The notes under the pieces are model-generated. The model searched no databases. It saw only the letters and a list, made by a program, of their open reading frames with translations, and was not told where the DNA came from. The position numbers were made by a program, and so were the translations under genes. Below are positions 1-64,000 of a stretch of DNA of 64,000 bases, in pieces. The stretch's first letter is position 1, and each line of letters begins with the position of its first letter. The stretch spans positions 62,001 to 126,000 of the forward strand of contig NZ_CAJYBT010000001.1 of the NCBI RefSeq assembly GCF_913064665.1, read 5' to 3'. Source of the stretch: an uncultured Thioclava sp. (GTDB lineage Bacteria; Pseudomonadota; Alphaproteobacteria; Rhodobacterales; Rhodobacteraceae).

Positions 1-27
1 CCTCTAAAACCTTGAGGTGTTTTTGCT

Positions 28-50
28 CCACGAATGTGGTCAATTCGTGG
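28..50. repeat. Inverted repeat at the window start
   Basis: Perfect 8-base arms (CCACGAAT and ATTCGTGG) flank a 7-base spacer. It lies about 190 bases before the chosen start of the first gene. It could be an operator, a hairpin or the edge of a decayed element; nothing in the sequence decides between these. The rest of the first 238 bases shows no recognisable gene. Confidence 0.4.
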
Positions 51-238
51 CGCATTTGTAGAATTGTGTCGACCAGCGCATAAATCCGGTGGCACAGCCT
101 CATCGCCGTGCTGTGCTTTGCCGAAAATGGCAACACATGCGAAAAAATAGCTCCGCACGCAAGAGTTGCAAGCCTTTTGCCCAATTTCGAACACATTTCG
201 GCCCTACCAAAATCTTGTGGGCAGGGCTGAAAACAAGA

Positions 239-1540
239 ATGGCGCAAGTGAAAGTGCCGCGTTCTGCACCGCAGCGAGAGACTAGAGGCAGTGAAGTCGA
301 TGGTAGGAGCAGGAAATTGATTTTGGGCTATATTATTGCTGGCGTTGCTGCGGGGCTCATTGCTTTCTTCGTAGCATTGGCGCGTGGATATTCTTTCCTG
401 TCGGCCATTGGCATCTACATGTTGATCGGTTCATCCGCTGTGCTCAGCGCAGCGCTGCTATTCTTCGTGACTGATAGCGTGATGCGCCGATTCGGTCTGG
501 GCAGAAACGCGAAACAGGCGGCGTCGGAAGCCACCGAGATCACCGGGACCGACCCGATGAACGGGCTTGGTACCAATGACGCGATTCGCATTCTGGCCGT
601 CGACGACGACCCCTTCATTCTCGATTTCGTGCCCGTCATCGCAGGCAAGGCTGGCTTTGCGGATATCACCGTAGCTTCGAGCGCCGAAGAGGCGCTTGAT
701 CTGATCGCCGCAAGCCCGGCCCCCTTCGACTGCCTGCTGCTCGATATCCGGATGCCGGGCATGGACGGCATCGAACTGTGCGCGCGTGTTCGTAGGAATT
801 CCGCCTATAGCGACGCCCCGATCATCATGCTGACCGGCATGCGCGACATCGAGAGCCTCGGTCGCGCCTACAAAGCGGGCGCAACCGATTTCCTGACCAA
901 ACCCTTCGAGATCGCGGCCTTCGAAGACCGGCTCAAATCTGCACATAAACACTGCACTTTGCGTCGCAACGACCAGTTGGCCGCGCAAGCCCACGGCATT
1001 TCCCGCCAGGGCAGCAAGGGCAAAGCTGGCCTTTATGACACGCTTGTTCATGGCGCCCTGCCGAACCTTATCGACCACCAGTCCCTGCAAAACCACCTGC
1101 GGCAAATGTCGGTCTCGGCCACCACGCAAGCGCGCGTGACGGCCTTCAAGATCGACCAACTCGATCTGATCTATCAGAAATCATCCTCGGCGCAGTTCAT
1201 GTCGCTTCTCTCCGAAACCGCCGAAGTTTTTGCCTCGAACGGTTTCATCATGGCATATTCCGGCAATGGGACGTTCGTAACGGTCACCAGCCAGACCCGA
1301 GACATCGCTTCGCTCGATTTCGAGCAAGAGACCGGCCGCATGCTGAACCACAAGCTCTCAAAGCTCGGGGCGGATCTTGGGATCGCGTTCGATGTTTCGG
1401 TGGGTGCGTCGGTTCACCCTCAAGCCCGCGCTATCGATCGTGCCGAGATGGCAATCAAGCAGGCAATTGGCAATGTCGAGGCGCGGTTCGCCTCCAAATG
1501 CGCGGACCGGACGCCCCCGGCGCTTCGCTTGCTGGGATAG
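239..1540 (+). CDS. Membrane-anchored response regulator with degenerate GGDEF-like domain
   Basis: The 433-residue product has two hydrophobic segments (about residues 27-48 and 52-77), a linker, and a CheY-type receiver domain (about 118-235). The receiver keeps the acidic cluster DDD at 122-124, the phospho-acceptor Asp169 in LLLDIRMPG, Thr199 and Lys221 in TKPF. The C-terminal 140 residues resemble a GGDEF fold (VTAFKIDQLDLIYQ, then VSVGASVHPQA and a final RAEMAIKQA helix), but the signature loop reads SGNGTF instead of GGDEF, so cyclase activity is not expected. I chose the ATG at 239; the frame stays open back to 89, but the upstream residues look non-coding and the SD is weak either way. 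No sensor kinase is adjacent. It probably passes a phosphorylation signal to a membrane-proximal output; partner unknown. Confidence 0.75.
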   Translation: MAQVKVPRSAPQRETRGSEVDGRSRKLILGYIIAGVAAGLIAFFVALARGYSFLSAIGIYMLIGSSAVLSAALLFFVTDSVMRRFGLGRNAKQAASEATEITGTDPMNGLGTNDAIRILAVDDDPFILDFVPVIAGKAGFADITVASSAEEALDLIAASPAPFDCLLLDIRMPGMDGIELCARVRRNSAYSDAPIIMLTGMRDIESLGRAYKAGATDFLTKPFEIAAFEDRLKSAHKHCTLRRNDQLAAQAHGISRQGSKGKAGLYDTLVHGALPNLIDHQSLQNHLRQMSVSATTQARVTAFKIDQLDLIYQKSSSAQFMSLLSETAEVFASNGFIMAYSGNGTFVTVTSQTRDIASLDFEQETGRMLNHKLSKLGADLGIAFDVSVGASVHPQARAIDRAEMAIKQAIGNVEARFASKCADRTPPALRLLG

Positions 1541-2347
1541 GCGTGTTCTCCATGTTCGCAACGCCGTTTTCTATCGCGATCTGGAGGGACCTCATGAGGA
1601 GTGCGGCGTCACTGGGTGATCCTCCCGTTTTAAACGGGACTTGGTCTTAGAGCTTACCCGGCAGGTTATTTCAAAGCAAAAGCCCGAGAGGGCATCGCAC
1701 CGCACTTCAAACGCCATTTGTAAAACGACCCAGTACTCATGCCTGTTCGCGGCACAACTCAGCCACCGGCACGGCGCCTTCCGCCTGACGCAGGATCGCA
1801 AGGATCTGGGGTTCGTTAAATCTCGTCATCTTCATCAGAATCTCCGCAGGTATCTTGCTGACAAAATTCAGCATCCGCATGCCCTTAGGTTTGGGGAGGA
1901 TTACTATTTGGCCCTCCGTCCCGCAACCTATGGGCGATTTCCCCACGAGAACAAGATAGTGGCCTAACTGACACAAAACGAGATACGTGAGAAAGCACAA
2001 ACCTACTTCTAGGCGCAACTGGACCGATCTCTTGGCTGACTGGATCGGCACGGCCTGTCGAAGAACACTTTGGCGGACGAACGCGAAGAAATTATAGGCC
2101 AAAAAGGCCTCATGAGCATTGAGAGCGCCATTCAATCTGGCTCGCCATTGAACGCTTCAAGAGCAAGATGAACATCGCTGATGCGGTTTGGCGACGACCC
2201 GCACCACCCATCTCCGCCATTCCAGGAAATCCCGCCTCTCAGCGGCAAAAAGCAACCCTTGGTTGTATCTTGCTAGCGTCACCGACGATCTGACGCTATA
2301 CGATCAGAAATTTCGGACAATGGCCTAGAACTATATTGGAGACGGTT
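1541..2347. other. Decayed gene-free stretch with transposon remains
   Basis: No intact gene is visible in about 800 bases. Position 1623-1639 holds a near-perfect palindrome (8-base arms TCCCGTTT and AAACGGGA around one T). An IS3 OrfA fragment lies at 1690-1835. The remainder, 1840-2330, is open in short frames only and matches nothing I recognise. The composition is more AT-rich than the region after 11.4 kb. It looks like a junction where mobile elements have landed and eroded, just before the surface-polymer cassette. Confidence 0.6.
1690..1835 (-). mobile_element. IS3-family transposase OrfA fragment (frameshifted)
   Basis: Read on the minus strand from the ATG at 1835, the translation begins MKMTRFNEPQILAILRQAEG and continues through VPVAELCRE, the typical N-terminus of IS3-family (IS407-like) OrfA helix-turn-helix proteins. 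One base is missing after that point: the frame stops at 1737, but the shifted frame continues GMSTGSFYKWRLKCGAM, again OrfA-like. A GGAG sequence precedes the start. No OrfB and no clear terminal repeats remain, so this is a dead fragment. Family placement rests on remembered motif similarity, not on a search. Confidence 0.8.
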
Positions 2348-4276
2348 ATGCAAATGATTGTTGAGGAGCTTGCGACGAGCCTGAAGGTGTGGGCGGAAGG
2401 ATGCCAAGCTATCCAAGCGCGTGAGGCTATTCCGATTAGCATGCCGGATCGTAGCAACTCCAACGAGCAGATTGATGATATCTTCTTTGCTCGCGGGCTA
2501 GACCTGACCAGCCTTAGTGGCAAAGACACTCTTACAATGGCCGGTTATCAAGAGCTGCAAACAGGCACGCTGAGAAACTCGTTCTACACCTCTATATTTG
2601 CGCGCCACACCGATGTGCGCGACGTGCAGTTTCGCATTGTGACTCGGGGTGATTTTGAAGTCACCCTCTTCAGCAGCGCGACAAATTCTGGCGTTAAGAA
2701 CCTGAAAAAGCTGACGATTAAAAGCAGTGAAGACGGCGAGCCAGTGACAACGACAGCCCGCGTGCGGCTGGAAGGGGAAGCAGGAAAGAACGCGCGTCTG
2801 TTCTGGTCGGGTGTGGCGCTGCATGACAACGCCCAAATCCTTGACGCATCGTGGGATGCGATAGCGCCAAGCACGGTTGATGGCAAAATGTTGGTCGTGC
2901 TGCGCACCTTTGGGCGCACCTTAGACATTCTCGACTTGCTGGCGAGCTTTGAAGAGCAGTCGCAAGGCAACCCCGCGTATCAGCGCGCGCTGCGCAACAT
3001 CAAGTTCGTAGTGCTCGACACCTCAGCTGGTCTGACGCCCGAATCATATAGCCTTTGCTCGTCTTTCGAGCATGTTGATAGCTTTGCGTTTGAAGGCCCG
3101 AACATGGGCGGTGGCGGCAATATGAGCCAGATTTTGCTGGTGATCGAAGACGCCGTTGAGCGGTCGGGTGTCAGCATCGACGAAATGCTGTTGCTTGATG
3201 ACGACCTGTCGATTTCGATGGAAACGCTCTACCGTCATTGGGCCAGCGTGCTGTTTCGGACCGACAACACGCTGTTCACCTTGCCAGTGTTCACCAAGTC
3301 AGAGCCACGCCGCATGTGGGAAGACGGCGCATTCTGGGGCCGCTTTCTGGACGCGGATTGCCAGCCCGACCGAAAGTCTATCGCGCCGCGCCTGATCCGC
3401 CACAACTACCAGTTTGAAGGCTACAAGCACCTTGATGAGCTGGCCGTGCCAAACTACCCGGAATATTGCACGTTCATCTTTTTGAGCCTGCCCTATACGC
3501 AGTTCAAAAAGCTCGGCTTCCCGCTCGCGTTTTTCTTGCGCGGTGACGACATCGAATACAGCCTCCGGCACAACCGCTCGGGCGGCAAGATCATGTCAAA
3601 CCCGAACCTAACTGCTTGGCATGAGCCCGCGCATTCCTACGGGCAAGAGTATATGTCGATCTCGCACGGCATCATCATCAACATGGCCTACGGGCAGGAT
3701 AAAGCTGATGACTTCGTGTCGTTCTTCCAAAAGCGAGCGCTTGCGCACACAAGCGTCTCCGATGCGCGCGGGATCGAGCTTTACACGGAAGTCCTGCGTG
3801 ATCTGAACAGCCGCGATGTGTTCCTCGAGCATAACTTCAAAGACCACTACGTGCAAAAGCTTGGCTTCTTCAAAAAGTTTGATGCCGAGTATGAGCACCT
3901 GCCTGCGGAAGTGCAGCGCGACGTTATTGCGAAGGCCGAGAAGCGTGGGCAACCAATCGTTCGGAGTGGCTTTCTCTATATGCCCGTCGCAGCCCAGTCC
4001 GAAATTGCTCAGGTTATGCTAGAAAATCCGCATACAGAGACAGTGAGACTCTATCGCACGAAAGACAAAGAGAACCTCACCGCCCTCACCAAAGCCCTGA
4101 GCGCCTTCTATGCGGCCCTAGCCCAATTTGACGCCGAGTATGACGCGATCAAGGCGCATTACGGTGAGCGGGTCGAACGCTCCACAGGGCGCACATTCTG
4201 GCTGGACGAGATGGAGTTGTCGAAAGGCGATCTTCGGATCTTGGCCAGATCTGAGTTCCTCGCAGCTGCGGAATAG
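2348..4276 (+). CDS. GlfT2-like family 2 glycosyltransferase
   Basis: The 642-residue product resembles the polymerising galactofuranosyltransferase GlfT2: an N-terminal beta-rich domain (about 1-170), a GT-A domain (about 175-430) and a helical C-terminus. Visible catalytic elements are the metal-binding DDD at 284-286, the GDDIE acidic motif around 400-401 and the WHE motif at 424-426. GlfT2-type enzymes use UDP-galactofuranose, but the donor here is unproven and no UDP-galactopyranose mutase gene lies in the window. Start: ATG 2348 is preceded at 6 bases by GGAG; a TTG at 2336 is in frame but lies on top of that SD. It opens a tightly spaced same-strand cassette, and the next gene begins 12 bases after its stop. 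Likely cytoplasmic, building a cell-surface glycan. Confidence 0.8.
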   Translation: MQMIVEELATSLKVWAEGCQAIQAREAIPISMPDRSNSNEQIDDIFFARGLDLTSLSGKDTLTMAGYQELQTGTLRNSFYTSIFARHTDVRDVQFRIVTRGDFEVTLFSSATNSGVKNLKKLTIKSSEDGEPVTTTARVRLEGEAGKNARLFWSGVALHDNAQILDASWDAIAPSTVDGKMLVVLRTFGRTLDILDLLASFEEQSQGNPAYQRALRNIKFVVLDTSAGLTPESYSLCSSFEHVDSFAFEGPNMGGGGNMSQILLVIEDAVERSGVSIDEMLLLDDDLSISMETLYRHWASVLFRTDNTLFTLPVFTKSEPRRMWEDGAFWGRFLDADCQPDRKSIAPRLIRHNYQFEGYKHLDELAVPNYPEYCTFIFLSLPYTQFKKLGFPLAFFLRGDDIEYSLRHNRSGGKIMSNPNLTAWHEPAHSYGQEYMSISHGIIINMAYGQDKADDFVSFFQKRALAHTSVSDARGIELYTEVLRDLNSRDVFLEHNFKDHYVQKLGFFKKFDAEYEHLPAEVQRDVIAKAEKRGQPIVRSGFLYMPVAAQSEIAQVMLENPHTETVRLYRTKDKENLTALTKALSAFYAALAQFDAEYDAIKAHYGERVERSTGRTFWLDEMELSKGDLRILARSEFLAAAE

Positions 4277-4288
4277 GATGCGAGCAGA

Positions 4289-4861
4289 ATGGAAACAGCA
4301 CGCAAATTATTTCCCAAACGGCACCTTTTGAAGATCAAAGGCGATGATCTATCCAAGCACGAGCCGGTTTTGTTGATAAATGCTCAGTCAGAGCAAGCGA
4401 TCGATGCAAATTGCAGCGAGCGCACGTTCTCGCTGGTGACGCGTGAGCAGGCCGCAGAAGACTGGCGGACCGGTGTTTACTGGTATCTTGACCCACAGCA
4501 AGACGGCTCATGGCGCATCTACAACCAAGGACAGGCCGCACATTTGCTCGGCGGCGCACGCGGGGCCGTTCACCTGTTTGGCGAAACCGCGACCAAGAAA
4601 GACAAGGGCGCTAGCTGGGGGCTTTATGAGCACAAAGACAGCGGCACCTATGCGTTGCGCCCGCAAGAGGAAGCCTGGCTTACACTCGTAGACGGCGAAC
4701 TGTCGCTCGAAACCTTTTCAGCAGAGATCCCCAAGACAAGCCTCTGGAAGATTGAACGCCCCGTAGGCGCCAAGCCTATGGTTGAGAGAGAGACAGCGCC
4801 GCCATCACTTCCCGGACGCGTCCGCCGCCTGCTTGGACGGATCAAAAGGAAAGTGATGTAA
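4289..4861 (+). CDS. Unknown cassette protein, beta-rich
   Basis: The 190-residue protein is not recognised. It has no signal peptide or membrane segment. Spaced Trp/Tyr/Leu motifs (VYWYLDPQ, WRIYNQGQ, SWGLYEHK, TYALRPQ, LWKIERP) at roughly 25-35 residue intervals suggest a repeated beta-hairpin fold such as a beta-trefoil or another carbohydrate-binding module; this is inference from pattern only. The C-terminus is basic (RRLLGRIKRK). It lies between the glycosyltransferase and the aldolase and its stop overlaps the aldolase start by one base (TAATG), so it is probably translationally coupled to it. It may assist the upstream glycosyltransferase, but no function can be assigned. Confidence 0.6.
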   Translation: METARKLFPKRHLLKIKGDDLSKHEPVLLINAQSEQAIDANCSERTFSLVTREQAAEDWRTGVYWYLDPQQDGSWRIYNQGQAAHLLGGARGAVHLFGETATKKDKGASWGLYEHKDSGTYALRPQEEAWLTLVDGELSLETFSAEIPKTSLWKIERPVGAKPMVERETAPPSLPGRVRRLLGRIKRKVM

Positions 4862-5700
4862 TGCAAATTTCCGATCACATGAAAGATGCCGTTGAGAAAG
4901 GCTATGCGCTCGCCGCCTTTAACGCGCCAAGTTTTGACGCGATGTCCGCAATCGCAAAGGCGGCCAAGGTGCAAGACAAACCGGTTATCATCCAGACATC
5001 CGCCCGCTTGGTGAAACAGCACACAGCTGATGCTGTCGGGCAATGGTTTCAAACCGCGAAGAAAATCTGGGGCGCACAGTGCTACCTTCATCTTGATCAC
5101 TGCGTGGACCTCGCCTTGATTTCGGACTGCATTGATGCGGGTTGGGACATGGTTATGTTTGACGGTTCTCACTTTGAGATCGGCAAGAACATTGACCTCA
5201 GCCAGCAAGTCAGCGCGATGGCGCACCGCAAGGGCGTTGCCGTTGAGGGTGAGATTGGCTGTATCGGCGGAGAAGAAGACGGGCTGTCAGCTGACGCCAA
5301 CTACGCCAACCCCGACGAAACCGCACGTTTGGTGGCAGAAGGCGGGCTTGATTGCATCGCTGTTGGGTTTGGGAATGTTCACGGCGACTACGAAACCAAA
5401 GCCAACCTGCGCTGGGATATTTACGAAGCAGCCTATGACGTGACGGGTTTGCCCTTGGTGCTGCACGGCGGCTCGGGCCTGACAGACGCGGAGTTCGCCC
5501 GCGCTATTCGTGCCAAATCAGCCAAGGTGAATATCTCGACTGATTTGAAGAAAGCATATGTTCAGGCGCTCGAGTCTGCGGAGATGAAGGGAAAAATTCT
5601 AAGCGCGCCATCAGCCGTGCATGACGCCATTTTCGAGTCCTGCTTCGACGTCGCTGGAACTTACATCAATAAATTCAATCCTACCGAAGGAACACTCTGA
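4861..5700 (+). CDS. Class II (zinc) ketose-bisphosphate aldolase family protein
   Basis: The 279-residue length and motifs fit the fructose-bisphosphate/tagatose-bisphosphate class II aldolase family, which joins dihydroxyacetone phosphate to an aldehyde. The catalytic Asp79 and zinc ligand His80 sit in HLDH; Glu131 (EGEIG), His174 (NVHG) and His202 (LHGGSG) complete the site, and NISTDL is the phosphate-binding segment. Housekeeping aldolase activity is possible. Its place between a glycosyltransferase gene and a sugar-kinase/alcohol-dehydrogenase pair, with 1-base overlaps on both sides, suggests it makes a phosphorylated ketose precursor for a surface polymer. The aldehyde substrate cannot be read from the sequence. 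Confidence 0.85.
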   Translation: MQISDHMKDAVEKGYALAAFNAPSFDAMSAIAKAAKVQDKPVIIQTSARLVKQHTADAVGQWFQTAKKIWGAQCYLHLDHCVDLALISDCIDAGWDMVMFDGSHFEIGKNIDLSQQVSAMAHRKGVAVEGEIGCIGGEEDGLSADANYANPDETARLVAEGGLDCIAVGFGNVHGDYETKANLRWDIYEAAYDVTGLPLVLHGGSGLTDAEFARAIRAKSAKVNISTDLKKAYVQALESAEMKGKILSAPSAVHDAIFESCFDVAGTYINKFNPTEGTL

Positions 5701-7241
5701 TGATTATCGTTTTAAACCTTGGTCTAAAGAGCGTTCGGTCCATTATCTACAACGAACAAGGTATGCGAATTGCGAATGCGGGCCGCAGAGTGAACTCGCG
5801 TTTGAACGGGGAACTTGTTGAGCAGGATGCGCACGAATGGCGCACCAAGCTGATGGAAGTTCTGCGTGAATCGATCGACGTTTCGGGCCTTGGCGGGAAG
5901 ATCAAGTATGTCACCGTTGCATGCTCGGCGAGCTGCCTTGTCCCTGTCGACAGAAGCCTAGTGCCAAAATGCCGGGTTATCATGGTGTCAGACAAGCGCG
6001 CACGCGACCAAGCTGCGCGCATCTCGCAATCGGAAAACATGGTGAAACTGGCGCAGAAATACGGCTATAAAGCTTCTGAATACAGCCAGATTTCCCGCAT
6101 GTTGTGGCTCAAGGAAAACGACCCAGCCGCTTACGAAGGCACTTGGAAGTTCCTAGCGCCAAACGACTACCTGACCGCAGTCTTGACGGGCGGGCAGGCC
6201 GTAACGGACCAGCTGAACGCCGAGAAGAACTTCTTTGATACCGAAGCGGGCAGCTACCCGGACGCGCTCTATGACGAGTTTGGCCTCGACACTGGCAAGC
6301 TTCCCGAGCGTGTCGACATCGGCACCAATGTTGGCAAGCTCGACAAAACCTTGCTCGCGGAAGCGGGGATCACCAGCGACCCGGACATGATCGTCGGCAC
6401 CTATGACGCTATCTGCTCTGTCTTTGGCACTGGCGTCAGCGCACCGGGCCAGGTTTGCGACGTGTCGGGCACCGTGACGTCCGTGCGGATGTATTCCGAC
6501 AAGCCCTTCCACGATGACAAGGGTCGGATCATGTGCCAACATTTTCCACCTAGCAACGGCTACCTTTTTGGCGGGTCTAACAACCTTGGCGGCGGGCTTA
6601 TCGAGTGGGCAAAGACATGCCTCTACACCGGCGACGAGAACCCCTACGAGAAGATGCAAATTGAAACCGAAGGCGACGGGTCATTTGGTTCCAACCGCAC
6701 CGGGCTTGTGTTCCTGCCGCATTTGCTCGGCGCACGCGCTCCAAGCTGGAACTCGGATGCCAGAGGGATCTTCTTCGGGCTTGAACGCCATCACACACGC
6801 GGCGACTTGATGCGCTCAATCTTTGAAAGCGTCGCATTCTCGATCCGCGATTTTCTGGAAATCTTCCACGAAAGTGAAACATCTCCCGAGATGATCACTG
6901 CCAGCGGCGGCCTTGCAACAATCAGGATCGCAAACGAGATCAAAGCTTCGATCACGGGCTTGCCCTATCACTTCATGGCTGAGTTTGAATCCACCAGCCT
7001 TGGTGCCGCAATCATTGTGATGTGTTCGCAGGGCCGGTTTGAAAGCTACCAGCAGGCCTGTGAGCAGATCGTTGCGACCAAGCAGATATTCCTGCCGCGC
7101 GCCCAAGACAAACAATACTATGACGACATGTATGGCCTCTATACAGAACTCAGCATTCAAGCGGATCCGCTGTTCCAGAAGCGCAAGGTGATCATGGAAA
7201 AGCACCGCATCAGTGTCGGTGAGTTTGTGGAGAACCTTTGA
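5700..7241 (+). CDS. FGGY-family carbohydrate kinase, atypical N-terminal motif
   Basis: The 513-residue protein has the two-lobed FGGY kinase layout. The probable catalytic base lies in VGTYDAICSVFG, the nucleotide-binding turns include DVSGTVTS, and the C-terminal lobe carries GGLATIRIANEI and STSLGAA, matching the usual GGG-A and ALGAA elements. Unlike most members, the first phosphate loop reads LNLGLKSVRS: the usual Asp is Asn6 and the usual GTxxxR pattern is altered. Substrates in this family are ketoses and polyols. It overlaps the aldolase stop by one base and the dehydrogenase start by four (ATGA), implying coupled translation and a shared pathway. The actual substrate is unknown. 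Confidence 0.85.
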   Translation: MIIVLNLGLKSVRSIIYNEQGMRIANAGRRVNSRLNGELVEQDAHEWRTKLMEVLRESIDVSGLGGKIKYVTVACSASCLVPVDRSLVPKCRVIMVSDKRARDQAARISQSENMVKLAQKYGYKASEYSQISRMLWLKENDPAAYEGTWKFLAPNDYLTAVLTGGQAVTDQLNAEKNFFDTEAGSYPDALYDEFGLDTGKLPERVDIGTNVGKLDKTLLAEAGITSDPDMIVGTYDAICSVFGTGVSAPGQVCDVSGTVTSVRMYSDKPFHDDKGRIMCQHFPPSNGYLFGGSNNLGGGLIEWAKTCLYTGDENPYEKMQIETEGDGSFGSNRTGLVFLPHLLGARAPSWNSDARGIFFGLERHHTRGDLMRSIFESVAFSIRDFLEIFHESETSPEMITASGGLATIRIANEIKASITGLPYHFMAEFESTSLGAAIIVMCSQGRFESYQQACEQIVATKQIFLPRAQDKQYYDDMYGLYTELSIQADPLFQKRKVIMEKHRISVGEFVENL

Positions 7242-8395
7242 TGGCCAGTTTTGACATTGCGACACGCACCAAAGCCATTTTTGGCGAAGGCAGGCGCGCC
7301 GAACTTGGCGGATTGATTGGCGAGACGGCGGACTCAACAACGCTGGTTGTTGCCTCTGCAAGCGCCCTCAAACGGGACATGACGCAAAGCATCGTGGCAA
7401 CGCTTCAGGCGCAGGGGCCGGTTGTGATCTGGGACAAGGTGCAGCCGAACCCGCGTGTTTCTGACATCGACGCCTGCTTGGAAGCGCATAAAGACAGCGG
7501 TATTTCTCATATTGTCGGCATCGGCGGTGGCAGCGCGCTTGATCAGGCGAAAGCCACCGCGATGGCGCTCGACACGGGGCTGACCATCGCAGAGCTTTTG
7601 AAGTTGAAGCCGGGCCTGCCCGTGCGCCGCAACACACTAATCTTGATGCCCACGACCAGCGGCACGGGCGCCGAGCTAAGCTATGGTGCTATTCTCACCG
7701 ACACCGTGAGCGGAGAAAAGCTGGGCCTGCGCGGGGCCAACCAAGCGGCCGACTACGCGATCGTCGACCCAGAGCTGACATATTCCTTGCCGCGTTCAGA
7801 AGCCATGGTCACCGGCTTTGATGTGCTCACGCACGCGCTTGAAACCTTCATTTCAACAGCGGCCACGCCTTACACGACTGATCTCTCCAGAGGCGCGGTT
7901 GAACGTGTCTTCAAGCACCTGCCAGTGCTGTTTGACGATGGCAACAACAACGAAGCCCGCGCAGAACTTTCGTATGCCAGCATGATGATGGGCATCAACC
8001 TTGCCCTCTCGACGACATGCATGCCGCACCGCCTGCAATACCCGATTGGCGCAGAAACCGACACGGCGCACGCAGCTGGCCTCGCGGCGATTTACCCCGC
8101 TTGGTTGAAGCATCTCCTCCCGCATGCGGAAGAGAAGCTTGCGCAATGTGCCGACTGGATCGGCGTCGGCGGCAGAAGCCAAGCTGAAAGCGCGCACAAC
8201 TTTGCACGGGCCACGGTTGAGCTTTTGGAGCGGATCGAGCTTACGCCGACGTTGCAAGAGCTGGGCGTAACCGAAGAAGCGGTTGGCCGTTTTGCATCGG
8301 AAGTAAGTGGCAAACTCGAAACCGACCCCAGCTTTAAAGCACGCGATGATCTCGCCAAAATATATCAAGACGCTTGGTCTGGCGCGGGTCTGTAA
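7241..8395 (+). CDS. Iron-containing (group III) alcohol dehydrogenase family protein
   Basis: The 384-residue protein belongs to the Fe-ADH/dehydroquinate-synthase-like fold. The NAD(P)-binding GIGGGSALD spans 93-101, and all four metal ligands are visible: Asp194, His198, His263 and His277. Relatives reduce small aldehydes, including phosphonoacetaldehyde, or interconvert ketoses and polyols. No phosphonate-forming PEP mutase gene is present here. In this setting it may reduce the aldolase or kinase product to a polyol before nucleotide activation; that is inference. Start: ATG 7241 overlaps the kinase stop in ATGA; a TTG just before it is less likely. The following gene starts 17 bases downstream. 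Confidence 0.85.
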   Translation: MASFDIATRTKAIFGEGRRAELGGLIGETADSTTLVVASASALKRDMTQSIVATLQAQGPVVIWDKVQPNPRVSDIDACLEAHKDSGISHIVGIGGGSALDQAKATAMALDTGLTIAELLKLKPGLPVRRNTLILMPTTSGTGAELSYGAILTDTVSGEKLGLRGANQAADYAIVDPELTYSLPRSEAMVTGFDVLTHALETFISTAATPYTTDLSRGAVERVFKHLPVLFDDGNNNEARAELSYASMMMGINLALSTTCMPHRLQYPIGAETDTAHAAGLAAIYPAWLKHLLPHAEEKLAQCADWIGVGGRSQAESAHNFARATVELLERIELTPTLQELGVTEEAVGRFASEVSGKLETDPSFKARDDLAKIYQDAWSGAGL

Positions 8396-8412
8396 CCCAT
8401 TAGGAGAAGTCT

Positions 8413-9132
8413 ATGAAAGCCGTCATTCTTGCCGCGGGAAAAGGCAGCCGTATTGCAGATGTTGCGGTCGAAACACCCAAAAGCTTGCTTCCGCTTGGCG
8501 ACACGACATTGCTGGGCCAATCCCTTGGCCACTTCAAAGCACATGGTGTCACCGAGCTTGTTATCGTTACAGGCTACAAGCGTGACATGATCGCTGACTA
8601 TACGCGCCAACACTGGGACGGCGCACTTGAGGTGGTCTATAACCCTCACTTCGACCGCACAAATGTGCTCTATTCTTTCTGGCTGGCGATGCCCTATTTG
8701 GGCGACGACGACTTTCTGTTTCTGCACGCAGACACTGTCTTCTCTGACGAAGTCATCGCTCGCGTTGTTGCACATCCAAGCTCCGCTCAGATGGTCTTCG
8801 CCGTTGACGATCACCCGTGCGAAGAAGAAGAGATGAAGGTTCTAACCAAGAGTAACTTGGTGACAGATGTGAACAAGCAAATGGAGCCAAGCACCTGCAA
8901 TGGTGAGTTCCTCGGGCTTGCGCGCGTGTCTGGCGAGCAGACAAAAGGTTTGCGCCGCCATGCAGAGCGCCTGTTTGAAGAAGGCGCAATGCAGTCCTTT
9001 TTTGAAATGGCCGTGCAACGCATGATCGACGAAGACGGGCTTCAGGTCGAAGTTTGTGACGTCACAGGGTTGCCTTGGCGCGAGGTCGACTTCCCGGAAG
9101 ATTACGAAGCCGCCCGCGGTTTCTTCGGATGA
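8413..9132 (+). CDS. Nucleotidyltransferase, LicC/PntC (phosphocholine cytidylyltransferase-like) type
   Basis: The 239-residue single-domain sugar-nucleotidyltransferase fold has the N-terminal LAAGKGSRI loop, Lys23 in TPKSLLPLG, the VTGYK motif and a metal-binding Asp107 in FLHADTVF. The short length, the YNPHFDRTNVLYSFWLA segment and the late WREVDFPEDYEAA element match the LicC/PntC branch that couples CTP to phosphocholine, phosphonates or phospho-alcohols rather than the longer hexose-1-phosphate enzymes. An AGGAG SD lies 7 bases before the ATG. Likely role: forming a CDP-linked (or other NDP-linked) small polyol or alcohol for the glycerophosphotransferase-like enzyme downstream. Substrate not proven. 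Confidence 0.82.
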   Translation: MKAVILAAGKGSRIADVAVETPKSLLPLGDTTLLGQSLGHFKAHGVTELVIVTGYKRDMIADYTRQHWDGALEVVYNPHFDRTNVLYSFWLAMPYLGDDDFLFLHADTVFSDEVIARVVAHPSSAQMVFAVDDHPCEEEEMKVLTKSNLVTDVNKQMEPSTCNGEFLGLARVSGEQTKGLRRHAERLFEEGAMQSFFEMAVQRMIDEDGLQVEVCDVTGLPWREVDFPEDYEAARGFFG

Positions 9133-9310
9133 TCAAACGTCCCTATCATGCACGTTAATTGCACCCCCCTTCCCGAAGCACGAGGTTTGGGAAATACAGC
9201 CGATTTTCGCCGCAATCGCATCTGCTTGCGTTGCGTATCGTTATTGTTTTTGCACACAGAACCGCTGCGAGATAGCTTTGACGAGCATGACTTATTATGG
9301 TGGCGTTGAA

Positions 9311-11338
9311 ATGGCTTCAGATCCTGAATTTACAGAAGAAGAGCTTGTTCAAAAGGCCCATGACGCCTCGGCGCGCCAAGCGAATGATGAAGTCTTGGCT
9401 GTGTGTGAAACGCTACGTTCAGCCTATCCGAAATCTGCACATGGCTATGGGCTTGCCGCAGTGGCCTTGCGCAGACTCGGCCAAGTAGACGCATCCAACG
9501 CAATGGTTTGGAAATCGGTCAAAGCCATTGGTCTGCGCCCATGGCACCTTATAACGATGGCCGACACGGCAATGGACTTCAAGGATTGGGACGAGGCCTT
9601 ACGCCGTTGGAAAGACCTTCGCATGGCCTTTCCCGCACACCAGAAAGGCTATTTCCGCGCAGCCGTTGCACATCGCGAGATGGGGCAGCTCGAGGACTGT
9701 GACAGGCTGCTGGAAGAAAAGATGTCGCGGATGAAGCCTGAGGCGCCCGACTTTAACCTATGGGCAGACTCTGCCATCGACCGTGGCGAGTGGGAGCTTG
9801 CCGCCGACCGGTTGGAGCAAATGCAAAAGGCGTTCCCGAAAGAGCCCAGCGCCCATGTAGCCGGTGCGCGTGTGATGAGCGCGTTTAAGCACGAAAAGAA
9901 CGCAGCGCACGACAGCCAATACGCCGAAAAGCCGCGCTCTTTGATGCAAGAATTTGACGCTCTGTACCGCGAAATGCGCGACAAAAGCTTTGGCCTGCAA
10001 GACATGATAGACGCTGCTGGCTGGATCGTGCGCTGCCGCGCTGTCTCGCCGCAAACCAGAGGCGCGCAACGCCTCTTCCAGCTTGCGGAAACGGATAAAA
10101 ACCTCGCCAAGGTTCTTGCGGGCGAAACAATTGCGCCGCCCACCTACAGTGCTGATCGTCCGATCAAGCCATTGTTCTTTTTTCCGATAATCACGCAGAC
10201 AGACAACCTGACACCGCTGCTGGAGAAAATGGCGCAAGACCCGCGCTTTGAGCCGATCATTTTGTGTTCACGCAACCGGGCCAACGACTACGACGACAGC
10301 TACGCGTTTTTCTCAAAGACCTATGCACATAACCCGCGCATCACGGTCATCGATGGCGGCGCGCATGTTAACGAAAACATCAGCCCCTATGAGCTAGGCG
10401 CTGACGTTGTATTCTTTCACACGCCGTATTCGCACGGGCCGAGCTATCCGTTCTTTTTGTGGGCCGGATTTGTGGCCCGTCACACCCGCGTTGCCCACGT
10501 AAACTATGGCTACTTCCTGCTTACGCTCGAAGGCACGGAAAAGCACATTTATGACAACCCGCAAATTCAAGTCGCTGACATGGTGTTCAGTGAAAGTGAT
10601 GTGAGCGACAGGGTTTTTCGCGCCAGCTTCGGTGATGAGCGGGTGCACAAAACCGGCTACCCTAAATTCGACAGATTCCGCGCCTGCCTCGAGACCGTGC
10701 CGTTTGAAGAGCGCGTAAAAGGCAAAGACAAGCTGGATGTCATTTGGACGCCGCACTGGCAGATGGCGGAAGACCCGACAGGTGGCACGCATACCTCAAA
10801 CTTCACGCGCTATGTTGACACCATGCTCAAGCTTTCAGAGCGCGATGATGTGGTTTTGCACGTCCGTCCGCACCCGCTTTTGCGGCCGCGGCTCAAAGTT
10901 CTCGGCATGTATGACTTCGATGAATTTGACGCGATCATGGATACGTTTGAAAAAAACGGTGCTGTTGTCTATCCGGCCAATGAAGGTGTTTCATATGTTG
11001 AAGCGCTCATGTCGGCTGATGTGCTGATTTCTGACTTCAGCTCTCTCGTGCCCGAGTTTTTCATTACAGAACGCCCGATCATTTTCTGCCGGACAGACGA
11101 TGTCTGGAACAACGGCAAATGGATCGGCTCGTTTGGCAAGACGCTCATCAATGAGGGCTGCTATACTGTCGACTCTGAAAATGAGTTGCTGGCGATGCTC
11201 TCAACAATCGTCGCTGAGCGAAAGCACCCGAAAATGCAAAACATGCAGCGGCTCATTTCCGAGAACAACCTGTTCCCGGAAGGCTCATCATGCGAGCGGA
11301 TCGCGGATGTTGTGGCGCAGCGCATCACTGGCGGCTGA
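9311..11338 (+). CDS. TPR-like N-terminus plus CDP-glycerol glycerophosphotransferase-like protein
   Basis: The 675-residue protein has an N-terminal half (about 5-260) of paired helices with TPR-like spacing and Trp/Ala/Gly positions (AAVALRRLGQ, WLADS-type repeats). Its C-terminal half resembles CDP-glycerol:polyglycerophosphate glycerophosphotransferases (TagB/TagF family), with HVRPHP and ADVLISDFSSLVPEF as the typical donor-site motifs and a late FPEGSSCERIA helix. Such enzymes transfer phospho-polyols from CDP-polyols to membrane-linked acceptors. Start: ATG 9311 follows GGTGG by 7 bases; ATG 9287 is an alternative, and the frame is open back to 9056 inside the previous gene. The 178-base gap before it is AT-rich with no clear gene. 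It is the last gene of the cassette. Confidence 0.8.
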   Translation: MASDPEFTEEELVQKAHDASARQANDEVLAVCETLRSAYPKSAHGYGLAAVALRRLGQVDASNAMVWKSVKAIGLRPWHLITMADTAMDFKDWDEALRRWKDLRMAFPAHQKGYFRAAVAHREMGQLEDCDRLLEEKMSRMKPEAPDFNLWADSAIDRGEWELAADRLEQMQKAFPKEPSAHVAGARVMSAFKHEKNAAHDSQYAEKPRSLMQEFDALYREMRDKSFGLQDMIDAAGWIVRCRAVSPQTRGAQRLFQLAETDKNLAKVLAGETIAPPTYSADRPIKPLFFFPIITQTDNLTPLLEKMAQDPRFEPIILCSRNRANDYDDSYAFFSKTYAHNPRITVIDGGAHVNENISPYELGADVVFFHTPYSHGPSYPFFLWAGFVARHTRVAHVNYGYFLLTLEGTEKHIYDNPQIQVADMVFSESDVSDRVFRASFGDERVHKTGYPKFDRFRACLETVPFEERVKGKDKLDVIWTPHWQMAEDPTGGTHTSNFTRYVDTMLKLSERDDVVLHVRPHPLLRPRLKVLGMYDFDEFDAIMDTFEKNGAVVYPANEGVSYVEALMSADVLISDFSSLVPEFFITERPIIFCRTDDVWNNGKWIGSFGKTLINEGCYTVDSENELLAMLSTIVAERKHPKMQNMQRLISENNLFPEGSSCERIADVVAQRITGG

Positions 11339-11408
11339 CAGCGCGATCAGGCGGCACCCCGCCCGACGTCGTGTACAGCGTCGCGACGGCGTGACCCTGA
11401 TGCGCTTT

Positions 11409-12074
11409 TCAGCCCGTCAGGAATAGCCGGTTGAATTCGTGATAGTTCGACACCCGGTAGCTGCAATATGCCTCAAAGTCAGGTTTCAGGCATTCTGCGC
11501 CGATCCCTATCGTCATCAACCCCGCCCCATGCGCCGACCTCACGCCCGGAAGCGCATCTTCGACCGCAAAGGTGTCGCGCGATTCAAGCGCTAGCTGTCG
11601 CAGCGCGTCTTGATAGGGCAAAGGATCAGGTTTTCCCTTGGCCAGTTCGGCCCCAGACACGACGACCGAAACGCAACGACTCAGCCCTAATTGTTCGAGC
11701 GCCTCATGGATATGGCGCCGGGGGGAGGATGAACAAACCGCGACCTGCAAGCCGGCATCTGCAAGGCGCTGCACGGCCTGTGATGCACCGGGCAGAGGCT
11801 GACGCATCAGCGGCAAAAGGATGTCTGCCTCGGCGCCGATCTGATGGGCCAACGCGCCAAGGCGAGCCGCACTCAGATCGGGGCCAAGGACATGGTTTAG
11901 AAACCCACGCAGGCCGCGCCCCACGAAAGCGTCGTAAACCGATTGCGCTACCTCGATGCCCAAGGACGCAACAACGCGGCGTTTCGCCAATTCCCATGCG
12001 GGTTCTGACACCACCAGCGTGCCGTCCAGATCGAAAATCGCGGCGCGAAACTGCAAAAGGCTTCGAGTTGTCAT
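11409..12074 (-). CDS. HAD-superfamily phosphatase, beta-phosphoglucomutase/phosphoglycolate-like
   Basis: The 221-residue HAD subfamily IA protein has motif I FDLDGTLV near the N-terminus, motif II around VCSSSPRR, the Lys of KGKPDP and motif IV EDALPGVRSA. It probably removes phosphate from a sugar or glycerol phosphate; the substrate is not deducible. The gene is convergent with the polymer cassette, 70 bases after its end, and divergent from the inositol-phosphatase-family gene at 12135, with only about 60 bases between their starts. ATG 12074 was taken; a TTG at 12086 is in frame. Confidence 0.8.
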   Translation of the reverse strand: MTTRSLLQFRAAIFDLDGTLVVSEPAWELAKRRVVASLGIEVAQSVYDAFVGRGLRGFLNHVLGPDLSAARLGALAHQIGAEADILLPLMRQPLPGASQAVQRLADAGLQVAVCSSSPRRHIHEALEQLGLSRCVSVVVSGAELAKGKPDPLPYQDALRQLALESRDTFAVEDALPGVRSAHGAGLMTIGIGAECLKPDFEAYCSYRVSNYHEFNRLFLTG

Positions 12075-12134
12075 TTCTTGTCCCAAGCCTTGGATGGTAG
12101 GGTCTGTTCAGTAAAGCATTCAAAGGGAAATGCC

Positions 12135-12929
12135 ATGCCGTCCCAAGACCTTGAAACCCGCTATATTGCCGCCCGTGCGATCGCCCAGGAGGTCGGGGAA
12201 ATGGCGCTGGACTACTTTCGCAGTTGGGCAGACCTGACAGTTGAGATCAAGGGACATCAGGATTTCGTATCCGAAGCCGACAGGAACGTCGAACTTGCGG
12301 TGCGGGCGAAATTGGCAAGGGCCTTTCCCGATGATGGCATCGTTGGCGAAGAAGGCGCGGCTGTTCTTGGAACGAGCGGCTACACTTGGGTGATTGATCC
12401 CGTGGATGGCACCACGAATTTTATCAACGGGATTGCGCAATGGTGCGTCATCCTGGCCTGCGTCTTTCAAGGTCAGGTGGTGATCGGGGTCGTGCATGAC
12501 CCGGTGCATAACGAACTGCACCACGCGGTTTTGGGGGGTGGCGCCTTTTGCAACGACCGCGCGATCCGATGTTCGCCCAAAACCAGCCTGCAAGAGGGGT
12601 CGTTGGGCGTGGGCTTTTCCGGTCGCACGCATGGCGACGGCATTCAGCGGCTTGCGGCACTGTGCGGTGCGGCGGGCACTATGTTTTGGCGCAATGGCTC
12701 GGGCGGGCTGTCGCTGGCTTATGTCGCCTCCGGGCGTATTCTTGGCTATGTAGAAGAGCATATGAACGCGTGGGATTTCATGGCCGGGCATCTGCTTGTT
12801 TCAGAAGCCGCGGGAATTATAGAGCCGGTCGACATCGAGCATGCGCTTGTACATGGAGGCCGGGTAGTGGTGGCCAGTGCGGGCGTCTATGACGCCACAA
12901 AAGCATTGGCCGAGGCGGCTTTTTCTTAA
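12135..12929 (+). CDS. Inositol monophosphatase family protein
   Basis: The 264-residue Mg-dependent phosphatase of the IMPase/CysQ/HisN family has the metal-binding GEEG, IDPVDGTTNF, and the C-terminal AWDFMAGHLLVSEAAG. Possible substrates are inositol-1-phosphate, 3'-phosphoadenosine phosphates or histidinol phosphate; the sequence does not discriminate. Start: ATG 12135, preceded by AAGGG; the open frame extends upstream to 12078 without good support. Its stop overlaps the end of a decayed ABC ATPase stub on the other strand by a few bases. Confidence 0.85.
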   Translation: MPSQDLETRYIAARAIAQEVGEMALDYFRSWADLTVEIKGHQDFVSEADRNVELAVRAKLARAFPDDGIVGEEGAAVLGTSGYTWVIDPVDGTTNFINGIAQWCVILACVFQGQVVIGVVHDPVHNELHHAVLGGGAFCNDRAIRCSPKTSLQEGSLGVGFSGRTHGDGIQRLAALCGAAGTMFWRNGSGGLSLAYVASGRILGYVEEHMNAWDFMAGHLLVSEAAGIIEPVDIEHALVHGGRVVVASAGVYDATKALAEAAFS

Positions 12930-13084
12930 TCGTTCGAGATCAGAACCGGGCCTGAAACTGCGAATGAAATGGTGACCTCCTCGCCGACTGAGAAGGGGGT
13001 GCCCACATCCTCTGCGGTGGCAAATGCCGTGCCGAAAGCCGCCGTGACCGTATATTCCATCCGAGTCCCGATATAGGTCGCCTT
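12926..13084 (-). pseudogene. C-terminal (TOBE) stub of an ABC transporter ATPase
   Basis: The last 50 or so codons of a frame ending at 12926 read KATYIGTRMEYTV followed by a short beta-rich tail with VGEEVTISFA, the pattern of the TOBE domain at the end of spermidine/sugar-type ABC ATPases (PotA/UgpC class). No Walker motifs remain: upstream sequence switches directly into an IS5-family transposase fragment. The gene body must have been removed by insertion and deletion. Not expected to be functional. Confidence 0.7.
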
Positions 13085-13358
13085 GTCGATCAGCAGGTGC
13101 AGCGGGCCGTTGGTACCACGATGGGGATATTCACCGCCAAGGTCTTCTGGTGGCGGCTGAACGTATTGAAGTCGGGCACCACCCCGTCGAGGCCGACCAG
13201 CCGTAGCAGGCTCTCGACAAACCCGGTCGTCTGCCAAAGCGCCATGCCGAACAGCATTTTCATCGAAAGACAGGTCTAGATCGCCCCGGCGCTGGAGCGT
13301 TTCATTGTAGGTCGGCCAGTTCAGGGTCTTGTAGGTCGGGGGGTGTCGGCCTGTTCAT
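13085..13358 (-). mobile_element. IS5-family transposase remnant with deletion and frameshifts
   Basis: On the minus strand from the ATG at 13358 the pieces read MNRPTPP, then (after a frameshift) TYKTLNWPTYNETLQRRG, then (after an internal deletion) MKMLFGMALWQTTGFVESLL and RLVGLDGVVPDFNTFSRHQK, then (after a one-base insertion) HRGTNGPLHLLID. These match, in order, the N-terminal third of IS5-family DDE transposases common in alphaproteobacteria. The catalytic region is missing; the element stops at LLID and is joined to an ABC ATPase stub. An inverted repeat at 13378-13396 may mark the former terminal region. Confidence 0.82.
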
Positions 13359-13377
13359 GCGACCCAGCTATCATGCT

Positions 13378-13396
13378 GGATTCACAAGATGAATCC
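13378..13396. repeat. Inverted repeat beside the IS5 remnant
   Basis: Seven-base arms GGATTCA and TGAATCC flank a five-base spacer. It lies 20 bases upstream of the transposase start and could be part of the element's left end or its promoter. The opposite end of the element is gone, so it cannot be paired. Confidence 0.45.
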
Positions 13397-13449
13397 CCTC
13401 ACATGATTTGTGCAGCCGAGCCGCTGGGTTGGCATGCATCTGGTGTGCC

Positions 13450-14688
13450 TTAGCGCAAGATTTCCCGTCTGCGCACGATCCCAGAGGCAAGTGTCAGCGC
13501 AATCGATGCCAGCACGCACCAACCCGACATCCAGAGCATCTGCGTCGCAAGCCCGATACCCATATCGATCAGAAGACCGCTTAACCCCGGCCCAATCGCG
13601 GTCGAAAGAACCATTGCGGCCACCACGATCGCTCGAATGCCACCCAGATTTGCGACGCCATAAACCTCGGGCCAAAGCGCTCCCAGCAGCGTCGAGGTAA
13701 ACCCATTGCTGATCCCGAGCAGCAGCATGAAGACATAGACCCCCCAAACAGGCGTCACCAGCGCAACCGCCGCAGCGGCCACGGCCAGCGGTGCCAGAAA
13801 GAACGGCAACAGTTTCAGCGCCCCGATACGGTCCACCAGAAACCCGCATAAAATACCCGAGAAGACGGTCATGATCGACGTAATCGGAAACGCTATCGCA
13901 AAAACGCTGGGGCTATAGCCACGCAGCTCTATCAGATAGCCTTGCTGGAAAAATATCACGGTCGCGATGTACGCGGGGGCAAGCGTTCCGGCGAGAAGCA
14001 GATAGAGGACGGGATCAAAGATCACCTCTTTGCGGGTCCAGTCCCGGGCGGTCCGATGCTGCGCCCTTTGTATGTCATCGGATTGGGGCGTTCGCTCGAC
14101 CCGCATCAACAGATAGATCATCGGGAAGCCCACGATCAGAACAAGTATGGCGCACGCAAACCAAGGCATCCGCCAATTCCCGGTCGCGGCCGTCATAAAA
14201 ATCACCAGCGCCGGGAGAAGCGTTGATCCCAATTGCTGCCCCGGGGTAATGAGCGCGATGGCGCGACCGCGATTGGCAGAAAACCAGCGCCCGATTTCCG
14301 TAAATGCCGTTTCGGTCATCATGCCCTGCCCGAAAAGGCGCAGCAAAAACAACGCGAAGCCAAGGATAATGACATTCGGAGCGAGCGCCATCAAAAGGCA
14401 GGCCAATGCCAAGGCAGGCATGGTGAAGCGTATCACCTTCCAGCCAGGCATCACATCAAGGCTGCGCCCAAGCCACAAAAGGGTGACAGCGCTTGATATG
14501 GTCGCGATCATATACAGACCGCCAAAAGCCCCGCCCGACAGGTTGAAGGTCGCGCGGATATCGTTGCCGAAAAGTCCGATGAAGAATGTCTGACCGAAGG
14601 ACGAATAAAACGTCAGGAGAAACCCGCCCCCCAGCCACCGGGCGTTGTGCATCACAAAGCGGGCAATCTCGCGCAGGGATGAGAGCAT
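13450..14688 (-). CDS. Major facilitator superfamily transporter
   Basis: The 412-residue protein has about 12 hydrophobic segments and a short soluble loop between the two halves (VERTPQSDDIQ and following). The segment LWLGRSLDV and the arginine-rich ends of helices match the MFS inter-helix 2-3 motif loosely. Start: ATG 14688 preceded by AAGG; the frame is open further upstream without a good SD. Substrate unknown; no obvious catabolic partner is adjacent, since its neighbours are the IS5 remnant and the TRAP operon. It is likely an inner-membrane secondary transporter for an organic acid or drug. Confidence 0.8.
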   Translation of the reverse strand: MLSSLREIARFVMHNARWLGGGFLLTFYSSFGQTFFIGLFGNDIRATFNLSGGAFGGLYMIATISSAVTLLWLGRSLDVMPGWKVIRFTMPALALACLLMALAPNVIILGFALFLLRLFGQGMMTETAFTEIGRWFSANRGRAIALITPGQQLGSTLLPALVIFMTAATGNWRMPWFACAILVLIVGFPMIYLLMRVERTPQSDDIQRAQHRTARDWTRKEVIFDPVLYLLLAGTLAPAYIATVIFFQQGYLIELRGYSPSVFAIAFPITSIMTVFSGILCGFLVDRIGALKLLPFFLAPLAVAAAAVALVTPVWGVYVFMLLLGISNGFTSTLLGALWPEVYGVANLGGIRAIVVAAMVLSTAIGPGLSGLLIDMGIGLATQMLWMSGWCVLASIALTLASGIVRRREILR

Positions 14689-14885
14689 GTTCAACGCCTT
14701 ATTCCATAGTCGTGTTATGCAGAAAGGAACCTTGCAGGATGGCAACCCAACGGCCCACACCATCACCCCGCGCGATCAAACACCATCCAAGGCGCGGCAT
14801 CAATCCGTGGCAGGGCCAGCGTTCAATCTGAATTGCTAATGCTCTGATATGCTGAGGAGAACGGCCCCAAGCTGAGGCCTCATTG

Positions 14886-14922
14886 GCAACACCCGGCCAC
14901 GACACGCGCGGCCGGGTGTTGC
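14886..14922 (-). terminator. Hairpin after the TRAP operon
   Basis: A perfect 13-base-pair stem (arms at 14886-14898 and 14910-14922, rich in GC) with an 11-base loop starts four bases beyond the dctM stop on the minus strand. No U-run follows, so it may protect the mRNA 3' end or act with another factor rather than as a classical intrinsic terminator. Confidence 0.65.
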
Positions 14923-14925
14923 GTA

Positions 14926-16251
14926 TCAATGTCCGGTGATGCCGGGGAAGGCGACCAGCAGCCCAACGGCAAACACCTGAATCGCGATGAACGGCAACAG
15001 CGAGCGGAAAATCTCGCCAAGGCTGACATCCTTGGGCGCGACCGACTTGAGGTAGAAGGCGGCGGGCCCGAAGGGTGGCGACAGAAAGCTGACCTGCATA
15101 TTCATCGCAAACAGCACGCCAAACCACACCGGGTCATAGCCCAGATCTTTCACGATCGGCACGAAGATCGGCATCGTCAGCAGTGCGATCCCGACCCAGT
15201 CCAAAAACATACCCAGGAAGAACAGGATCGCCATCATCGTCAGGATCACCACGATCGGCACATCCGACACGCCCTTGAGCAGCGCCGAGACGAAATCAAT
15301 CCCGCCCATCAGGTTGAACACCCCCACCAGCGCAGAGGCCCCGATCCCGATCCACACAATCATCCCGCACGTGCCCAGCGTTTGCAGTGCCGCCCCTTTG
15401 AGCATCGCGAACGTCAACTCGCGCCGGATCAGCGTCGAAAGCATCACCCCCGCCACGCCCAGCGCCGAGGCTTCGGTGACGCTGGCGATCCCGCCATAGA
15501 TCGAGCCCAGAACAAAGCCGATCACCAGAACCGGCAAGACCAGCCCTTTGAGCAGCTTGAGCTTTTCCGACCACGGGCGGTCATCGGGTTCGGGCATCGG
15601 CGCAAGCTCGGGGTTAAGTTTGACGCGGACAATCACGAACAGCACATAGAATGCCGCCAGCATGAAGCCCGGAATAAAGGCCGAGCTGAACAGATCGCCA
15701 ATCGAGACATTCGCGGTCAGCCCGTAGATGATCAGCACGATCGAGGGCGGCACCATCGTGCCCAGCGACCCGCCCGCACAGATCACGCCAATCGCGAGCT
15801 TGCGGTCATAGCCCTGCCGGATCATCTGCGGCAGCGCCAGCAGACCCAGCAGCACGATTTCGCCGCCGATAATGCCCGACATCGCCGCGAGGATCACTGA
15901 GACGAAAATGGTCTGGATCGCCACCGCGCCCCGCATCCGCCCGCCGACTAGTTTCATCGCCTCGAACAGATCGCGCGCGATGCCGGATCGGTCCAGCAGC
16001 GCCGCCATCATCACGAACATCGGCACCGAGACGAAGACAAAGCTTGAGACGAACGAATAGACCCGGCTGGTAATCAGCGGGACCGCCATCGGCCCGAACC
16101 AGCCCAGCGCGAAGATCAGCGCGACCAGCAGCGTCACGAACGCCAGCGGGATGCCCGTCAGCAACAGCGCAATCAGCAGCACGAACAGCAACACCGTGCC
16201 ATAGCCAATCCCAAGCGCCGACAGATCGAAATGTAAAAGATGGTCGATCAT
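14926..16251 (-). CDS. dctM: TRAP transporter large permease subunit (DctM type)
   Basis: The 441-residue protein is very hydrophobic with about 12 membrane segments and typical DctM elements such as GIPLAFV near the N-terminus, GGSLGTMVPPS, and SFLSPPFGPAAFY near the C-terminus. It forms the ion-driven channel of a TRAP importer. ATG 16251 overlaps the dctQ stop in ATGA; an open frame upstream to 16326 lies inside dctQ. With dctP, dctQ and the upstream gluconokinase it forms a four-gene minus-strand operon, so D-gluconate or a related sugar acid is the probable substrate. Confidence 0.92.
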   Translation of the reverse strand: MIDHLLHFDLSALGIGYGTVLLFVLLIALLLTGIPLAFVTLLVALIFALGWFGPMAVPLITSRVYSFVSSFVFVSVPMFVMMAALLDRSGIARDLFEAMKLVGGRMRGAVAIQTIFVSVILAAMSGIIGGEIVLLGLLALPQMIRQGYDRKLAIGVICAGGSLGTMVPPSIVLIIYGLTANVSIGDLFSSAFIPGFMLAAFYVLFVIVRVKLNPELAPMPEPDDRPWSEKLKLLKGLVLPVLVIGFVLGSIYGGIASVTEASALGVAGVMLSTLIRRELTFAMLKGAALQTLGTCGMIVWIGIGASALVGVFNLMGGIDFVSALLKGVSDVPIVVILTMMAILFFLGMFLDWVGIALLTMPIFVPIVKDLGYDPVWFGVLFAMNMQVSFLSPPFGPAAFYLKSVAPKDVSLGEIFRSLLPFIAIQVFAVGLLVAFPGITGH

Positions 16252-16844
16252 TTGGCGGCCCCTTTGCTGGGGGTGCCGCGCAGATAACGCACCGCCATGA
16301 TCAAGAATTGCACCACCATCAGGCACAAAACGACAAACAAGAAAATCTTGAGCAAAGCCGGGAAGATCGGGTCCCAGGCACTGCCCGAGGTTTCAAAATG
16401 AATGCCTCCTCCGGGTCGAATGACTGCCTTGGTGACCATCCCGAAAGCGGCCCAGGCAAAGAAGCCGGCAGCGAACAGGCAGACCAGCGAGATCACCGCA
16501 TCAAGGATGCGTTTCGCGCGTCCGGTCACCAGATCGTAGATCAGCACGACACGGATATGGCTGTTGCGCACCACGCAATACAAACCGCCATAAACAAAGG
16601 CCATCGCGCAGAGAAAAATCGTGGTTTCATGCGCCCAGATCGTCGGGCTGTCGAAACCATAGCGCAGCACCACCTCGTTGAGCAGGATCAGCGCGGAGGC
16701 GATGATACCGATCGCAAAGACGATCCCGAACGCGTCAATCGCGCGGCCCAAAAAGCCTGTTTCGGGGATCGCACCGTGTTCGGCGTCAACTTGTGTGGGT
16801 TCGGGCGCGTGTGGCGCGCCCTCGTTCGGGTCGGGCTTGGACAT
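16248..16844 (-). CDS. dctQ: TRAP transporter small permease subunit (DctQ type)
   Basis: The 198-residue protein has a proline- and acid-rich N-terminal tail followed by four membrane segments; the positions of NEVVLRYGFDSPTIWAHE and HIRVVLIYD match DctQ. It pairs with DctM. The start is uncertain: ATG 16844 has no good SD, and a GTG at 16892 is in frame. The 70-base gap after dctP carries a GC-rich imperfect hairpin, which could lower expression of the permeases relative to the binding protein. Confidence 0.88.
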   Translation of the reverse strand: MSKPDPNEGAPHAPEPTQVDAEHGAIPETGFLGRAIDAFGIVFAIGIIASALILLNEVVLRYGFDSPTIWAHETTIFLCAMAFVYGGLYCVVRNSHIRVVLIYDLVTGRAKRILDAVISLVCLFAAGFFAWAAFGMVTKAVIRPGGGIHFETSGSAWDPIFPALLKIFLFVVLCLMVVQFLIMAVRYLRGTPSKGAAK

Positions 16845-16915
16845 GGGGGAACCGCTGATGTCGGGAAAAATGGAGGTGGGCAGGGCCGCCACAGGCAGCC
16901 CCGCCCGCGTTCAGA

Positions 16916-17935
16916 TCAAAGCAGGTTGTTCTGCTTGAGATACGCGGTCAGCACGTCATAGACATGCTGGGCCTTGTCCGATTTCTTCGCGACCTTCTCC
17001 CACTGGGTGATCGCGATGCGGCGGAATTTGGCGCGCTCTTCGTCCGACCAGTTGTGGATATGGATCTTGCCGCCAGCTTCGGCTGCAGCCACCGCCTTTT
17101 TGTCGGCAGCGGCCAGATCGTTCACCTCAGTCGTCGCGAATGTCTTGACCGAATCCTCAAAGGCTTTTTGCAACTCGGGCGACAGGCTGTCCCATTCTTT
17201 CTTGTTCATCGCGACGCCCACCAGCGGCATCGAGTGGAACCCCGGATAGACCGGATTGGGCGCGATGTCGTTCAGGCCCTGCGCCTGATTGGTCGAGAAC
17301 ACGGTATAGTCGGCCGCGTCGATCACGCCCTTGTCGAGCGCGGTATAAACCTCAGATCCGGGCAGGTTCACCGGGGCGGCACCCGCGGCTGCAAACACGT
17401 CTTGCACCAGACCTTCGGGGGCGCGCATCTTGAGGCCCTTGAGATCGGCCACGCCATCCAGCGGCACCTTCGAGACCAGCGATTCAAGCCCCGTCGTGGT
17501 TGAACCGACATAGTGCACCCCATAGGGTTCGAACAGATCATTGGCGAGCTGCTGACCGCCGCCATTGTTCATGAAATCAAGCAATTGATCGGTGCTCGAC
17601 CATGCGCCAACCGGGTTGCCAAGCAACGAAAATGCCGGGTCCTTGCCTGCGAAATACGAGATGTCGGTGACGATACCGTCGATGATGCCCGCGCCCGTCG
17701 CGTCGAGCGTCTCGTTATGCTCGACGACCGAGCCCACCGGCATCATCTCGATCTGGATCTGGTCGTCGGTCAGCTTGGCGAGGTTTTTCGTCCAATTTTG
17801 CTGCAAGATGAAGTTCGGATTGCCCGCGGGGTCCGAGCTTTGGAACTTGTATTTGTGCACCTCGGCTTGCGCGGTGCTCGCCAGTGCCAGCGATGCTACG
17901 GTGGCCAGCGCGATATTGCGGATGGTGTTCGTCAT
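16916..17935 (-). CDS. dctP: TRAP transporter substrate-binding protein (DctP type)
   Basis: The 339-residue periplasmic protein has a clear signal peptide, cleaved after about residue 24 (ASTAQA). The LKGLKMRAP segment carries the arginine that in DctP-type proteins binds the substrate carboxylate. A strong GGGAGG SD precedes the ATG. It lies 24 bases downstream of the gluconokinase gene, which points to gluconate or another aldonate as ligand; C4-dicarboxylates are less likely in this context. Confidence 0.9.
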   Translation of the reverse strand: MTNTIRNIALATVASLALASTAQAEVHKYKFQSSDPAGNPNFILQQNWTKNLAKLTDDQIQIEMMPVGSVVEHNETLDATGAGIIDGIVTDISYFAGKDPAFSLLGNPVGAWSSTDQLLDFMNNGGGQQLANDLFEPYGVHYVGSTTTGLESLVSKVPLDGVADLKGLKMRAPEGLVQDVFAAAGAAPVNLPGSEVYTALDKGVIDAADYTVFSTNQAQGLNDIAPNPVYPGFHSMPLVGVAMNKKEWDSLSPELQKAFEDSVKTFATTEVNDLAAADKKAVAAAEAGGKIHIHNWSDEERAKFRRIAITQWEKVAKKSDKAQHVYDVLTAYLKQNNLL

Positions 17936-17959
17936 GGTGTCCTCCCTTAAACGACGAAG

Positions 17960-18493
17960 TCAACTTTGCGGGGCATTGCCCCATTCGCTTAGTATCTGCG
18001 CACACAGCACCTCTGGCGGGTGGGTAATGTCGCAGATCAACGGGGCTTCCTCGGGCCCCGGTGGCTCCAGATCGGCAAGCTGGCTGTCCAGCAGCGCGAT
18101 CGGCATGTAGTGGTTTTCGCGTGCCGCCATACGCTGAGCGATCAGTGCGCGCGGCCCGGTGAGATGCGCGATATGCATCGTGCCAAGGCCTTTGCGCAGC
18201 CGCTCGCGATAGCTGAGTTTGAGCGCCGAGCAGGCGAAAACGACGAGCGACGCCTCGTGTTGCGCGGCTTTGACCACCTCGGTCACCCGGTCTAGCCACC
18301 CCCATCGCATCGCATCATTCAGCGGCAACCCTGCCGCCATATGAGCCACGTTTTCGGCGGGGTGATAATCATCGGCATCAAGATAAATGCCCCCGGCAAC
18401 CTTGGCGATCCGCATAGCCAGCGTCGTCTTACCGGTGCCGCAAACTCCCATCACAAGAATGGGTGGCCGCGTGAGGCTGGGTGCGTTTGTCAT
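17960..18493 (-). CDS. gntK: Gluconokinase
   Basis: The 177-residue P-loop kinase has the GntK signature: Walker A GVCGTGKTT, then DADDYHP, and the NVAHMAAGLPLND, SALKLSYRERLR and HYMPIALLDSQ blocks in order. It phosphorylates D-gluconate to 6-phosphogluconate, feeding the Entner-Doudoroff and pentose phosphate pathways. It leads the TRAP operon and is divergent from the LacI-type regulator gene; the palindrome at 18538-18555 lies 45 bases upstream of its start, well placed to control it. Confidence 0.93.
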   Translation of the reverse strand: MTNAPSLTRPPILVMGVCGTGKTTLAMRIAKVAGGIYLDADDYHPAENVAHMAAGLPLNDAMRWGWLDRVTEVVKAAQHEASLVVFACSALKLSYRERLRKGLGTMHIAHLTGPRALIAQRMAARENHYMPIALLDSQLADLEPPGPEEAPLICDITHPPEVLCAQILSEWGNAPQS

Positions 18494-18537
18494 CTTGCCA
18501 TCTTCGGTCTTGCCGTGTTTCCTAAGGCCAGAGAGTT

Positions 18538-18555
18538 AATGTAAGCGGTTACATT
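18538..18555. promoter_or_regulatory. LacI-family (GntR-like) operator
   Basis: AATGTAAGCGGTTACATT has perfect 7-base arms around GCGG and closely follows the classic pattern of gluconate-repressor (LacI family) operators, which have a central CG between ATGTAA and TTACAT. It lies in the 108-base divergent region between gntK and the LacI-type gene and could regulate both. Confidence 0.8.
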
Positions 18556-18601
18556 CGTCAATCCAACTTCAAGTTGTCTGGTGCCGCGCATCGAGGGCTG
18601 A

Positions 18602-19630
18602 ATGAAAAAATCAATAGAAAACAAATCAGTAAAGATGCGCGACGTCGCCGATCATGTGGGTGTAAGCGTTGCCACAGTTTCGCGCGCCCTGCGCAACCCC
18701 GAGGTCGTGTCCGAGGCGTTACGCACTAAAATTGCCGCCGCCATCGAATCACTGGGATATCTGCCCGATCCGGCGGCGCGCGCCTTGGCCTCGACCCGGT
18801 CGGACGTGATCGGGGTGATTTTGCCCTCGGTCACCAACAACGTCTTTTCAGCGGTGATGGACGGGATTTATTCGGCGGCGGAAGGTACGCGCTATTCGGT
18901 GCAGCTGGGCTATTCGCGCTACGCGCCGCTTTCAGAAGAGAACCTGATCCGGCTGTTTTTGCGTCAGCGCCCGACCGGCTTGATCGTGACCGGAATCGAT
19001 CAGACCGACGCCGCAAAAGCGCTGTTGCAAGAGGCCGATTGCCCGGTCGTTCAGATCATGGAAACCGGACCCGCGCCGCATGACCGCATGATCGGGTTTT
19101 CGCACTATCAGGCCGCGCGAGCCGCCACCGCGCATCTCATCGCGCAGGGCTATTCTCAGCCCGGCTTCCTCGGCGCGCGCATGGACCCGCGCACGCAACG
19201 CCGCCTGCAAGGTTTTCGCGACGAATTGCGCGCGCACGGGATTGACGAGGGACGGCGCGTTCACAGCACGACCTACCCCTCATCGGTCACATTGGGCGGG
19301 CATCTGCTGGCGCAGCTGATGGATGCGGCTCCCGAAACGGACGCGATTTTCTGCATCAATGATGACCTTGCGCTGGGCGCGATGTTCGAGGCGCAGCGGC
19401 GCAATCTGCGTATCCCGCAAGATCTTGGGATCTGCGGCTTCAATGATATGGAAATGATGGGCGCGGCCGAGCCCTCCCTCACCTCGGTGCGCACGTTTCG
19501 GCGCGAGATGGGCGCGGGCGCGGTCCAGCTTATTCTCGACGCATTATCGGACGGGGCGCGTTCAGATGGCAATATCGTCGATCTTGGATTCGAGATCATG
19601 CCGCGGCATTCAACCCGGCGGAACAGCTAG
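18602..19630 (+). CDS. gntR: LacI-family transcriptional regulator, probable gluconate repressor
   Basis: The 342-residue protein has an N-terminal LacI helix-turn-helix (RDVADHVGVSVATVSRALRN, about residues 12-31), a hinge helix with PAARALAST, and a periplasmic-binding-protein-like effector domain ending in a standard LTSVRTFRREMG segment. Divergent from gntK with a LacI-type palindrome between them, it most likely represses the gluconate module and is released by gluconate or 6-phosphogluconate. This is the LacI-type GntR, not the unrelated GntR superfamily. The N-terminal 10 residues are unusually Lys/Asn-rich. Confidence 0.85.
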   Translation: MKKSIENKSVKMRDVADHVGVSVATVSRALRNPEVVSEALRTKIAAAIESLGYLPDPAARALASTRSDVIGVILPSVTNNVFSAVMDGIYSAAEGTRYSVQLGYSRYAPLSEENLIRLFLRQRPTGLIVTGIDQTDAAKALLQEADCPVVQIMETGPAPHDRMIGFSHYQAARAATAHLIAQGYSQPGFLGARMDPRTQRRLQGFRDELRAHGIDEGRRVHSTTYPSSVTLGGHLLAQLMDAAPETDAIFCINDDLALGAMFEAQRRNLRIPQDLGICGFNDMEMMGAAEPSLTSVRTFRREMGAGAVQLILDALSDGARSDGNIVDLGFEIMPRHSTRRNS

Positions 19631-19721
19631 GACCTATCTGCCCGATCCCTGTCGGCAAACCCTTGCCTGCGCGCCGCACTCGATAGAAGATCAGACACAG
19701 GGAGACGGTTTGGGGGGAAGC

Positions 19722-21044
19722 ATGCTATCGCGTTTCGTCATGGTGGTTGGGCTGGGGCTTTTGGCGGCGCCGGTGTTCGCGTGGGACTTGCCCGCGCCGA
19801 TCACGAATGACGACTACGCCCCGGTCGACCCCGCCGAGGCAGCCCTTGGGCGCGATCTGTTTTACGACCCGATCTTGTCGGGCAATCGCAATATTGCCTG
19901 TGCGTCGTGCCACCATCCGCGCTTTGCCACCTCGGACGGGCTGAGCCTTGGTTTGGGCGAGGGCGCGGTCGGGTTGGGCCCGCAGCGCCATATAACCGAC
20001 ACCAATATTCCCGAGCAGCGCGTGCCGCGCAATTCGCCAGCGCTGTTTAATCTGGGCGCGCATGCCTTCACCCGGCTGTTCGATGACGGCCGGATCGAGG
20101 CCGATCCAACGCGCCCGTCGGGCCTGCGCACGCCGATGGAAGACGAGATGGTGAGCGGCTTTGCCTCGGTCCTGTCGGCGCAGACGATGTTTCCGGTTCT
20201 GTCGCCTGATGAGATGGCAGGGCATTATTCCGAAAACGAGATCTCCAAGGCGGTGCGCTCGGGTCGCATCACCGGGCCGGGTGGGGCGTGGGACAAGATT
20301 GCCGCGCGGGTTGCAGGCGTGCCCGATTATGCCACCCGATTTGGGCTGGTCTATCCCGAGATCGCCGCCGGTCGGGCGCTGGATTTCACCGATATTTCCA
20401 ACGCGATTGCGGCCTTTGTCGCCTATGAATGGCGCTCGGATCAAAGCCCGTTCGATGCCGCCTTGCGCCATGAGACCTCGCTTACAGGGCAGGCCGCCGT
20501 GGGCGCGCAGATGTTTTATGGGGATTTAGGCTGTGCGCGTTGTCACTCCGGCCCCTTCCTGAGCGATCAGGCGTTTCACGCGATGGGAGCGCCGCAGATC
20601 GGGCCGGGCAAGGCCGAACGCTTTGAAAGCCATTCGCGCGATGAGGGACGGATGCGGGTCACCGGACGCCGCGAAGACCGCTTTGCCTTTCGCACGCCAA
20701 GCCTGCGCAACGTTTTGCAGACCGGGCCTTGGGGGCATGCGGGCGCGCATGACGATCTACGCGTCTTTTTGGCCGATCATGCCGCCAGAGGGGCGGCACT
20801 TGCGGGGTATCAGCGGGCAGTGATCTTGCCGGTTCTGCCCAACACCAAACCCGACTGGGCGGTGATGGAGGACCCCACGCAGGTGGCGGACATCGCGGCC
20901 GCTGCGGGCAAAGGCATCACGCTGACGCCGCCGCAGATTGAGGCACTGATGGCGTTTCTCGCGACCCTCAGCGATCCGGTGGCATTGCAGGGGCGCATGG
21001 GCATTCCCGCCACGGTGCCAAGCGGGTTGCCCGTCGATCGCTAA
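19722..21044 (+). CDS. Di-heme cytochrome c peroxidase/MauG-family protein
   Basis: The 440-residue exported protein has a signal peptide of about 20 residues and two heme c attachment sites, CASCH (60-64) and CARCH (271-275), the spacing of bacterial di-heme peroxidases. AFRTPSLRNV is a conserved family block. It could reduce hydrogen peroxide in the periplasm or oxidise a protein partner like MauG; the distal ligand is not assigned. A GGGGGAAG SD supports ATG 19722; the frame is open back into the LacI-type gene. It is convergent with, and overlaps by four bases, the ASPIC/UnbV gene. Confidence 0.88.
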   Translation: MLSRFVMVVGLGLLAAPVFAWDLPAPITNDDYAPVDPAEAALGRDLFYDPILSGNRNIACASCHHPRFATSDGLSLGLGEGAVGLGPQRHITDTNIPEQRVPRNSPALFNLGAHAFTRLFDDGRIEADPTRPSGLRTPMEDEMVSGFASVLSAQTMFPVLSPDEMAGHYSENEISKAVRSGRITGPGGAWDKIAARVAGVPDYATRFGLVYPEIAAGRALDFTDISNAIAAFVAYEWRSDQSPFDAALRHETSLTGQAAVGAQMFYGDLGCARCHSGPFLSDQAFHAMGAPQIGPGKAERFESHSRDEGRMRVTGRREDRFAFRTPSLRNVLQTGPWGHAGAHDDLRVFLADHAARGAALAGYQRAVILPVLPNTKPDWAVMEDPTQVADIAAAAGKGITLTPPQIEALMAFLATLSDPVALQGRMGIPATVPSGLPVDR

Positions 21045-22555
21045 TCGGCGCGGCTGATCTGCGTACAGCGATCCGGGGCAATCGACCGCCAGCTATCGAC
21101 GCGACCATCGGGCCAGATCACGCGCGCCTCGGCTTGGGTCATGGCCCCCAATCCGAAATGCAAGGGCCCCGCCTGGCCACCGGCATGGCCGCCGCCTACG
21201 GTCACTTCTTGCGATTGCACCCGGCCATCGCTGCGGATCTCGACCCAAGCGCCGACCGCGTTACGGTTGGGTCCGGGCTGACTTAGCGCAACGCCCGCCC
21301 AATGGCCCGTGTCTGCGGTCACGTTGCGCCACAGCTCCATCGGTGCGCGGCGGTTCATCACGACCAGATCAAGCCGCCCATCCGCGTTCAGATCAACCAG
21401 TGCCGCGCCACGCGAGCGATCCGTCGTGGCAATGCCCGCGACATCGGCTTTCTCGACGAATGTGCCATCCGCGCGCTGCATCAGCAGGTTGTTGGGGTCG
21501 TGGATCGCGTTCGAGGGCATCTGATCGACATTGCCCTTGGCGATGAACAGATCGGCGCGCCCATCATTATCCACATCGCCGAATTCCGCGTGCCAGCCGG
21601 TCGAGGGACGGCCGTCATCGCCGAGAAACGGACGCTGCGAATAGGTGCCGATGGCGAATGGCGCGTTTTCAAACCCGGTGCCGCGATTAAATTGCAGCAG
21701 TTGATCGCCCATCGAGGTCATCATCACCTCGGGCAGGCCATCGCCGGTGATGTCGCGGCTGGCGATGCCCATCCCCCAAAGCGAAACATGTTTCCAATCG
21801 GGGCGCTCGTGCAGAGGGGACAGCTCGAACATCTGCTCATAGCCGCCGTGCACATAATAGTGACGATCGTTCGACAGGCGCAGTTGCGGATCCCCGTTGC
21901 GCTGCCAATCCGAGATCAGCGCCGACAGCGTGCAATAGCCCGGATCGATCTGCTCGACCCGGCCATACCCCTCACCGTCCGGGCGGATAAGCTGCGATCG
22001 GTCGCAGGCCTCAAACGGACCATCGGGGTTGGCGCGATCCACGTAATTGCCAAAGAACAGGGTGGGGCGGGCTTGGCCTGCCTCCCATGTGGCCGTGAAG
22101 GCGGTGGTCCAGGCGTCATTGCTGGGCAGCCCCCAAGTGGCAGTCGCATCCTCAAACTGGCAATTGCCCAAACCGCGCAGCAACTGGTTCGCCCCGACCC
22201 GCAGAACGGCCAAATCCATGACCCCGTCGCCGTTGATATCCAGCGGATAGGCACCGGTGGTTTCAAGGATTTCGGGCGCGTGGCCGTCAGCGAATTGCAG
22301 CGCCCCGCCGGGCTCAGAGCGGTTGACGAACAGGGCTGCCGGGCCGCTTCCGCCTGCCGCGAAAAGATCGGGCTTGGCATCGCCATTGCAGTCAAACACC
22401 GCGACGCCGCCACCGACGAAATGCTCCCATCCACCGGAATAGACATGCGCGAAGGGCAGCCCACCTGCGTCATTTTCAAACGCGGGATCGGCGCATGCGG
22501 GGGCCGCGATCATCGCAGACAGAGCGATCAGGCAAAGGGCGCGACGCGGTGTCAT
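21041..22555 (-). CDS. Secreted FG-GAP/VCBS-repeat protein with ASPIC/UnbV domain
   Basis: The 504-residue protein has a signal peptide (cleavage near APACA). Asp/Gly-rich calcium-loop repeats such as DCNGDAKPDLF, DINGDGVMDLAV, DVDNDGRADLF and DLNADGRLDLVV mark a beta-propeller of FG-GAP/VCBS type. The last 80 residues (NRNAVGAWVEIRSDG onward, with VIWPDGRVDSW) match the ASPIC/UnbV domain found in CRTAC1-like proteins. Cellular role unknown; probably periplasmic or extracellular adhesion or binding. Its ATG overlaps the stop of the ROK regulator gene in ATGA, so the two are co-transcribed, an unexpected pairing. Confidence 0.85.
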   Translation of the reverse strand: MTPRRALCLIALSAMIAAPACADPAFENDAGGLPFAHVYSGGWEHFVGGGVAVFDCNGDAKPDLFAAGGSGPAALFVNRSEPGGALQFADGHAPEILETTGAYPLDINGDGVMDLAVLRVGANQLLRGLGNCQFEDATATWGLPSNDAWTTAFTATWEAGQARPTLFFGNYVDRANPDGPFEACDRSQLIRPDGEGYGRVEQIDPGYCTLSALISDWQRNGDPQLRLSNDRHYYVHGGYEQMFELSPLHERPDWKHVSLWGMGIASRDITGDGLPEVMMTSMGDQLLQFNRGTGFENAPFAIGTYSQRPFLGDDGRPSTGWHAEFGDVDNDGRADLFIAKGNVDQMPSNAIHDPNNLLMQRADGTFVEKADVAGIATTDRSRGAALVDLNADGRLDLVVMNRRAPMELWRNVTADTGHWAGVALSQPGPNRNAVGAWVEIRSDGRVQSQEVTVGGGHAGGQAGPLHFGLGAMTQAEARVIWPDGRVDSWRSIAPDRCTQISRAD

Positions 22556-23820
22556 TGGGCGGCCATCTCCCGTGCTTGTCCCAGCATCTGCTCAGTCACC
22601 TCATGCAGCGCCAGCGCCGCAGCTCCATGCGCCCAAAGCAGATCGCCCCAGGCGTGAATTTCCACCGGCGGCGGCGTGCGCCCGGTATCAAGCATCATCT
22701 CGGACATCTCCGACAAGGTGTCGCGCGCATAAAGATAATCATAGCGCATCCGCTCTCCCGACAAGATCAGCAATTGCGGATCAAACAGGTTCACGACATT
22801 GGACAGGCCCAGCGCAAGATAGCGCCCGGCACGGCGAAAGATCGCGCGGGCGGCCCCGTTCCCGGCCTTGGCGTGATCGAACAGGCTTTCCAGCATGACC
22901 CCGACCGAGCGCGTCTCAAGCGTCGAGATATTGAGCGCCGTGCGGGCCTCGCGCACCAGCGCATAATCGGCCAAATAAGCCTCAAGGCAGCCGCGCTGAC
23001 CGCAGCGACACAGCGCCCCGTCCAGTTGAACCTTGGTATGGCCAAGCTCCATCCCCATGCCGCGTGCACCGCGATACAGCTGATGATTGATGACATAGCC
23101 CATCCCGACACCATGCTCGATTGTGACCACGGCAAAATCGGACAATGCACGCCCTGCCCCGAACCACAGCTCGGCCAGCGTCACAAGATTGGCGTCATTG
23201 TCGATATGCGTCGGGATGCCAAGCCGGTCCTGCACGGCGCTGCGCAGCGGGAAGTGCCGTGTATCGAGGATCGGCGACCAGTGCACGATACCGCTTGTCC
23301 CGTCGACAAAGCCGGGAACACCCAGACCCAAGGCGCGGAAGTCTGTCACCGCAAGGCCGCTGCGGCTGCACAGCGTCGCGACAAGATCGGCGGCCGCTTC
23401 GACAACCGCTTGCGGGTCCAGCGCACCGGGGGCCTGCTCAATCGCGGCAGAGGCCACGACATTGCCCGCGAAATCCACGATGACCCCGGTATGTTCGCGA
23501 TCCGACAGCTTGATGCCCACGACATGATGCGTGCCTCGGCGCACCCGCAACGACACCGCCGGACGCCCGCGCGCGCTTTCGGTGTCGCGCGGCGCGGTGC
23601 TTTCTTCGAGCAGCCCCCCCTCGATCAATTCCGAAGTGATGGTGGTCACGGAGGCCGGGCTGACCCCAAGATCTTTGGCCAATTGCACCCGCGCAATCTC
23701 GCCCGAAGCGCGCACGCGTTCAAAGATTTGCTGGCGCAAAGGGCGGGTCGGGTTGGCGAGGGGCAGAATCAGCGGGCCGCAGCCAATGGCGGTATTCTCT
23801 GTGCTGCGCTGCGAGATCAT
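22552..23820 (-). CDS. ROK-family repressor, probable xylose-regulon regulator (XylR type)
   Basis: The 422-residue protein has an N-terminal winged helix (RVQLAKDLGVSPASVTTITS, about 42-61) and a ROK domain with a sugar-kinase-like fold; the zinc motif CRCGQRGCLE is intact. The DGT-type phosphate loop reads GIKLSDREHTG, so it is probably a sugar sensor rather than a kinase. Divergent from xylFHGBA across 213 bases, it most likely represses the xylose operon and responds to xylose. AAAGGAAA precedes the ATG. Confidence 0.85.
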   Translation of the reverse strand: MISQRSTENTAIGCGPLILPLANPTRPLRQQIFERVRASGEIARVQLAKDLGVSPASVTTITSELIEGGLLEESTAPRDTESARGRPAVSLRVRRGTHHVVGIKLSDREHTGVIVDFAGNVVASAAIEQAPGALDPQAVVEAAADLVATLCSRSGLAVTDFRALGLGVPGFVDGTSGIVHWSPILDTRHFPLRSAVQDRLGIPTHIDNDANLVTLAELWFGAGRALSDFAVVTIEHGVGMGYVINHQLYRGARGMGMELGHTKVQLDGALCRCGQRGCLEAYLADYALVREARTALNISTLETRSVGVMLESLFDHAKAGNGAARAIFRRAGRYLALGLSNVVNLFDPQLLILSGERMRYDYLYARDTLSEMSEMMLDTGRTPPPVEIHAWGDLLWAHGAAALALHEVTEQMLGQAREMAAQ

Positions 23821-24033
23821 CCGCTATTTCCTTTGGTCAGTTAAGTAAATTAGCACCATTCGCGCCCAGTTCGCCCAAGATTGCGCCGCAACGCAGCGAA
23901 AACAAGCTCTGGAATAACACCTCTCTAGTGTTTCGCTGAATTTTTATTTTGACAACTAAAATTAATCGCGGCACCTTCTTTCACGTTCCGGTGAGTCCAT
24001 CGGGAGGCCTTTGGGCCATCTAGGGAGGAAAAA
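23821..24033. promoter_or_regulatory. Divergent promoter region between ROK regulator and xylF
   Basis: The region is AT-rich compared with its neighbours. TTGACA at 23949-23954 is a plausible -35 box for xylF, but the matching -10 is poor. The AT-rich blocks around 23836-23860 and 23936-23966 are candidate ROK operators; neither is a clean palindrome. AGGGAGGAA is the xylF SD. Confidence 0.45.
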
Positions 24034-25056
24034 ATGCATAAATCCATTCTGGCCGCCGTCGTACTGACGGTCGGTCTTTCGACCTCGGCCTTTGCGGAGA
24101 TGACGGTCGGGGTATCCTGGTCGAATTTCCAAGAAGAACGCTGGAAAACCGACGAGGCCGCTATCAAAGCCGCGCTCGAAGCGGGCGGCAATAAGTATAT
24201 TTCTGCCGATGCGCAGAACTCGGCTGCCAAACAGTTGACCGACGTCGAGGCGCTGATTGCGCAGGGAGCCGACGCTTTGATCATTCTGTCAGTCGATAAA
24301 GACGCGATCAGTCCGGCGATCGACAAGGCCGCGAATGAGGGGATTTCCGTGGTCGGCTATGACCGCCTGATCGAAGACCCGCGCGCCTTTTACCTGACCT
24401 TTGACAACAAGGGCGTGGGCACGATCATCGCGCAAGAAGTCTCGAAGGTGCAGCCCGAGGGCAACTACGCCATCGTCAAGGGCGACAAGGGCGACCCGAA
24501 TGCGGCGTTCCTTTTGTCGGGTATGATGGAGGTGCTTCAGCCCGCCATCGACAGCGGCAAGATCAAGATCGTTGGCGAGAGCTTTACCGATGGTTGGAAG
24601 CCCGACAACGCGCAGAAAAACATGGAGCAGATCCTGACTGCCAACAACAACAATGTTGACGCAGTGCTGGCCGAAAATGACGGCATGGCGGGCGGTGCGA
24701 TTGCTGCGCTTCAGGCGCAGGGTCTCAATGTTCCGATCGGCGGTCAGGACGGCGATCTTGCCGCGCTGAATCGTGTGGCGCGAGGCACCCAGACCGTTTC
24801 GGTGTGGAAGGACTCGCGTCAACTGGGCAAGGCAGCGGCCGATATCGCGGTTGCGCTGGCCGGTGGCACCGCAATGGATGCCGTTGACGGCGTGCAGAAG
24901 TGGTCCGGCGGTGAAAAAGGCGTCGAGATGGACGCGATCTTCCTCTCACCGACCCCGATCACCAAAGACAACCTCAATGTCGTGATCGACGCGGGCCATA
25001 TCTCGAAAGAGCAGGCTTGCGAAGGCGCGATGGCAGGCGTGATGGGCTGCGAATAA
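24034..25056 (+). CDS. xylF: D-xylose ABC transporter substrate-binding protein
   Basis: The 340-residue periplasmic sugar-binding protein (family 2, ribose/xylose type) has a 22-residue signal peptide ending SAFA. The VGVSWSNFQEERWKTDE N-terminus, the VGYDRLIEDPRAFYLTFDN block and the late GQDGDLAALNRVARGTQTVSVW block are typical of XylF. A strong SD (GGGAGGAAA) supports the start. First gene of the xylose operon; a hairpin after its stop may allow it to be made in excess over the membrane subunits. Confidence 0.93.
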   Translation: MHKSILAAVVLTVGLSTSAFAEMTVGVSWSNFQEERWKTDEAAIKAALEAGGNKYISADAQNSAAKQLTDVEALIAQGADALIILSVDKDAISPAIDKAANEGISVVGYDRLIEDPRAFYLTFDNKGVGTIIAQEVSKVQPEGNYAIVKGDKGDPNAAFLLSGMMEVLQPAIDSGKIKIVGESFTDGWKPDNAQKNMEQILTANNNNVDAVLAENDGMAGGAIAALQAQGLNVPIGGQDGDLAALNRVARGTQTVSVWKDSRQLGKAAADIAVALAGGTAMDAVDGVQKWSGGEKGVEMDAIFLSPTPITKDNLNVVIDAGHISKEQACEGAMAGVMGCE

Positions 25057-25067
25057 GCCCCGGTCTT

Positions 25068-25096
25068 GGGTCCGGCGCTGCCAATGCGCCGGACCC
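25068..25096 (+). terminator. Hairpin between xylF and xylH
   Basis: A perfect 11-base-pair GC-rich stem (arms GGGTCCGGCGC and GCGCCGGACCC) with a 7-base loop is followed by GTTTCCC. It is probably a partial terminator or a 3' stabilising hairpin that raises xylF mRNA relative to xylH and xylG. Confidence 0.7.
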
Positions 25097-25151
25097 GTTT
25101 CCCTGACAAGGGGCGCCCTGCGGCGCCTGCATCAATTTTCCGGATCAGATC

Positions 25152-26477
25152 ATGACCCAGACCAATTCCGCCCCGCGGCAAGACGGCGCATCGCCGCGCC
25201 CGGGCGTGTTTGGCCGCTTTCTGCGCGCCACCGAAATCGACACAAGATTGCTTGGCATGATCGGCGCACTCGCGTTGATCTGGATCGGCTTTCATCTTTA
25301 TGGCGCGCTGTTCAAAGGCTTTGGCGCCTTCCTGACCCCGCGCAACCTGTGGAACCTCAGCGTTCAGACCGCCTCGATCGGGATCATGGCGACAGGGATG
25401 GTGCTGGTGATCATCACCCGTCATATCGACCTGTCGGTGGGCTCGATCCTTGGGGTTTGCGCGGTCGTGATGGGGGTGGTGCAGGTTCATGTGCTTCCCG
25501 GTTTGATCGGTTTTGGCAGCCCGCTGATCTGGATCATCGCTGCGATCATCGGCATGGCGACGGGGGCGCTGATTGGCGCGTTCCACGGGGCGATCATCGC
25601 CTTTGGCAAGGTGCCCGCCTTTATCGTGACGCTGGGCGGGCTCTTGGTCTGGCGCGGCGCGGCCTATTTGATCACCCGTGGCGAAACGATCTCTCCGCTC
25701 GATGAGACCTTCAAGCTGCTCGGCGGCGGGCCTTATGGCGCGATTGGCGAGATGGGCAGCTGGATCGTCGGCATCCTGTTTTGCATCGGTATCGTGTGGC
25801 TGTTGTGGCAGGGCCGCCAACGCCGCCGATCCTATGAATTCCCGCTGCGCCCGCTTTGGGCCGAGGGCGTGCTTGGCATGATAGGCTGCGGTGTTGTCAT
25901 CGGCGCGGTCCTTGTGGTGAATGCCTATCCTTGGCCCAAAGGGATCGTGCGCCAATATGCCAAGGCCAATAATCTTGAGATCCCCGATGGCGGTTTGTTC
26001 ATCTCGCATGGCTTTGCGATCCCGGTGCTGATCCTAGTGGGCGTGGGCATCGCGATGACGATCTTGCTGAACCGGACGCGCTTTGGCCGCTATGTTCTGG
26101 CCATTGGCGGCAACCCGGATGCGGCGGAACTGGCGGGCATCAACACCAAGATGATGACGGTCAAGATATTCGCGTTGATGGGGTTCCTGACGGGTCTGTC
26201 GGCGGTCGTCGCCTCGGCCCGGCTTGGCTCTGCGACGAACTCGCTGGGTACGCTGGATGAGTTGTATGTCATCGCCGCTGCCGTGATTGGTGGCACCTCG
26301 CTTGCAGGTGGGGTGGGCACGATTTACGGCGCAATTCTGGGCGCTTTTGTGATGCAATCGCTGCAAACCGGCATGGTCTTGATCGGCTTTGATTCAGCGG
26401 TGCAGCAGATTGTCGTGGGCTCGGTTCTGGTGCTCGCGGTGTTCATCGACACGATCTATCGGCGCAACATCAAATGA
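25152..26477 (+). CDS. xylH: D-xylose ABC transporter permease
   Basis: The 441-residue branched-chain-permease-type protein has about 10-12 membrane segments. [15 protein letters not shown], the [12 protein letters not shown] and [17 protein letters not shown] blocks and the C-terminal [16 protein letters not shown] are characteristic of the ribose/xylose permease family. A hydrophilic insert (about 218-230) and extra helices make it longer than RbsC, as expected for XylH. It overlaps xylG in ATGA. Confidence 0.92.
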
Positions 26478-27265
26478 GCGGGGCCAGCATGAGCATGACG
26501 CAAACCTCTACACTCGATCGCACCGGCACACCGCTTGTCGAACTGCGCAACATCTCGATTGCCTTTGGCGGGGTCAAGGCGGTCGATCACGTCACGATCG
26601 ACCTGTTCCCCGGCGAGGTCGTGGGGCTTTTGGGCCATAACGGCGCGGGCAAATCGACGCTGATCAAATGCCTCTCGGGTGCTTACCAGATGGATTCGGG
26701 TGAGATTTTCATCAATGGCGAGAAGGCCGAGATCCGCAATCCGCGCGATGCGCGCGACTGCAACATCGAGACGATCTATCAGACCTTGGCGCTGGCAGAT
26801 AACCTTGATGCGGCGTCGAATCTGTTTCTGGGGCGCGAGATCACCGGCCCCGGCGGCTTTGTCGATGACGACCGGATGGAGGCCGAGACGCGCAAGATCA
26901 TGGGCCGTCTCAACCCCAATTTCCGTAAGTTCAAAGACCCGGTAAAGGCGCTTTCGGGCGGTCAGCGGCAATCGGTGGCCATCGCGCGTGCGGTCTATTT
27001 CAACGCCCGCATCCTGATCATGGATGAACCCACCGCCGCCCTTGGCCCGCACGAGACGCAGATGGTGGCCGAGTTGATCGAAGAGCTAAAAGCGCAGGGG
27101 CTTGGGATTTTCCTGATTGAACATGACATCCACAACGTGATGCGCCTGTGTGACCGCGCAAGCGTGATGAAAAACGGCCAACTTGTCGGAACTGTGAATG
27201 TCGATGAGGTCACCGATGAGGATATCCTTGGCATGATCATCTTGGGTAAGAAACCGGAGGCATAA
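26474..27265 (+). CDS. xylG: Xylose ABC transporter ATPase, single-domain form
   Basis: The 263-residue ATPase has Walker [10 protein letters not shown], signature LSGGQRQSV and Walker [12 protein letters not shown]. Enterobacterial XylG is about twice as long with two fused ATPase domains; this one has a single domain like FrcA-type proteins, so it probably works as a homodimer. Start at 26474 overlaps the xylH stop; ATGs at 26489 and 26495 are alternatives. It overlaps xylB by one base. Confidence 0.9.
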
Positions 27266-28701
27266 TGTTTCTTGGATTGGATCTTGGCACATCCGGGCTG
27301 AAAGGCATTCTGATGGATGACGCTCAGCATGTGCTGGCCGAAGCCACACATCCGCTGAGCGTTTCACGCCCGCAAGAAGGCTGGTCAGAACAATCTCCCG
27401 CCGACTGGCTGCGCGCGACCGAAGCGGTGCTGGGGGCCTTGGCCGCACATGATCTCTCGAAGGTGCGTGGGATCGGGTTGTCGGGGCAGATGCACGGCGC
27501 GACCTTGCTGGACGCGTCGGGCGATGTGTTGCGGCCCTGCATCTTATGGAACGACACCCGCGCCCATCGCGAGGCTGCCGAGCTGGATGGCGACCCGCAG
27601 TTTCGCCAGATCACCGGGAATATCGTGTTTCCGGGCTTTACCGCGCCGAAACTTGTCTGGATCGCCCGGCATGAGCCCGAGACATTCGCCAAGGTGTCGA
27701 AGGTGCTTTTGCCCAAAGACTACCTGCGTTTCTGGCTGACTGGCGAACACGTGGCCGAGATGTCGGACGCCGCGGGCACAAGCTGGTTTGATACCGGCGC
27801 GCGCGATTGGTCGGATGCGCTTTTATCCGCCACCGACATGCGCCGCGAGCAGATGCCGCGTCTTGTCGAGGGCTCGGAGGTTTCGGGCGTGGTGCGCTCC
27901 GAATTGGCGGCGCGATTTGGCCTTGGGCGCGACGTGGTCGTAGCGGGCGGGGGCGGCGACAATGCCGCCTCGGGGATCGGTGTTGGCGTGGTCAAGGCGG
28001 GGCAGGCCTTTGTCTCGCTGGGCACCTCGGGGGTGCTGTTCGCCGCCAATGACGGCTATCAGCCCGACCCAGCCAGTGCCGTGCACAGTTTTTGCCATGC
28101 CCTTCCTGATACCTGGCACCAGATGGGCGTGATCTTGGCCGCAACCGACGCGCTGAATTGGTATGGGCGGCTGCTGAATACGGATGTGGCCGATCTGACC
28201 GATGCGCTGGGCGATCTGGCGGCTCCGGGCAAAACCCGCTTCCTTCCTTATCTCGGCGGAGAGCGCACGCCGCTCAACGATGCCGCGATCCGTGGCGCGT
28301 TCATCGGGTTGGAGCATGCGACCGACCGGGCGGCGGCCACGCGCGCCGTTCTGGAAGGGGTGACCTTTGCGATCCGCGATTGCCGCGATGCGCTGGCCGC
28401 GACCGGCACCCGGATCGAAAGCCTTCTGGCGGTCGGTGGCGGGTCGCGCTCGCGCTATTGGTGTCAGGCGATTGCCACCGCGCTGGGCACGCCCGTCTCG
28501 CTGCCAGTAGCAGGGGACTTCGGCGGAGCGTTCGGCGCGGCGCGGCTGGGCATGATGGCCGCCACCGGGGCCGGTGCCGAGATCGCCACCCCTCCCACAA
28601 TCTCGGCCGTGATCGAACCCGTCGCGGCCCTTTCTGACGCATTCGACGCAGGTCACGCGCGCTACCGCGCCGCAGCTTTAGCCATCAAGGGACTGACATG
28701 A
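27265..28701 (+). CDS. xylB: Xylulokinase
   Basis: The 478-residue FGGY kinase has [14 protein letters not shown] at the N-terminus, the xylulose-binding [11 protein letters not shown], the catalytic Asp in [15 protein letters not shown] and a [11 protein letters not shown] adenine-binding block. It converts D-xylulose to xylulose-5-phosphate. Length and motifs match XylB closely. Coupled by overlap to xylG upstream and xylA downstream (ATGA). Confidence 0.95.
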
Positions 28702-29999
28702 CGGACTTTTTCAACGGCATTACTCCGATCAAATACGAAGGCCTCGACGCCAGCAGCGATCTGGCCTTTCGCCATTACAATCCAGACGAGATCGTCATGG
28801 GCAAGCGGATGGCCGATCATCTGCGTTTCGCCGTCGCCTATTGGCACAGTTTCGCATGGCCCGGCGGCGACCCGTTTGGCGGCCAGACCTTTGAGCGCCC
28901 TTGGTTTGGCGACACGATAGATTTGGCCAAGCTGAAAGCTGATGTGGCCTTTGAGATGTTCGATATTCTCGGCGCGCCTTTCTTTTGTTTTCACGATGCC
29001 GATGTGCGCCCTGAAGGCGCGGATTTCGCCGAAAATACGCGCAATCTCGAAGAGATCGTCGATTACTTCGCACAGAAGATGGAAAGCTCAAAGACGCGCC
29101 TTCTTTGGGGCACGGCGAACCTGTTTTCGCATCGCCGCTTTATGTCTGGCGCTGCGACCAACCCCGATCCCGAGGTGTTCGCCTGGTCCGCCGCGACGGT
29201 GAAAACTTGCATGGATGCGACCCACAAGCTGGGTGGCGAGAACTACGTGCTTTGGGGCGGGCGAGAGGGTTATGAGACGCTGCTCAACACCGACCTGACC
29301 CGCGAGGCCGAGCAGGCCGGGGCGTTCCTGTCGATGGTGGTCGATTACAAGCACAAGATCGGTTTCAAAGGCGCGATCCTGATCGAACCCAAGCCGCAAG
29401 AACCCTCCAAGCATCAATATGATTACGATGTCGCCACGGTTTACGGGTTCCTCAAACGCTTTGGGCTTGAGAACGAAGTGAAGGTGAATATCGAGCAGGG
29501 CCACGCGATTTTGGCTGGGCACAGCTTTGAACATGAGCTGGCGCTGGCGGCCTCGCTGGGGATTTTCGGCTCGATCGACATGAACCGCAACGACTATCAA
29601 TCGGGCTGGGATACCGATCAATTCCCAGACAACGTCCCCGAGATGGCGCGCGCCTATTACGAGGTGCTCAAGGCGGGTGGCTTTACCACGGGCGGGACGA
29701 ATTTCGACGCCAAACTGCGCCGTCAATCGCTGGATCCCGAGGATTTGATCGCAGCCCATGTCGGCGCGATGGATGTTTGCGCGCGCGCGCTCAAGGCGGC
29801 TGCGGCGCTGCTGGAAGATGGCGCGTTGGAAGAGGCCCGCAAGGCCCGTTATGCGGGTTGGGACGCGCCCGAGAACCGAGCGATGCTGACCTCTGATCTT
29901 GCGACAATCGAGGCGCGGGTGCGCAGTCAAGGGATCAACCCCGCCCCGCGATCTGGCCGACAAGAGCGGCTAGAGAACCTTTGGAACCGCTTTGTCTAA
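28698..29999 (+). CDS. xylA: Xylose isomerase
   Basis: The 433-residue TIM-barrel enzyme converts D-xylose to D-xylulose. Catalytic His99 and Asp102 lie in [10 protein letters not shown]; the metal-binding [16 protein letters not shown] and the [14 protein letters not shown] signature are intact. It ends the xylose operon; a double-hairpin structure follows and separates it from the convergent beta-galactosidase gene. Confidence 0.96.
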
Positions 30000-30003
30000 G
30001 GAC

Positions 30004-30052
30004 CGGGGCTTGGTGATCGCACAAGATGACCAAGCCCCGCTTTGGCGGGGCT
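30004..30052. terminator. Competing hairpins between convergent xylA and beta-galactosidase genes
   Basis: Two stems share one strand: an 11-base-pair stem (30004-30014 with 30029-30039) and an 8-base-pair stem (30033-30040 with 30045-30052). They cannot form together. Neither is followed by a U-run on the plus strand. The placement between converging operons suggests a bidirectional terminator; the alternative pairing is reminiscent of attenuators but there is no downstream gene to attenuate on the plus strand. Confidence 0.6.
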
Positions 30053-30095
30053 CGTCGCGCCCCAGCGCAAAACCATCTGTGGGGCTTCAACGCCC

Positions 30096-32360
30096 TTACT
30101 CGCCTCCGGACCTTGGTCGAGTTATGGGGCCGTGGCTTGCGATTCCGGGCGCAACGATCTCAATTTCGCTCTGCACGCTTTGATCGCGCAGCCGCGCTGT
30201 CAGACGCACGGTGCCCTGATCGCCACTCAGTCGCAGCCAACAGCCCGTTGCGCCCCCCGCCAGCACCGGACAAGCCGGGCCGATCAACCGAGCAGGGCCC
30301 TCGACGCTTAGAAACACCGGCTCATTGAGGAAGTGCAGCTTGTTGCCCGCCTGATCGCGCGCGCGGATCATGACGCGAATTTCGTCATCGGGCGCGGCCT
30401 CGGCGCGGGTCACGTCTGGGGAAGCCTCAAGCGCCGTAAACAGCGCATCGGCGGGGAAAATCCGCTCGGTGACCGGTTTTCCGTTTACGAACCCGGTGAC
30501 CTTGCCGCCATGCCAGCTTTCGCCCCACTGACCCAGCTCGGCCTCGGTGAAATGGCGATGATCGATGATGATCGGTGGATGGGGTAGATGCGGGAAGCGG
30601 TCGCGGTCGGGACCGACGCGCTTGACGACATCGGCATAAGATAGCTCAACCTCATCGCAGTTGCTCAGCACGATCAGGGGCAGCACGCCGCCGATATTGC
30701 GCTCGCCGCGCGCCCAGACGGTGACCGGCTCCATCACGATCTTATCCTCGGGCGGCATCTGACTGGCATAGGCATAGGCAGCGAATTTCGGTTCGCGGAA
30801 AATGCTCATCACGCCGTGATGGCAAATCCGGTCGCCTGCGCCGAAATCTTTATGCGTGTTATAGTCAAACATGCACCAACCAATGCAGCCCGCGATCCCG
30901 GCATCCGGGTCATGCGCGGCGTTTAGCACCTCAAGATGGCGCAGCACATGTTCGTGCTGGCGATGTTCGGGATCGCCCGCCTTGGTGGGATACATATGGC
31001 CGTTATATTCGGTCACCAGATAGGGCACGCGGTTGGGCAGCCCGGTCACCTCTTGCTGATCGCGCAAGCCCATGCGCGGGCGGTTCGTGCCGGGCCTTTC
31101 GAACTCGCCCAGAACGAAATCATTCATCGTATAGACGTCTTCGAGCAGATGGCTGTCGGGAATGCAGCGCACGCCGCCAGTGGGGCGGGTTGGGTCAAGG
31201 TCATGGGCGAGCGCGTTGGTGCGGTAGTAGAAGTCATCCGCATCGCGGCTTTCATTGATGCGCACGCCCCAGATGATGATCGAGGGGTGGTTCCAGTCGC
31301 GCCGGATCATCCGCCCGACATTTTCAACCGATTCATCTTGCCAGCCGGCGCCGCCAATATGTTGCCAGCCGGGGATCTCCTCAAAGACCATCAGGCCGAT
31401 CTCGTCACAGCGATCCAGAAAATACGGGCTTTGCGGATAATGCGAGGTGCGCACGATATTGCAGCCCAGATCAAAGCGCAAAATCTCGGCGTCGCGTTCT
31501 TGGCTGCGCTGGCCCTGTGCATAGCCAGAATAGGGAAAGCTTTGGTGGCGGTTCAACCCGCGCAGCACGACCCGTTCGCCGTTGAGTAAAAACCCGTCGG
31601 GGGTGAAAATTGCGTCGCGAAAACCGAAGCGCTGAACGAGACGATCACCGCTATCGGGCAGCGTGGTTTCTAGCGTGTAAAGCGCCGGAGTCTCGGGGGA
31701 CCAGAGCGTTATTTTCGATAAATCAGAAAATTCAATATTATCAGAAACAACCGTTTCACGTCGCGCAATTTCCACGCCCTCGGGATCGCGCAGCACCAGG
31801 TCCACGGCGCCGGGTTGTGACGTTTCGAGCTTCACCACCACGCGCTTCTGGCTTGCCAGCACATCAGGCGTCTCGATCTTGAGGCTTTGGATATGGCGCG
31901 CAGGAAGCACTTCCAGCCAGACATCGCGATAAATCCCGGCATAGGTCAGATAGTCGATCCGTCCGCCAAAAGGCGGGATCTCGGGGTTTTCACTGCCGTC
32001 GATGCGCACCGTCACGCGGATTATTCCCGACCCAAGCGGATTTTCCAGTGGCACGGTAAACGGCGTGTACCCGTCGCGGTGGCGCGTCACCTCGACCCCG
32101 TTCACCCAGACCACGGCATCCACCATCGCCGCGTCAAAGCGCAACTGCACGACTTTGCCCGTCCAATCGGGCTGCCAGTCAATCTCGCGCTGATAGGTGA
32201 AGACGCGCTGAAACGCGCGCTCGTCGAAATAGCTCATCTCGAGGTCGACGGCGTTATGAGGCAGCGTCACGCGCGCGCCTTGCATCGCTGCCTGCGTCCA
32301 GTCCGGCTCGAACCCTTCAGTAAAGTGCCAGTCGGTGTTCAGTTTGGTGATCTTGCGCAT
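30096..32360 (-). CDS. Glycoside hydrolase family 2 beta-galactosidase
   Basis: The 754-residue protein has GH2 architecture: jelly-roll sugar-binding domain, immunoglobulin-like domain, TIM barrel and C-terminal beta domains. The acid/base is Glu370 (WGVRINES) and the likely nucleophile is Glu451 (VTEYNG). No signal peptide, so it acts on imported beta-galactosides in the cytoplasm. It is shorter than E. coli LacZ and lacks its C-terminal domain 5. ATG 32360 follows the dgoD stop by one base with GGAG upstream. Last gene of the leftward galactose arm. Beta-glucuronidase is an alternative GH2 activity, but the neighbours favour galactosides. Confidence 0.88.
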   Translation of the reverse strand: MRKITKLNTDWHFTEGFEPDWTQAAMQGARVTLPHNAVDLEMSYFDERAFQRVFTYQREIDWQPDWTGKVVQLRFDAAMVDAVVWVNGVEVTRHRDGYTPFTVPLENPLGSGIIRVTVRIDGSENPEIPPFGGRIDYLTYAGIYRDVWLEVLPARHIQSLKIETPDVLASQKRVVVKLETSQPGAVDLVLRDPEGVEIARRETVVSDNIEFSDLSKITLWSPETPALYTLETTLPDSGDRLVQRFGFRDAIFTPDGFLLNGERVVLRGLNRHQSFPYSGYAQGQRSQERDAEILRFDLGCNIVRTSHYPQSPYFLDRCDEIGLMVFEEIPGWQHIGGAGWQDESVENVGRMIRRDWNHPSIIIWGVRINESRDADDFYYRTNALAHDLDPTRPTGGVRCIPDSHLLEDVYTMNDFVLGEFERPGTNRPRMGLRDQQEVTGLPNRVPYLVTEYNGHMYPTKAGDPEHRQHEHVLRHLEVLNAAHDPDAGIAGCIGWCMFDYNTHKDFGAGDRICHHGVMSIFREPKFAAYAYASQMPPEDKIVMEPVTVWARGERNIGGVLPLIVLSNCDEVELSYADVVKRVGPDRDRFPHLPHPPIIIDHRHFTEAELGQWGESWHGGKVTGFVNGKPVTERIFPADALFTALEASPDVTRAEAAPDDEIRVMIRARDQAGNKLHFLNEPVFLSVEGPARLIGPACPVLAGGATGCWLRLSGDQGTVRLTARLRDQSVQSEIEIVAPGIASHGPITRPRSGGE

Positions 32361-32361
32361 C

Positions 32362-33510
32362 TTACCACTCCGCAAAGCTGCCATCGGCATGACGCCAGAT
32401 GGGGTTGCGCCAGCGATGCCCTTCGGCGGCGGCCTGGCGCACCTTGTCCTCGTTGACCTCAATGCCAAGCCCCGGCCCCTGCGGGATCGCGACAAAGCCG
32501 TCTTGATAGGCGAACACCTTGGGATCGATCAGGTAATCCAGCAAATCCGAGCCCTGATTGTAGTGAATGCCCAGCGATTGTTCCTGAATGAAGGCGTTGT
32601 AGCAGACCGCATCCAGTTGCAGGTTCGCCGCCAGCGCGATCGGCCCCAGAGGGCAGTGCAGCGCCAGCGCAACATCATGGGCCTCGGCCATCGCGGCGAT
32701 CTTGAAGGTCTCGGTGATGCCGCCGGAATGGCTGGGATCGGGCTGGATGATATCGACGAAGCCGCCTGCCAGAACCTCCTTGAAATCCCAGCGCGAATAG
32801 AGCCGCTCGCCCAATGCAATCGGCGTTGCGCAATGATTGGCGATCTCGCGCAGCACCTCGGCATGTTCGCTCAGAACCGGCTCTTCGATGAACATCAAGT
32901 TGAATGGTTCCAGCTCTTTGGCAAGCTGTTTGGCCATCGGGCGATGCACCCGACCGTGAAAGTCGATCCCGATCCCGAAATCGGGGCCCATCGCCTCGCG
33001 GATCGCCTGCACGCGCGCCAGAACGGCGTCGATTTTGGCGTGGCTGTCGATGAATTGCAGCTCTTCGGTGGCGTTCATCTTAACCGCCGTGAAGCCGCGC
33101 TCACCGCATTCGCGCGCCATGTTCGCGGTGTCGCCGGGACGATCGCCGCCGATCCAGCTATAGACCCGAATGCGATCACGCTGCTGGCCACCCAAAAGCG
33201 CATGCACCGGCACGCCTAGCGCGCGGCCCTTGATGTCCCACAGTGCCTGATCAATGCCCGCAATGGCCGACATATGAATGCCGCCGCCGCGATAAAATCC
33301 GCCGCGATACATCACCGTCCAATGGTCCTGAATATGGCCGGGATCCTTGCCGATCAGATAGTCCGAGAGTTCCTCGACACAGGCTGCAACGGTCGCCGCG
33401 CGCCCCTCAAGGACCGGTTCGCCCCAGCCGCTGATCCCCTCATCGGTCGAGATTTTCACAAAGCACCAGCGCGGCGGGACGATGAATGTTTCGATGGCGG
33501 TGATTTTCAT
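32362..33510 (-). CDS. dgoD: D-galactonate dehydratase
   Basis: The 382-residue enolase-superfamily enzyme is the same length as E. coli DgoD. Metal ligands Asp183, Glu209 and Glu235 and catalytic His185 and His285 fall at the same numbers as in the E. coli enzyme. It converts D-galactonate to 2-keto-3-deoxygalactonate. It overlaps the mutarotase stop in ATGA. With dgoK and dgoA on the other arm it completes the lower galactonate pathway. Confidence 0.94.
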
Positions 33511-34460
33511 TTTGACCTCGTGGTGAATGCCAGCCGGGTTTGATGGAAATAGCTTTCGCCGGGTTCCAGGATGGCATTGGGAGAATCGGGGCGATTGGGC
33601 GCGTCTGGCCAGGCTTGCGGTTCAAGGCACAGCGCGTGATTCACGGGCACGCCGACTGCGGGGCTATTGACCGTGTATAGCTGCAAGCCCGGCTGGTTCG
33701 TCACAATCTGCATGACCCGACCCGAGACAGGGTCATACAGCGTCGCGGCCTCATGCATCTCTTCGCCGACCTCCAGACAAAAGCAATGATCAATGCCCGG
33801 ATCACCTTGCCGCAAGACCGGGCGCAGCGCGCGATAATCAAACATCGTATCAGCCACTGGCCGGGGCGCGCCCAGCGGGATCAAGGCGGCATCAACGGGC
33901 AAATAGCGCTGCGCGTTGATACAAAGCAGATGATCGCGCACCGGCCCTCCCCCGGCGAGGTTGAAATAGCCATGCGAAGTAATCGAAACCGGACAGGCGC
34001 GCGAGACGCGGGCGCGATAGGTCAGGGTCAGCGTGCCCGGCTCGGACAGGGCAAACTCGGCCTCGACCTCCAGATCACCGGGAAAGCCCTGATCGCCATC
34101 AGGACTGAAAAGCCCCAAAGTCACCCTGTCGGCGCGGTGATCAAGCACCTGCCAATCGCGCCGATCAAACCCATCAATACCGCCATGCAAACAGGTCGGG
34201 CCCTCATTCGCGCTTAGATCGCATGTCTCGTCGTTGAGCGTAAAGCGCGCAGAGCCGATGCGATTGGCAAACCGCCCCACCGTTGCGCCATGAAATCCGC
34301 GCGCGTGGCGATGATCGCGCGGGTCTTTCGGACCCATCAGCACCTCGCCTAGAACTCCATCCCGATCCGGCACTTGCAGCGAATGCAGCACCGCGCCAAA
34401 GGGTAGAATGACGGCCTGCACGCCCGAGGGCAGCGCGATTTTGCACATTGGCTCAGCCAT
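33507..34460 (-). CDS. galM: Aldose 1-epimerase (galactose mutarotase)
   Basis: The 317-residue beta-sandwich enzyme has the [16 protein letters not shown] substrate-site block, [12 protein letters not shown], catalytic His in [10 protein letters not shown] and late Glu in [12 protein letters not shown]. It interconverts alpha and beta sugars, supplying the anomer used by the 1-dehydrogenase. ATG 34460 overlaps the dehydrogenase gene by eight bases and has an AGAGGTG SD; a long upstream open frame inside the neighbouring gene is an artefact. Confidence 0.9.
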
Positions 34461-35385
34461 GGGGCACCTCTTGAAACGGTTCAACTTGCTGCGTGCGACC
34501 ACACAGAAACGCATCCGCGACCAACCGCAGCGGCGTGACATCGACATCCCTTTCGCCCCGCGCAACCAGATCGCGGAACCGGGCATAAAGCGTAGCATAT
34601 TCTGAACGGTCCGGAGCCGGCTGCACCCGCCCGTCAATCGCGAAGCGCGCCCCGCCCTGATCAAGCGTTGCGCGACCTTCGTCGGTGTCGAACTGGATGC
34701 GCCATAGCTCAGCGCCAGTTTCACGCCAGTCGAAATTGGCCCCGATTGGCACCGCGCCCGCGCGCATCTCAAGGCTGGCCGCGATAGGGGTTTCACGCCC
34801 CTCTGGCACCGAAAGGTCTGCCGAGATCAAACGCACCGGATCGGCCAGAACCGCAGTCAGAATTGAAAGCGCATTGATACCGGGATCGAACACGCCGAGG
34901 CCACCCGCCTGCCAAATCCACTGCTGGCCCGGATGCCATTTGCGCACGTCTTCACGCCAGTCGATCTGCACCGCGCGCAGGCGTTGTCCGGCCAACCACG
35001 CACGCGCCAAATCAACCGCCACTGCCGCGCGCGAATGCCAACTTGCAAACAGCGTCAGCCCACGGCGCGCCGCTTCCTCGCGCAGGGCCTCGACTTCGGA
35101 GACGGTGGCGCCGGGGGGCTTTTCCAGCATCAGATGACGCCCCGCGCGCAGCACCGACATCGCCTGATCGAAGCGGCCTTGCGGCGGGGTGCAAAGCGAA
35201 ATCGCACCGATATCAGGCTGAGCTGCGAGCAGCGCGTCGATATCGGGGTAGCAGGGCAGATCGGGCAGCGTCGCGTTGCGGCTGGCCAGAGCGGCCAGAT
35301 GCACACCGTCAACCTGTTCAAGCGCAGGCAGGTGCTGCGCGCGCGCAATCGCGCCCAAGCCGACAAGACCGATCGCAAGGCTCAT
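34453..35385 (-). CDS. Gfo/Idh/MocA-family D-galactose (or L-arabinose) 1-dehydrogenase
   Basis: The 310-residue protein has an N-terminal Rossmann domain ([17 protein letters not shown]), the MLEKPPGAT motif with the catalytic Lys, [13 protein letters not shown], and a C-terminal domain with [10 protein letters not shown] and [15 protein letters not shown]. These blocks match the pseudomonad galactose dehydrogenase and Azospirillum L-arabinose 1-dehydrogenase group, which oxidise the sugar to its 1,4-lactone. The linked dgo genes favour galactose. It overlaps the ABC ATPase gene in ATGA. Confidence 0.88.
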
Positions 35386-36443
35386 GGGCGCACGCGCGCG
35401 CCAGTATCGGCGCGAAACACATAGACATCTTCCGGGTCAAAGCGCAGCCCGACTGTGCCGCCGCCTGCGGTCGAAAGCCGCTGATCGGTCTCCACGATCA
35501 CGCGTTCCCCGCTTGGCGCGCGCAGATGGGCATAGCTGACGCCGCCAAGGTTTTCCGCCATATCGACAGCAAAAGCACCCGCATCCGCGACGATCTTGAG
35601 CGCATTTGGCCGCAAACCGACCTCGACTTCGGTGCCCTCGGGCGGCAGGGCCAGCGCCACATTGATCGCGCTTTCCAGTCCCGGAACTTCGATTGCGCCA
35701 CCTTTGATCCTCCCGGCGAGGAAATTCATCGAGGGCGAGCCGATGAAGCCCGCCACGAAACGATTGTCGGGGTCGTCATACAGGTCCATCGGCGCGCCGA
35801 CCTGTTCGATATTGCCCGCGCGCAGCACCACGATCTTGTCGGCCATCGTCATCGCTTCGACCTGATCATGGGTGACGTAGATCATCGTTGCGCCGATCTC
35901 GCGATGCAGCCGGGCGATCTCGGCGCGCATCTCGACACGCAGTTCCGCATCGAGGTTGGAGAGCGGCTCGTCAAACAAAAATACCTGCGGCCCGCGCGTG
36001 ATGGCCCGCCCGATGGCGACGCGCTGGCGCTGACCGCCGGACAAGGCGGCGGGCTTGCGATCCAGCAGCGGCTCCAGCTTGAGGATATCGGCCGCCTCGC
36101 GCACTTTCGCGGCGATTTCGGCCTTGGGGTGGCCGTTCATCTTGAGGCCAAACCCCATATTTTCGGCTACCGTCATATGCGGATAGAGCGCGTAGGTCTG
36201 AAATACCATCGCAATGCCGCGCTCGGCAGGTTCGGCATGGGTGACGTCGTGATCGCCAATTCGGATCGCGCCACCGCTGGTGTTTTCGAGCCCCGCGATC
36301 ATACGCAGCAATGTCGATTTCCCACAGCCAGACGGGCCAACAAAAACGCAAAACTCCCCCGGCTCGACCATCAGATCGACACCGTGGATTACCTCAGCCT
36401 CGCCAAACCGTTTGACGATTTTTTGCAATGCAACTCCGCTCAC
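35382..36443 (-). CDS. UgpC/MsmK-type sugar ABC transporter ATPase
   Basis: The 353-residue protein has Walker [10 protein letters not shown], signature [14 protein letters not shown], Walker [17 protein letters not shown] and a C-terminal TOBE/regulatory domain. It powers the sugar importer whose binding protein and permeases are encoded on the other side of the divergent promoter. Start: GTG 36443 overlaps the IclR stop (GTGA) and lies 7 bases after GGAGG; the in-frame ATG at 36479 is inside the regulator gene and less likely. Confidence 0.9.
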
Positions 36444-37249
36444 TGTCCGTCCTCCCTGTTTTGCTCTGGAAAGCGCCATGCAGCGGCGGCTTTTGCGATT
36501 TGCTGCGCTGCCTCAAGCAAAAGCGGCGCGTATGATTCCAGCGCGTCATGACCCTCGCGTTGGCCTGCCGTGATCGACAAGGCCCCCAGAACGCGCCCGC
36601 TTTGCGACAAGATGGGGGCGGCGATGCAGCGAATGCCGGGTTCGTGCTCCTCGGCATCCCAGGCGAACCCACGAACGCGGATGGCCTCCAATTCTTTGCG
36701 CAGCGACTGCGCATCGACCAAAGTATGCTCGGTGAAGCGATGAAAGCTTTGGCGCGCGATGGCGGCCTCTAATGGCTCTGGGGCCAGATGGGCCAGCATC
36801 GCCTTGCCCACGCCCGTGCAGTACGCCGGCCCAACCTTGCCCGATTGCGAGAACATCTCGACCGGGCGCGCGGCGTTGCGCTTGTCGACATAGAGCACCA
36901 TGCCCTGATCAAGCTGCGCCAGATGCAGCGTCTGCCCGGTCTTGGCCGACAGCGCATCCAGATAGGGCGCGGCGACCGGCGCGAGCGAGCTTTGCGCCCA
37001 AGCCGCATGTGCAAGACGCACCAAACGCAGCCCCGGCGCGTAGCTTTGGCGTTCGTCATCATAGGCCAGCATGCCCTGATTGGTCAGCGTTTGCAGAAAG
37101 CGATACAGCGTGGCCTTGGGCAGCCCCGAGACCGGCAGCAACTCTGCAAACCGGACTGGGCGCGCAAAGCCTGCAACAAGGTCCAGTACGCCAAGCGTTC
37201 GCCCGACAGTGCCGTCTTCATGCGCAGGTTGGGGTTCGTGTTTGCTCAT
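36440..37249 (-). CDS. IclR-family transcriptional regulator of the galactoside regulon
   Basis: The 269-residue protein has an N-terminal winged helix ([20 protein letters not shown]) and an IclR effector domain with the [16 protein letters not shown] block. ATG 37249 follows GGAGGAGG; an open frame upstream runs into the promoter. It is the first gene of the leftward arm and divergent from the binding-protein gene, so it probably controls both arms and responds to galactose, galactonate or a keto-deoxy intermediate. Confidence 0.88.
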
Positions 37250-37374
37250 AGGCCTCCTCCACAGGACTGTTGACAGGATGCGCGATTCACGGCAGCATTT
37301 CAATATGTAAAACAAGGTTTCAACATATGGAACTAAATTAGGAGCCTTGCTTGCAGAAACCGGGAGGAGAACCG
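37250..37374. promoter_or_regulatory. Divergent promoter/operator of the galactoside regulon
   Basis: TTGACA at 37270-37275 is a plausible rightward -35 with CAGCAT 17 bases later. Two related AT-rich boxes, TTTCAATATG (about 37298-37307) and TTTCAACATATG (37318-37329), lie in direct orientation 20 bases apart and are candidate IclR-protein sites; GTTTCAACATATGGAAC is also a weak palindrome. A GGGAGGAG SD precedes the rightward gene. Confidence 0.5.
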
Positions 37375-38610
37375 ATGAAACTTTTGAAAACCGCAGCCAT
37401 TGCGGCGCTTGTGGCCGGTATGGCCCTGCCTGCATTGGCCCAGCAGCGCACGCTGACACTGAATACCGACGCGTCCGACCCCGCGCCCAAAGCCGCTTTC
37501 GATCAACTGATCAAAGGCTTTGAGGCGGAAAATCCAGACGTTCATGTCGTCGTGAACATCTTCGATCACGAGGGTTACAAGACGGCGATTCGTAACTTTT
37601 TGACCGCTGACAGCCCGGATCTGGCGAATTGGTATGCGGGCAACCGGATGGCCCCCTTCGTCAAATCGGGGCAGTTCATGGATGTGTCAGATGTCTGGCA
37701 AGAGAACGGGCTGAAGGACAGTCTTGCGCCCGCGCTGTCGTCGATGACGATTGATGGCAAGCAATGGGGTGTGCCCTATACCTACTACCAGTGGGGCATT
37801 TATTATAACAAAGACGTCTATAAAAAAGTCGGTGCCGAGGTGCCAAAGACTTGGGACGAGTTCATCAGCAATTGCAAAAAATTCAAGGCGGCGGGCATCG
37901 ATTGCCTGACCACCGGCACCAAGGCGCTTTGGCCCGCAGCGGGGATATTCGACTATCTCGATTTGCGCACCAACGGCTATGATTTCCACATGAAGCTGAC
38001 CAATGGCGAAATTCCGTGGACGGATGATCGCGTGCGCAAGGTCTTTGCCGAATGGGCCAAGGTACTGCCCTATACGACGCCCAATGTCTCGGCGATCGAC
38101 TGGCAGGATGCGGTGTCCAACATCGTTCAGGGTAAGGCTGCGAACTATGTGATGGGCAATTTCGCCGTCGCCACCTTCAAGGATGGCGGGATGACGAATG
38201 ACACGCTGGGATTCATGGACTTCCCAGAGATTACGCCGGGCATTCCGCGCGCCGAAGAAGCCCCGACGGATACGATTCACATCCCCGCCGGGGCTAAGAA
38301 CGTCGCGGATGCGAAGAAATTCCTCGCCTATGTGGCGCGTGCCGATGTGCAGACCAAGATGAATGAGACGTTGGGCCAGCTTCCCATCAACGTGCAGAGC
38401 ACGGTGGGCGACGACCCCTATCTGCAGGCGGGCTTCAAAATCCTTTCGACGGCAGATGGCGGTATCGCGCAGTTCTTTGACCGTGATGCGCCCGCCGCGA
38501 TGGCCAAGGCTGGGATGGAGGGCTTTCAGGAATTCATGGCCTATCCCGACCATCTGGATGCGATCCTTGAGCGGCTCGAGAAGATGCGCAAACGCGTCTA
38601 CAAGAACTGA
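37375..38610 (+). CDS. Sugar ABC transporter substrate-binding protein
   Basis: The 411-residue family 1 extracellular binding protein has a signal peptide of about 22 residues ending ALAQ. The blocks YYNKDVYKKVGAEVPKTWDE and AANYVMGNFA are typical of oligosaccharide-binding proteins. Located with alpha- and beta-galactosidase and galactose-oxidising genes, it probably binds galactosides such as melibiose, lactose or galactosylglycerol. ATG 37375 was chosen for its GGGAGGAG SD over a TTG at 37351. Confidence 0.9.
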   Translation: MKLLKTAAIAALVAGMALPALAQQRTLTLNTDASDPAPKAAFDQLIKGFEAENPDVHVVVNIFDHEGYKTAIRNFLTADSPDLANWYAGNRMAPFVKSGQFMDVSDVWQENGLKDSLAPALSSMTIDGKQWGVPYTYYQWGIYYNKDVYKKVGAEVPKTWDEFISNCKKFKAAGIDCLTTGTKALWPAAGIFDYLDLRTNGYDFHMKLTNGEIPWTDDRVRKVFAEWAKVLPYTTPNVSAIDWQDAVSNIVQGKAANYVMGNFAVATFKDGGMTNDTLGFMDFPEITPGIPRAEEAPTDTIHIPAGAKNVADAKKFLAYVARADVQTKMNETLGQLPINVQSTVGDDPYLQAGFKILSTADGGIAQFFDRDAPAAMAKAGMEGFQEFMAYPDHLDAILERLEKMRKRVYKN

Positions 38611-38688
38611 TCTTCGCGATCTTAGGACGGCGCCCTGTCACGGGGCGTCGTTACGTCTGACCCAATTTGCAGATCGAGGAGCGTGACG

Positions 38689-39621
38689 ATGACCGCCGCA
38701 CCCGCCATTCCCGGTTCAGCTTCCGGCCTTCCCGGCCCGCGCAAACGCCGCCGCCTGAGTCGCAAACTCGCGCCGTGGCTGTTTTTGGCCCCCGGAATGT
38801 TGATGTTCCTGATCTACGTGATCATTCCGATCCTGCAATCGATGTGGATTTCATTCTACCAATGGGACGGGCTTAGCCCGAAGCATTGGATCGGGATGGA
38901 AAACTACGTCGAACTGCTTGACGATGACGCCTTTTATACGAGCCTGAAGAACAACGTGATCTGGCTGGTTTTGTATATGCTGGCGATCCCGGCCGGGCTG
39001 TTCATCGCCCTGTTCCTGAACCAGAAGCTGCGCGGGATACGGCTTTACAAATCGCTGTTTTTCTTTCCGTTCGTGATCTCTCAGGTCGTGGTCGGACTAA
39101 TCTTTTCGTGGTTCTACGCGCCGGGCTTTGGTTTGTTCTTTGCGCTGACGAAATGGCTCGACGGGACGGGAATCGCGATTCTCGCCAATCCTCATCTGGT
39201 GACTTACGGCATCATCGCAGCCGGGCTTTGGCCCCAGATCGCCTATTGCATGATCCTCTATCTGACGGGGCTGAACTCTGTCGCGCCCGACCAGATCGAG
39301 GCCGCCCGCCTTGACGGCGCAAAGGGGCTCAAGATGCTGTGGTATGTCGTGCTGCCACAACTGCGCCCGGCGACGTTTATCGCGCTGGTGGTCACCATCA
39401 TCGGAGCTTTGCGCAGCTTTGATCTGGTCTCGATCATGACCTCGGGGGGGCCATTCGGCTCATCGCGGGTGCTGTCCTATTACATGTATGAACAAGCTCT
39501 GTCGGAATATGGCTATCGCATGGGCTATGGCGCGGCGATCGCGGTGGTGCTGTTTGCAATCATGATGATCTTCATCTCGGGCTTCATCTGGAAGATGTGG
39601 CGCGACGAAAGGGGGCTATAA
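38689..39621 (+). CDS. Sugar ABC transporter permease, MalF/UgpA type
   Basis: The 310-residue protein has six hydrophobic segments and the EAA loop EAARLDGAKGLKMLWYVVLP that docks the ATPase. A basic N-terminal tail (RKRRRLSRK) precedes the first helix. ATG 38689 is 7 bases after GAGGAG; the GTG at 38683 is too close to the SD. The 78-base gap after the binding-protein gene contains a GC-rich imperfect hairpin that may reduce permease expression. Confidence 0.9.
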   Translation: MTAAPAIPGSASGLPGPRKRRRLSRKLAPWLFLAPGMLMFLIYVIIPILQSMWISFYQWDGLSPKHWIGMENYVELLDDDAFYTSLKNNVIWLVLYMLAIPAGLFIALFLNQKLRGIRLYKSLFFFPFVISQVVVGLIFSWFYAPGFGLFFALTKWLDGTGIAILANPHLVTYGIIAAGLWPQIAYCMILYLTGLNSVAPDQIEAARLDGAKGLKMLWYVVLPQLRPATFIALVVTIIGALRSFDLVSIMTSGGPFGSSRVLSYYMYEQALSEYGYRMGYGAAIAVVLFAIMMIFISGFIWKMWRDERGL

Positions 39622-39622
39622 G

Positions 39623-40468
39623 ATGTTTCCGCGTCCGATCCAAACCATGAGCCCCGCTGCGCGCACCGCCTATAAGATCGCGCTACCGGTGATGCTGATC
39701 TTGTGGCTGCTGCCGCTGCTGGGAGTTGCGATGACCTCGCTGCGCCCCTCTAGCGATCTTGCGCAGGGCAACTATTTCGGGATGCCCTCCTATCTGGCGT
39801 TTTCGAATTATCTCGACGTGTTTCGCAACTCGCCCTTCGCCAGTTACATGCTGAACTCGTTTCGGGTCACGATCCCGACGATGATCGGCGCGGTGGCGCT
39901 GTCATGCCTGACGGGCTACGCGCTTGCAGTATACAAGTTCAAAGGCAATCTGCTGATCTTTTTCATCTTCGTGGCGGGCAATTTCGTGCCCTTCCAGATC
40001 CTCATGGTGCCGGTGCGCGACCTGACGGTGAAGATGGGGCTTTATGACACGATCACTGGGTTGGCGCTGTTCCACATCGCGTTTCAAACCGGGTTTTGCA
40101 CCCTGTTCATGCGCAATTTCATCAAGGCCCTGCCGCGCGAGTTGATCGAGGCGGCCCGGGTCGAGGGTGTGGGCGAGTGGCAAATCTTCTGGCATATCGT
40201 GCTGCCGCTGGTGCGCCCGGCGATTGCCGCGCTGTCGGTGCTGATCTTTACCTTCATCTGGAACGATTATTTCTGGGCGACGGTGCTGACCACGGGTGCA
40301 GATACGCAGCCTATCACCGCCGGGTTGCAATCGCTGAACGGGCAATGGGTGGCAGCGTGGCAACTGGTGTCGGCGGGCTCGATTCTGGCGGCGTTGCCTC
40401 CGGTCGCGATGTTCTTCCTGATGCAGAAACACTTTATTGCAGGGTTGACCCTCGGGGCGGTGAAATGA
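39623..40468 (+). CDS. Sugar ABC transporter permease, MalG/UgpE type
   Basis: The 281-residue protein has six membrane segments, the EAA loop EAARVEGVGEWQIFWHIVLP and a C-terminus ending in a short hydrophilic tail typical of MalG-type subunits (MQKHFIAGLTLGAVK). It pairs with the preceding permease. Its stop overlaps the alpha-galactosidase start in ATGA. Confidence 0.9.
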   Translation: MFPRPIQTMSPAARTAYKIALPVMLILWLLPLLGVAMTSLRPSSDLAQGNYFGMPSYLAFSNYLDVFRNSPFASYMLNSFRVTIPTMIGAVALSCLTGYALAVYKFKGNLLIFFIFVAGNFVPFQILMVPVRDLTVKMGLYDTITGLALFHIAFQTGFCTLFMRNFIKALPRELIEAARVEGVGEWQIFWHIVLPLVRPAIAALSVLIFTFIWNDYFWATVLTTGADTQPITAGLQSLNGQWVAAWQLVSAGSILAALPPVAMFFLMQKHFIAGLTLGAVK

Positions 40469-42549
40469 TCCGAACTTGGCATCTGAAAGACGCACGCCAA
40501 AGCCTTGTTCTGGCCAGCCGCGACGACCGCCTGCCCGCGATCATTTACTGGGGCGCATTCCTGCCCGAGGGCGAGGATCTGGCGCAACTGGCCGCCAGCA
40601 CCGAGGGCGATGTGACGGGCGGAATGCTCGATCAAAACCCCGATCTGTCGATCTGCCCCGAAGCCTCGCAAGCCTTCCCCGGAGAGCCGGGTTTGATCGC
40701 GCACGATGCGCAGGGTCGCGTGCTGCGCCCGGCCTTTCGTTTCGCGTCACAAGAGGTTCGCACGGATCGGCTTGTGCTGGTCTATCGCGATGCGGCGTTG
40801 GGTGTGAGCTATCGGGCCGATTTCGCGCTCGACGCCGCCACCGGAATGATCACCGCGCGTGCCACACTGGATAGTGAGACGCCGATCACATTGCATTGGC
40901 TCGCAGCCCCGGTCTTTCCCGCGCCACAGCTTTGCGACGAGATGCTCGAATTTTCCGGCCGCTGGTGTGGTGAGTTTCAAATCACCGCCACGCCTTGGGC
41001 CCCCGGTCAGCGTGTGCGCGATAATCACACGGGGCGCACCGGGCATGAACATTTTCCTGGCCTCATTTTGCCCACGCGCGGCGCGACCAAAACCAGCGGC
41101 GAAACCCGCGCCTTTCATTACGGCTGGTCGGGCGGGCATCGAATGGTGGCCGAGGAACTGCCCGGTGGGCGGCGTCAGGTCCAGTTCGGCCATGCTTCGG
41201 GCAGCGAGCTGACACCGGGAACGCAGTTTGAAACCGCGACCCTTTATGCGGCCTATTCCGCGGCGGGCTCGAATGGATGCGCGGTCGCGTTTCAGCGCCA
41301 TCTGCGCGACCGGATCGTGCAAATCCCAGCCAAAGCTCTGCCGCGCCCGGTGCATTACAATTGCTGGGAGGCGATCTATTTCAAACACGATCTGGCCGAG
41401 CTGTGCGAGATCGCGGATCGTGCCGCCGGACTGGGGGCGGAACGCTTCGTGCTGGATGATGGCTGGTTCGGGCGGCGCGATGATGACACGACCAGCCTTG
41501 GCGATTGGCAGGTCGACCCGCGCAAATATCCCGACGGATTGGGACCGCTGATTGCGCATGTAAACGCGCTTGGCATGGGGTTTGGTCTGTGGTTCGAGCC
41601 CGAGATGGTCAATCGCGACAGCAATCTGGCGCGCGCCCATCCCGATTGGCTGCTTGGGCCCACCGATCAGATCGAGGGCCGCCAGCAACGCGTGCTGGAT
41701 ATCGCGCGCAAGGACGTGCGCGACCACCTGTTCAGCGCAATCAGCGCGCTGCTGTCACAACATCCGATCGAATACGTAAAATGGGATCACAACCGCGTCC
41801 TCCCCTATGCGGACGCCGCCCAGACTCGCGGGATCTATGCGCTGCTGGATCGGTTGCGCATAGCCCATCCGCAGGTGGAGTTCGAAAGCTGTGCCTCGGG
41901 GGGCGGGCGGATCGACTTCGGCATTCTCGAACGCACGACGCGGGTCTGGCTGTCTGACAGCAATGACGCGATTGAACGGCTGCGCATTCAGCATGACGCG
42001 GCGCTGTTCCTGCCGATGGTCGTGACGGGCAGCCATGTCGGGCCACGGCGCTGTCATACTTCGGGGCGGGTAATCGACATGGAAATGCGGGCATGGGTTG
42101 CCGCCCAGCGCCATATGGGATTTGAGATGGATCCGCGTGAGCTGACCGAAGACGAGGCCGAGGTCCTGCGCGATGTAACGGCCTGGTGGAAAGCCAATCG
42201 CGACTGGCGCGCGCGTGCGGATATCCTCCGTCTTGAGGCTGCGGACCCCGCCGTGATCGCCGAAATGCAACGGGCCGAAGATGGCGCGCGTTTCGTGGTC
42301 TTTGTCGGTCAGGGCGAGACCTCGGCGCAGATTCTGCCGCGCCCGCTGCAACTGAGCGGGCTAGACCCGCAGGCGCGCTATCGGCTGGTGTTGCGCAACC
42401 GCGCGCAAGCTGCGGGCTTGTCACGCGGCGCGCCAGCGTTGAAAACGGGCGCGCTGGAATTAAGCGGGCAGGCCTTGATGGCTCAGGGCATCACCCTGCC
42501 ATGCGGATTGGCGCAAACCATGTGGGTGATCGAAGGGGAAAGACTATGA
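40465..42549 (+). CDS. Glycoside hydrolase family 36 alpha-galactosidase
   Basis: The 694-residue protein has an N-terminal beta-supersandwich, a TIM barrel and a C-terminal beta domain. The nucleophile is Asp441 in YVKWDHNR and the acid/base lies in the LSDSNDAIERLRIQ block (Asp498). LDDGWFGRRDDD and GLWFEPEMVN are further family signatures. No signal peptide, so it acts on imported alpha-galactosides. The upstream open frame back to 40096 lies inside the permease gene; ATG 40465 in the ATGA overlap is the start. Confidence 0.92.
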   Translation: MIRTWHLKDARQSLVLASRDDRLPAIIYWGAFLPEGEDLAQLAASTEGDVTGGMLDQNPDLSICPEASQAFPGEPGLIAHDAQGRVLRPAFRFASQEVRTDRLVLVYRDAALGVSYRADFALDAATGMITARATLDSETPITLHWLAAPVFPAPQLCDEMLEFSGRWCGEFQITATPWAPGQRVRDNHTGRTGHEHFPGLILPTRGATKTSGETRAFHYGWSGGHRMVAEELPGGRRQVQFGHASGSELTPGTQFETATLYAAYSAAGSNGCAVAFQRHLRDRIVQIPAKALPRPVHYNCWEAIYFKHDLAELCEIADRAAGLGAERFVLDDGWFGRRDDDTTSLGDWQVDPRKYPDGLGPLIAHVNALGMGFGLWFEPEMVNRDSNLARAHPDWLLGPTDQIEGRQQRVLDIARKDVRDHLFSAISALLSQHPIEYVKWDHNRVLPYADAAQTRGIYALLDRLRIAHPQVEFESCASGGGRIDFGILERTTRVWLSDSNDAIERLRIQHDAALFLPMVVTGSHVGPRRCHTSGRVIDMEMRAWVAAQRHMGFEMDPRELTEDEAEVLRDVTAWWKANRDWRARADILRLEAADPAVIAEMQRAEDGARFVVFVGQGETSAQILPRPLQLSGLDPQARYRLVLRNRAQAAGLSRGAPALKTGALELSGQALMAQGITLPCGLAQTMWVIEGERL

Positions 42550-43460
42550 GTGCCGCAGATATCAGCGCCACCCCAGAGTGGATCGCCGCGGATTGGGGCA
42601 CCACGCATCTGCGTCTTTGGGCGATGCGCGGGCAGAACGTGCTGTCCAAGCGCAGTTGCGATCAAGGAATGGGGCGGCTGAGCCCTGCACAATTCGGCCC
42701 CGTGCTTGAGGCAGAGATCGCCCAGTGGGGCGCTGATTGGGCGGGTATTCCCGTTGTCGCCTGCGGCATGGTCGGCTCGCGTCAGGGCTGGAGCGAAGCG
42801 CCCTATCACCCGACCCCGACCGATCCGCGCGCGCATCTGATCCGGGTTCCCGATCACGCCCCCCGCCCGGTCTATATCGCCTGCGGCATTCGCCAAGATG
42901 ACCCGCCCGATGTGATGCGCGGCGAAGAGACCCAGATCGCGGGCCTGCTGGCCCAGACCCCCGAATTTGACGGCGTGGTCTGTCTGCCCGGCACGCATAC
43001 GAAATGGGTGCGCCTGCGGGCGGGCCGGATCGAGCGGTTTCAAAGCTGCATGACGGGCGAGCTGTTTGAACTGATTTCGCAGCAATCGGTGCTGCGTCAC
43101 ACGCTTGATCTGCAAGGCTCGGATCTATCGGCCTTTGATGCCGCCTGCGCCGAAGCTTTGGGCGATCCTGCGCGCGCCTATGGCGGGCTGTTTGCCCTGC
43201 GCGCGGCGGCTTTGCTCAACGGGCTTGATCCGATCAGCGCCGCCTCGCGCCTGTCGGGTTTGCTAATTGGCTGGGAACTGGCGGCAACGCGCGATCTTTG
43301 GTCAGGTCAAACAGCCGCCCTGATCGGCACTGCGAAACTGGCCGCACTTTACGCCCGCGCCCTTGGCGCGAATGGCGTGCAGACGCAAGACTACCCAGCC
43401 GAACCTACCACCCTCGCCGGGCTGCACGCCGCCTGGAAAACCATCGGAGCCTGCCCATGA
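42546..43460 (+). CDS. dgoK: 2-dehydro-3-deoxygalactonokinase
   Basis: The 304-residue ASKHA-type kinase begins with the phosphate loop [14 protein letters not shown], and carries [27 protein letters not shown] and LPGTHTKWV, all DgoK family blocks. It phosphorylates 2-keto-3-deoxygalactonate at C6. ATGA overlaps with the alpha-galactosidase gene before and dgoA after imply tight translational coupling. Confidence 0.93.
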
Positions 43461-44065
43461 GCCGCCCCCTGATCGCCATCCTGCGCGGGATCACCCCGCC
43501 CGAGGCGCTGCCTGTCACCCAAGCCCTGATCGACGCCGGGATCACTCGCATCGAGGTGCCGCTCAACTCGCCCGAGCCGCTTGTCAGCATCAAGGCGATG
43601 GTTGACCGTTTCGGCGCGCAGGCTGATATCGGCGCGGGCACCGTGCTGAGCACGCAGCAGGTGCACGACGTTGCGGCGACGGGTGCGCGCCTGATCGTAT
43701 CGCCAAATTGCGACCCTGCGGTGATCGCTGAAACCAAGGCGGCAGGGCTGCAAAGCTATCCCGGCGTGATGACCCCGACCGAAGCGTTTGCCGCGATTGC
43801 TGCGGGGGCGGATGCGCTCAAACTGTTTCCCGGCGATCTGATCGGGCCAGTGGGCTTGCGCGCGATGTCTGCCGTTTTGCCGCGTGAGATGCCGCTTTAT
43901 GCCGTGGGCGGAGTTTCGGTTGAGAATATGGCTGACTGGCAACGCGCCGGGGCGGCGGGTTTTGGCATTGGCAGTGCAATCTATCGCCCCGGCGATGATG
44001 CCAAGATCGTATCACAGAATGCGCGCGCGCTCGTCGCCCGCTTTGACGAGGTTTTTACGCAATGA
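43457..44065 (+). CDS. dgoA: 2-dehydro-3-deoxy-6-phosphogalactonate aldolase
   Basis: The 202-residue class I aldolase of the KDPG/KDPGal family has Arg10 (ILRG), Glu33 (IEVPLNSP) and Schiff-base Lys122 (ALKLFP), all in place. [10 protein letters not shown] is the pattern usual for the galactonate enzyme. It splits the phosphorylated keto-deoxy acid into pyruvate and glyceraldehyde-3-phosphate. ATGA overlaps link it to dgoK and the lactonase gene. Confidence 0.93.
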
Positions 44066-44910
44066 ACGCCACGATCTACGACGCCCGCCCTTGTTTCCTC
44101 GGCGAAGGGGCATTCTGGCACCCCGAGCGCGGCCAGCTCTTCTGGTTCGACATCCTGCGCGGACGCTTGCTGAGCCGCGCGGGCGATCAGCCGCTGGAAT
44201 GGCAGATCGGCGAGATGGCCTCGGCGGCGGGTTGGATTGACCGCGACACTTTGCTGATCTCGACCGAGACCGGACTGCGCCGGTTCGACATTTTGACCGG
44301 CGGGCATGAACCCATCGCCGCGATCGAGGCCACGCGCGACGACACCCGCTGCAATGATGGGCGGGCCGATCCGATGGGTGGGTTTTGGGCCTCCACCATG
44401 GGCAAACCCGCCGCGCCAAAGGCGGGCGCGATTTATCGCTACTATAACGGCACGGTGGAACCGCTGTTGCGCGATCTCACGATCCCGAACGCGATCTGTT
44501 TTGCCCCCGACGGGCGGCGCGCCTATTTTGCCGACACGCCAACGGGCAAAATCATGACGCTGGCGCTAGATGCGCAGGGCTGGCCCGAGGGCGCGCCCGA
44601 GGTTTTTGTCGATCTCACCTCTGAGGGGCTCAAGCCCGATGGCGCGGTGACGGATGCGCAAGGTGCGGTGTGGAATGCGCAATGGGGTGCGGGGCGCGTG
44701 GCGCGCTATTTGCCCGATGGCAGCTTTGATCGCGCGGTTTCGGTGGCTGGGCGCAATAGTACATGTCCGGCCTTTGGCGGCCCTGATTTTCGCCAGCTTT
44801 TCGTGACCACCGCGCAAGAGGGCATGACCAACCCCGACGCCGCGCAAGGCTGCGTCTTTGCGCTAGATACCCCCATTGCCGGGCGCGCAGAGCCGCGTGT
44901 CGCGCTGTAG
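44062..44910 (+). CDS. SMP-30/gluconolactonase-family lactonase (probable galactonolactonase)
   Basis: The 282-residue six-bladed beta-propeller has the calcium-binding elements GEGAFWHP (Glu), [26 protein letters not shown] and [12 protein letters not shown] (Asp). It hydrolyses aldonolactones; between a galactose dehydrogenase and galactonate dehydratase in the pathway, galactono-1,4-lactone is the expected substrate. Last gene of the rightward galactose arm, overlapping dgoA in ATGA. Confidence 0.9.
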
Positions 44911-45044
44911 CCAAGCCGGTCTCTGACGCACCGTCACGCCACTAATCTTTGCACAGCATCTTAGAAGAGTCTTCCCAAGCGTCGCTAGGACGATCACTCT
45001 GGGCGTGGGAACGCAATCGGCTTGCTGCCGAGCGGGAGGATACA

Positions 45045-46670
45045 ATGAATTCAATGATGCATATGCCACTTTTAATCAGTGCGCTGGCCACGCATGCCGA
45101 GCGCTATCACGCCGATGCCGAGGTGATCTCGGTCGATATAGCAGGCGAGATCAGGCGCTCGAACTGGGGAACGGTGATGGGCCATGCGCGCCAGTTGGCC
45201 TCGGCGCTGGAACGGCGCGGGCTGACGCTGGGGGATCGCTGTGCGACCTTGGCATGGAATAACCGCCGCCATCTGGAGATTTACTTTGGCGTGTCGGGCG
45301 CGGGGCTGGTGTGTCACACGCTCAACCCGCGGCTGTCGCCCCAGCAAATGACCTATATCATCAATGATGCCAAGGATCGCGTGCTGTTCGTTGATCGCAC
45401 CTTCCTGCCCCTCGTCGTGGCGCTGCGCGATCAGCTGACATTGTTGAAGTCCATCGTTCTGATGGGGCCGCATGACGCAGAAGCAGCCAGCCAGATCGAC
45501 GGCCTGCTATTTTATGACGACCTGATCGCAGAGGGCGATGCCGATTATATCTGGCCCGAGTTCGATGAAACCACGCCTTCGTCGCTGTGCTACACTTCGG
45601 GAACGACCGGCAACCCAAAAGGCGTTCTTTATACCCATCGTTCGACCGTGCTGCACAGCTTGGGTGGCAACCAACCCGATACGCTTGGTATCAGCGCCAG
45701 TGACACGGTGATGCCCGTGGTGCCGATGTTTCACGTCAACGCATGGGGCGTTCCCTATGTCGCGGCGATGACGGGGTGCAAACTGGTGCTGCCGGGGCCA
45801 AAGCTTGATGGCGAGAGCCTCGCGCGCCTGATCGACGCCGAAGAGGTCAGCCTTGCGCTTGGCGTGCCCACGATCTGGATGGGGCTACTGACCGGGCTGG
45901 AGGCGACGGGATCAAAGGCCAAAAGCCTTAAGCGCACGGTGGTCGGCGGCGCGGCGCTACCCCCCTCTATGATCAGCGCGTTCCGCGACCTTTACGGGGT
46001 CGAACTGATCCACGCTTGGGGCATGACCGAAACCAGCCCGCTTGGGTCAGTCAATCAACTGCTGCGCAAACATAGCCAGCTGGATGAGCACGCGCGCGAG
46101 GAAATCCGCTTTGGCCAAGGCCGCCCGCCCTTCGGGGTTGAGTTGCGCCTTGTTGACGAACAAGGCCATGTGCTGCCCAACGATGGCAAAACCCAAGGCG
46201 AGCTGCAGATCCGCGGCCATTGGATCGTCGAGCAGTATTTCGGCCAAGATGAAAGCGCGCTGACGGTCGATGGCTGGTTTGACACCGGCGACATCGCCAC
46301 GCTTGACCCCAATGGCTATGTGGGGATCCGTGATCGCTCCAAAGATATCATCAAATCGGGCGGCGAGTGGATTTCAACGGTCGAGTTAGAGAACATCGCA
46401 ATCGCCCATCCCGGCGTGGCCAATGCTGCCGCGATCGCTGCGCGTCATGAAAAATGGACCGAGCGCCCAGTGCTGATCGTGCAGCGCGCGATCCGATCTC
46501 AGGTATCCGAGGCGGAGATTCTGGCGATCTATGCGGGCAAGATTCCCAGCTGGCAGGTGCCCGACAAGGTGATTTTCATCGAAACCCTGCCCCTTGGCAG
46601 CACGGGCAAGGTGCTCAAGACCAAATTGCGCGAAGAATTTGGCGATGTGTTGATGGGGCAGCCTTCGTAA
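45045..46670 (+). CDS. AMP-forming acyl-CoA ligase, DmdB/medium-chain type
   Basis: The 541-residue ANL-superfamily enzyme has the P-loop YTSGTTGNPKGVLYTH, the A5 block AWGMTETSPLG, TGDIATLDPNGYVGIRDRSKDIIKSGGEWIS and the catalytic late Lys in STGKVLKTKLRE. Its length and N-terminus (MPLLISALATHAERYH) resemble roseobacter 3-methylmercaptopropionyl-CoA ligases (DmdB) and medium-chain fatty acyl-CoA ligases; sequence reading alone cannot choose. GGGAGGA precedes ATG 45045. A separate transcription unit between the galactose and glycerol loci. Confidence 0.88.
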   Translation: MNSMMHMPLLISALATHAERYHADAEVISVDIAGEIRRSNWGTVMGHARQLASALERRGLTLGDRCATLAWNNRRHLEIYFGVSGAGLVCHTLNPRLSPQQMTYIINDAKDRVLFVDRTFLPLVVALRDQLTLLKSIVLMGPHDAEAASQIDGLLFYDDLIAEGDADYIWPEFDETTPSSLCYTSGTTGNPKGVLYTHRSTVLHSLGGNQPDTLGISASDTVMPVVPMFHVNAWGVPYVAAMTGCKLVLPGPKLDGESLARLIDAEEVSLALGVPTIWMGLLTGLEATGSKAKSLKRTVVGGAALPPSMISAFRDLYGVELIHAWGMTETSPLGSVNQLLRKHSQLDEHAREEIRFGQGRPPFGVELRLVDEQGHVLPNDGKTQGELQIRGHWIVEQYFGQDESALTVDGWFDTGDIATLDPNGYVGIRDRSKDIIKSGGEWISTVELENIAIAHPGVANAAAIAARHEKWTERPVLIVQRAIRSQVSEAEILAIYAGKIPSWQVPDKVIFIETLPLGSTGKVLKTKLREEFGDVLMGQPS

Positions 46671-46689
46671 ATGCGCGCCCCATTGCGCG

Positions 46690-46730
46690 TCAGATCACGC
46701 CCGCAAGCTGACCTTGCGGGCGTGATCTGA
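46690..46730 (+). terminator. Long perfect hairpin after the acyl-CoA ligase gene
   Basis: A 17-base-pair uninterrupted stem (46690-46706 with 46714-46730) and a 7-base loop begin 20 bases after the ligase stop and 102 bases before the glpK stop on the other strand. There is no U-run on either side. It probably terminates or stabilises both converging transcripts. Confidence 0.75.
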
Positions 46731-46831
46731 CATCATGATGAGCGCGTTCTTGGTAGCCTCGGCGCCGGTGCTAGTGGTGGTTGGGATCGCCACGAATGCC
46801 AGCGATCGTCACCCAAGGGACGCCCGTCTTA

Positions 46832-48319
46832 TCAAATCGCGGCAATGGTGGCTTTGACCGCCTTTTGCCAGCGCGCATAACGGGCTTCGCGCACGTGTTC
46901 TGGCATTTGCGGGGTGAAGGTGCGCTCAAGGGCCCAGGACTTGGCGAAAGCCTCTTGATCGGGGTAGATCCCGGCTTTGTGGCCCGCAAGCCAAGCCGCC
47001 CCAAGCGCGGTGGTTTCCAACACTTCGGGGCGATCTACGGGCGCGCCCAGAATGTCGGCGAGAAACTGCATCGCCCAATCCGACGCCGTCATGCCGCCAT
47101 CGACGCGCAGCGTCGGTGGCGCGTCATCGGCCCAATCTGCCTGCATAGCGGCCAACAGATCGCGGGTCTGAAACCCGACCGATTCCAGCGCGGCGCGGGC
47201 AAATTCGGCAGGCCCGGAATTGCGCGTCAGGCCGAAAACTGCACCACGCGACTCTGCCTCCCAATAGGGTGCGCCAAGGCCGGTGAAGGCGGGCACGATG
47301 ATCAGTTCTTGATTGGGGTCCGCGCTTTCGGCGAGCGTCTGGGTCTGACTGGCCGCCTCGATGATATGCAAACCATCGCGCAGCCATTGCACCACCGCAC
47401 CGGCCACAAAAATCGAGCCCTCCAGCGCATAGGTCACCTTGCCGTCCAGCTGATAGGCAATTGTGCTAAGCAAGCGATGCTCAGAGCGCACCATCTGATC
47501 GCCCGTATTCAGAAGCGCGAAACACCCCGTGCCATAGGTCGATTTCAACATGCCCGGCTTGAAACACGCCTGACCGACGCAAGCTGCCTGCTGATCGCCC
47601 GCCACACCGAGGATCGCAATCTCAGCGCCCAGCAGATCGCTTTGCGCCATCCCGAAATCGGCGGCGCAATCGCGCACTTCGGGCAGCATATCCATGGGCA
47701 CGTCAAGGCGGTCGCAAATCGTGCGTGACCAACGCCCCTTGGCAATATCATACAGCATCGTACGCGCCGCATTGGTCGCATCGGTCAGATGCGCCTTGCC
47801 ACCCGTCAGCTTCCAGATCAACCAACTGTCGATCGTGCCAAAAGCCAGCTTGCCCGCCTGCGCACGCGCGCGAGCCCCGTCGACGTTCTCCAAAATCCAG
47901 CGCAGTTTCGTGGCCGAGAAATACGGATCTATCAGCAACCCTGTGCGCGAGGTGATCGTTTCTTCAAACCCTGCCTCGCGCAGCTCACGGCAATAGTCAG
48001 CGGTGCGCCGGTCCTGCCAAACAATCGCATTGTGCACCGGCTCCCCGGTATCGCGGTCCCATACAACGGTCGTTTCGCGCTGATTGGTGATGCCGATGCC
48101 CGCGATATCAGAGGGCGCGATGCCAGCGCGGTCAATCGCTTCACGCGCGGTCGCAAGAACAGAGTCCAAGATTTCATTGGCATCATGTTCGACCCAACCC
48201 GAGCGGGGGAAATGCTGCGCAAACTCTTGTTGCGCAGAGGTGACCGGGCGCAGATCACCGTCAAACAGGATCGCGCGCGTCGAAGTGGTTCCCTGATCGA
48301 TCGCTAAAATATGGGTCAT
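46832..48319 (-). CDS. glpK: Glycerol kinase
   Basis: The 495-residue FGGY kinase has [13 protein letters not shown], the glycerol-binding [10 protein letters not shown], the [11 protein letters not shown] block, catalytic Asp in GVAGDQQAA and the [11 protein letters not shown] element. It phosphorylates glycerol to sn-glycerol-3-phosphate. ATG 48319 was taken; the frame is open to 48385 but the upstream residues are unlike GlpK. It lies downstream of glpD and a glpS stub. Confidence 0.95.
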
Positions 48320-48423
48320 GGTTCGGGGTCCGCAGTTTGGGGAATAGGGATGGGGCGAGTATGGATTGCCAGTGCCACATCGCAAGGCGCAAAAGGGGCC
48401 GAGGCACTCCCCGGCCCGCTATC

Positions 48424-48567
48424 TTATCGGGCGGAATTACGCATCCAGCTTTTGACCAGCGCGTCATGGCTCACCGTCACCGTGACATTCTGCAAGACCA
48501 TATCCAGCGGATGAATTTGCCTGCGCCCATCAACCGAATTGGACACCGATTTGAGTTCTAGCGTCAT
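48424..48567 (-). pseudogene. glpS: 5' stub of glycerol ABC transporter ATPase gene (glpS-like)
   Basis: A GGGAGGAACT SD and ATG 48567 open a 47-codon frame beginning MTLELKSVSNSVDGRRQIHP and continuing LDMVLQNVTVTV. This matches the first 30 or so residues of GlpS, one of two ATPases in the GlpSTPQV glycerol importer of rhizobia and roseobacters. The Walker A that should follow is absent; instead the frame runs into SHDALVKSWMRNSAR and stops. It lies 27 bases after glpD and 104 before glpK, exactly where glpSTPQV sits in the rhizobial order glpD-glpSTPQV-glpK. Best read as the scar of a deletion; the tail could be the end of another deleted gene. Confidence 0.75.
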
Positions 48568-48594
48568 AGTTCCTCCCTTTGATCGCGCCCTCTC

Positions 48595-50184
48595 CTAAGC
48601 GGCGACCAATGTGCTGACATGGTGCAGCACGAATTCCTCCAATGTCGCGACCTGCTCTGGGCTCAGACGCAATCCGAGTTTGGTACGCCGCCAGATCACA
48701 TCCTCAGCCGAACGCGCCCATTCCTTTTCGATCAGCCAGATCACCTCAGCTTCGCTAAGCGTCGCACCGAAATCGCGCCCCAAATCGGCGGCGGATTTCG
48801 CCGTCCCCAAAATCTCGCGCGATTCCAGCCCGTAATGGCGCATCATCCGCTGTGCCCAGGCCTCGCCCAGAAACGGATAATCGCGCGCCAGATCGGCGGT
48901 GATCTGTGCGGTGTCTTGCGGCTTGAACGCGCCTCCGGGCAGCGATACGCCAGCCGTCCAAGCCCCTTTGAGACCGGGGAAGAAGGGGGCGATCTTTTCC
49001 AGCGCATGTTCGGACAACCGCCGATAGGTCGTGATCTTGCCGCCAAACACATTGAGCACCGGCGCACCGCCCGCATCATTGAGCGAGAGCACATAATCAC
49101 GCGTTGCCGCCGTGGCCGAGCTGGCCCCGTCATCATAAAGCGGACGCACGCCGGAATAGGTCCACACGATATCGTCGCGCGTCACCGGCTTGGCGAAATA
49201 GTTCGAGGCGAAGGCACACAGATAGTCTTGCTCTTCGGGCGTGCATTGCGCCTTAGAGGGGGCGCCCTCATGTTCCTTGTCGGTAGTGCCGATCAGGGTG
49301 AAATCCTGCTCATAGGGGATCGCGAAGATGATCCGCCCGTCCTCGCCCTGAAAGAAATAGCACTTGTCGTGATCATACAGCTTTCGCGTCACGATATGGC
49401 TGCCGCGCACCAACCGGATGCCCTCGGTCGAGTCGATCCCGATCGTGCCGCGCAGCACCTGATCGACCCAAGGCCCACCGGCATTGACCAGCACTTTGGC
49501 GTAGTGATCGGCGCGCCCCTTGGGCCCCTCGGTCACGATGTGCCACAGCCCGTCTTCGCGGCTTGCCGAGATCACCTTGGTGCGCACCATGATCTGTGCG
49601 CCGCGCGCCTCGGCGTCGCGCGCATTCAAAACGACCAGCCGCGCATCCTGCACCCAGCCATCGGAATATTCATAGGCCTTGTGAAATTTCGGGTTCAGCG
49701 GCTTGCCCGCCGGGTCTTGCGTCAAATCCAGCGTCGCAGTGCCGGGCAGCAATTTGCGCTTGCCCAGATGGTCATACATGAACAACCCCAGCCGGATCAG
49801 CCATGCCGGGCGGCGGCCTTTCATCCATGGCATCACGAAGGACAAAAGCTTTGAGGTCGGCGTCTCGGTCTCAAAGCGCATGTCGCGGTGATAGGGCAGC
49901 ACAAAGCGCATCGGCCACGAGATATGGGGCATTGCCGACAGCAGCACCTCGCGTTCCTTCAGCGCCTCACGCACCAGACGGAATTCGAAATACTCCAGAT
50001 AGCGCAACCCACCGTGAAACAGCTTGGTCGAAGCGGAAGACGTCGCTTGCGCCAGATCGCCCTGCTCGGCCAGCGCGACCGACAGGCCACGCCCAGCTGC
50101 ATCGCGCGCGATTCCGCACCCGTTTACCCCACCGCCGATCACGAATAGATCTTTCGGCACATGGTGTTGATCGTCTAAAGGCAC
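48595..50184 (-). CDS. glpD: Aerobic glycerol-3-phosphate dehydrogenase
   Basis: The 529-residue FAD enzyme has the dinucleotide motif VIGGGVNGCGIARDAAGRG, then SSASTKLFHGGLRYLE, RGSHIV, TYSGVRPLYDDG and the DAO-type C-terminal domain. It oxidises sn-glycerol-3-phosphate to dihydroxyacetone phosphate and passes electrons to quinone at the inner membrane. GTG 50184 lies 5 bases after GGGAGGGG and gives a normal N-terminus; an ATG at 50235 has no such SD. Divergent from glpR. Confidence 0.93.
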   Translation of the reverse strand: MPLDDQHHVPKDLFVIGGGVNGCGIARDAAGRGLSVALAEQGDLAQATSSASTKLFHGGLRYLEYFEFRLVREALKEREVLLSAMPHISWPMRFVLPYHRDMRFETETPTSKLLSFVMPWMKGRRPAWLIRLGLFMYDHLGKRKLLPGTATLDLTQDPAGKPLNPKFHKAYEYSDGWVQDARLVVLNARDAEARGAQIMVRTKVISASREDGLWHIVTEGPKGRADHYAKVLVNAGGPWVDQVLRGTIGIDSTEGIRLVRGSHIVTRKLYDHDKCYFFQGEDGRIIFAIPYEQDFTLIGTTDKEHEGAPSKAQCTPEEQDYLCAFASNYFAKPVTRDDIVWTYSGVRPLYDDGASSATAATRDYVLSLNDAGGAPVLNVFGGKITTYRRLSEHALEKIAPFFPGLKGAWTAGVSLPGGAFKPQDTAQITADLARDYPFLGEAWAQRMMRHYGLESREILGTAKSAADLGRDFGATLSEAEVIWLIEKEWARSAEDVIWRRTKLGLRLSPEQVATLEEFVLHHVSTLVAA

Positions 50185-50250
50185 CGACGCCCCTCCCTCA
50201 CAAGTTGCGACCAAGGAAGAACATATCATGAGCATAAGTCAACTTTATAT

Positions 50251-50283
50251 TTTCGTTTTTATTCGAAATTGATATAAACGAAC
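50251..50283. promoter_or_regulatory. Candidate GlpR operator
   Basis: In the AT-rich 192-base gap between glpD and glpR, TTTCG (50251-50255) and CGAAA (50264-50268) form an inverted pair, with another CGAAC box at 50279-50283. DeoR-type GlpR proteins commonly bind repeated TTCG/CGAA boxes. The spacing is not identical to the E. coli site, so this is a candidate only. Confidence 0.5.
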
Positions 50284-50376
50284 AAAAGCGCGCCAAATCC
50301 GAAAGCTCCAATATGTGGAGAAAGCTGTTTCGTGACAAGATTCTAGCGCTGTGGCACCTGTAACGGAGGGGGACTT

Positions 50377-51135
50377 ATGGCACTTAATGTTCGACAGAAA
50401 CAAATTCTAGAGATCGCGCGCAATGCTGGCAGCGTGGCGGTCGAAGACCTTGCCGATCAGTTCACGGTGTCCCTGCAGACGATTCGACGCGACCTGTCGG
50501 ACCTTGCCGAAGCGGGCCATATGGACCGGGTGCATGGCGGCGCGGTTTTGCGCACAGGGGTCAGCAACTTTGCCTATGACGAGCGGCGGCGAATGAATGA
50601 GGGGGCGAAGTCTGCGATCGCCAAAGCCTGCGCGCGCGCAATCCCGGACAATTGCTCGATCATCCTCAATCTTGGGACCACAACCGAAGCCGTGGCGCGC
50701 GAATTGCTGGGGCATCGCAACATCACGGTGGTCACGAACAACATCAACGTGGCCAATATCCTGCTGGCCAATGACAGTTGTGACATCATGGTGGCCGGTG
50801 GCAGCTTGCGTCGCCTTGATGGTGGTCTGGTGGGCGATCTGACGGCGGATTTCATCAACCAGTTCAAGGTGGATTACGCAGTGATCGGCACATCGGCCTT
50901 GGATGAAGATGGTGATCTGCTGGATTACGACCTTGCCGAGGTGCGGGTGAGTCGGATGATCCTGCGCCGTGCACGCAAGGTGTTTCTGGTGACCGATGCA
51001 TCGAAACTCGCGCGCTCTGCCCCGGTGCGGCTGGCTTCGCTCAGCGATATCGACACGCTTTTTATCGACGCGCCCCTGCCCGAAGCGTTGCGCCAACGCT
51101 GCGCCGACTGGGAGACCAACGTCCAAATCGTGTGA
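50377..51135 (+). CDS. glpR: DeoR-family glycerol-3-phosphate regulon repressor
   Basis: The 252-residue protein has an N-terminal DeoR helix-turn-helix ([20 protein letters not shown], about 22-41), HGGAV, and a phosphosugar-binding C-terminal domain with [25 protein letters not shown] and [13 protein letters not shown]. Divergent from glpD, it probably represses glp genes and is released by glycerol-3-phosphate. GGAGGGGG SD. truA follows 73 bases downstream. Confidence 0.9.
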
Positions 51136-51208
51136 CGCGGGCGGTCTTGGTGCGACGGCGCGCGGAAAGGGATTGCAGCCACAGGGGGCGTCGCGCTATG
51201 GGCAGATT

Positions 51209-51976
51209 ATGCCCAGATACGCGTTTCAAATTGAATATGATGGCGGCCCATTTGCCGGCTGGCAACGTCAGGTCAACCAGTCTTCAGTGCAAGGCTCGGT
51301 GGAGGCAGCGTTGGCGCGCCTCGAACCGGGTCCGCATTCGGTTATAGCTGCCGGGCGCACGGATGCGGGCGTTCATGCCAGCGCGCAGGTCGCCCATGTT
51401 GATCTTGCAAAAGACTGGGATGCGTTTCGCCTGTCGGAGGCGCTCAACTACCATCTGCGTCCTCACCCGATTTCAATTCTCGCCTGCGAACGCGTCAGCG
51501 AGGATTTCCACGCCCGCTTTTCCGCGATTGAGCGGCGCTATGCGTTTCGGCTGGCCTACCGCCGCGCCCCACTGACCTATGAGCGCGGGCAGGTCTGGCG
51601 CATTCGCAAGCCGCTTGATCTTGAAGCGATGCGCGCGGGCGCGGCCTATCTGATCGGGTGGCACGACTTTACCACGTTCCGCTCAACTTACTGCCAAGCG
51701 AAATCGCCCGAGAAAACCCTCGACGAGATCACTATCGAGGCGCATGAAATCGCCAGAGGGATGGAATATCGCTTTCATCTGCGGGCGCGCTCGTTCTTGC
51801 ACAATCAGGTGCGCTCGATCGTGGGCACGCTGGAACGCGTTGGGGCGGGATCTTGGGCGCCAGAGCGGGTGAAAGAGGCGCTTGATGCGCGCGACCGGGC
51901 AGCCTGCGGACCGGTCTGCCCGCCGCATGGGCTCTATCTGGCAGGTGTTGGCTACCGCGACGATCCCTTCGCCTAG
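51209..51976 (+). CDS. truA: tRNA pseudouridine(38-40) synthase
   Basis: The 255-residue protein has [12 protein letters not shown] and [19 protein letters not shown], with the catalytic Asp52. It isomerises uridines in the anticodon arm of tRNAs. ATG 51209 was chosen because the protein starts directly at the conserved strand; a longer open frame lies inside glpR. Its C-terminal [14 protein letters not shown] is typical. Confidence 0.93.
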
Positions 51977-51983
51977 GCCCGCC

Positions 51984-53915
51984 TTATTCGCCGGGGCGAT
52001 TGGCCGGGCGGTTCACAGCGCTGCGTTCTTGGACGACGCTCATCTGAAGGCTTTCTGCGGCGTGGCTTTGCGGCATATATTCGGGGATCGCGCGCGCCAG
52101 CGTGGCCAGCATCTCGGCGGGGTCATTGCGCTCGATCGCATCGCGCAAATCGCGCAGCATCGCGGCGGTTTGCAACTCTGACAACCGATCCTCGCGCACG
52201 CGGATAATCTTGGGATGCGAGGTGCTGCCCGCACCTTTGCGCACCATCAATTCCTCATACAGCTTTTCACCCGGGCGCAGTCCCGTCGTGACGATTTCAA
52301 TATCGCCATCAGGATTGGCCCGATCACGCACCTGAAAGCCGCGCCCCTCGATCATCCGCCGCGCCAGATCGCGGATCAGCATGGGCTTGCCCATGTCCAA
52401 CACATAGACCTCGCCACCATCCGCGAAGCTTCCCGCCAGCAAGACCAGTCGCGCCGCCTCTTGGATGGTCATGAAATAACGCGTCACCCGCAGATCGGTC
52501 AGCGTCACTGGCCCGCCCCGGAGAATCTGCTCTTCGAACAAGGGCACCACAGAGCCCGAAGACCCCAAGACATTGCCAAAGCGCACGATGGAAAAGATCG
52601 TTCCCTCGGGCCGGTCTGCCAGATCCTGCACAACCAGTTCGGAGAGGCGCTTTGAGGCGCCCATCACCGAGCCCGGTCGCACCGCCTTATCCGAAGAGAC
52701 CAGTACGAAACGCGCCACACCCGCCTCGCGGGCAGCGCGCGCCAGAACCTGCGTTGAGAAGACGTTATTCTGAAGCCCCGCGCGCATATTTTCCTCGACC
52801 AAGGGAACATGCTTATAGGCTGCGGCATGCATCACCACATCGACACCATTCTGCGCGAATAGGCTTGCCACCAGAACCGGATCAGCCGCCGAACCAAGCA
52901 CGGGCACGATCCGCGTACCAAACGGCTCGGCAAGCAGGCGCAATTCTTGATTTGCGGCGTAAAGTGCAAGTTCAGACAGTTCGAGCAAGATCAGTTGCGC
53001 CGGACGACAGGCAATGACCTGACGGCACAATTCCAGACCGATCGAGCCACCCGCACCCGACACCAGCACCGTGCTGCCTGCGTAGGCAATGTAGCTAGAA
53101 CTGAGCGTTTCAAACAGATCATCACGCCCCAGAAGCTGGCCTGATTTAACCGGCTCAAGGCGCGAAGCAAGCGTGCTGTCATCAATCAGCTGTGCAAAGG
53201 CGGGCAGCGTTTCCGTTGTGATCCCAAGCGCCTCAAACTGACGTGGCAGTGCCGTCTTGCGATCCGCGGGCAGGTCTGGATCTGCAAGAATGACACGGTT
53301 GATATTGTAAAGCACACGCAGTTCTTCCGCCTTGAAAACGGGATAAACCGTCAAGCCGTTCACATGCGAGCCGCGCAGCGCCGGGCTGTCATCAATAAAG
53401 CCATAGACCATCACGTCAGGACGATCCATCATCTCGCGAGACAGTTTGATCCCGGAAAATCCCGCACCATAAATGATGACGCGCGTCACAATCCGCGAGC
53501 GGCGATACAGCATCGTCAAAAGCTGCAGCATGCCCCGGCGCAGCACGATATAGCTGAGAAAATACAGCATCCCAAATAAGGTCGGCGCTATGGGCCTGAG
53601 ACGTTGAGACGAAACCACCTCCAACAGCCCCGACACCAGCGTCAGACCGATGGACATGATCAAGGCGCGTGTTATTGCCTCAGCATCGAAATGTTTGAGC
53701 TGCACGCGATGCAAACCAAGCATCATCGACAGACCACCTGCTACGATCATTAAGATAGGCAGATATCTGGGACCCAACTCAAAGATCGTGCGGTTATACT
53801 CAAGAAGCAAAAGCGCGGACATCAAGCCGACAATTGGCACCAACGCCACATCAACCGCCAAAAGGAAGAGATCCTTTTGTTTGCGCGTGAGACCCATGAA
53901 CCGTTTAAGCAACAT
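51984..53915 (-). CDS. CapD/WbpM-type UDP-sugar 4,6-dehydratase (polysaccharide biosynthesis)
   Basis: The 643-residue protein has four N-terminal membrane segments (about 15-130), a first Rossmann domain starting VIIYGAGFSG and a catalytic second one starting VLVSGAGGSIGLELCRQ. Further blocks are AAYKHVPLVEEN, SSDKAVRPGSVMGASKRL and VRFGNVLGSSGSVVPLF. Such membrane proteins make UDP-4-keto-6-deoxy-HexNAc for capsule, O-antigen or EPS. In place of the usual YxxxK motif the SxxxM-GASK pattern of the large WbpM/FlmA branch is seen. No strong SD before ATG 53915. Last gene of a minus-strand group with a sugar transferase and an epimerase. Confidence 0.9.
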   Translation of the reverse strand: MLLKRFMGLTRKQKDLFLLAVDVALVPIVGLMSALLLLEYNRTIFELGPRYLPILMIVAGGLSMMLGLHRVQLKHFDAEAITRALIMSIGLTLVSGLLEVVSSQRLRPIAPTLFGMLYFLSYIVLRRGMLQLLTMLYRRSRIVTRVIIYGAGFSGIKLSREMMDRPDVMVYGFIDDSPALRGSHVNGLTVYPVFKAEELRVLYNINRVILADPDLPADRKTALPRQFEALGITTETLPAFAQLIDDSTLASRLEPVKSGQLLGRDDLFETLSSSYIAYAGSTVLVSGAGGSIGLELCRQVIACRPAQLILLELSELALYAANQELRLLAEPFGTRIVPVLGSAADPVLVASLFAQNGVDVVMHAAAYKHVPLVEENMRAGLQNNVFSTQVLARAAREAGVARFVLVSSDKAVRPGSVMGASKRLSELVVQDLADRPEGTIFSIVRFGNVLGSSGSVVPLFEEQILRGGPVTLTDLRVTRYFMTIQEAARLVLLAGSFADGGEVYVLDMGKPMLIRDLARRMIEGRGFQVRDRANPDGDIEIVTTGLRPGEKLYEELMVRKGAGSTSHPKIIRVREDRLSELQTAAMLRDLRDAIERNDPAEMLATLARAIPEYMPQSHAAESLQMSVVQERSAVNRPANRPGE

Positions 53916-54036
53916 CTATGAAAATTCCCGCCATAGTTGTAACGCGCATCAGCGATGCACGCTATTGGCAAGCTCATAGCTATATCTACATCATTAACAG
54001 GTTCTTAATTTTGGAAGTTATGCACTGCGGCAAGTT

Positions 54037-54654
54037 TCAGCCGAAGACGCTTTTGAAGGTCCGCCAGATGAGCACGAGATCGAAACAAACCGACATATGC
54101 TTTTGATAGATCAGGTCCAGCTTGGCCTTGGCGGGAACACACCGTCGCGCATAGGCCGCATCGACCTCAGCTGCACTGGTGCACTGTCCGAGAATCCACG
54201 TTTCATGTTCATTAAAACAAAGTGATGCGAGCCCGGTGACCCCTGGCGGCGTCTTGAGTACCTCTGCATAGATATCGGGGAAACGTTCGACATATTCGCG
54301 CAAGGGTGGGCGGGGTCCGACAAAGCTGATGTCACCGCGATAGATGTTCCAGAACTGCGGCAATTCATCTGCCCGCAGCTTGCGCATGATCCCGCCCATC
54401 CGGGTAATTCGTTGCTGCTTATGCCCGCCAGACACCCCCGAATCACCCGCAACGACCTCCATCGTGCGAAATTTCAGCAGGCGAAAACTTTGAGTCGGGG
54501 TCTTCATCCGCTCGGCGGCGTAAAAATAGGGCCGCTTTTCGAATAGGATCACCGTGATCAGCGTGAACAGGAACAATCCCGCGACCAATGGCGTCAGCGC
54601 CACTGCCAGCGCCAGATCAAAGAGGCGTTTTGCCAGACGCTGCGTGCGTGTCAT
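54037..54654 (-). CDS. Initiating sugar-phosphate transferase (bacterial sugar transferase family)
   Basis: The 205-residue monotopic membrane enzyme has one N-terminal hydrophobic segment, then KFRTM, RKLRADELPQFWNIYRGDIS, FVGPRPPLREY and PPGVTGLA, all signatures of the polyprenol-phosphate sugar-1-phosphate transferase family (WbaP/PglC type). It starts surface-glycan assembly on undecaprenyl phosphate. It overlaps the epimerase stop in ATGA; 121 bases separate it from the CapD-like gene. Confidence 0.92.
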   Translation of the reverse strand: MTRTQRLAKRLFDLALAVALTPLVAGLFLFTLITVILFEKRPYFYAAERMKTPTQSFRLLKFRTMEVVAGDSGVSGGHKQQRITRMGGIMRKLRADELPQFWNIYRGDISFVGPRPPLREYVERFPDIYAEVLKTPPGVTGLASLCFNEHETWILGQCTSAAEVDAAYARRCVPAKAKLDLIYQKHMSVCFDLVLIWRTFKSVFG

Positions 54655-55532
54655 GCCATCTCCTGCCGTATGCGTTTCATATCTTCGACCAGATCGGCAG
54701 CGTCACCATCTGCGCGCCCCACAAGACCCAAACGCACCGCCTGCGTCACGTCCAGTTCGACGCGCGCTATTGCGGCCTCGGGTGCTGGGATCGGCTGCCA
54801 TCGCTCCCCGGCCGCAGTCAGCAAATCATCCATCCCAACCACACCGGGGAGCGCTAGATTGAGCCGCTTCGGGAGGCGCGCGCGATCGGCAACGGCCAAG
54901 CGAACCAGCCGCGCTACCGCAGCCGCCAGCGCACCGGGCCCGATATAGCTGCGCTGCGGCGCGCGGCCATCGGCAAAAACATGCAGGCGGCGGCCCTCAG
55001 CGGGCGCAGCGGCGCCGAGCAGCGCATCCGCCCCCGCCACATTCCCAATGCGCAGCGCACAGCCATGCGCCATCCCGGCCAGCACCGCCTCCATATCGCA
55101 TTTCGAGCGGCCATAGGCATTGAGAGGCGCGCAAGGCGTGTCTTCGGTCAGTGGCCCGGCCCCGCGCCCATAGACCGCAGCGGACGATGCCGCGATCAAC
55201 GGCACCCCCGCCATTTGCGCCGCGTCGCGCGCAGCCTTGGCCAATGCAGCATTGACGGCCAAAGCCTCGGGGGGGCCGTTGATCACCCCGGCCAGCAGCA
55301 AAACCGCATCGGCCTGAGCGCAGGCGCGCGCCAACGACTCGGGCGCGTCGAGAATGTCAAACACCGGCCCGTCCAGACCTGCCGCGCGTCGCGCCTGCCA
55401 TATCGGCACAATGCCCGCTGCATCAGGCGTTGCGCGCCAAGCCGCGCGCAGCATCGCTCCCAATCGCCCGGTGCCGCCCAAAATCAGCAACTGCGGCAGA
55501 TCGGCGCGCGGAGCTTTGGCATCAACGGGCAT
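54651..55532 (-). CDS. NAD-dependent epimerase/dehydratase, short-chain fold
   Basis: The 293-residue protein has a Rossmann motif ILGGTGRLGAMLRAAW, the catalytic Ser/Tyr/Lys set in AASSAAVYGRG and NAYGRSKCDME, and SYIGPGALAAAVARL near the substrate region. It resembles 4-keto-reductases/4-epimerases that finish UDP-sugars for the linked sugar transferase, probably acting on the CapD-like product. First gene of the three-gene polysaccharide group. Confidence 0.8.
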   Translation of the reverse strand: MPVDAKAPRADLPQLLILGGTGRLGAMLRAAWRATPDAAGIVPIWQARRAAGLDGPVFDILDAPESLARACAQADAVLLLAGVINGPPEALAVNAALAKAARDAAQMAGVPLIAASSAAVYGRGAGPLTEDTPCAPLNAYGRSKCDMEAVLAGMAHGCALRIGNVAGADALLGAAAPAEGRRLHVFADGRAPQRSYIGPGALAAAVARLVRLAVADRARLPKRLNLALPGVVGMDDLLTAAGERWQPIPAPEAAIARVELDVTQAVRLGLVGRADGDAADLVEDMKRIRQEMA

Positions 55533-55736
55533 AGGGAAAATCCATACTGATATTCATTTCAAACCAGTATCATCTTGCTGTTACGTTAAGATCAAGCACT
55601 CTCACCGCCCATGCGCCACGCTATTTCACTGACGCAAAGGTGAGCGCATTTTCCCTCTCGTTTGGCACCGATACAATCGCATCTCTGGACAGCGTCGGCG
55701 CGGGGTGGTTTTCTCCGCCGACTTCAGGAGGGTCCC

Positions 55737-56603
55737 ATGGCATTCGGCACGAATATTCGCACTTGGTTCGAAGGTAGCTGGCACGAGGGCGATATCCCCG
55801 TCATGCGCGCCGCCGATCACGGACTTTGGCAAGGCAGTTCGATCTTTGACGGCGCACGACTGTTTGACGGGCTGGTGCCCGACCTTGATCTGCATTGCGC
55901 GCGCGCCAACCGCTCGGCCGAGGCGCTGATGGTCACGCCAACGATTGACCCCACCGAGATGGTCGAGATCGCCCGCGAAGGTCTGCGCAAATACGCCAAG
56001 GGGGCCGCCGTTTATGTGCGCCCGATGTACTGGGCGATTGCGGGGTCGGATCTGGGCGTTGCGCCGAAACTGGGGGAAACCCGCTTTGCGCTATGTCTGG
56101 AAGAGGTTGCGATGCCTGATCCTGACAAGGCCACGACACTGACCACCACGCAGTTTCGCCGCCCCGTTCTGGCCGATAACGTGTGCAACGCCAAGGCGGG
56201 CTGCCTGTATCCGAACAATGCGCGCATGTTGGTTGAGGCGCAGAGCAAAGGGTTTGGCAATGCGCTGGTGCAGGATTCCCACGGCAACGTCGCCGAAAGC
56301 GCCACGGCAAACGTCTTTATGGCGCGCGACGGTGAAGTGTTCACACCGATTGCGAATGGCACTTTCCTTGCCGGGATCACCCGCGCGCGCCACATCAAAA
56401 ACCTGCGCGCTGCGGGATTTAGCGTGCATGAAACGGTGCTGACACTTGAGGATTTCCGCGCAGCAGATGAGGTGTTCTTGTCGGGCAATTTCGCCAAGGT
56501 CACGCCTGTCGCGGCCTTTGACGATACCCGCTACGAAATCGGTCCGGTGACCCGCGCCGCGCGCGAAACCTATTGGGATTGGGCGCTTGGCGCGCCGCTG
56601 TAA
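55737..56603 (+). CDS. Class IV aminotransferase, branched-chain amino acid type
   Basis: The 288-residue PLP enzyme of fold type IV has the cofactor Lys in VCNAKAGCLYPNN, the phosphate-binding NGTFLAGITRARHI and ADEVFLSGNFAKVTPV near the end. It is probably a branched-chain aminotransferase (IlvE-like); aminodeoxychorismate lyase and D-amino acid transaminase are relatives. A CAGGAGGG SD fixes ATG 55737. An inverted repeat ATACTG-N15-CAGTAT at 55544-55570 lies in the 204-base divergent gap upstream. Confidence 0.87.
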   Translation: MAFGTNIRTWFEGSWHEGDIPVMRAADHGLWQGSSIFDGARLFDGLVPDLDLHCARANRSAEALMVTPTIDPTEMVEIAREGLRKYAKGAAVYVRPMYWAIAGSDLGVAPKLGETRFALCLEEVAMPDPDKATTLTTTQFRRPVLADNVCNAKAGCLYPNNARMLVEAQSKGFGNALVQDSHGNVAESATANVFMARDGEVFTPIANGTFLAGITRARHIKNLRAAGFSVHETVLTLEDFRAADEVFLSGNFAKVTPVAAFDDTRYEIGPVTRAARETYWDWALGAPL

Positions 56604-56668
56604 GCGCAGTTGCCAAAGCCGCCCACCCGCGCGATGATCGCCGCGCGATCCGCGAGCCCGGAGGAAAG

Positions 56669-57124
56669 ATGCGTAAATTTCTGGTCGTTCTTGACGATAC
56701 CCGCGAATGCCTCAACGCGATGCGCTTTGCGGCGATGCGCGCCTCCCATACCGGGGGCGGCGTGCTGATTCTGTCGGTGATCCCGCCCGAGGAATATCAG
56801 CATTGGATCGGTGTCGCCGAAATCATGCGCGATGAGGCACAGGAACGCATCGAGGCCCATTTTGAGGTCTTCGCGAAATGGATGCGTGATCGGCAGGGCG
56901 TGGACCCTGAATTGCTGATCCGCGAGGGGGATTCCACGACAGCGATCCTTGAAGTGATCCGCGAGCACCCTGAGGTCGGGGTACTTGTGCTGGGGGCCGG
57001 TACGGGGAAATCCGGGCCCGGCCCCTTGGTCACGCAGATGACAAAAGAGGCCGGCTCGCTGCCCTGCCCGCTCACCATCGTTCCCGGCGAGATGTCCAAA
57101 GAAAAGCTTGAACAGATCACCTGA
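56669..57124 (+). CDS. Universal stress protein (UspA family)
   Basis: The 151-residue single Usp domain has the N-terminal FLVVLDDTRECLNAMRFA strand-helix and the ATP-binding type motif VLGAGTGKSGPG near the end, followed by PCPLTIVPG. The Gly-rich loop suggests nucleotide binding. CGGAGGAAAG precedes ATG 56669. It stands in a same-strand run with the aminotransferase, nfuA, tsaB and rimI genes, an arrangement common in Rhodobacterales. Confidence 0.9.
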   Translation: MRKFLVVLDDTRECLNAMRFAAMRASHTGGGVLILSVIPPEEYQHWIGVAEIMRDEAQERIEAHFEVFAKWMRDRQGVDPELLIREGDSTTAILEVIREHPEVGVLVLGAGTGKSGPGPLVTQMTKEAGSLPCPLTIVPGEMSKEKLEQIT

Positions 57125-57194
57125 GTTGACCCGCCGAATTCTTGACTATTTCACTCGGAAGGCGCATATGTGCCCCACGCCAAGGAGGCTCGCC

Positions 57195-57755
57195 ATGTTT
57201 ATTCAAACCGAAACCACCCCGAACCCCGCAACGCTGAAATTCCTGCCCGGTCAGACCGTGCTTGAGGCTGGAACTGCTGACTTCCCCACGGCCGAGGCGG
57301 CTGTGAAGTCTCCGCTGGCGGCGCGCATCTTTGCCGTGCCGGGCGTGACGGGCGTGTTCTTTGGGTCCGATTTCGTGACCGTGACAAAGGCAGAGGCGAC
57401 GTCGTGGGATCACGCAAAACCCGCGATCCTTGGCGCGATCATGGAACATTTCCAATCTGGCGCCCCGGTGATTGAGGGCGAAGCTGCGCCTTCGGGTCAT
57501 GCCGAGCATGACGGCGAAGACGGTGCCATCGTCGCCCAGATCAAAGAATTGCTCGACACGCGGGTGCGCCCTGCCGTTGCCCAGGATGGTGGCGACATCA
57601 CCTTTCACGGGTTCGAACGCGGCGTGGTCTATCTGCATATGCAAGGGGCCTGTGCGGGCTGTCCGTCTTCGACGCTGACCCTGAAAATGGGCATCGAAAA
57701 CCTGCTGCGCCACTACATCCCCGAAGTCACCGAGGTGCGCCCGGTCAATGCGTGA
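57195..57755 (+). CDS. nfuA: NfuA-type iron-sulfur cluster scaffold/carrier
   Basis: The 186-residue protein has an N-terminal Nfu domain (FIQTETTPNPATLKFLPG) and a C-terminal NifU-like domain with the cluster-binding CAGCPSS. It delivers 4Fe-4S clusters to client enzymes. AAGGAGG SD. Its last codons overlap the tsaB start by eight bases. Confidence 0.94.
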   Translation: MFIQTETTPNPATLKFLPGQTVLEAGTADFPTAEAAVKSPLAARIFAVPGVTGVFFGSDFVTVTKAEATSWDHAKPAILGAIMEHFQSGAPVIEGEAAPSGHAEHDGEDGAIVAQIKELLDTRVRPAVAQDGGDITFHGFERGVVYLHMQGACAGCPSSTLTLKMGIENLLRHYIPEVTEVRPVNA

Positions 57756-58401
57756 CGCGCTGATCCTTGGCTTTGATACATCGGCCGCGCACTGCGCGGC
57801 CGCTTTGCTGAGTGGCGATCAATGCTTGGCCGCACGCCAGGAAGAGATGACCCGCGGACAAGCTGAACGCCTGATGCCGCTGCTCGAAGAACTGCTTGCC
57901 GAGGCTGGTGCAAGCTGGCGTGATCTGGCGCGCATTGGCGTGGGTATCGGGCCGGGGAATTTCACCGGCGTACGGATCGCGGTGTCTGCCGCGCGCGGTC
58001 TCGCGCTCAGCCTGAAAATCCCCGCTATCGGCGTATCAAGCCTTGAGGCCGCAGCCCATGCCAGCCAAGGCCCGGTTCTTGCCGCCATCACCGCGCCGCG
58101 CGCGCGGGGCTACTTTGAGGGCTATCGCATGGCCCGCACCATCGCCCTGCAAACACGCGAGATCGCCGATCTACCCGCCGATTGGGCAGAGCCGGGGCTG
58201 ACCTGCATTGGCTCTGCCGCCGAAGACGCCGCGATGCAGCTTGGCGCCACCGTCCGCCCCGCCGCCTTCGCACCCGCCGAAGCCATCGCGCGCATCGCCG
58301 AAGAACGGGCGCTGGTGGCGGGTCTGCGCCCTGCGCCACTTTATCTTCAGCCCGCCGATGCCGCGCCGCCCTCTGATCCGCCGCCGGTGATTTTGGACTG
58401 A
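57748..58401 (+). CDS. tsaB: tRNA threonylcarbamoyladenosine biosynthesis protein TsaB
   Basis: The 217-residue ASKHA-fold protein has GFDTSAAHCAAALL at the N-terminus, GQAERLMPLLEELL and the diagnostic IGPGNFTGVRIAVSAARGLA. It is a partner of TsaD/TsaE in making t6A37 in tRNAs. It overlaps rimI by one base. Confidence 0.93.
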   Translation: MRDALILGFDTSAAHCAAALLSGDQCLAARQEEMTRGQAERLMPLLEELLAEAGASWRDLARIGVGIGPGNFTGVRIAVSAARGLALSLKIPAIGVSSLEAAAHASQGPVLAAITAPRARGYFEGYRMARTIALQTREIADLPADWAEPGLTCIGSAAEDAAMQLGATVRPAAFAPAEAIARIAEERALVAGLRPAPLYLQPADAAPPSDPPPVILD

Positions 58402-58826
58402 TGACCCCTGCTGAACTCGCCCAGTTGCACGCGGCCTGCTTTACAACGCCGCGCCCTTGGTCGCAGGGCGAGTTTGACGATCTCCTGAAAACCTCTGGTG
58501 TCTTTCTGCTCAGCCAACCGGGAGGATTTCTGCTCGGCCGCGTGATTGCGGATGAGGCCGAATTGCTGACCCTCGCCGTCGCCCCCGAACAGCGCCGCAA
58601 AGGCATCGCGCGCGCCCTTGTCGCGGCCTTTCACATCACCGTGAAGTCGCGCGGCGCGCAAACCGCTTTTTTGGAGGTTGCCGCCGAAAATGCGGCTGCG
58701 CGCGCGCTCTATTTGGCAGCGGGCTGGACAGAATCGGGGCGGCGCAAAGCCTATTATCATGCACCCGATGGCCACCGAAGCGATGCGATCATCATGGTTT
58801 TGTCCGTTGATGGGGCGAACGGCTGA
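58401..58826 (+). CDS. rimI: Ribosomal protein bS18 N-acetyltransferase (GNAT family)
   Basis: The 141-residue GNAT protein has the acetyl-CoA loop EQRRKGIARALVAAF, FLEVAAENAAARALYLAAGW and RRKAYYHAPDG, the RimI pattern. It acetylates the N-terminus of bS18 and possibly other proteins. tsaB-rimI adjacency supports the call. Confidence 0.88.
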   Translation: MTPAELAQLHAACFTTPRPWSQGEFDDLLKTSGVFLLSQPGGFLLGRVIADEAELLTLAVAPEQRRKGIARALVAAFHITVKSRGAQTAFLEVAAENAAARALYLAAGWTESGRRKAYYHAPDGHRSDAIIMVLSVDGANG

Positions 58827-58979
58827 CCAATCAATCAAATTTGCAGGCATCCCTTACGTCAGCGCCATTTTGACGCTTGACCCCCTTGGCAAGCTCTGCC
58901 CAAATTCAGTAGTCCGCGGGCCCATAAGAGGCGCGCCAACAGGCCTATCCAAAAAGGCCCTAATGACCGGGAGTATTTC

Positions 58980-59969
58980 ATGACCTTTCTTAAACAGTTT
59001 CTTGGCGCCGCAGCCACGCTTGCGCTGAGCGCAGGTGCCGCGCTCGCCGAGCCTGCGATCATCTATGACCTTGGTGGCAAATACGACAAAAGCTTTAACG
59101 AAGCCGCGTACAATGGCGCAAAGCGTTGGGCGGACGAAACGGGCGGCAAATACAAGGAACTGGAAATGCAGTCCGAAGCCCAGCGCGAACAAGCGCTGCG
59201 CAAACTGGCTGAATCGGGAGCCAACCCGATCGTGATGACGGGCTTTGCCTTTGGTGACACGCTCAATCAAGTGGCGCCCGATTATCCCGATACCAAATTT
59301 GCGATCATCGACATGGTTGTCGATCAGCCCAATGTCGAATCGATCGTCTTCAAGGAAGAGCAAGGGTCGTACCTTGTCGGCCTGATGGCGGGCATGGCCT
59401 CGAAAACCGGCACTGTTGGTTTTGTCGGCGGCATGGACATTCCTTTGATCCGCAAATTCGCCTGTGGTTACGTGCAGGGCGTCAAGGCGGCGAACCCGGA
59501 CGCCACGGTAATCCAGAACATGACCGGCACGACCCCGGCCGCGTGGAATGACCCGGTGAAGGGCGGCGAGATCGCCAAAGCCCAGATCAGCCAAGGCGCT
59601 GACGTGATCTATGCCGCCGCTGGCGGCACCGGGATTGGCGTGTTGCAAGCGGCGGCTGACGGGAAAATCCTGTCGATCGGCGTGGACAGCAACCAGAACT
59701 ATCTGCACCCGGGTCAGGTTCTGACCTCAATGCTCAAGCGCGTCGACACGGCCGTTTACAACGTGTTCAAAAATGGCGGAGACATCAAACCGGGCATCAA
59801 GGTGATGGGCCTTGGCGATGACGGTGTGGGCGTGGCCCTTGATGACAACAACAAGGCGCTGGTGACCCCGGAGATGCTGAAAGCTGTGGATCAGGCCAAG
59901 GCCGATATCATCTCGGGCAAAGTTCAGGTCCATGACTACATGTCGGATGACAGCTGCCCGGTTAAGTGA
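58980..59969 (+). CDS. BMP-family nucleoside-binding protein of an ABC importer
   Basis: The 329-residue protein has a signal peptide of about 23 residues (ending AALA), without a lipobox. GKYDKSFNEAAYNG, FVGGMDIPLIRKFACGY, ADVIYAAAGGTGIGV and GVDSNQNYLHPG are standard BMP/PnrA-family blocks. It binds purine nucleosides in known members. GGGAG lies 7 bases before ATG 58980. First gene of an operon with an ATPase, two permeases and a purine nucleoside phosphorylase. Confidence 0.92.
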   Translation: MTFLKQFLGAAATLALSAGAALAEPAIIYDLGGKYDKSFNEAAYNGAKRWADETGGKYKELEMQSEAQREQALRKLAESGANPIVMTGFAFGDTLNQVAPDYPDTKFAIIDMVVDQPNVESIVFKEEQGSYLVGLMAGMASKTGTVGFVGGMDIPLIRKFACGYVQGVKAANPDATVIQNMTGTTPAAWNDPVKGGEIAKAQISQGADVIYAAAGGTGIGVLQAAADGKILSIGVDSNQNYLHPGQVLTSMLKRVDTAVYNVFKNGGDIKPGIKVMGLGDDGVGVALDDNNKALVTPEMLKAVDQAKADIISGKVQVHDYMSDDSCPVK

Positions 59970-61567
59970 TGAGCGCAGCAAATAAACCAAAGGCGGGGCG
60001 GCAGGCAACTGCCGCCCTTGGCGCTAATAATGCAGCCACGCCCGCAAAAGTGCCCGCGATCGAGTTGAAAGGCATCTCGAAAGCCTTTGGCACGGTGCAG
60101 GCGAATAAAGACATCGCGATCCGGGTCATGCCCGGTACGATCCATGGCATCATCGGCGAAAACGGCGCGGGAAAATCCACGCTGATGTCGATCCTCTATG
60201 GGTTTTACAAGGCCGATAAGGGCGAGATCTGGATCAAGGGTCAGCGCACCCAGATCCCCGACAGCCAGGCCGCGATCAGCGCCGGCATCGGCATGGTCTT
60301 TCAGCATTTCAAACTGGTGCAGAACTTCACCGTTCTGGAAAACATCATCCTTGGGGCAGAGGAAGGCGCCTTGCTGCGCCCTTCGCTCGCCAAGGCCCGC
60401 AAAGAACTCAAACGGCTGGCCGAGGAATACGAGCTGAACGTCGATCCTGACGAGCTGATCGACGAGCTATCCGTTGGCCACCAGCAGCGCGTGGAAATTC
60501 TCAAGGCGCTCTATCGCCAAGCCGATATCTTGATCTTGGACGAGCCAACCGGCGTGCTGACCCCCGATGAGGCCGACCACCTGTTCCGTATCCTCGATTT
60601 CCTGCGCAAAGAGGGCAAAACGATCATCCTGATCACCCATAAGCTGCGCGAAATCATGGAGATCACCGACACGGTTTCGGTGATGCGGCGCGGCGAAATG
60701 ACTGCGACCGTCACAACCTCGGAAACCTCGCCCGAGCAACTGGCGGAGCTGATGGTCGGGCGCAAAGTTTTGCTCAACGTGACCAAGACCAAGGCCAATC
60801 CCGGCGCCACGGTGCTGGAGGTCGAAGACCTGCGCGTGCGCGATGAGGATAAGGTTGAGCGGCTCAAGGGTATCAGCCTGAACATCCGCGCGGGCGAGAT
60901 TCTGGGCATTGCGGGCGTGGCTGGAAACGGTCAGTCCGAATTGCTCAAAGTGCTGGGCGGCTTTGCCAATGGCACGGGCACGATCCGCATCAAAGGCGAA
61001 GAGATCGACCTGACCGGCAAGCATTCCGATGGTCAATCGCGGCGCGCGCGCGGCATTGCCCACGTTCCCGAGGACCGCCACCATCTGGGGCTGATCCTTG
61101 ATTTCATGGCGTGGGAGAACATGATTTTCGGCTACCACACCGAGGCGGCCTATCAAAAGAATGCCCTTGTGATGGATAATGCCGGGATCATCGCGCATAC
61201 CGCCTCGGCGATGGAGCGCTTTGACGTGCGCCCACCGATCCCGACCTTGCCTGCCAAAAGCTTCTCGGGCGGCAATCAGCAAAAGATCGTTCTGGCGCGC
61301 GAGATCGAGCGCGATCCGGTCTTGCTACTGGTTGGGCAACCGACGCGCGGCGTCGATATCGGCGCGATCGAGTTCATCCACAAACGCATCGTCGAGCTGC
61401 GCGATCAAGGCGCGGCGATCTTGCTGGTCTCGGTCGAGCTGGATGAAATCTTTGCGCTTTCGGACAGGATCGCCGTGATGTTTGACGGCCAGATCATGGG
61501 CGAGCGCCTGCCTGAAAACACTGATGAAAAAGAACTGGGACTGATGATGGCAGGGGTGGCGACGTAA
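59969..61567 (+). CDS. Nucleoside-type ABC transporter ATPase, double domain
   Basis: The 532-residue protein has two ATPase domains. The first has Walker [10 protein letters not shown], the unusual signature [15 protein letters not shown] and DEPTGVLTP; the second has a degenerate Walker A ([12 protein letters not shown]), signature [15 protein letters not shown] and [12 protein letters not shown]. This layout is that of YufO-type nucleoside importers. A basic N-terminal tail precedes domain 1. Start: the ATG overlaps the BMP gene stop (TGATG); a GTG one codon earlier is in frame. Confidence 0.92.
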
Positions 61568-62664
61568 TGGAAAAGACCCCGAAATGGATTGACGTGGGGC
61601 TGATCCCCCTGCTCAACCTGCTGATTGCCTTTGTGATTTCCGGCATCGTCGTGCTGCTAATCGGGGAGAACCCGGTGCAGGCGATCAAAGTGATGGTGGA
61701 TGGCGCTTTGGGCTCGCCCTATGGCTGGGGCTACACGCTGTTTTACGCCACCAACTTCATCTTCACCGGGCTGGCCGTGGCCGTCGCCTATCACGCCAGC
61801 CAGTTCAATATCGGCGGTGAGGGACAGGCGACACTCGGCGGTCTTGGCGTGGCGTTGGTCTGTCTGGCCTTCCCGTGGCCGCATTGGTCGATCGCGCTGC
61901 TTGCGGCGATGATCGGCGGCGCGGTGTTTGGCGCGGCTTGGGCGGCAATCCCGGCCTATCTGCAAGCGAAACGCGGCAGCCATATCGTGATCACCACGAT
62001 CATGTTCAACTTCATCGGCGCGTCGCTGCTCAATTACATGCTGGTCAATGTGCTGCGCCCGCGCGGCTCGATGGACCCGGCAACCGCGCGTTTTGCCAAT
62101 TCCACGCATTTGCCGACCTTCCATGATATGCCTCTGATCGGGCAGTTCTTTGGCAAATCGGTGCCGGCGAATATCTCGTTCTTCATCGCCGTGCTGGCGT
62201 GTTTCCTCGTCTGGGGGCTGATCTGGCGCACGAAGCTGGGCTACGCGATCCGTGCCTTTGGTCGCTCGGAATCCGCCGCGCGCTATGCCGGTATCTCGCC
62301 TGTGAAAATCGTGATGGCGGCGATGCTGATTTCGGGAGGGCTAGCGGGTCTGATGGCGATCAACAACGTCATGGGCACGGGTCACCGCCTTGTTTTGAAT
62401 TCGGTCGAGGGCGCGGGTTTCATCGGCATCGCCGTGGCGCTGATGGGGCGCAATCACCCGTTTGGCGTGTTTCTGGCCGCGTTGCTGTTTGGCTTTCTCT
62501 ATCAAGGCGGCGGCGAGTTGGCGCTGGAAACCACGATCCCGCGTGAGTTGATCACCGTGATCCAAGCGCTGGTGATCTTGTTCACAGGTGCCTTCGACAA
62601 CATGCTGCGTGCGCCGATCGAAAGCTTTTTCGTCGCGCGTGCCAAAGCCAACAAGGAGGCGTAA
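61567..62664 (+). CDS. Nucleoside-type ABC transporter permease (YufP type)
   Basis: The 365-residue inner-membrane protein has about nine hydrophobic segments. AYHASQFNIGGEGQATLGG and GSHIVITTIMFNFIGASLL are family blocks, with RAFGRSESAARYAGI as the likely ATPase contact loop. Overlaps the ATPase stop by one base. Confidence 0.9.
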   Translation: MEKTPKWIDVGLIPLLNLLIAFVISGIVVLLIGENPVQAIKVMVDGALGSPYGWGYTLFYATNFIFTGLAVAVAYHASQFNIGGEGQATLGGLGVALVCLAFPWPHWSIALLAAMIGGAVFGAAWAAIPAYLQAKRGSHIVITTIMFNFIGASLLNYMLVNVLRPRGSMDPATARFANSTHLPTFHDMPLIGQFFGKSVPANISFFIAVLACFLVWGLIWRTKLGYAIRAFGRSESAARYAGISPVKIVMAAMLISGGLAGLMAINNVMGTGHRLVLNSVEGAGFIGIAVALMGRNHPFGVFLAALLFGFLYQGGGELALETTIPRELITVIQALVILFTGAFDNMLRAPIESFFVARAKANKEA

Positions 62665-62667
62665 GCG

Positions 62668-63633
62668 ATGGATTTCGCAACCATTATCGAGCTACTCGAT
62701 AGCGCGGTGCGTCTTGGCACACCGCTGTTGCTGGCCTGCCTTGCGGGGCTGTTTTCCGAGCGCGCGGGGATCTTCGACATCGGCCTTGAGGGCAAGATGC
62801 TGATGGCGGCGTTCTTTTCAGGCGCGGTGGCCGCGATGACCGGGTCGGCCTGGCTGGGTCTTTTGGCCGGGATCGGCGGCGCGATGAGCCTTGCGCTGAT
62901 CCACGGCCTTGCCTCGATCACTTTCCGGGGCAATCAGTTGATCTCAGGTGTGGCTGTAAATTTCCTCGCTTCGGGCTTTACCGTTCTGATCGCGCAAAGC
63001 TGGTTTCAGCAGGGCGGGCGCACGCCACAGCTTTCAGGCAATGCCCGGTTTGAGCCGATCACCCTGCCCGGCGCCGATGCCGTCAAGGACGTGCCTGTGA
63101 TCGGTCAGATCTATAGCAACCTGCTCTCGGGCCACACGATTTTGGTCTATGTCGCCTTTGCGATGGTGCCGCTGACATGGTGGGTGTTGTTTCGCACGCG
63201 CTTTGGCCTGCGCCTGCGCGCCGTCGGCGAGAACCCGGAATCTGTGGACACTGCAGGCGTGTCGGTGATCCGGCTGCGCTACACCGCAGTGGCAATCACC
63301 GGCGTTTTGTCGGGGCTTGCGGGGACGTATCTGGCGACCGGTCTGGCTGCAGGTTTCGTTAAGGAAATGACCGCCGGGCGGGGCTTTATTGCGCTGGCCG
63401 CGCTGATTTTCGCGAAATGGCGCCCGGTGCCCGCCCTTGGTGCTACGATGCTGTTTGGTCTGCTTGAAGCGATCTCGAACCGCTATCCCAACATTGATCT
63501 GGGCGTCGTGAACCTGCCGATCCAGTTCATGCAGGCGGTGCCTTATATCCTGACCGTTGTCATTCTTGCCGGCTTCATCGGCAAGGCCATCCCCCCCCGT
63601 GCCGGAGGCCAGCCCTATGTCAAAGAGCGTTGA
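62668..63633 (+). CDS. Nucleoside-type ABC transporter permease (YufQ type)
   Basis: The 321-residue inner-membrane protein has about eight segments. FSERAGIFDIGLEGKMLM, RGNQLISGVAVNFLASG and RLRAVGENPESVDTAGV are typical of the second permease of BMP-type importers. It overlaps the purine nucleoside phosphorylase gene by 17 bases. Confidence 0.91.
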   Translation: MDFATIIELLDSAVRLGTPLLLACLAGLFSERAGIFDIGLEGKMLMAAFFSGAVAAMTGSAWLGLLAGIGGAMSLALIHGLASITFRGNQLISGVAVNFLASGFTVLIAQSWFQQGGRTPQLSGNARFEPITLPGADAVKDVPVIGQIYSNLLSGHTILVYVAFAMVPLTWWVLFRTRFGLRLRAVGENPESVDTAGVSVIRLRYTAVAITGVLSGLAGTYLATGLAAGFVKEMTAGRGFIALAALIFAKWRPVPALGATMLFGLLEAISNRYPNIDLGVVNLPIQFMQAVPYILTVVILAGFIGKAIPPRAGGQPYVKER

Positions 63634-64000
63634 GCTTGCCGATCTGATCCGTGCGCGCGCAGGCGATGCACCCCCGGTGCTGGGTCTGATCCTTGGCTCG
63701 GGGCTTGGCCATCTCGCCGAGGAAGTGGACGGCGTGGCCATTCCCTATTCCGACCTGCCGGGTTTCCCCCATGCAGGCGTGTCGGGCCACAATCCGAAAC
63801 TGGTGATCGGCATGCTTGAGGGCGTGCGGGTCGCGGTGTTCGGGGGCCGCGTGCATTATTATGAGCATGGCAACCCAGCCGAGATGCGCTTGCCGCTCGA
63901 AATCCTGCGTGAACTGGGTTGCGAGCAGCTTTTGCTGACCAATGCCGCCGGGTCTTTGCGCGAAGATATCCGCCCCGGCGGGCTGATGATGCTGAGCGAT
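63617..64000 (+). CDS. Purine nucleoside phosphorylase (partial, runs off the window)
   Basis: The first 128 codons of a trimeric (class I) purine nucleoside phosphorylase are visible: GLILGSGLGHL phosphate site, SGHNPKLVIG, FGGRVHYYEHG and LTNAAGSL. It cleaves purine nucleosides with phosphate to free base and ribose-1-phosphate, which fits the nucleoside importer with which it shares an operon. The end of the gene lies beyond position 64000. Confidence 0.92.
   Translation, partial: MSKSVELADLIRARAGDAPPVLGLILGSGLGHLAEEVDGVAIPYSDLPGFPHAGVSGHNPKLVIGMLEGVRVAVFGGRVHYYEHGNPAEMRLPLEILRELGCEQLLLTNAAGSLREDIRPGGLMMLSD

Follow-up and report, generated by a model that had tools for sequence, protein, structure and literature searches.

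Searches of the ORF list with Pfam and NCBIfam profiles located seven plus-strand ORFs at positions 2348–11338 of the window, by which we mean the whole 64,000-nucleotide stretch of DNA analyzed. All seven carry the domains claimed for them in an earlier note on this DNA, which had described seven genes on one strand. The genes and two flanking IS remnants are as follows.

About 1704..1912, strand not assigned: IS3-family remnant, left flank; 84.8–86.1% to Loktanella plasmid DNA in the best three matches
2348..4276, plus strand: GlfT2-family glycosyltransferase (GT; module B); GlfT2 profile match and motifs
4289..4861, plus strand: 190-aa protein outside any known family, paired with the GT (module B); recurrence beside a GT homolog
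4861..5700, plus strand: class II (FbaA/GatY superfamily) aldolase (core module A); F_bP_aldolase
5700..7241, plus strand: FGGY carbohydrate kinase (core module A); FGGY_N and FGGY_C
7241..8395, plus strand: iron-containing alcohol dehydrogenase (Fe-ADH; core module A); Fe-ADH and ADH_Fe_C
8413..9132, plus strand: LicC/PntC-type nucleotidyltransferase (NTase), predicted CTP:alcohol-phosphate cytidylyltransferase (core module A); NTP_transf_3 and family profile
9311..11338, plus strand: TPR and TagF-like (Glyphos_transf) phosphotransferase, predicted CDP-alcohol user (module C); PF04464
About 13084..13430, strand not assigned: IS5-family remnant, right flank; 80–82% to Paracoccus, Phaeobacter, and Cereibacter plasmid DNA in the eight matches listed

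The first six genes are tightly coupled, neighbors overlapping by one base at the closest and lying 17 bases apart at the widest; the Fe-ADH gene starts with the ATG at 7241. The TagF-like ORF opens upstream in the mechanical ORF list, with a GTG at 9056. Judging from the sequence, the gene is likely to start at the ATG at 9287 or 9311. Such a start leaves a gap of 154–178 bases after the NTase gene, and the TagF-like gene therefore probably does not overlap the NTase gene. The overlaps or near-overlaps reported earlier hold for the first six genes but probably not for this seventh one. The view of the seven genes as a single cassette had to be abandoned, because the pair of the GT and the 190-aa protein occurs without the core (described next) nearby and each of the two core loci has a different candidate phosphotransferase beside it. 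The seven genes fall into two or three modules instead of a single one.

The core module comprises the aldolase, FGGY kinase, Fe-ADH, and NTase genes (4861–9132). A second genome of the family, from another genus (G1088), carries the same core in the same order and adjacency; these two are the only core loci found. The proteins of the two loci are 57% (aldolase), 68% (kinase), 63% (Fe-ADH), and 66% (NTase) identical, and the dN values of 0.27–0.42, with dS from 1.8 to saturated, indicate purifying selection. Since order and adjacency have been preserved at 57–68% protein identity in another genus, the arrangement reflects more than chance, and the block is a conserved unit in two genera. To judge from the ORFs, neither of the two core operons contains a transporter or regulator gene. 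The neighbors of the core differ. No match to the GT, the 190-aa protein, or the TagF-like protein was found in the 35 kb around the core of G1088, where the core is adjoined by a LicD-matching gene, then one small gene, and then two glycosyltransferase genes. The LicD match (PF04991) scores 30 bits (cut-off 22.6) over only 26 residues (positions 7–32 of the 227 in the profile), and the gene is convergent with the core operon and lies outside it. On the question of whether the block travels with surface-glycan genes, in the two loci found it adjoins candidate surface-glycan phosphotransferase genes.

The GT, submitted as a single sequence, matches Pfam Glft2_N at 21.2 bits, under the cut-off of 26.1. 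The GlfT2-like label given to it previously is thus sub-threshold in Pfam but is borne out by a profile of five related sequences (A1), one of them a paralog from the same genome, which matched the GlfT2 structure 4fix with an E value of 9.1e-32. The DDD, W-E, and RGDD motifs are invariant in the five aligned sequences. The GT therefore resembles the galactofuranosyltransferase GlfT2 in sequence family and catalytic motifs, but it represents a subfamily, only 21% identical to the paralog beside glf in its own genome, and its activity is a prediction. Neither Pfam nor NCBIfam gave the 190-aa protein a match at E ≤ 0.001. A relative of it (29% identity, E 5e-7) is encoded directly 3' of a GT homolog in another genome (G535), and on the Ponticoccus plasmid p-SCP1 the corresponding position encodes a 167-aa protein, missed by tblastn, that aligns with the 190-aa protein at 23%. 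The occurrence of the pair without the core nearby is clear in G535 and, for the small protein, tentative on the Ponticoccus plasmid.

The galactofuranose-like setting proposed for the locus is supported by a UDP-galactopyranose mutase in the assembly (TIGR00031, 310.5 bits; cut-off 303.75), which could serve the Galf donor. The glf gene and the paralogous GT gene lie about 110 kb from the cassette on the same contig. KpsC/KpsS-type genes, together with a Poly_export gene, are also present in the assembly, the former on another contig. Because of these distances, joint action of these genes with the cassette is an assumption.

PF04464 matches the TagF-like protein (55.2 bits; cut-off 22.1) and no other protein of the assembly. 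Its match to TPR_19 scores 21.2 bits, under the cut-off of 25, and no fused glycosyltransferase domain was found above the Pfam cut-off. A three-sequence profile matched TarL with an E value of 5.1e-10; with the single sequence, the E value was only 0.35. The catalytic histidines of TagF are given as H444 and H584 (PMC5974469). The histidine of an RPHP motif aligns with that of the TarL MHP motif, and the region of the first histidine falls outside the TarL alignment. A combination of TPR and TagF-like domains is described in the same paper for Gram-negative capsule polymerases (PMC5974469). The cassette protein resembles these enzymes in its domains and in a group 2 capsule setting, given the KpsC/KpsS-type genes elsewhere in the assembly, but differs from them in its distant TagF-like domain, in showing no fused GT domain above the Pfam cut-off, and in a Tyr-Gly that stands where the first histidine is expected, in all three homologs.

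The NTase matches NTP_transf_3 in Pfam. As a single sequence, its best match was another NTase, 4y7t (9.1e-13), over residues 1–125 only. With a profile of its family (A4), it was matched over the full length, and the top two of 61 PDB matches were PntC (1.7e-32) and LicC (9.3e-28), followed by inositol-1-phosphate cytidylyltransferases (2.8e-20 and 1.3e-19). The profile takes in one sequence encoded beside a PEP mutase gene (L020) and may therefore be biased to PntC. E224 and D226 are invariant in all nine aligned sequences, and E-I-D of LicC aligns at the same place; the metal-coordinating acidic residue near the C-terminus (Glu216 in LicC) is matched by the W-x-E-x-D stretch of the NTase. 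The grouping with cytidylyltransferases of small alcohol phosphates supports the idea that the product is activated as a CDP derivative.

We consider it probable that the core makes a CDP-activated phospho-alcohol and that a nearby phosphotransferase attaches this phospho-alcohol to a surface glycan through a phosphodiester bond. This reading, with an exchangeable phosphotransferase, is the most likely one in view of the NTase profile and the differing neighbors of the core; CTP as the donor, the phosphodiester product, and the surface location are what we infer from it. The aldolase would act on DHAP and an aldehyde that carries no phosphate, the Fe-ADH would reduce an aldehyde to an alcohol, the kinase would add a phosphate to the alcohol, and the NTase would activate the phosphorylated alcohol to the CDP-alcohol. 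Transfer would be carried out here by the TPR-TagF-like enzyme and perhaps by a LicD-type enzyme in G1088. The acceptor here may be a capsule-like glycan that contains galactofuranose and is partly assembled by the GlfT2-like enzyme; the product could be a polymer or a decoration. The chemistry upstream of the NTase is the least certain part, and the order aldolase, Fe-ADH, kinase, NTase is the one we prefer. More tentatively, and with somewhat less than even confidence, we suggest that the core is a transferable route to an undescribed nucleotide-activated polyol, made by de novo aldol chemistry and not by reduction of a pentose or triose phosphate, and that in alphaproteobacteria it serves transferases of the TagF-like and LicD-like kinds, which would be interchangeable.

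The upstream enzymes bear on several other readings. The aldolase (F_bP_aldolase, 239 bits) matched 20 NCBIfam models but reached the cut-off of none of them. Its D79, H80, E131, H174, H202, and N224 are kept in both core loci, and we take these sites to be the catalytic Asp, the His ligands, and the DHAP-site Asn. The DPR motif of GatY, presumably at the second phosphate site of class II aldolases, is missing, with SAPSA aligned to TDPRD. The kinase (FGGY_N and FGGY_C) has Asp236 at the position of the presumably catalytic Asp of GlpK and XylB, and the positions of R84, E85, and W104 of GlpK, which we take to be glycerol contacts, are occupied by A, S, and V in both core kinases. In the Fe-ADH, D195, H199, H264, and H278 (ORF numbering from the TTG at 7238) align with what we assume to be the metal ligands of FucO and are kept in both loci. 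One alternative, which follows the order given in the earlier note, is that DHAP (or DHA) and an aldehyde are joined to a new ketose (phosphate). An alditol phosphate would be formed from it by the kinase and Fe-ADH, and the NTase would convert that to a CDP-alditol larger than glycerol. The retained catalytic residues of the aldolase agree with this route, the A/S/V replacements would suit a larger substrate, and the missing DPR motif fits an unphosphorylated aldehyde acceptor. However, the kinase step is awkward, because the product of a DHAP-dependent aldolase is already phosphorylated, and the usual substrates of such Fe-ADHs are aldehydes and primary alcohols, not C2 ketones. We regard this route as unlikely, though the strongest of the alternatives.

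A route to CDP-glycerol or CDP-2-glycerol, in which DHA or glyceraldehyde is reduced to glycerol, phosphorylated, and activated, would follow the reductase-kinase-cytidylyltransferase logic of CDP-2-glycerol in pneumococcal capsules, and the partner transferase belongs to the CDP-glycerol family. The absence of the glycerol contacts in both core kinases and an aldolase that would be superfluous make this route improbable. Slightly less credible still is that the three enzymes upstream of the NTase (aldolase, kinase, Fe-ADH) break down a sugar or sugar alcohol, in the manner of fucose or rhamnose catabolism, and that their genes adjoin the NTase gene by chance. Each of the three does come from a superfamily rich in catabolic enzymes, and genes of more distant aldolase relatives adjoin DhaK/DhaL and a HAD gene or a HAD gene, as read from sequence, or, in G1107, the gene of a kinase relative of 24%. 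Against this, the NTase is conserved with the other three enzymes in both loci, neither operon holds a transporter or regulator, and candidate phosphotransferase genes adjoin both. Activation of a phosphonate such as AEP, to which the rank of PntC, the L020 sequence, and the retention of PntC Glu196 (at the AEP amine) as Glu198 would point, is very improbable, since a search of the assembly for PEP mutase (TIGR02320) gave nothing at E ≤ 0.001, and PntC Glu104, the other residue at the AEP amine according to the PntC paper, aligns with His105 both here and in G1088.

The preferred reading, a CDP-activated phospho-alcohol, has partial parallels in known systems. The CDP-ribitol and CDP-glycerol pathways (Tar/Bcs-type; TagD) likewise give a polyol phosphate cytidylyl activation for teichoic-acid-like polymers, but the cassette adds an aldolase and a kinase, and its reductase and NTase families presumably differ from theirs; no TagD-type cytidylyltransferase was found among the seven genes with Pfam and NCBIfam. 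The two CDP-alditol routes covered in the consulted part of a review start from glycerol 3-phosphate and ribulose 5-phosphate (PMC7729866). The Lic and Pnt systems (LicC-LicD for phosphocholine and PntC for aminoethylphosphonate; PMC6697681) also use a LicC/PntC-type cytidylyltransferase to activate a small-alcohol phosphate or phosphonate for a surface glycan, with LicD-like transferases nearby, but here no PEP mutase was found in the assembly, and an aldolase, an FGGY kinase, and an Fe-ADH precede activation. CpgD, the Caulobacter phosphoglycerate cytidylyltransferase (PMC12275187), is an alphaproteobacterial NTase that activates a small non-sugar phosphate with CTP, as predicted for the cassette NTase; it serves sphingolipid and, in the consulted part of its description, comes without an aldolase-kinase-ADH operon. 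A conserved aldolase-kinase-Fe-ADH-cytidylyltransferase unit with differing transferase neighbors would mean a new kind of nucleotide-alcohol donor and suggests a way for surface phosphodiesters to diversify, namely through the movement of modules that make donors. Its four soluble-looking enzymes are open to direct in vitro testing.

The lower GC content noted earlier was confirmed, with 55.3% in the cassette versus 60.7% in the remainder of the 64-kb window; values as low occur in 1.4% of overlapping 9-kb windows, the cassette's own included. Two further low-GC stretches (56.3 and 56.5%) lie outside the 64-kb window on the same contig, and low GC is therefore not confined to the cassette. 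The IS remnants expected on both sides are indeed present, an IS3 family transposase being annotated in two of the three best Loktanella matches to the left flank and an IS5 family or IS5-like element in three of the eight matches listed for the right flank.

The region 2348–11338 carries seven genes, all on the plus strand:

2348–4276, plus strand, GlfT2-like glycosyltransferase (GT; Glft2_N match below cut-off)
4289–4861, plus strand, 190-residue protein (no domain match)
4861–5700, plus strand, class II aldolase (F_bP_aldolase)
5700–7241, plus strand, kinase (FGGY_N/C)
7241–8395, plus strand, Fe-type alcohol dehydrogenase (Fe-ADH domain)
8413–9132, plus strand, nucleotidyltransferase (NTase; NTP_transf_3)
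ending at 11338, plus strand, TagF-like protein (Glyphos_transf; sub-threshold TPR match)

Tight coupling spans the first six genes. The start codon of the Fe-ADH gene, ATG 7241, overlaps the kinase stop codon by one base. For the seventh gene the probable start codon is ATG 9287 or 9311, 154–178 bases beyond the NTase gene. No NCBIfam match to the seven proteins was found at the cut-off (for the NTase, among the 25 of 26 matches listed). The lower GC content noticed earlier was reproduced, at 55.3% versus 60.7% for the remaining window, though low values also occur elsewhere on the contig (stretches of 56.3 and 56.5%). The insertion sequence remnants reported on both sides are of IS3 type on the left and IS5 type on the right.

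The aldolase, kinase, Fe-ADH, and NTase genes (the core) recur in the same order in G1088, a genome of another genus in the same family, with identities of 57, 68, 63, and 66%, respectively. Between the two loci, Nei-Gojobori counts gave dN of 0.27–0.42 with dS from 1.8 to saturated, which indicates purifying selection on the core. In the 35 kb around the core of G1088, the GT, the 190-residue protein, and the TagF-like protein had no match at E ≤ 1e-3. Downstream of this core, and convergent with it, lies a 412-residue ORF with a LicD match of 30 bits (cut-off 22.6) that covers only 26 residues (profile positions 7–32 of 227). Past it are a small ORF and, further on, two glycosyltransferase genes, one with a Glycos_transf_1 match (27.5 bits, cut-off 26.4) and one with a Glycos_transf_2 match. 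The earlier note had asked whether the block travels with surface-glycan genes; the search in other genomes gave this one further locus, adjoining the LicD match and the two glycosyltransferases (n = 2 loci). The different transferase neighbour of each core locus is the main new evidence, resting on n = 2 and a short LicD match. At the level of compound class, the best-supported reading is that the core makes a CDP-activated phospho-alcohol, which serves the adjoining transferase as donor for a surface glycan. The literature searched, outside which most subscription papers lay, yielded neither the aldolase–kinase–Fe-ADH–NTase combination nor a paper on such a pathway.

The core is rare in the overlapping genome samples used for the aldolase searches. 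Among 147 relatives, the own genome alone had an aldolase match at E ≤ 1e-40. At E ≤ 1e-30, 29 of 398 phylum genomes had one (including the own genome, the others all at ≤38% identity), and at E ≤ 1e-38 five of 394 family genomes did (including the own genome; G1088 at 58%, the other three at 37%). Among the four family-level loci examined, G1088 has the block, G1107 has a 24% kinase relative, and two have neither. The kinase matched only the own genome among 385 of the class (E ≤ 1e-50) and only G1088 among the two genomes of its genus (E ≤ 1e-45). Aldolase relatives (31–38%) at 12 loci, one of them in the own genome, had no other cassette gene alongside. Outside the own genome the NTase query listed 14 matches (26–32% identity, 11 genomes), and at 13 of these 14 loci, as at a further locus (L001), no other cassette gene was found at E ≤ 1e-3, some contigs being only 5–12 kb long; the NTase alone is not decisive as a marker of the cassette. 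Named genomes gave one NTase relative (25% identity). Plasmids had no aldolase at 1e-40, and among the matches listed there were only distant aldolases (33–39%; 25 of 51 records), kinases (23–27%; 15 of 26), and Fe-ADHs (31–33%; 15 of 148). The TagF-like protein had no match on plasmids. In the viral contigs searched, no relative was found.

The GT and its 190-residue partner form a separate module. At E ≤ 1e-15 the GT had, besides itself, one match among 195 relatives (G535, 44%), directly followed by a 29% relative of the 190-residue protein. A further GT relative (38% identity) lies on the Ponticoccus alexandrii plasmid p-SCP1, where a 167-residue protein (aligned identity 23%) occupies the partner's place; its homology is tentative because tblastn missed it. 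No core gene was found in 44 kb around the GT relative in G535 or in 32 kb around that on the plasmid. The proposal that the seven genes form a single unit was rejected, since this module and the core each occur without the other in the stretches examined.

A profile of the cassette GT, its G535 and Ponticoccus relatives, and two more distant paralogues matched solved GlfT2 at 9.1e-32. The predicted structure of the 190-residue protein was unusable (pLDDT 39.7). The own assembly has a UDP-galactopyranose mutase over the cut-off. Its gene shares the contig with the cassette, about 110 kb away, and is clustered with that of a second GlfT2-like transferase, a paralogue in the GT profile (L078:9269-18989, equal to C1:174568-184288 of the own contig, near the contig end). 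This cluster also appears to encode the GDP-sugar proteins ManC, ManB, Gmd, and a WcaG-like protein. On the Ponticoccus plasmid, a 1480-residue protein with a Capsule_synth domain and TPR repeats (L063:5887-10329) is encoded three genes upstream of the GlfT2-like gene.

The NTase profile, built from the window protein and eight relatives at 24–31%, one of them adjoining a PEP mutase gene, matched PntC and LicC best, followed by inositol-1-phosphate cytidylyltransferases. These enzymes are named for small alcohol phosphates, and PntC for a phosphonate. According to the PntC paper, Glu104 and Glu196 sit at the amine of AEP. Glu104 aligns with His105 of the cassette NTase and Glu196 with Glu198; the amine-binding pair of PntC is therefore incompletely kept. 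The NTase structure prediction was unusable (pLDDT 34.6). Phosphonate tailoring by the cassette was rejected, as the own assembly has no PEP mutase match. At L020:9771-14305, in another genome, a PEP mutase–NTase fusion and a putative phosphonopyruvate-decarboxylase-like gene come after an NTase relative, an arrangement suggestive of phosphonate tailoring there.

The cassette aldolase keeps its catalytic residues and is without the DPR motif of GatY, which is part of the second-phosphate site. The kinase keeps a catalytic-type Asp and, in both core loci, has small residues at three GlpK positions that contact glycerol; the metal ligands of FucO are kept in the Fe-ADH. These features would fit an aldehyde that carries no phosphate and a kinase acting on something other than glycerol, and would be compatible with more than one step order. 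More distant aldolase relatives, also without DPR, adjoin apparent DhaK/DhaL and HAD genes. Aldolases at 34–36% identity to that of the cassette (L051:6717-10064, L092, and L093) lie beside putative DhaK/DhaL and HAD phosphatase genes, or a HAD phosphatase gene, perhaps an uncharacterised catabolic set. Plain catabolism was rejected as the main reading of the cassette.

The TagF-like protein is the only PF04464 match in the own assembly, and at E ≤ 1e-12 it was found in three of 195 relatives, including its own genome. The two other relatives show 26–27% identity over the C-terminal half, and one lies within what looks like a surface-glycan cluster with a TagD-like protein. A profile of the three sequences matched TarL at 5.1e-10 with the RPHP His aligned; the single cassette sequence gave E 0.35. 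At the expected place of the first catalytic His of TagF, a region outside the solved-enzyme alignments, all three sequences have Tyr-Gly. One study reports TPR domains in most TagF-like Gram-negative capsule polymerases (PMC5974469). Contig 19 of the own assembly carries KpsC/KpsS-type (Capsule_synth) genes and a Poly_export gene. In the window, what appear to be a CapD-like epimerase/dehydratase gene, a sugar transferase gene, and a third gene, all on the minus strand (51984–55532), may constitute a glycan-initiation locus.
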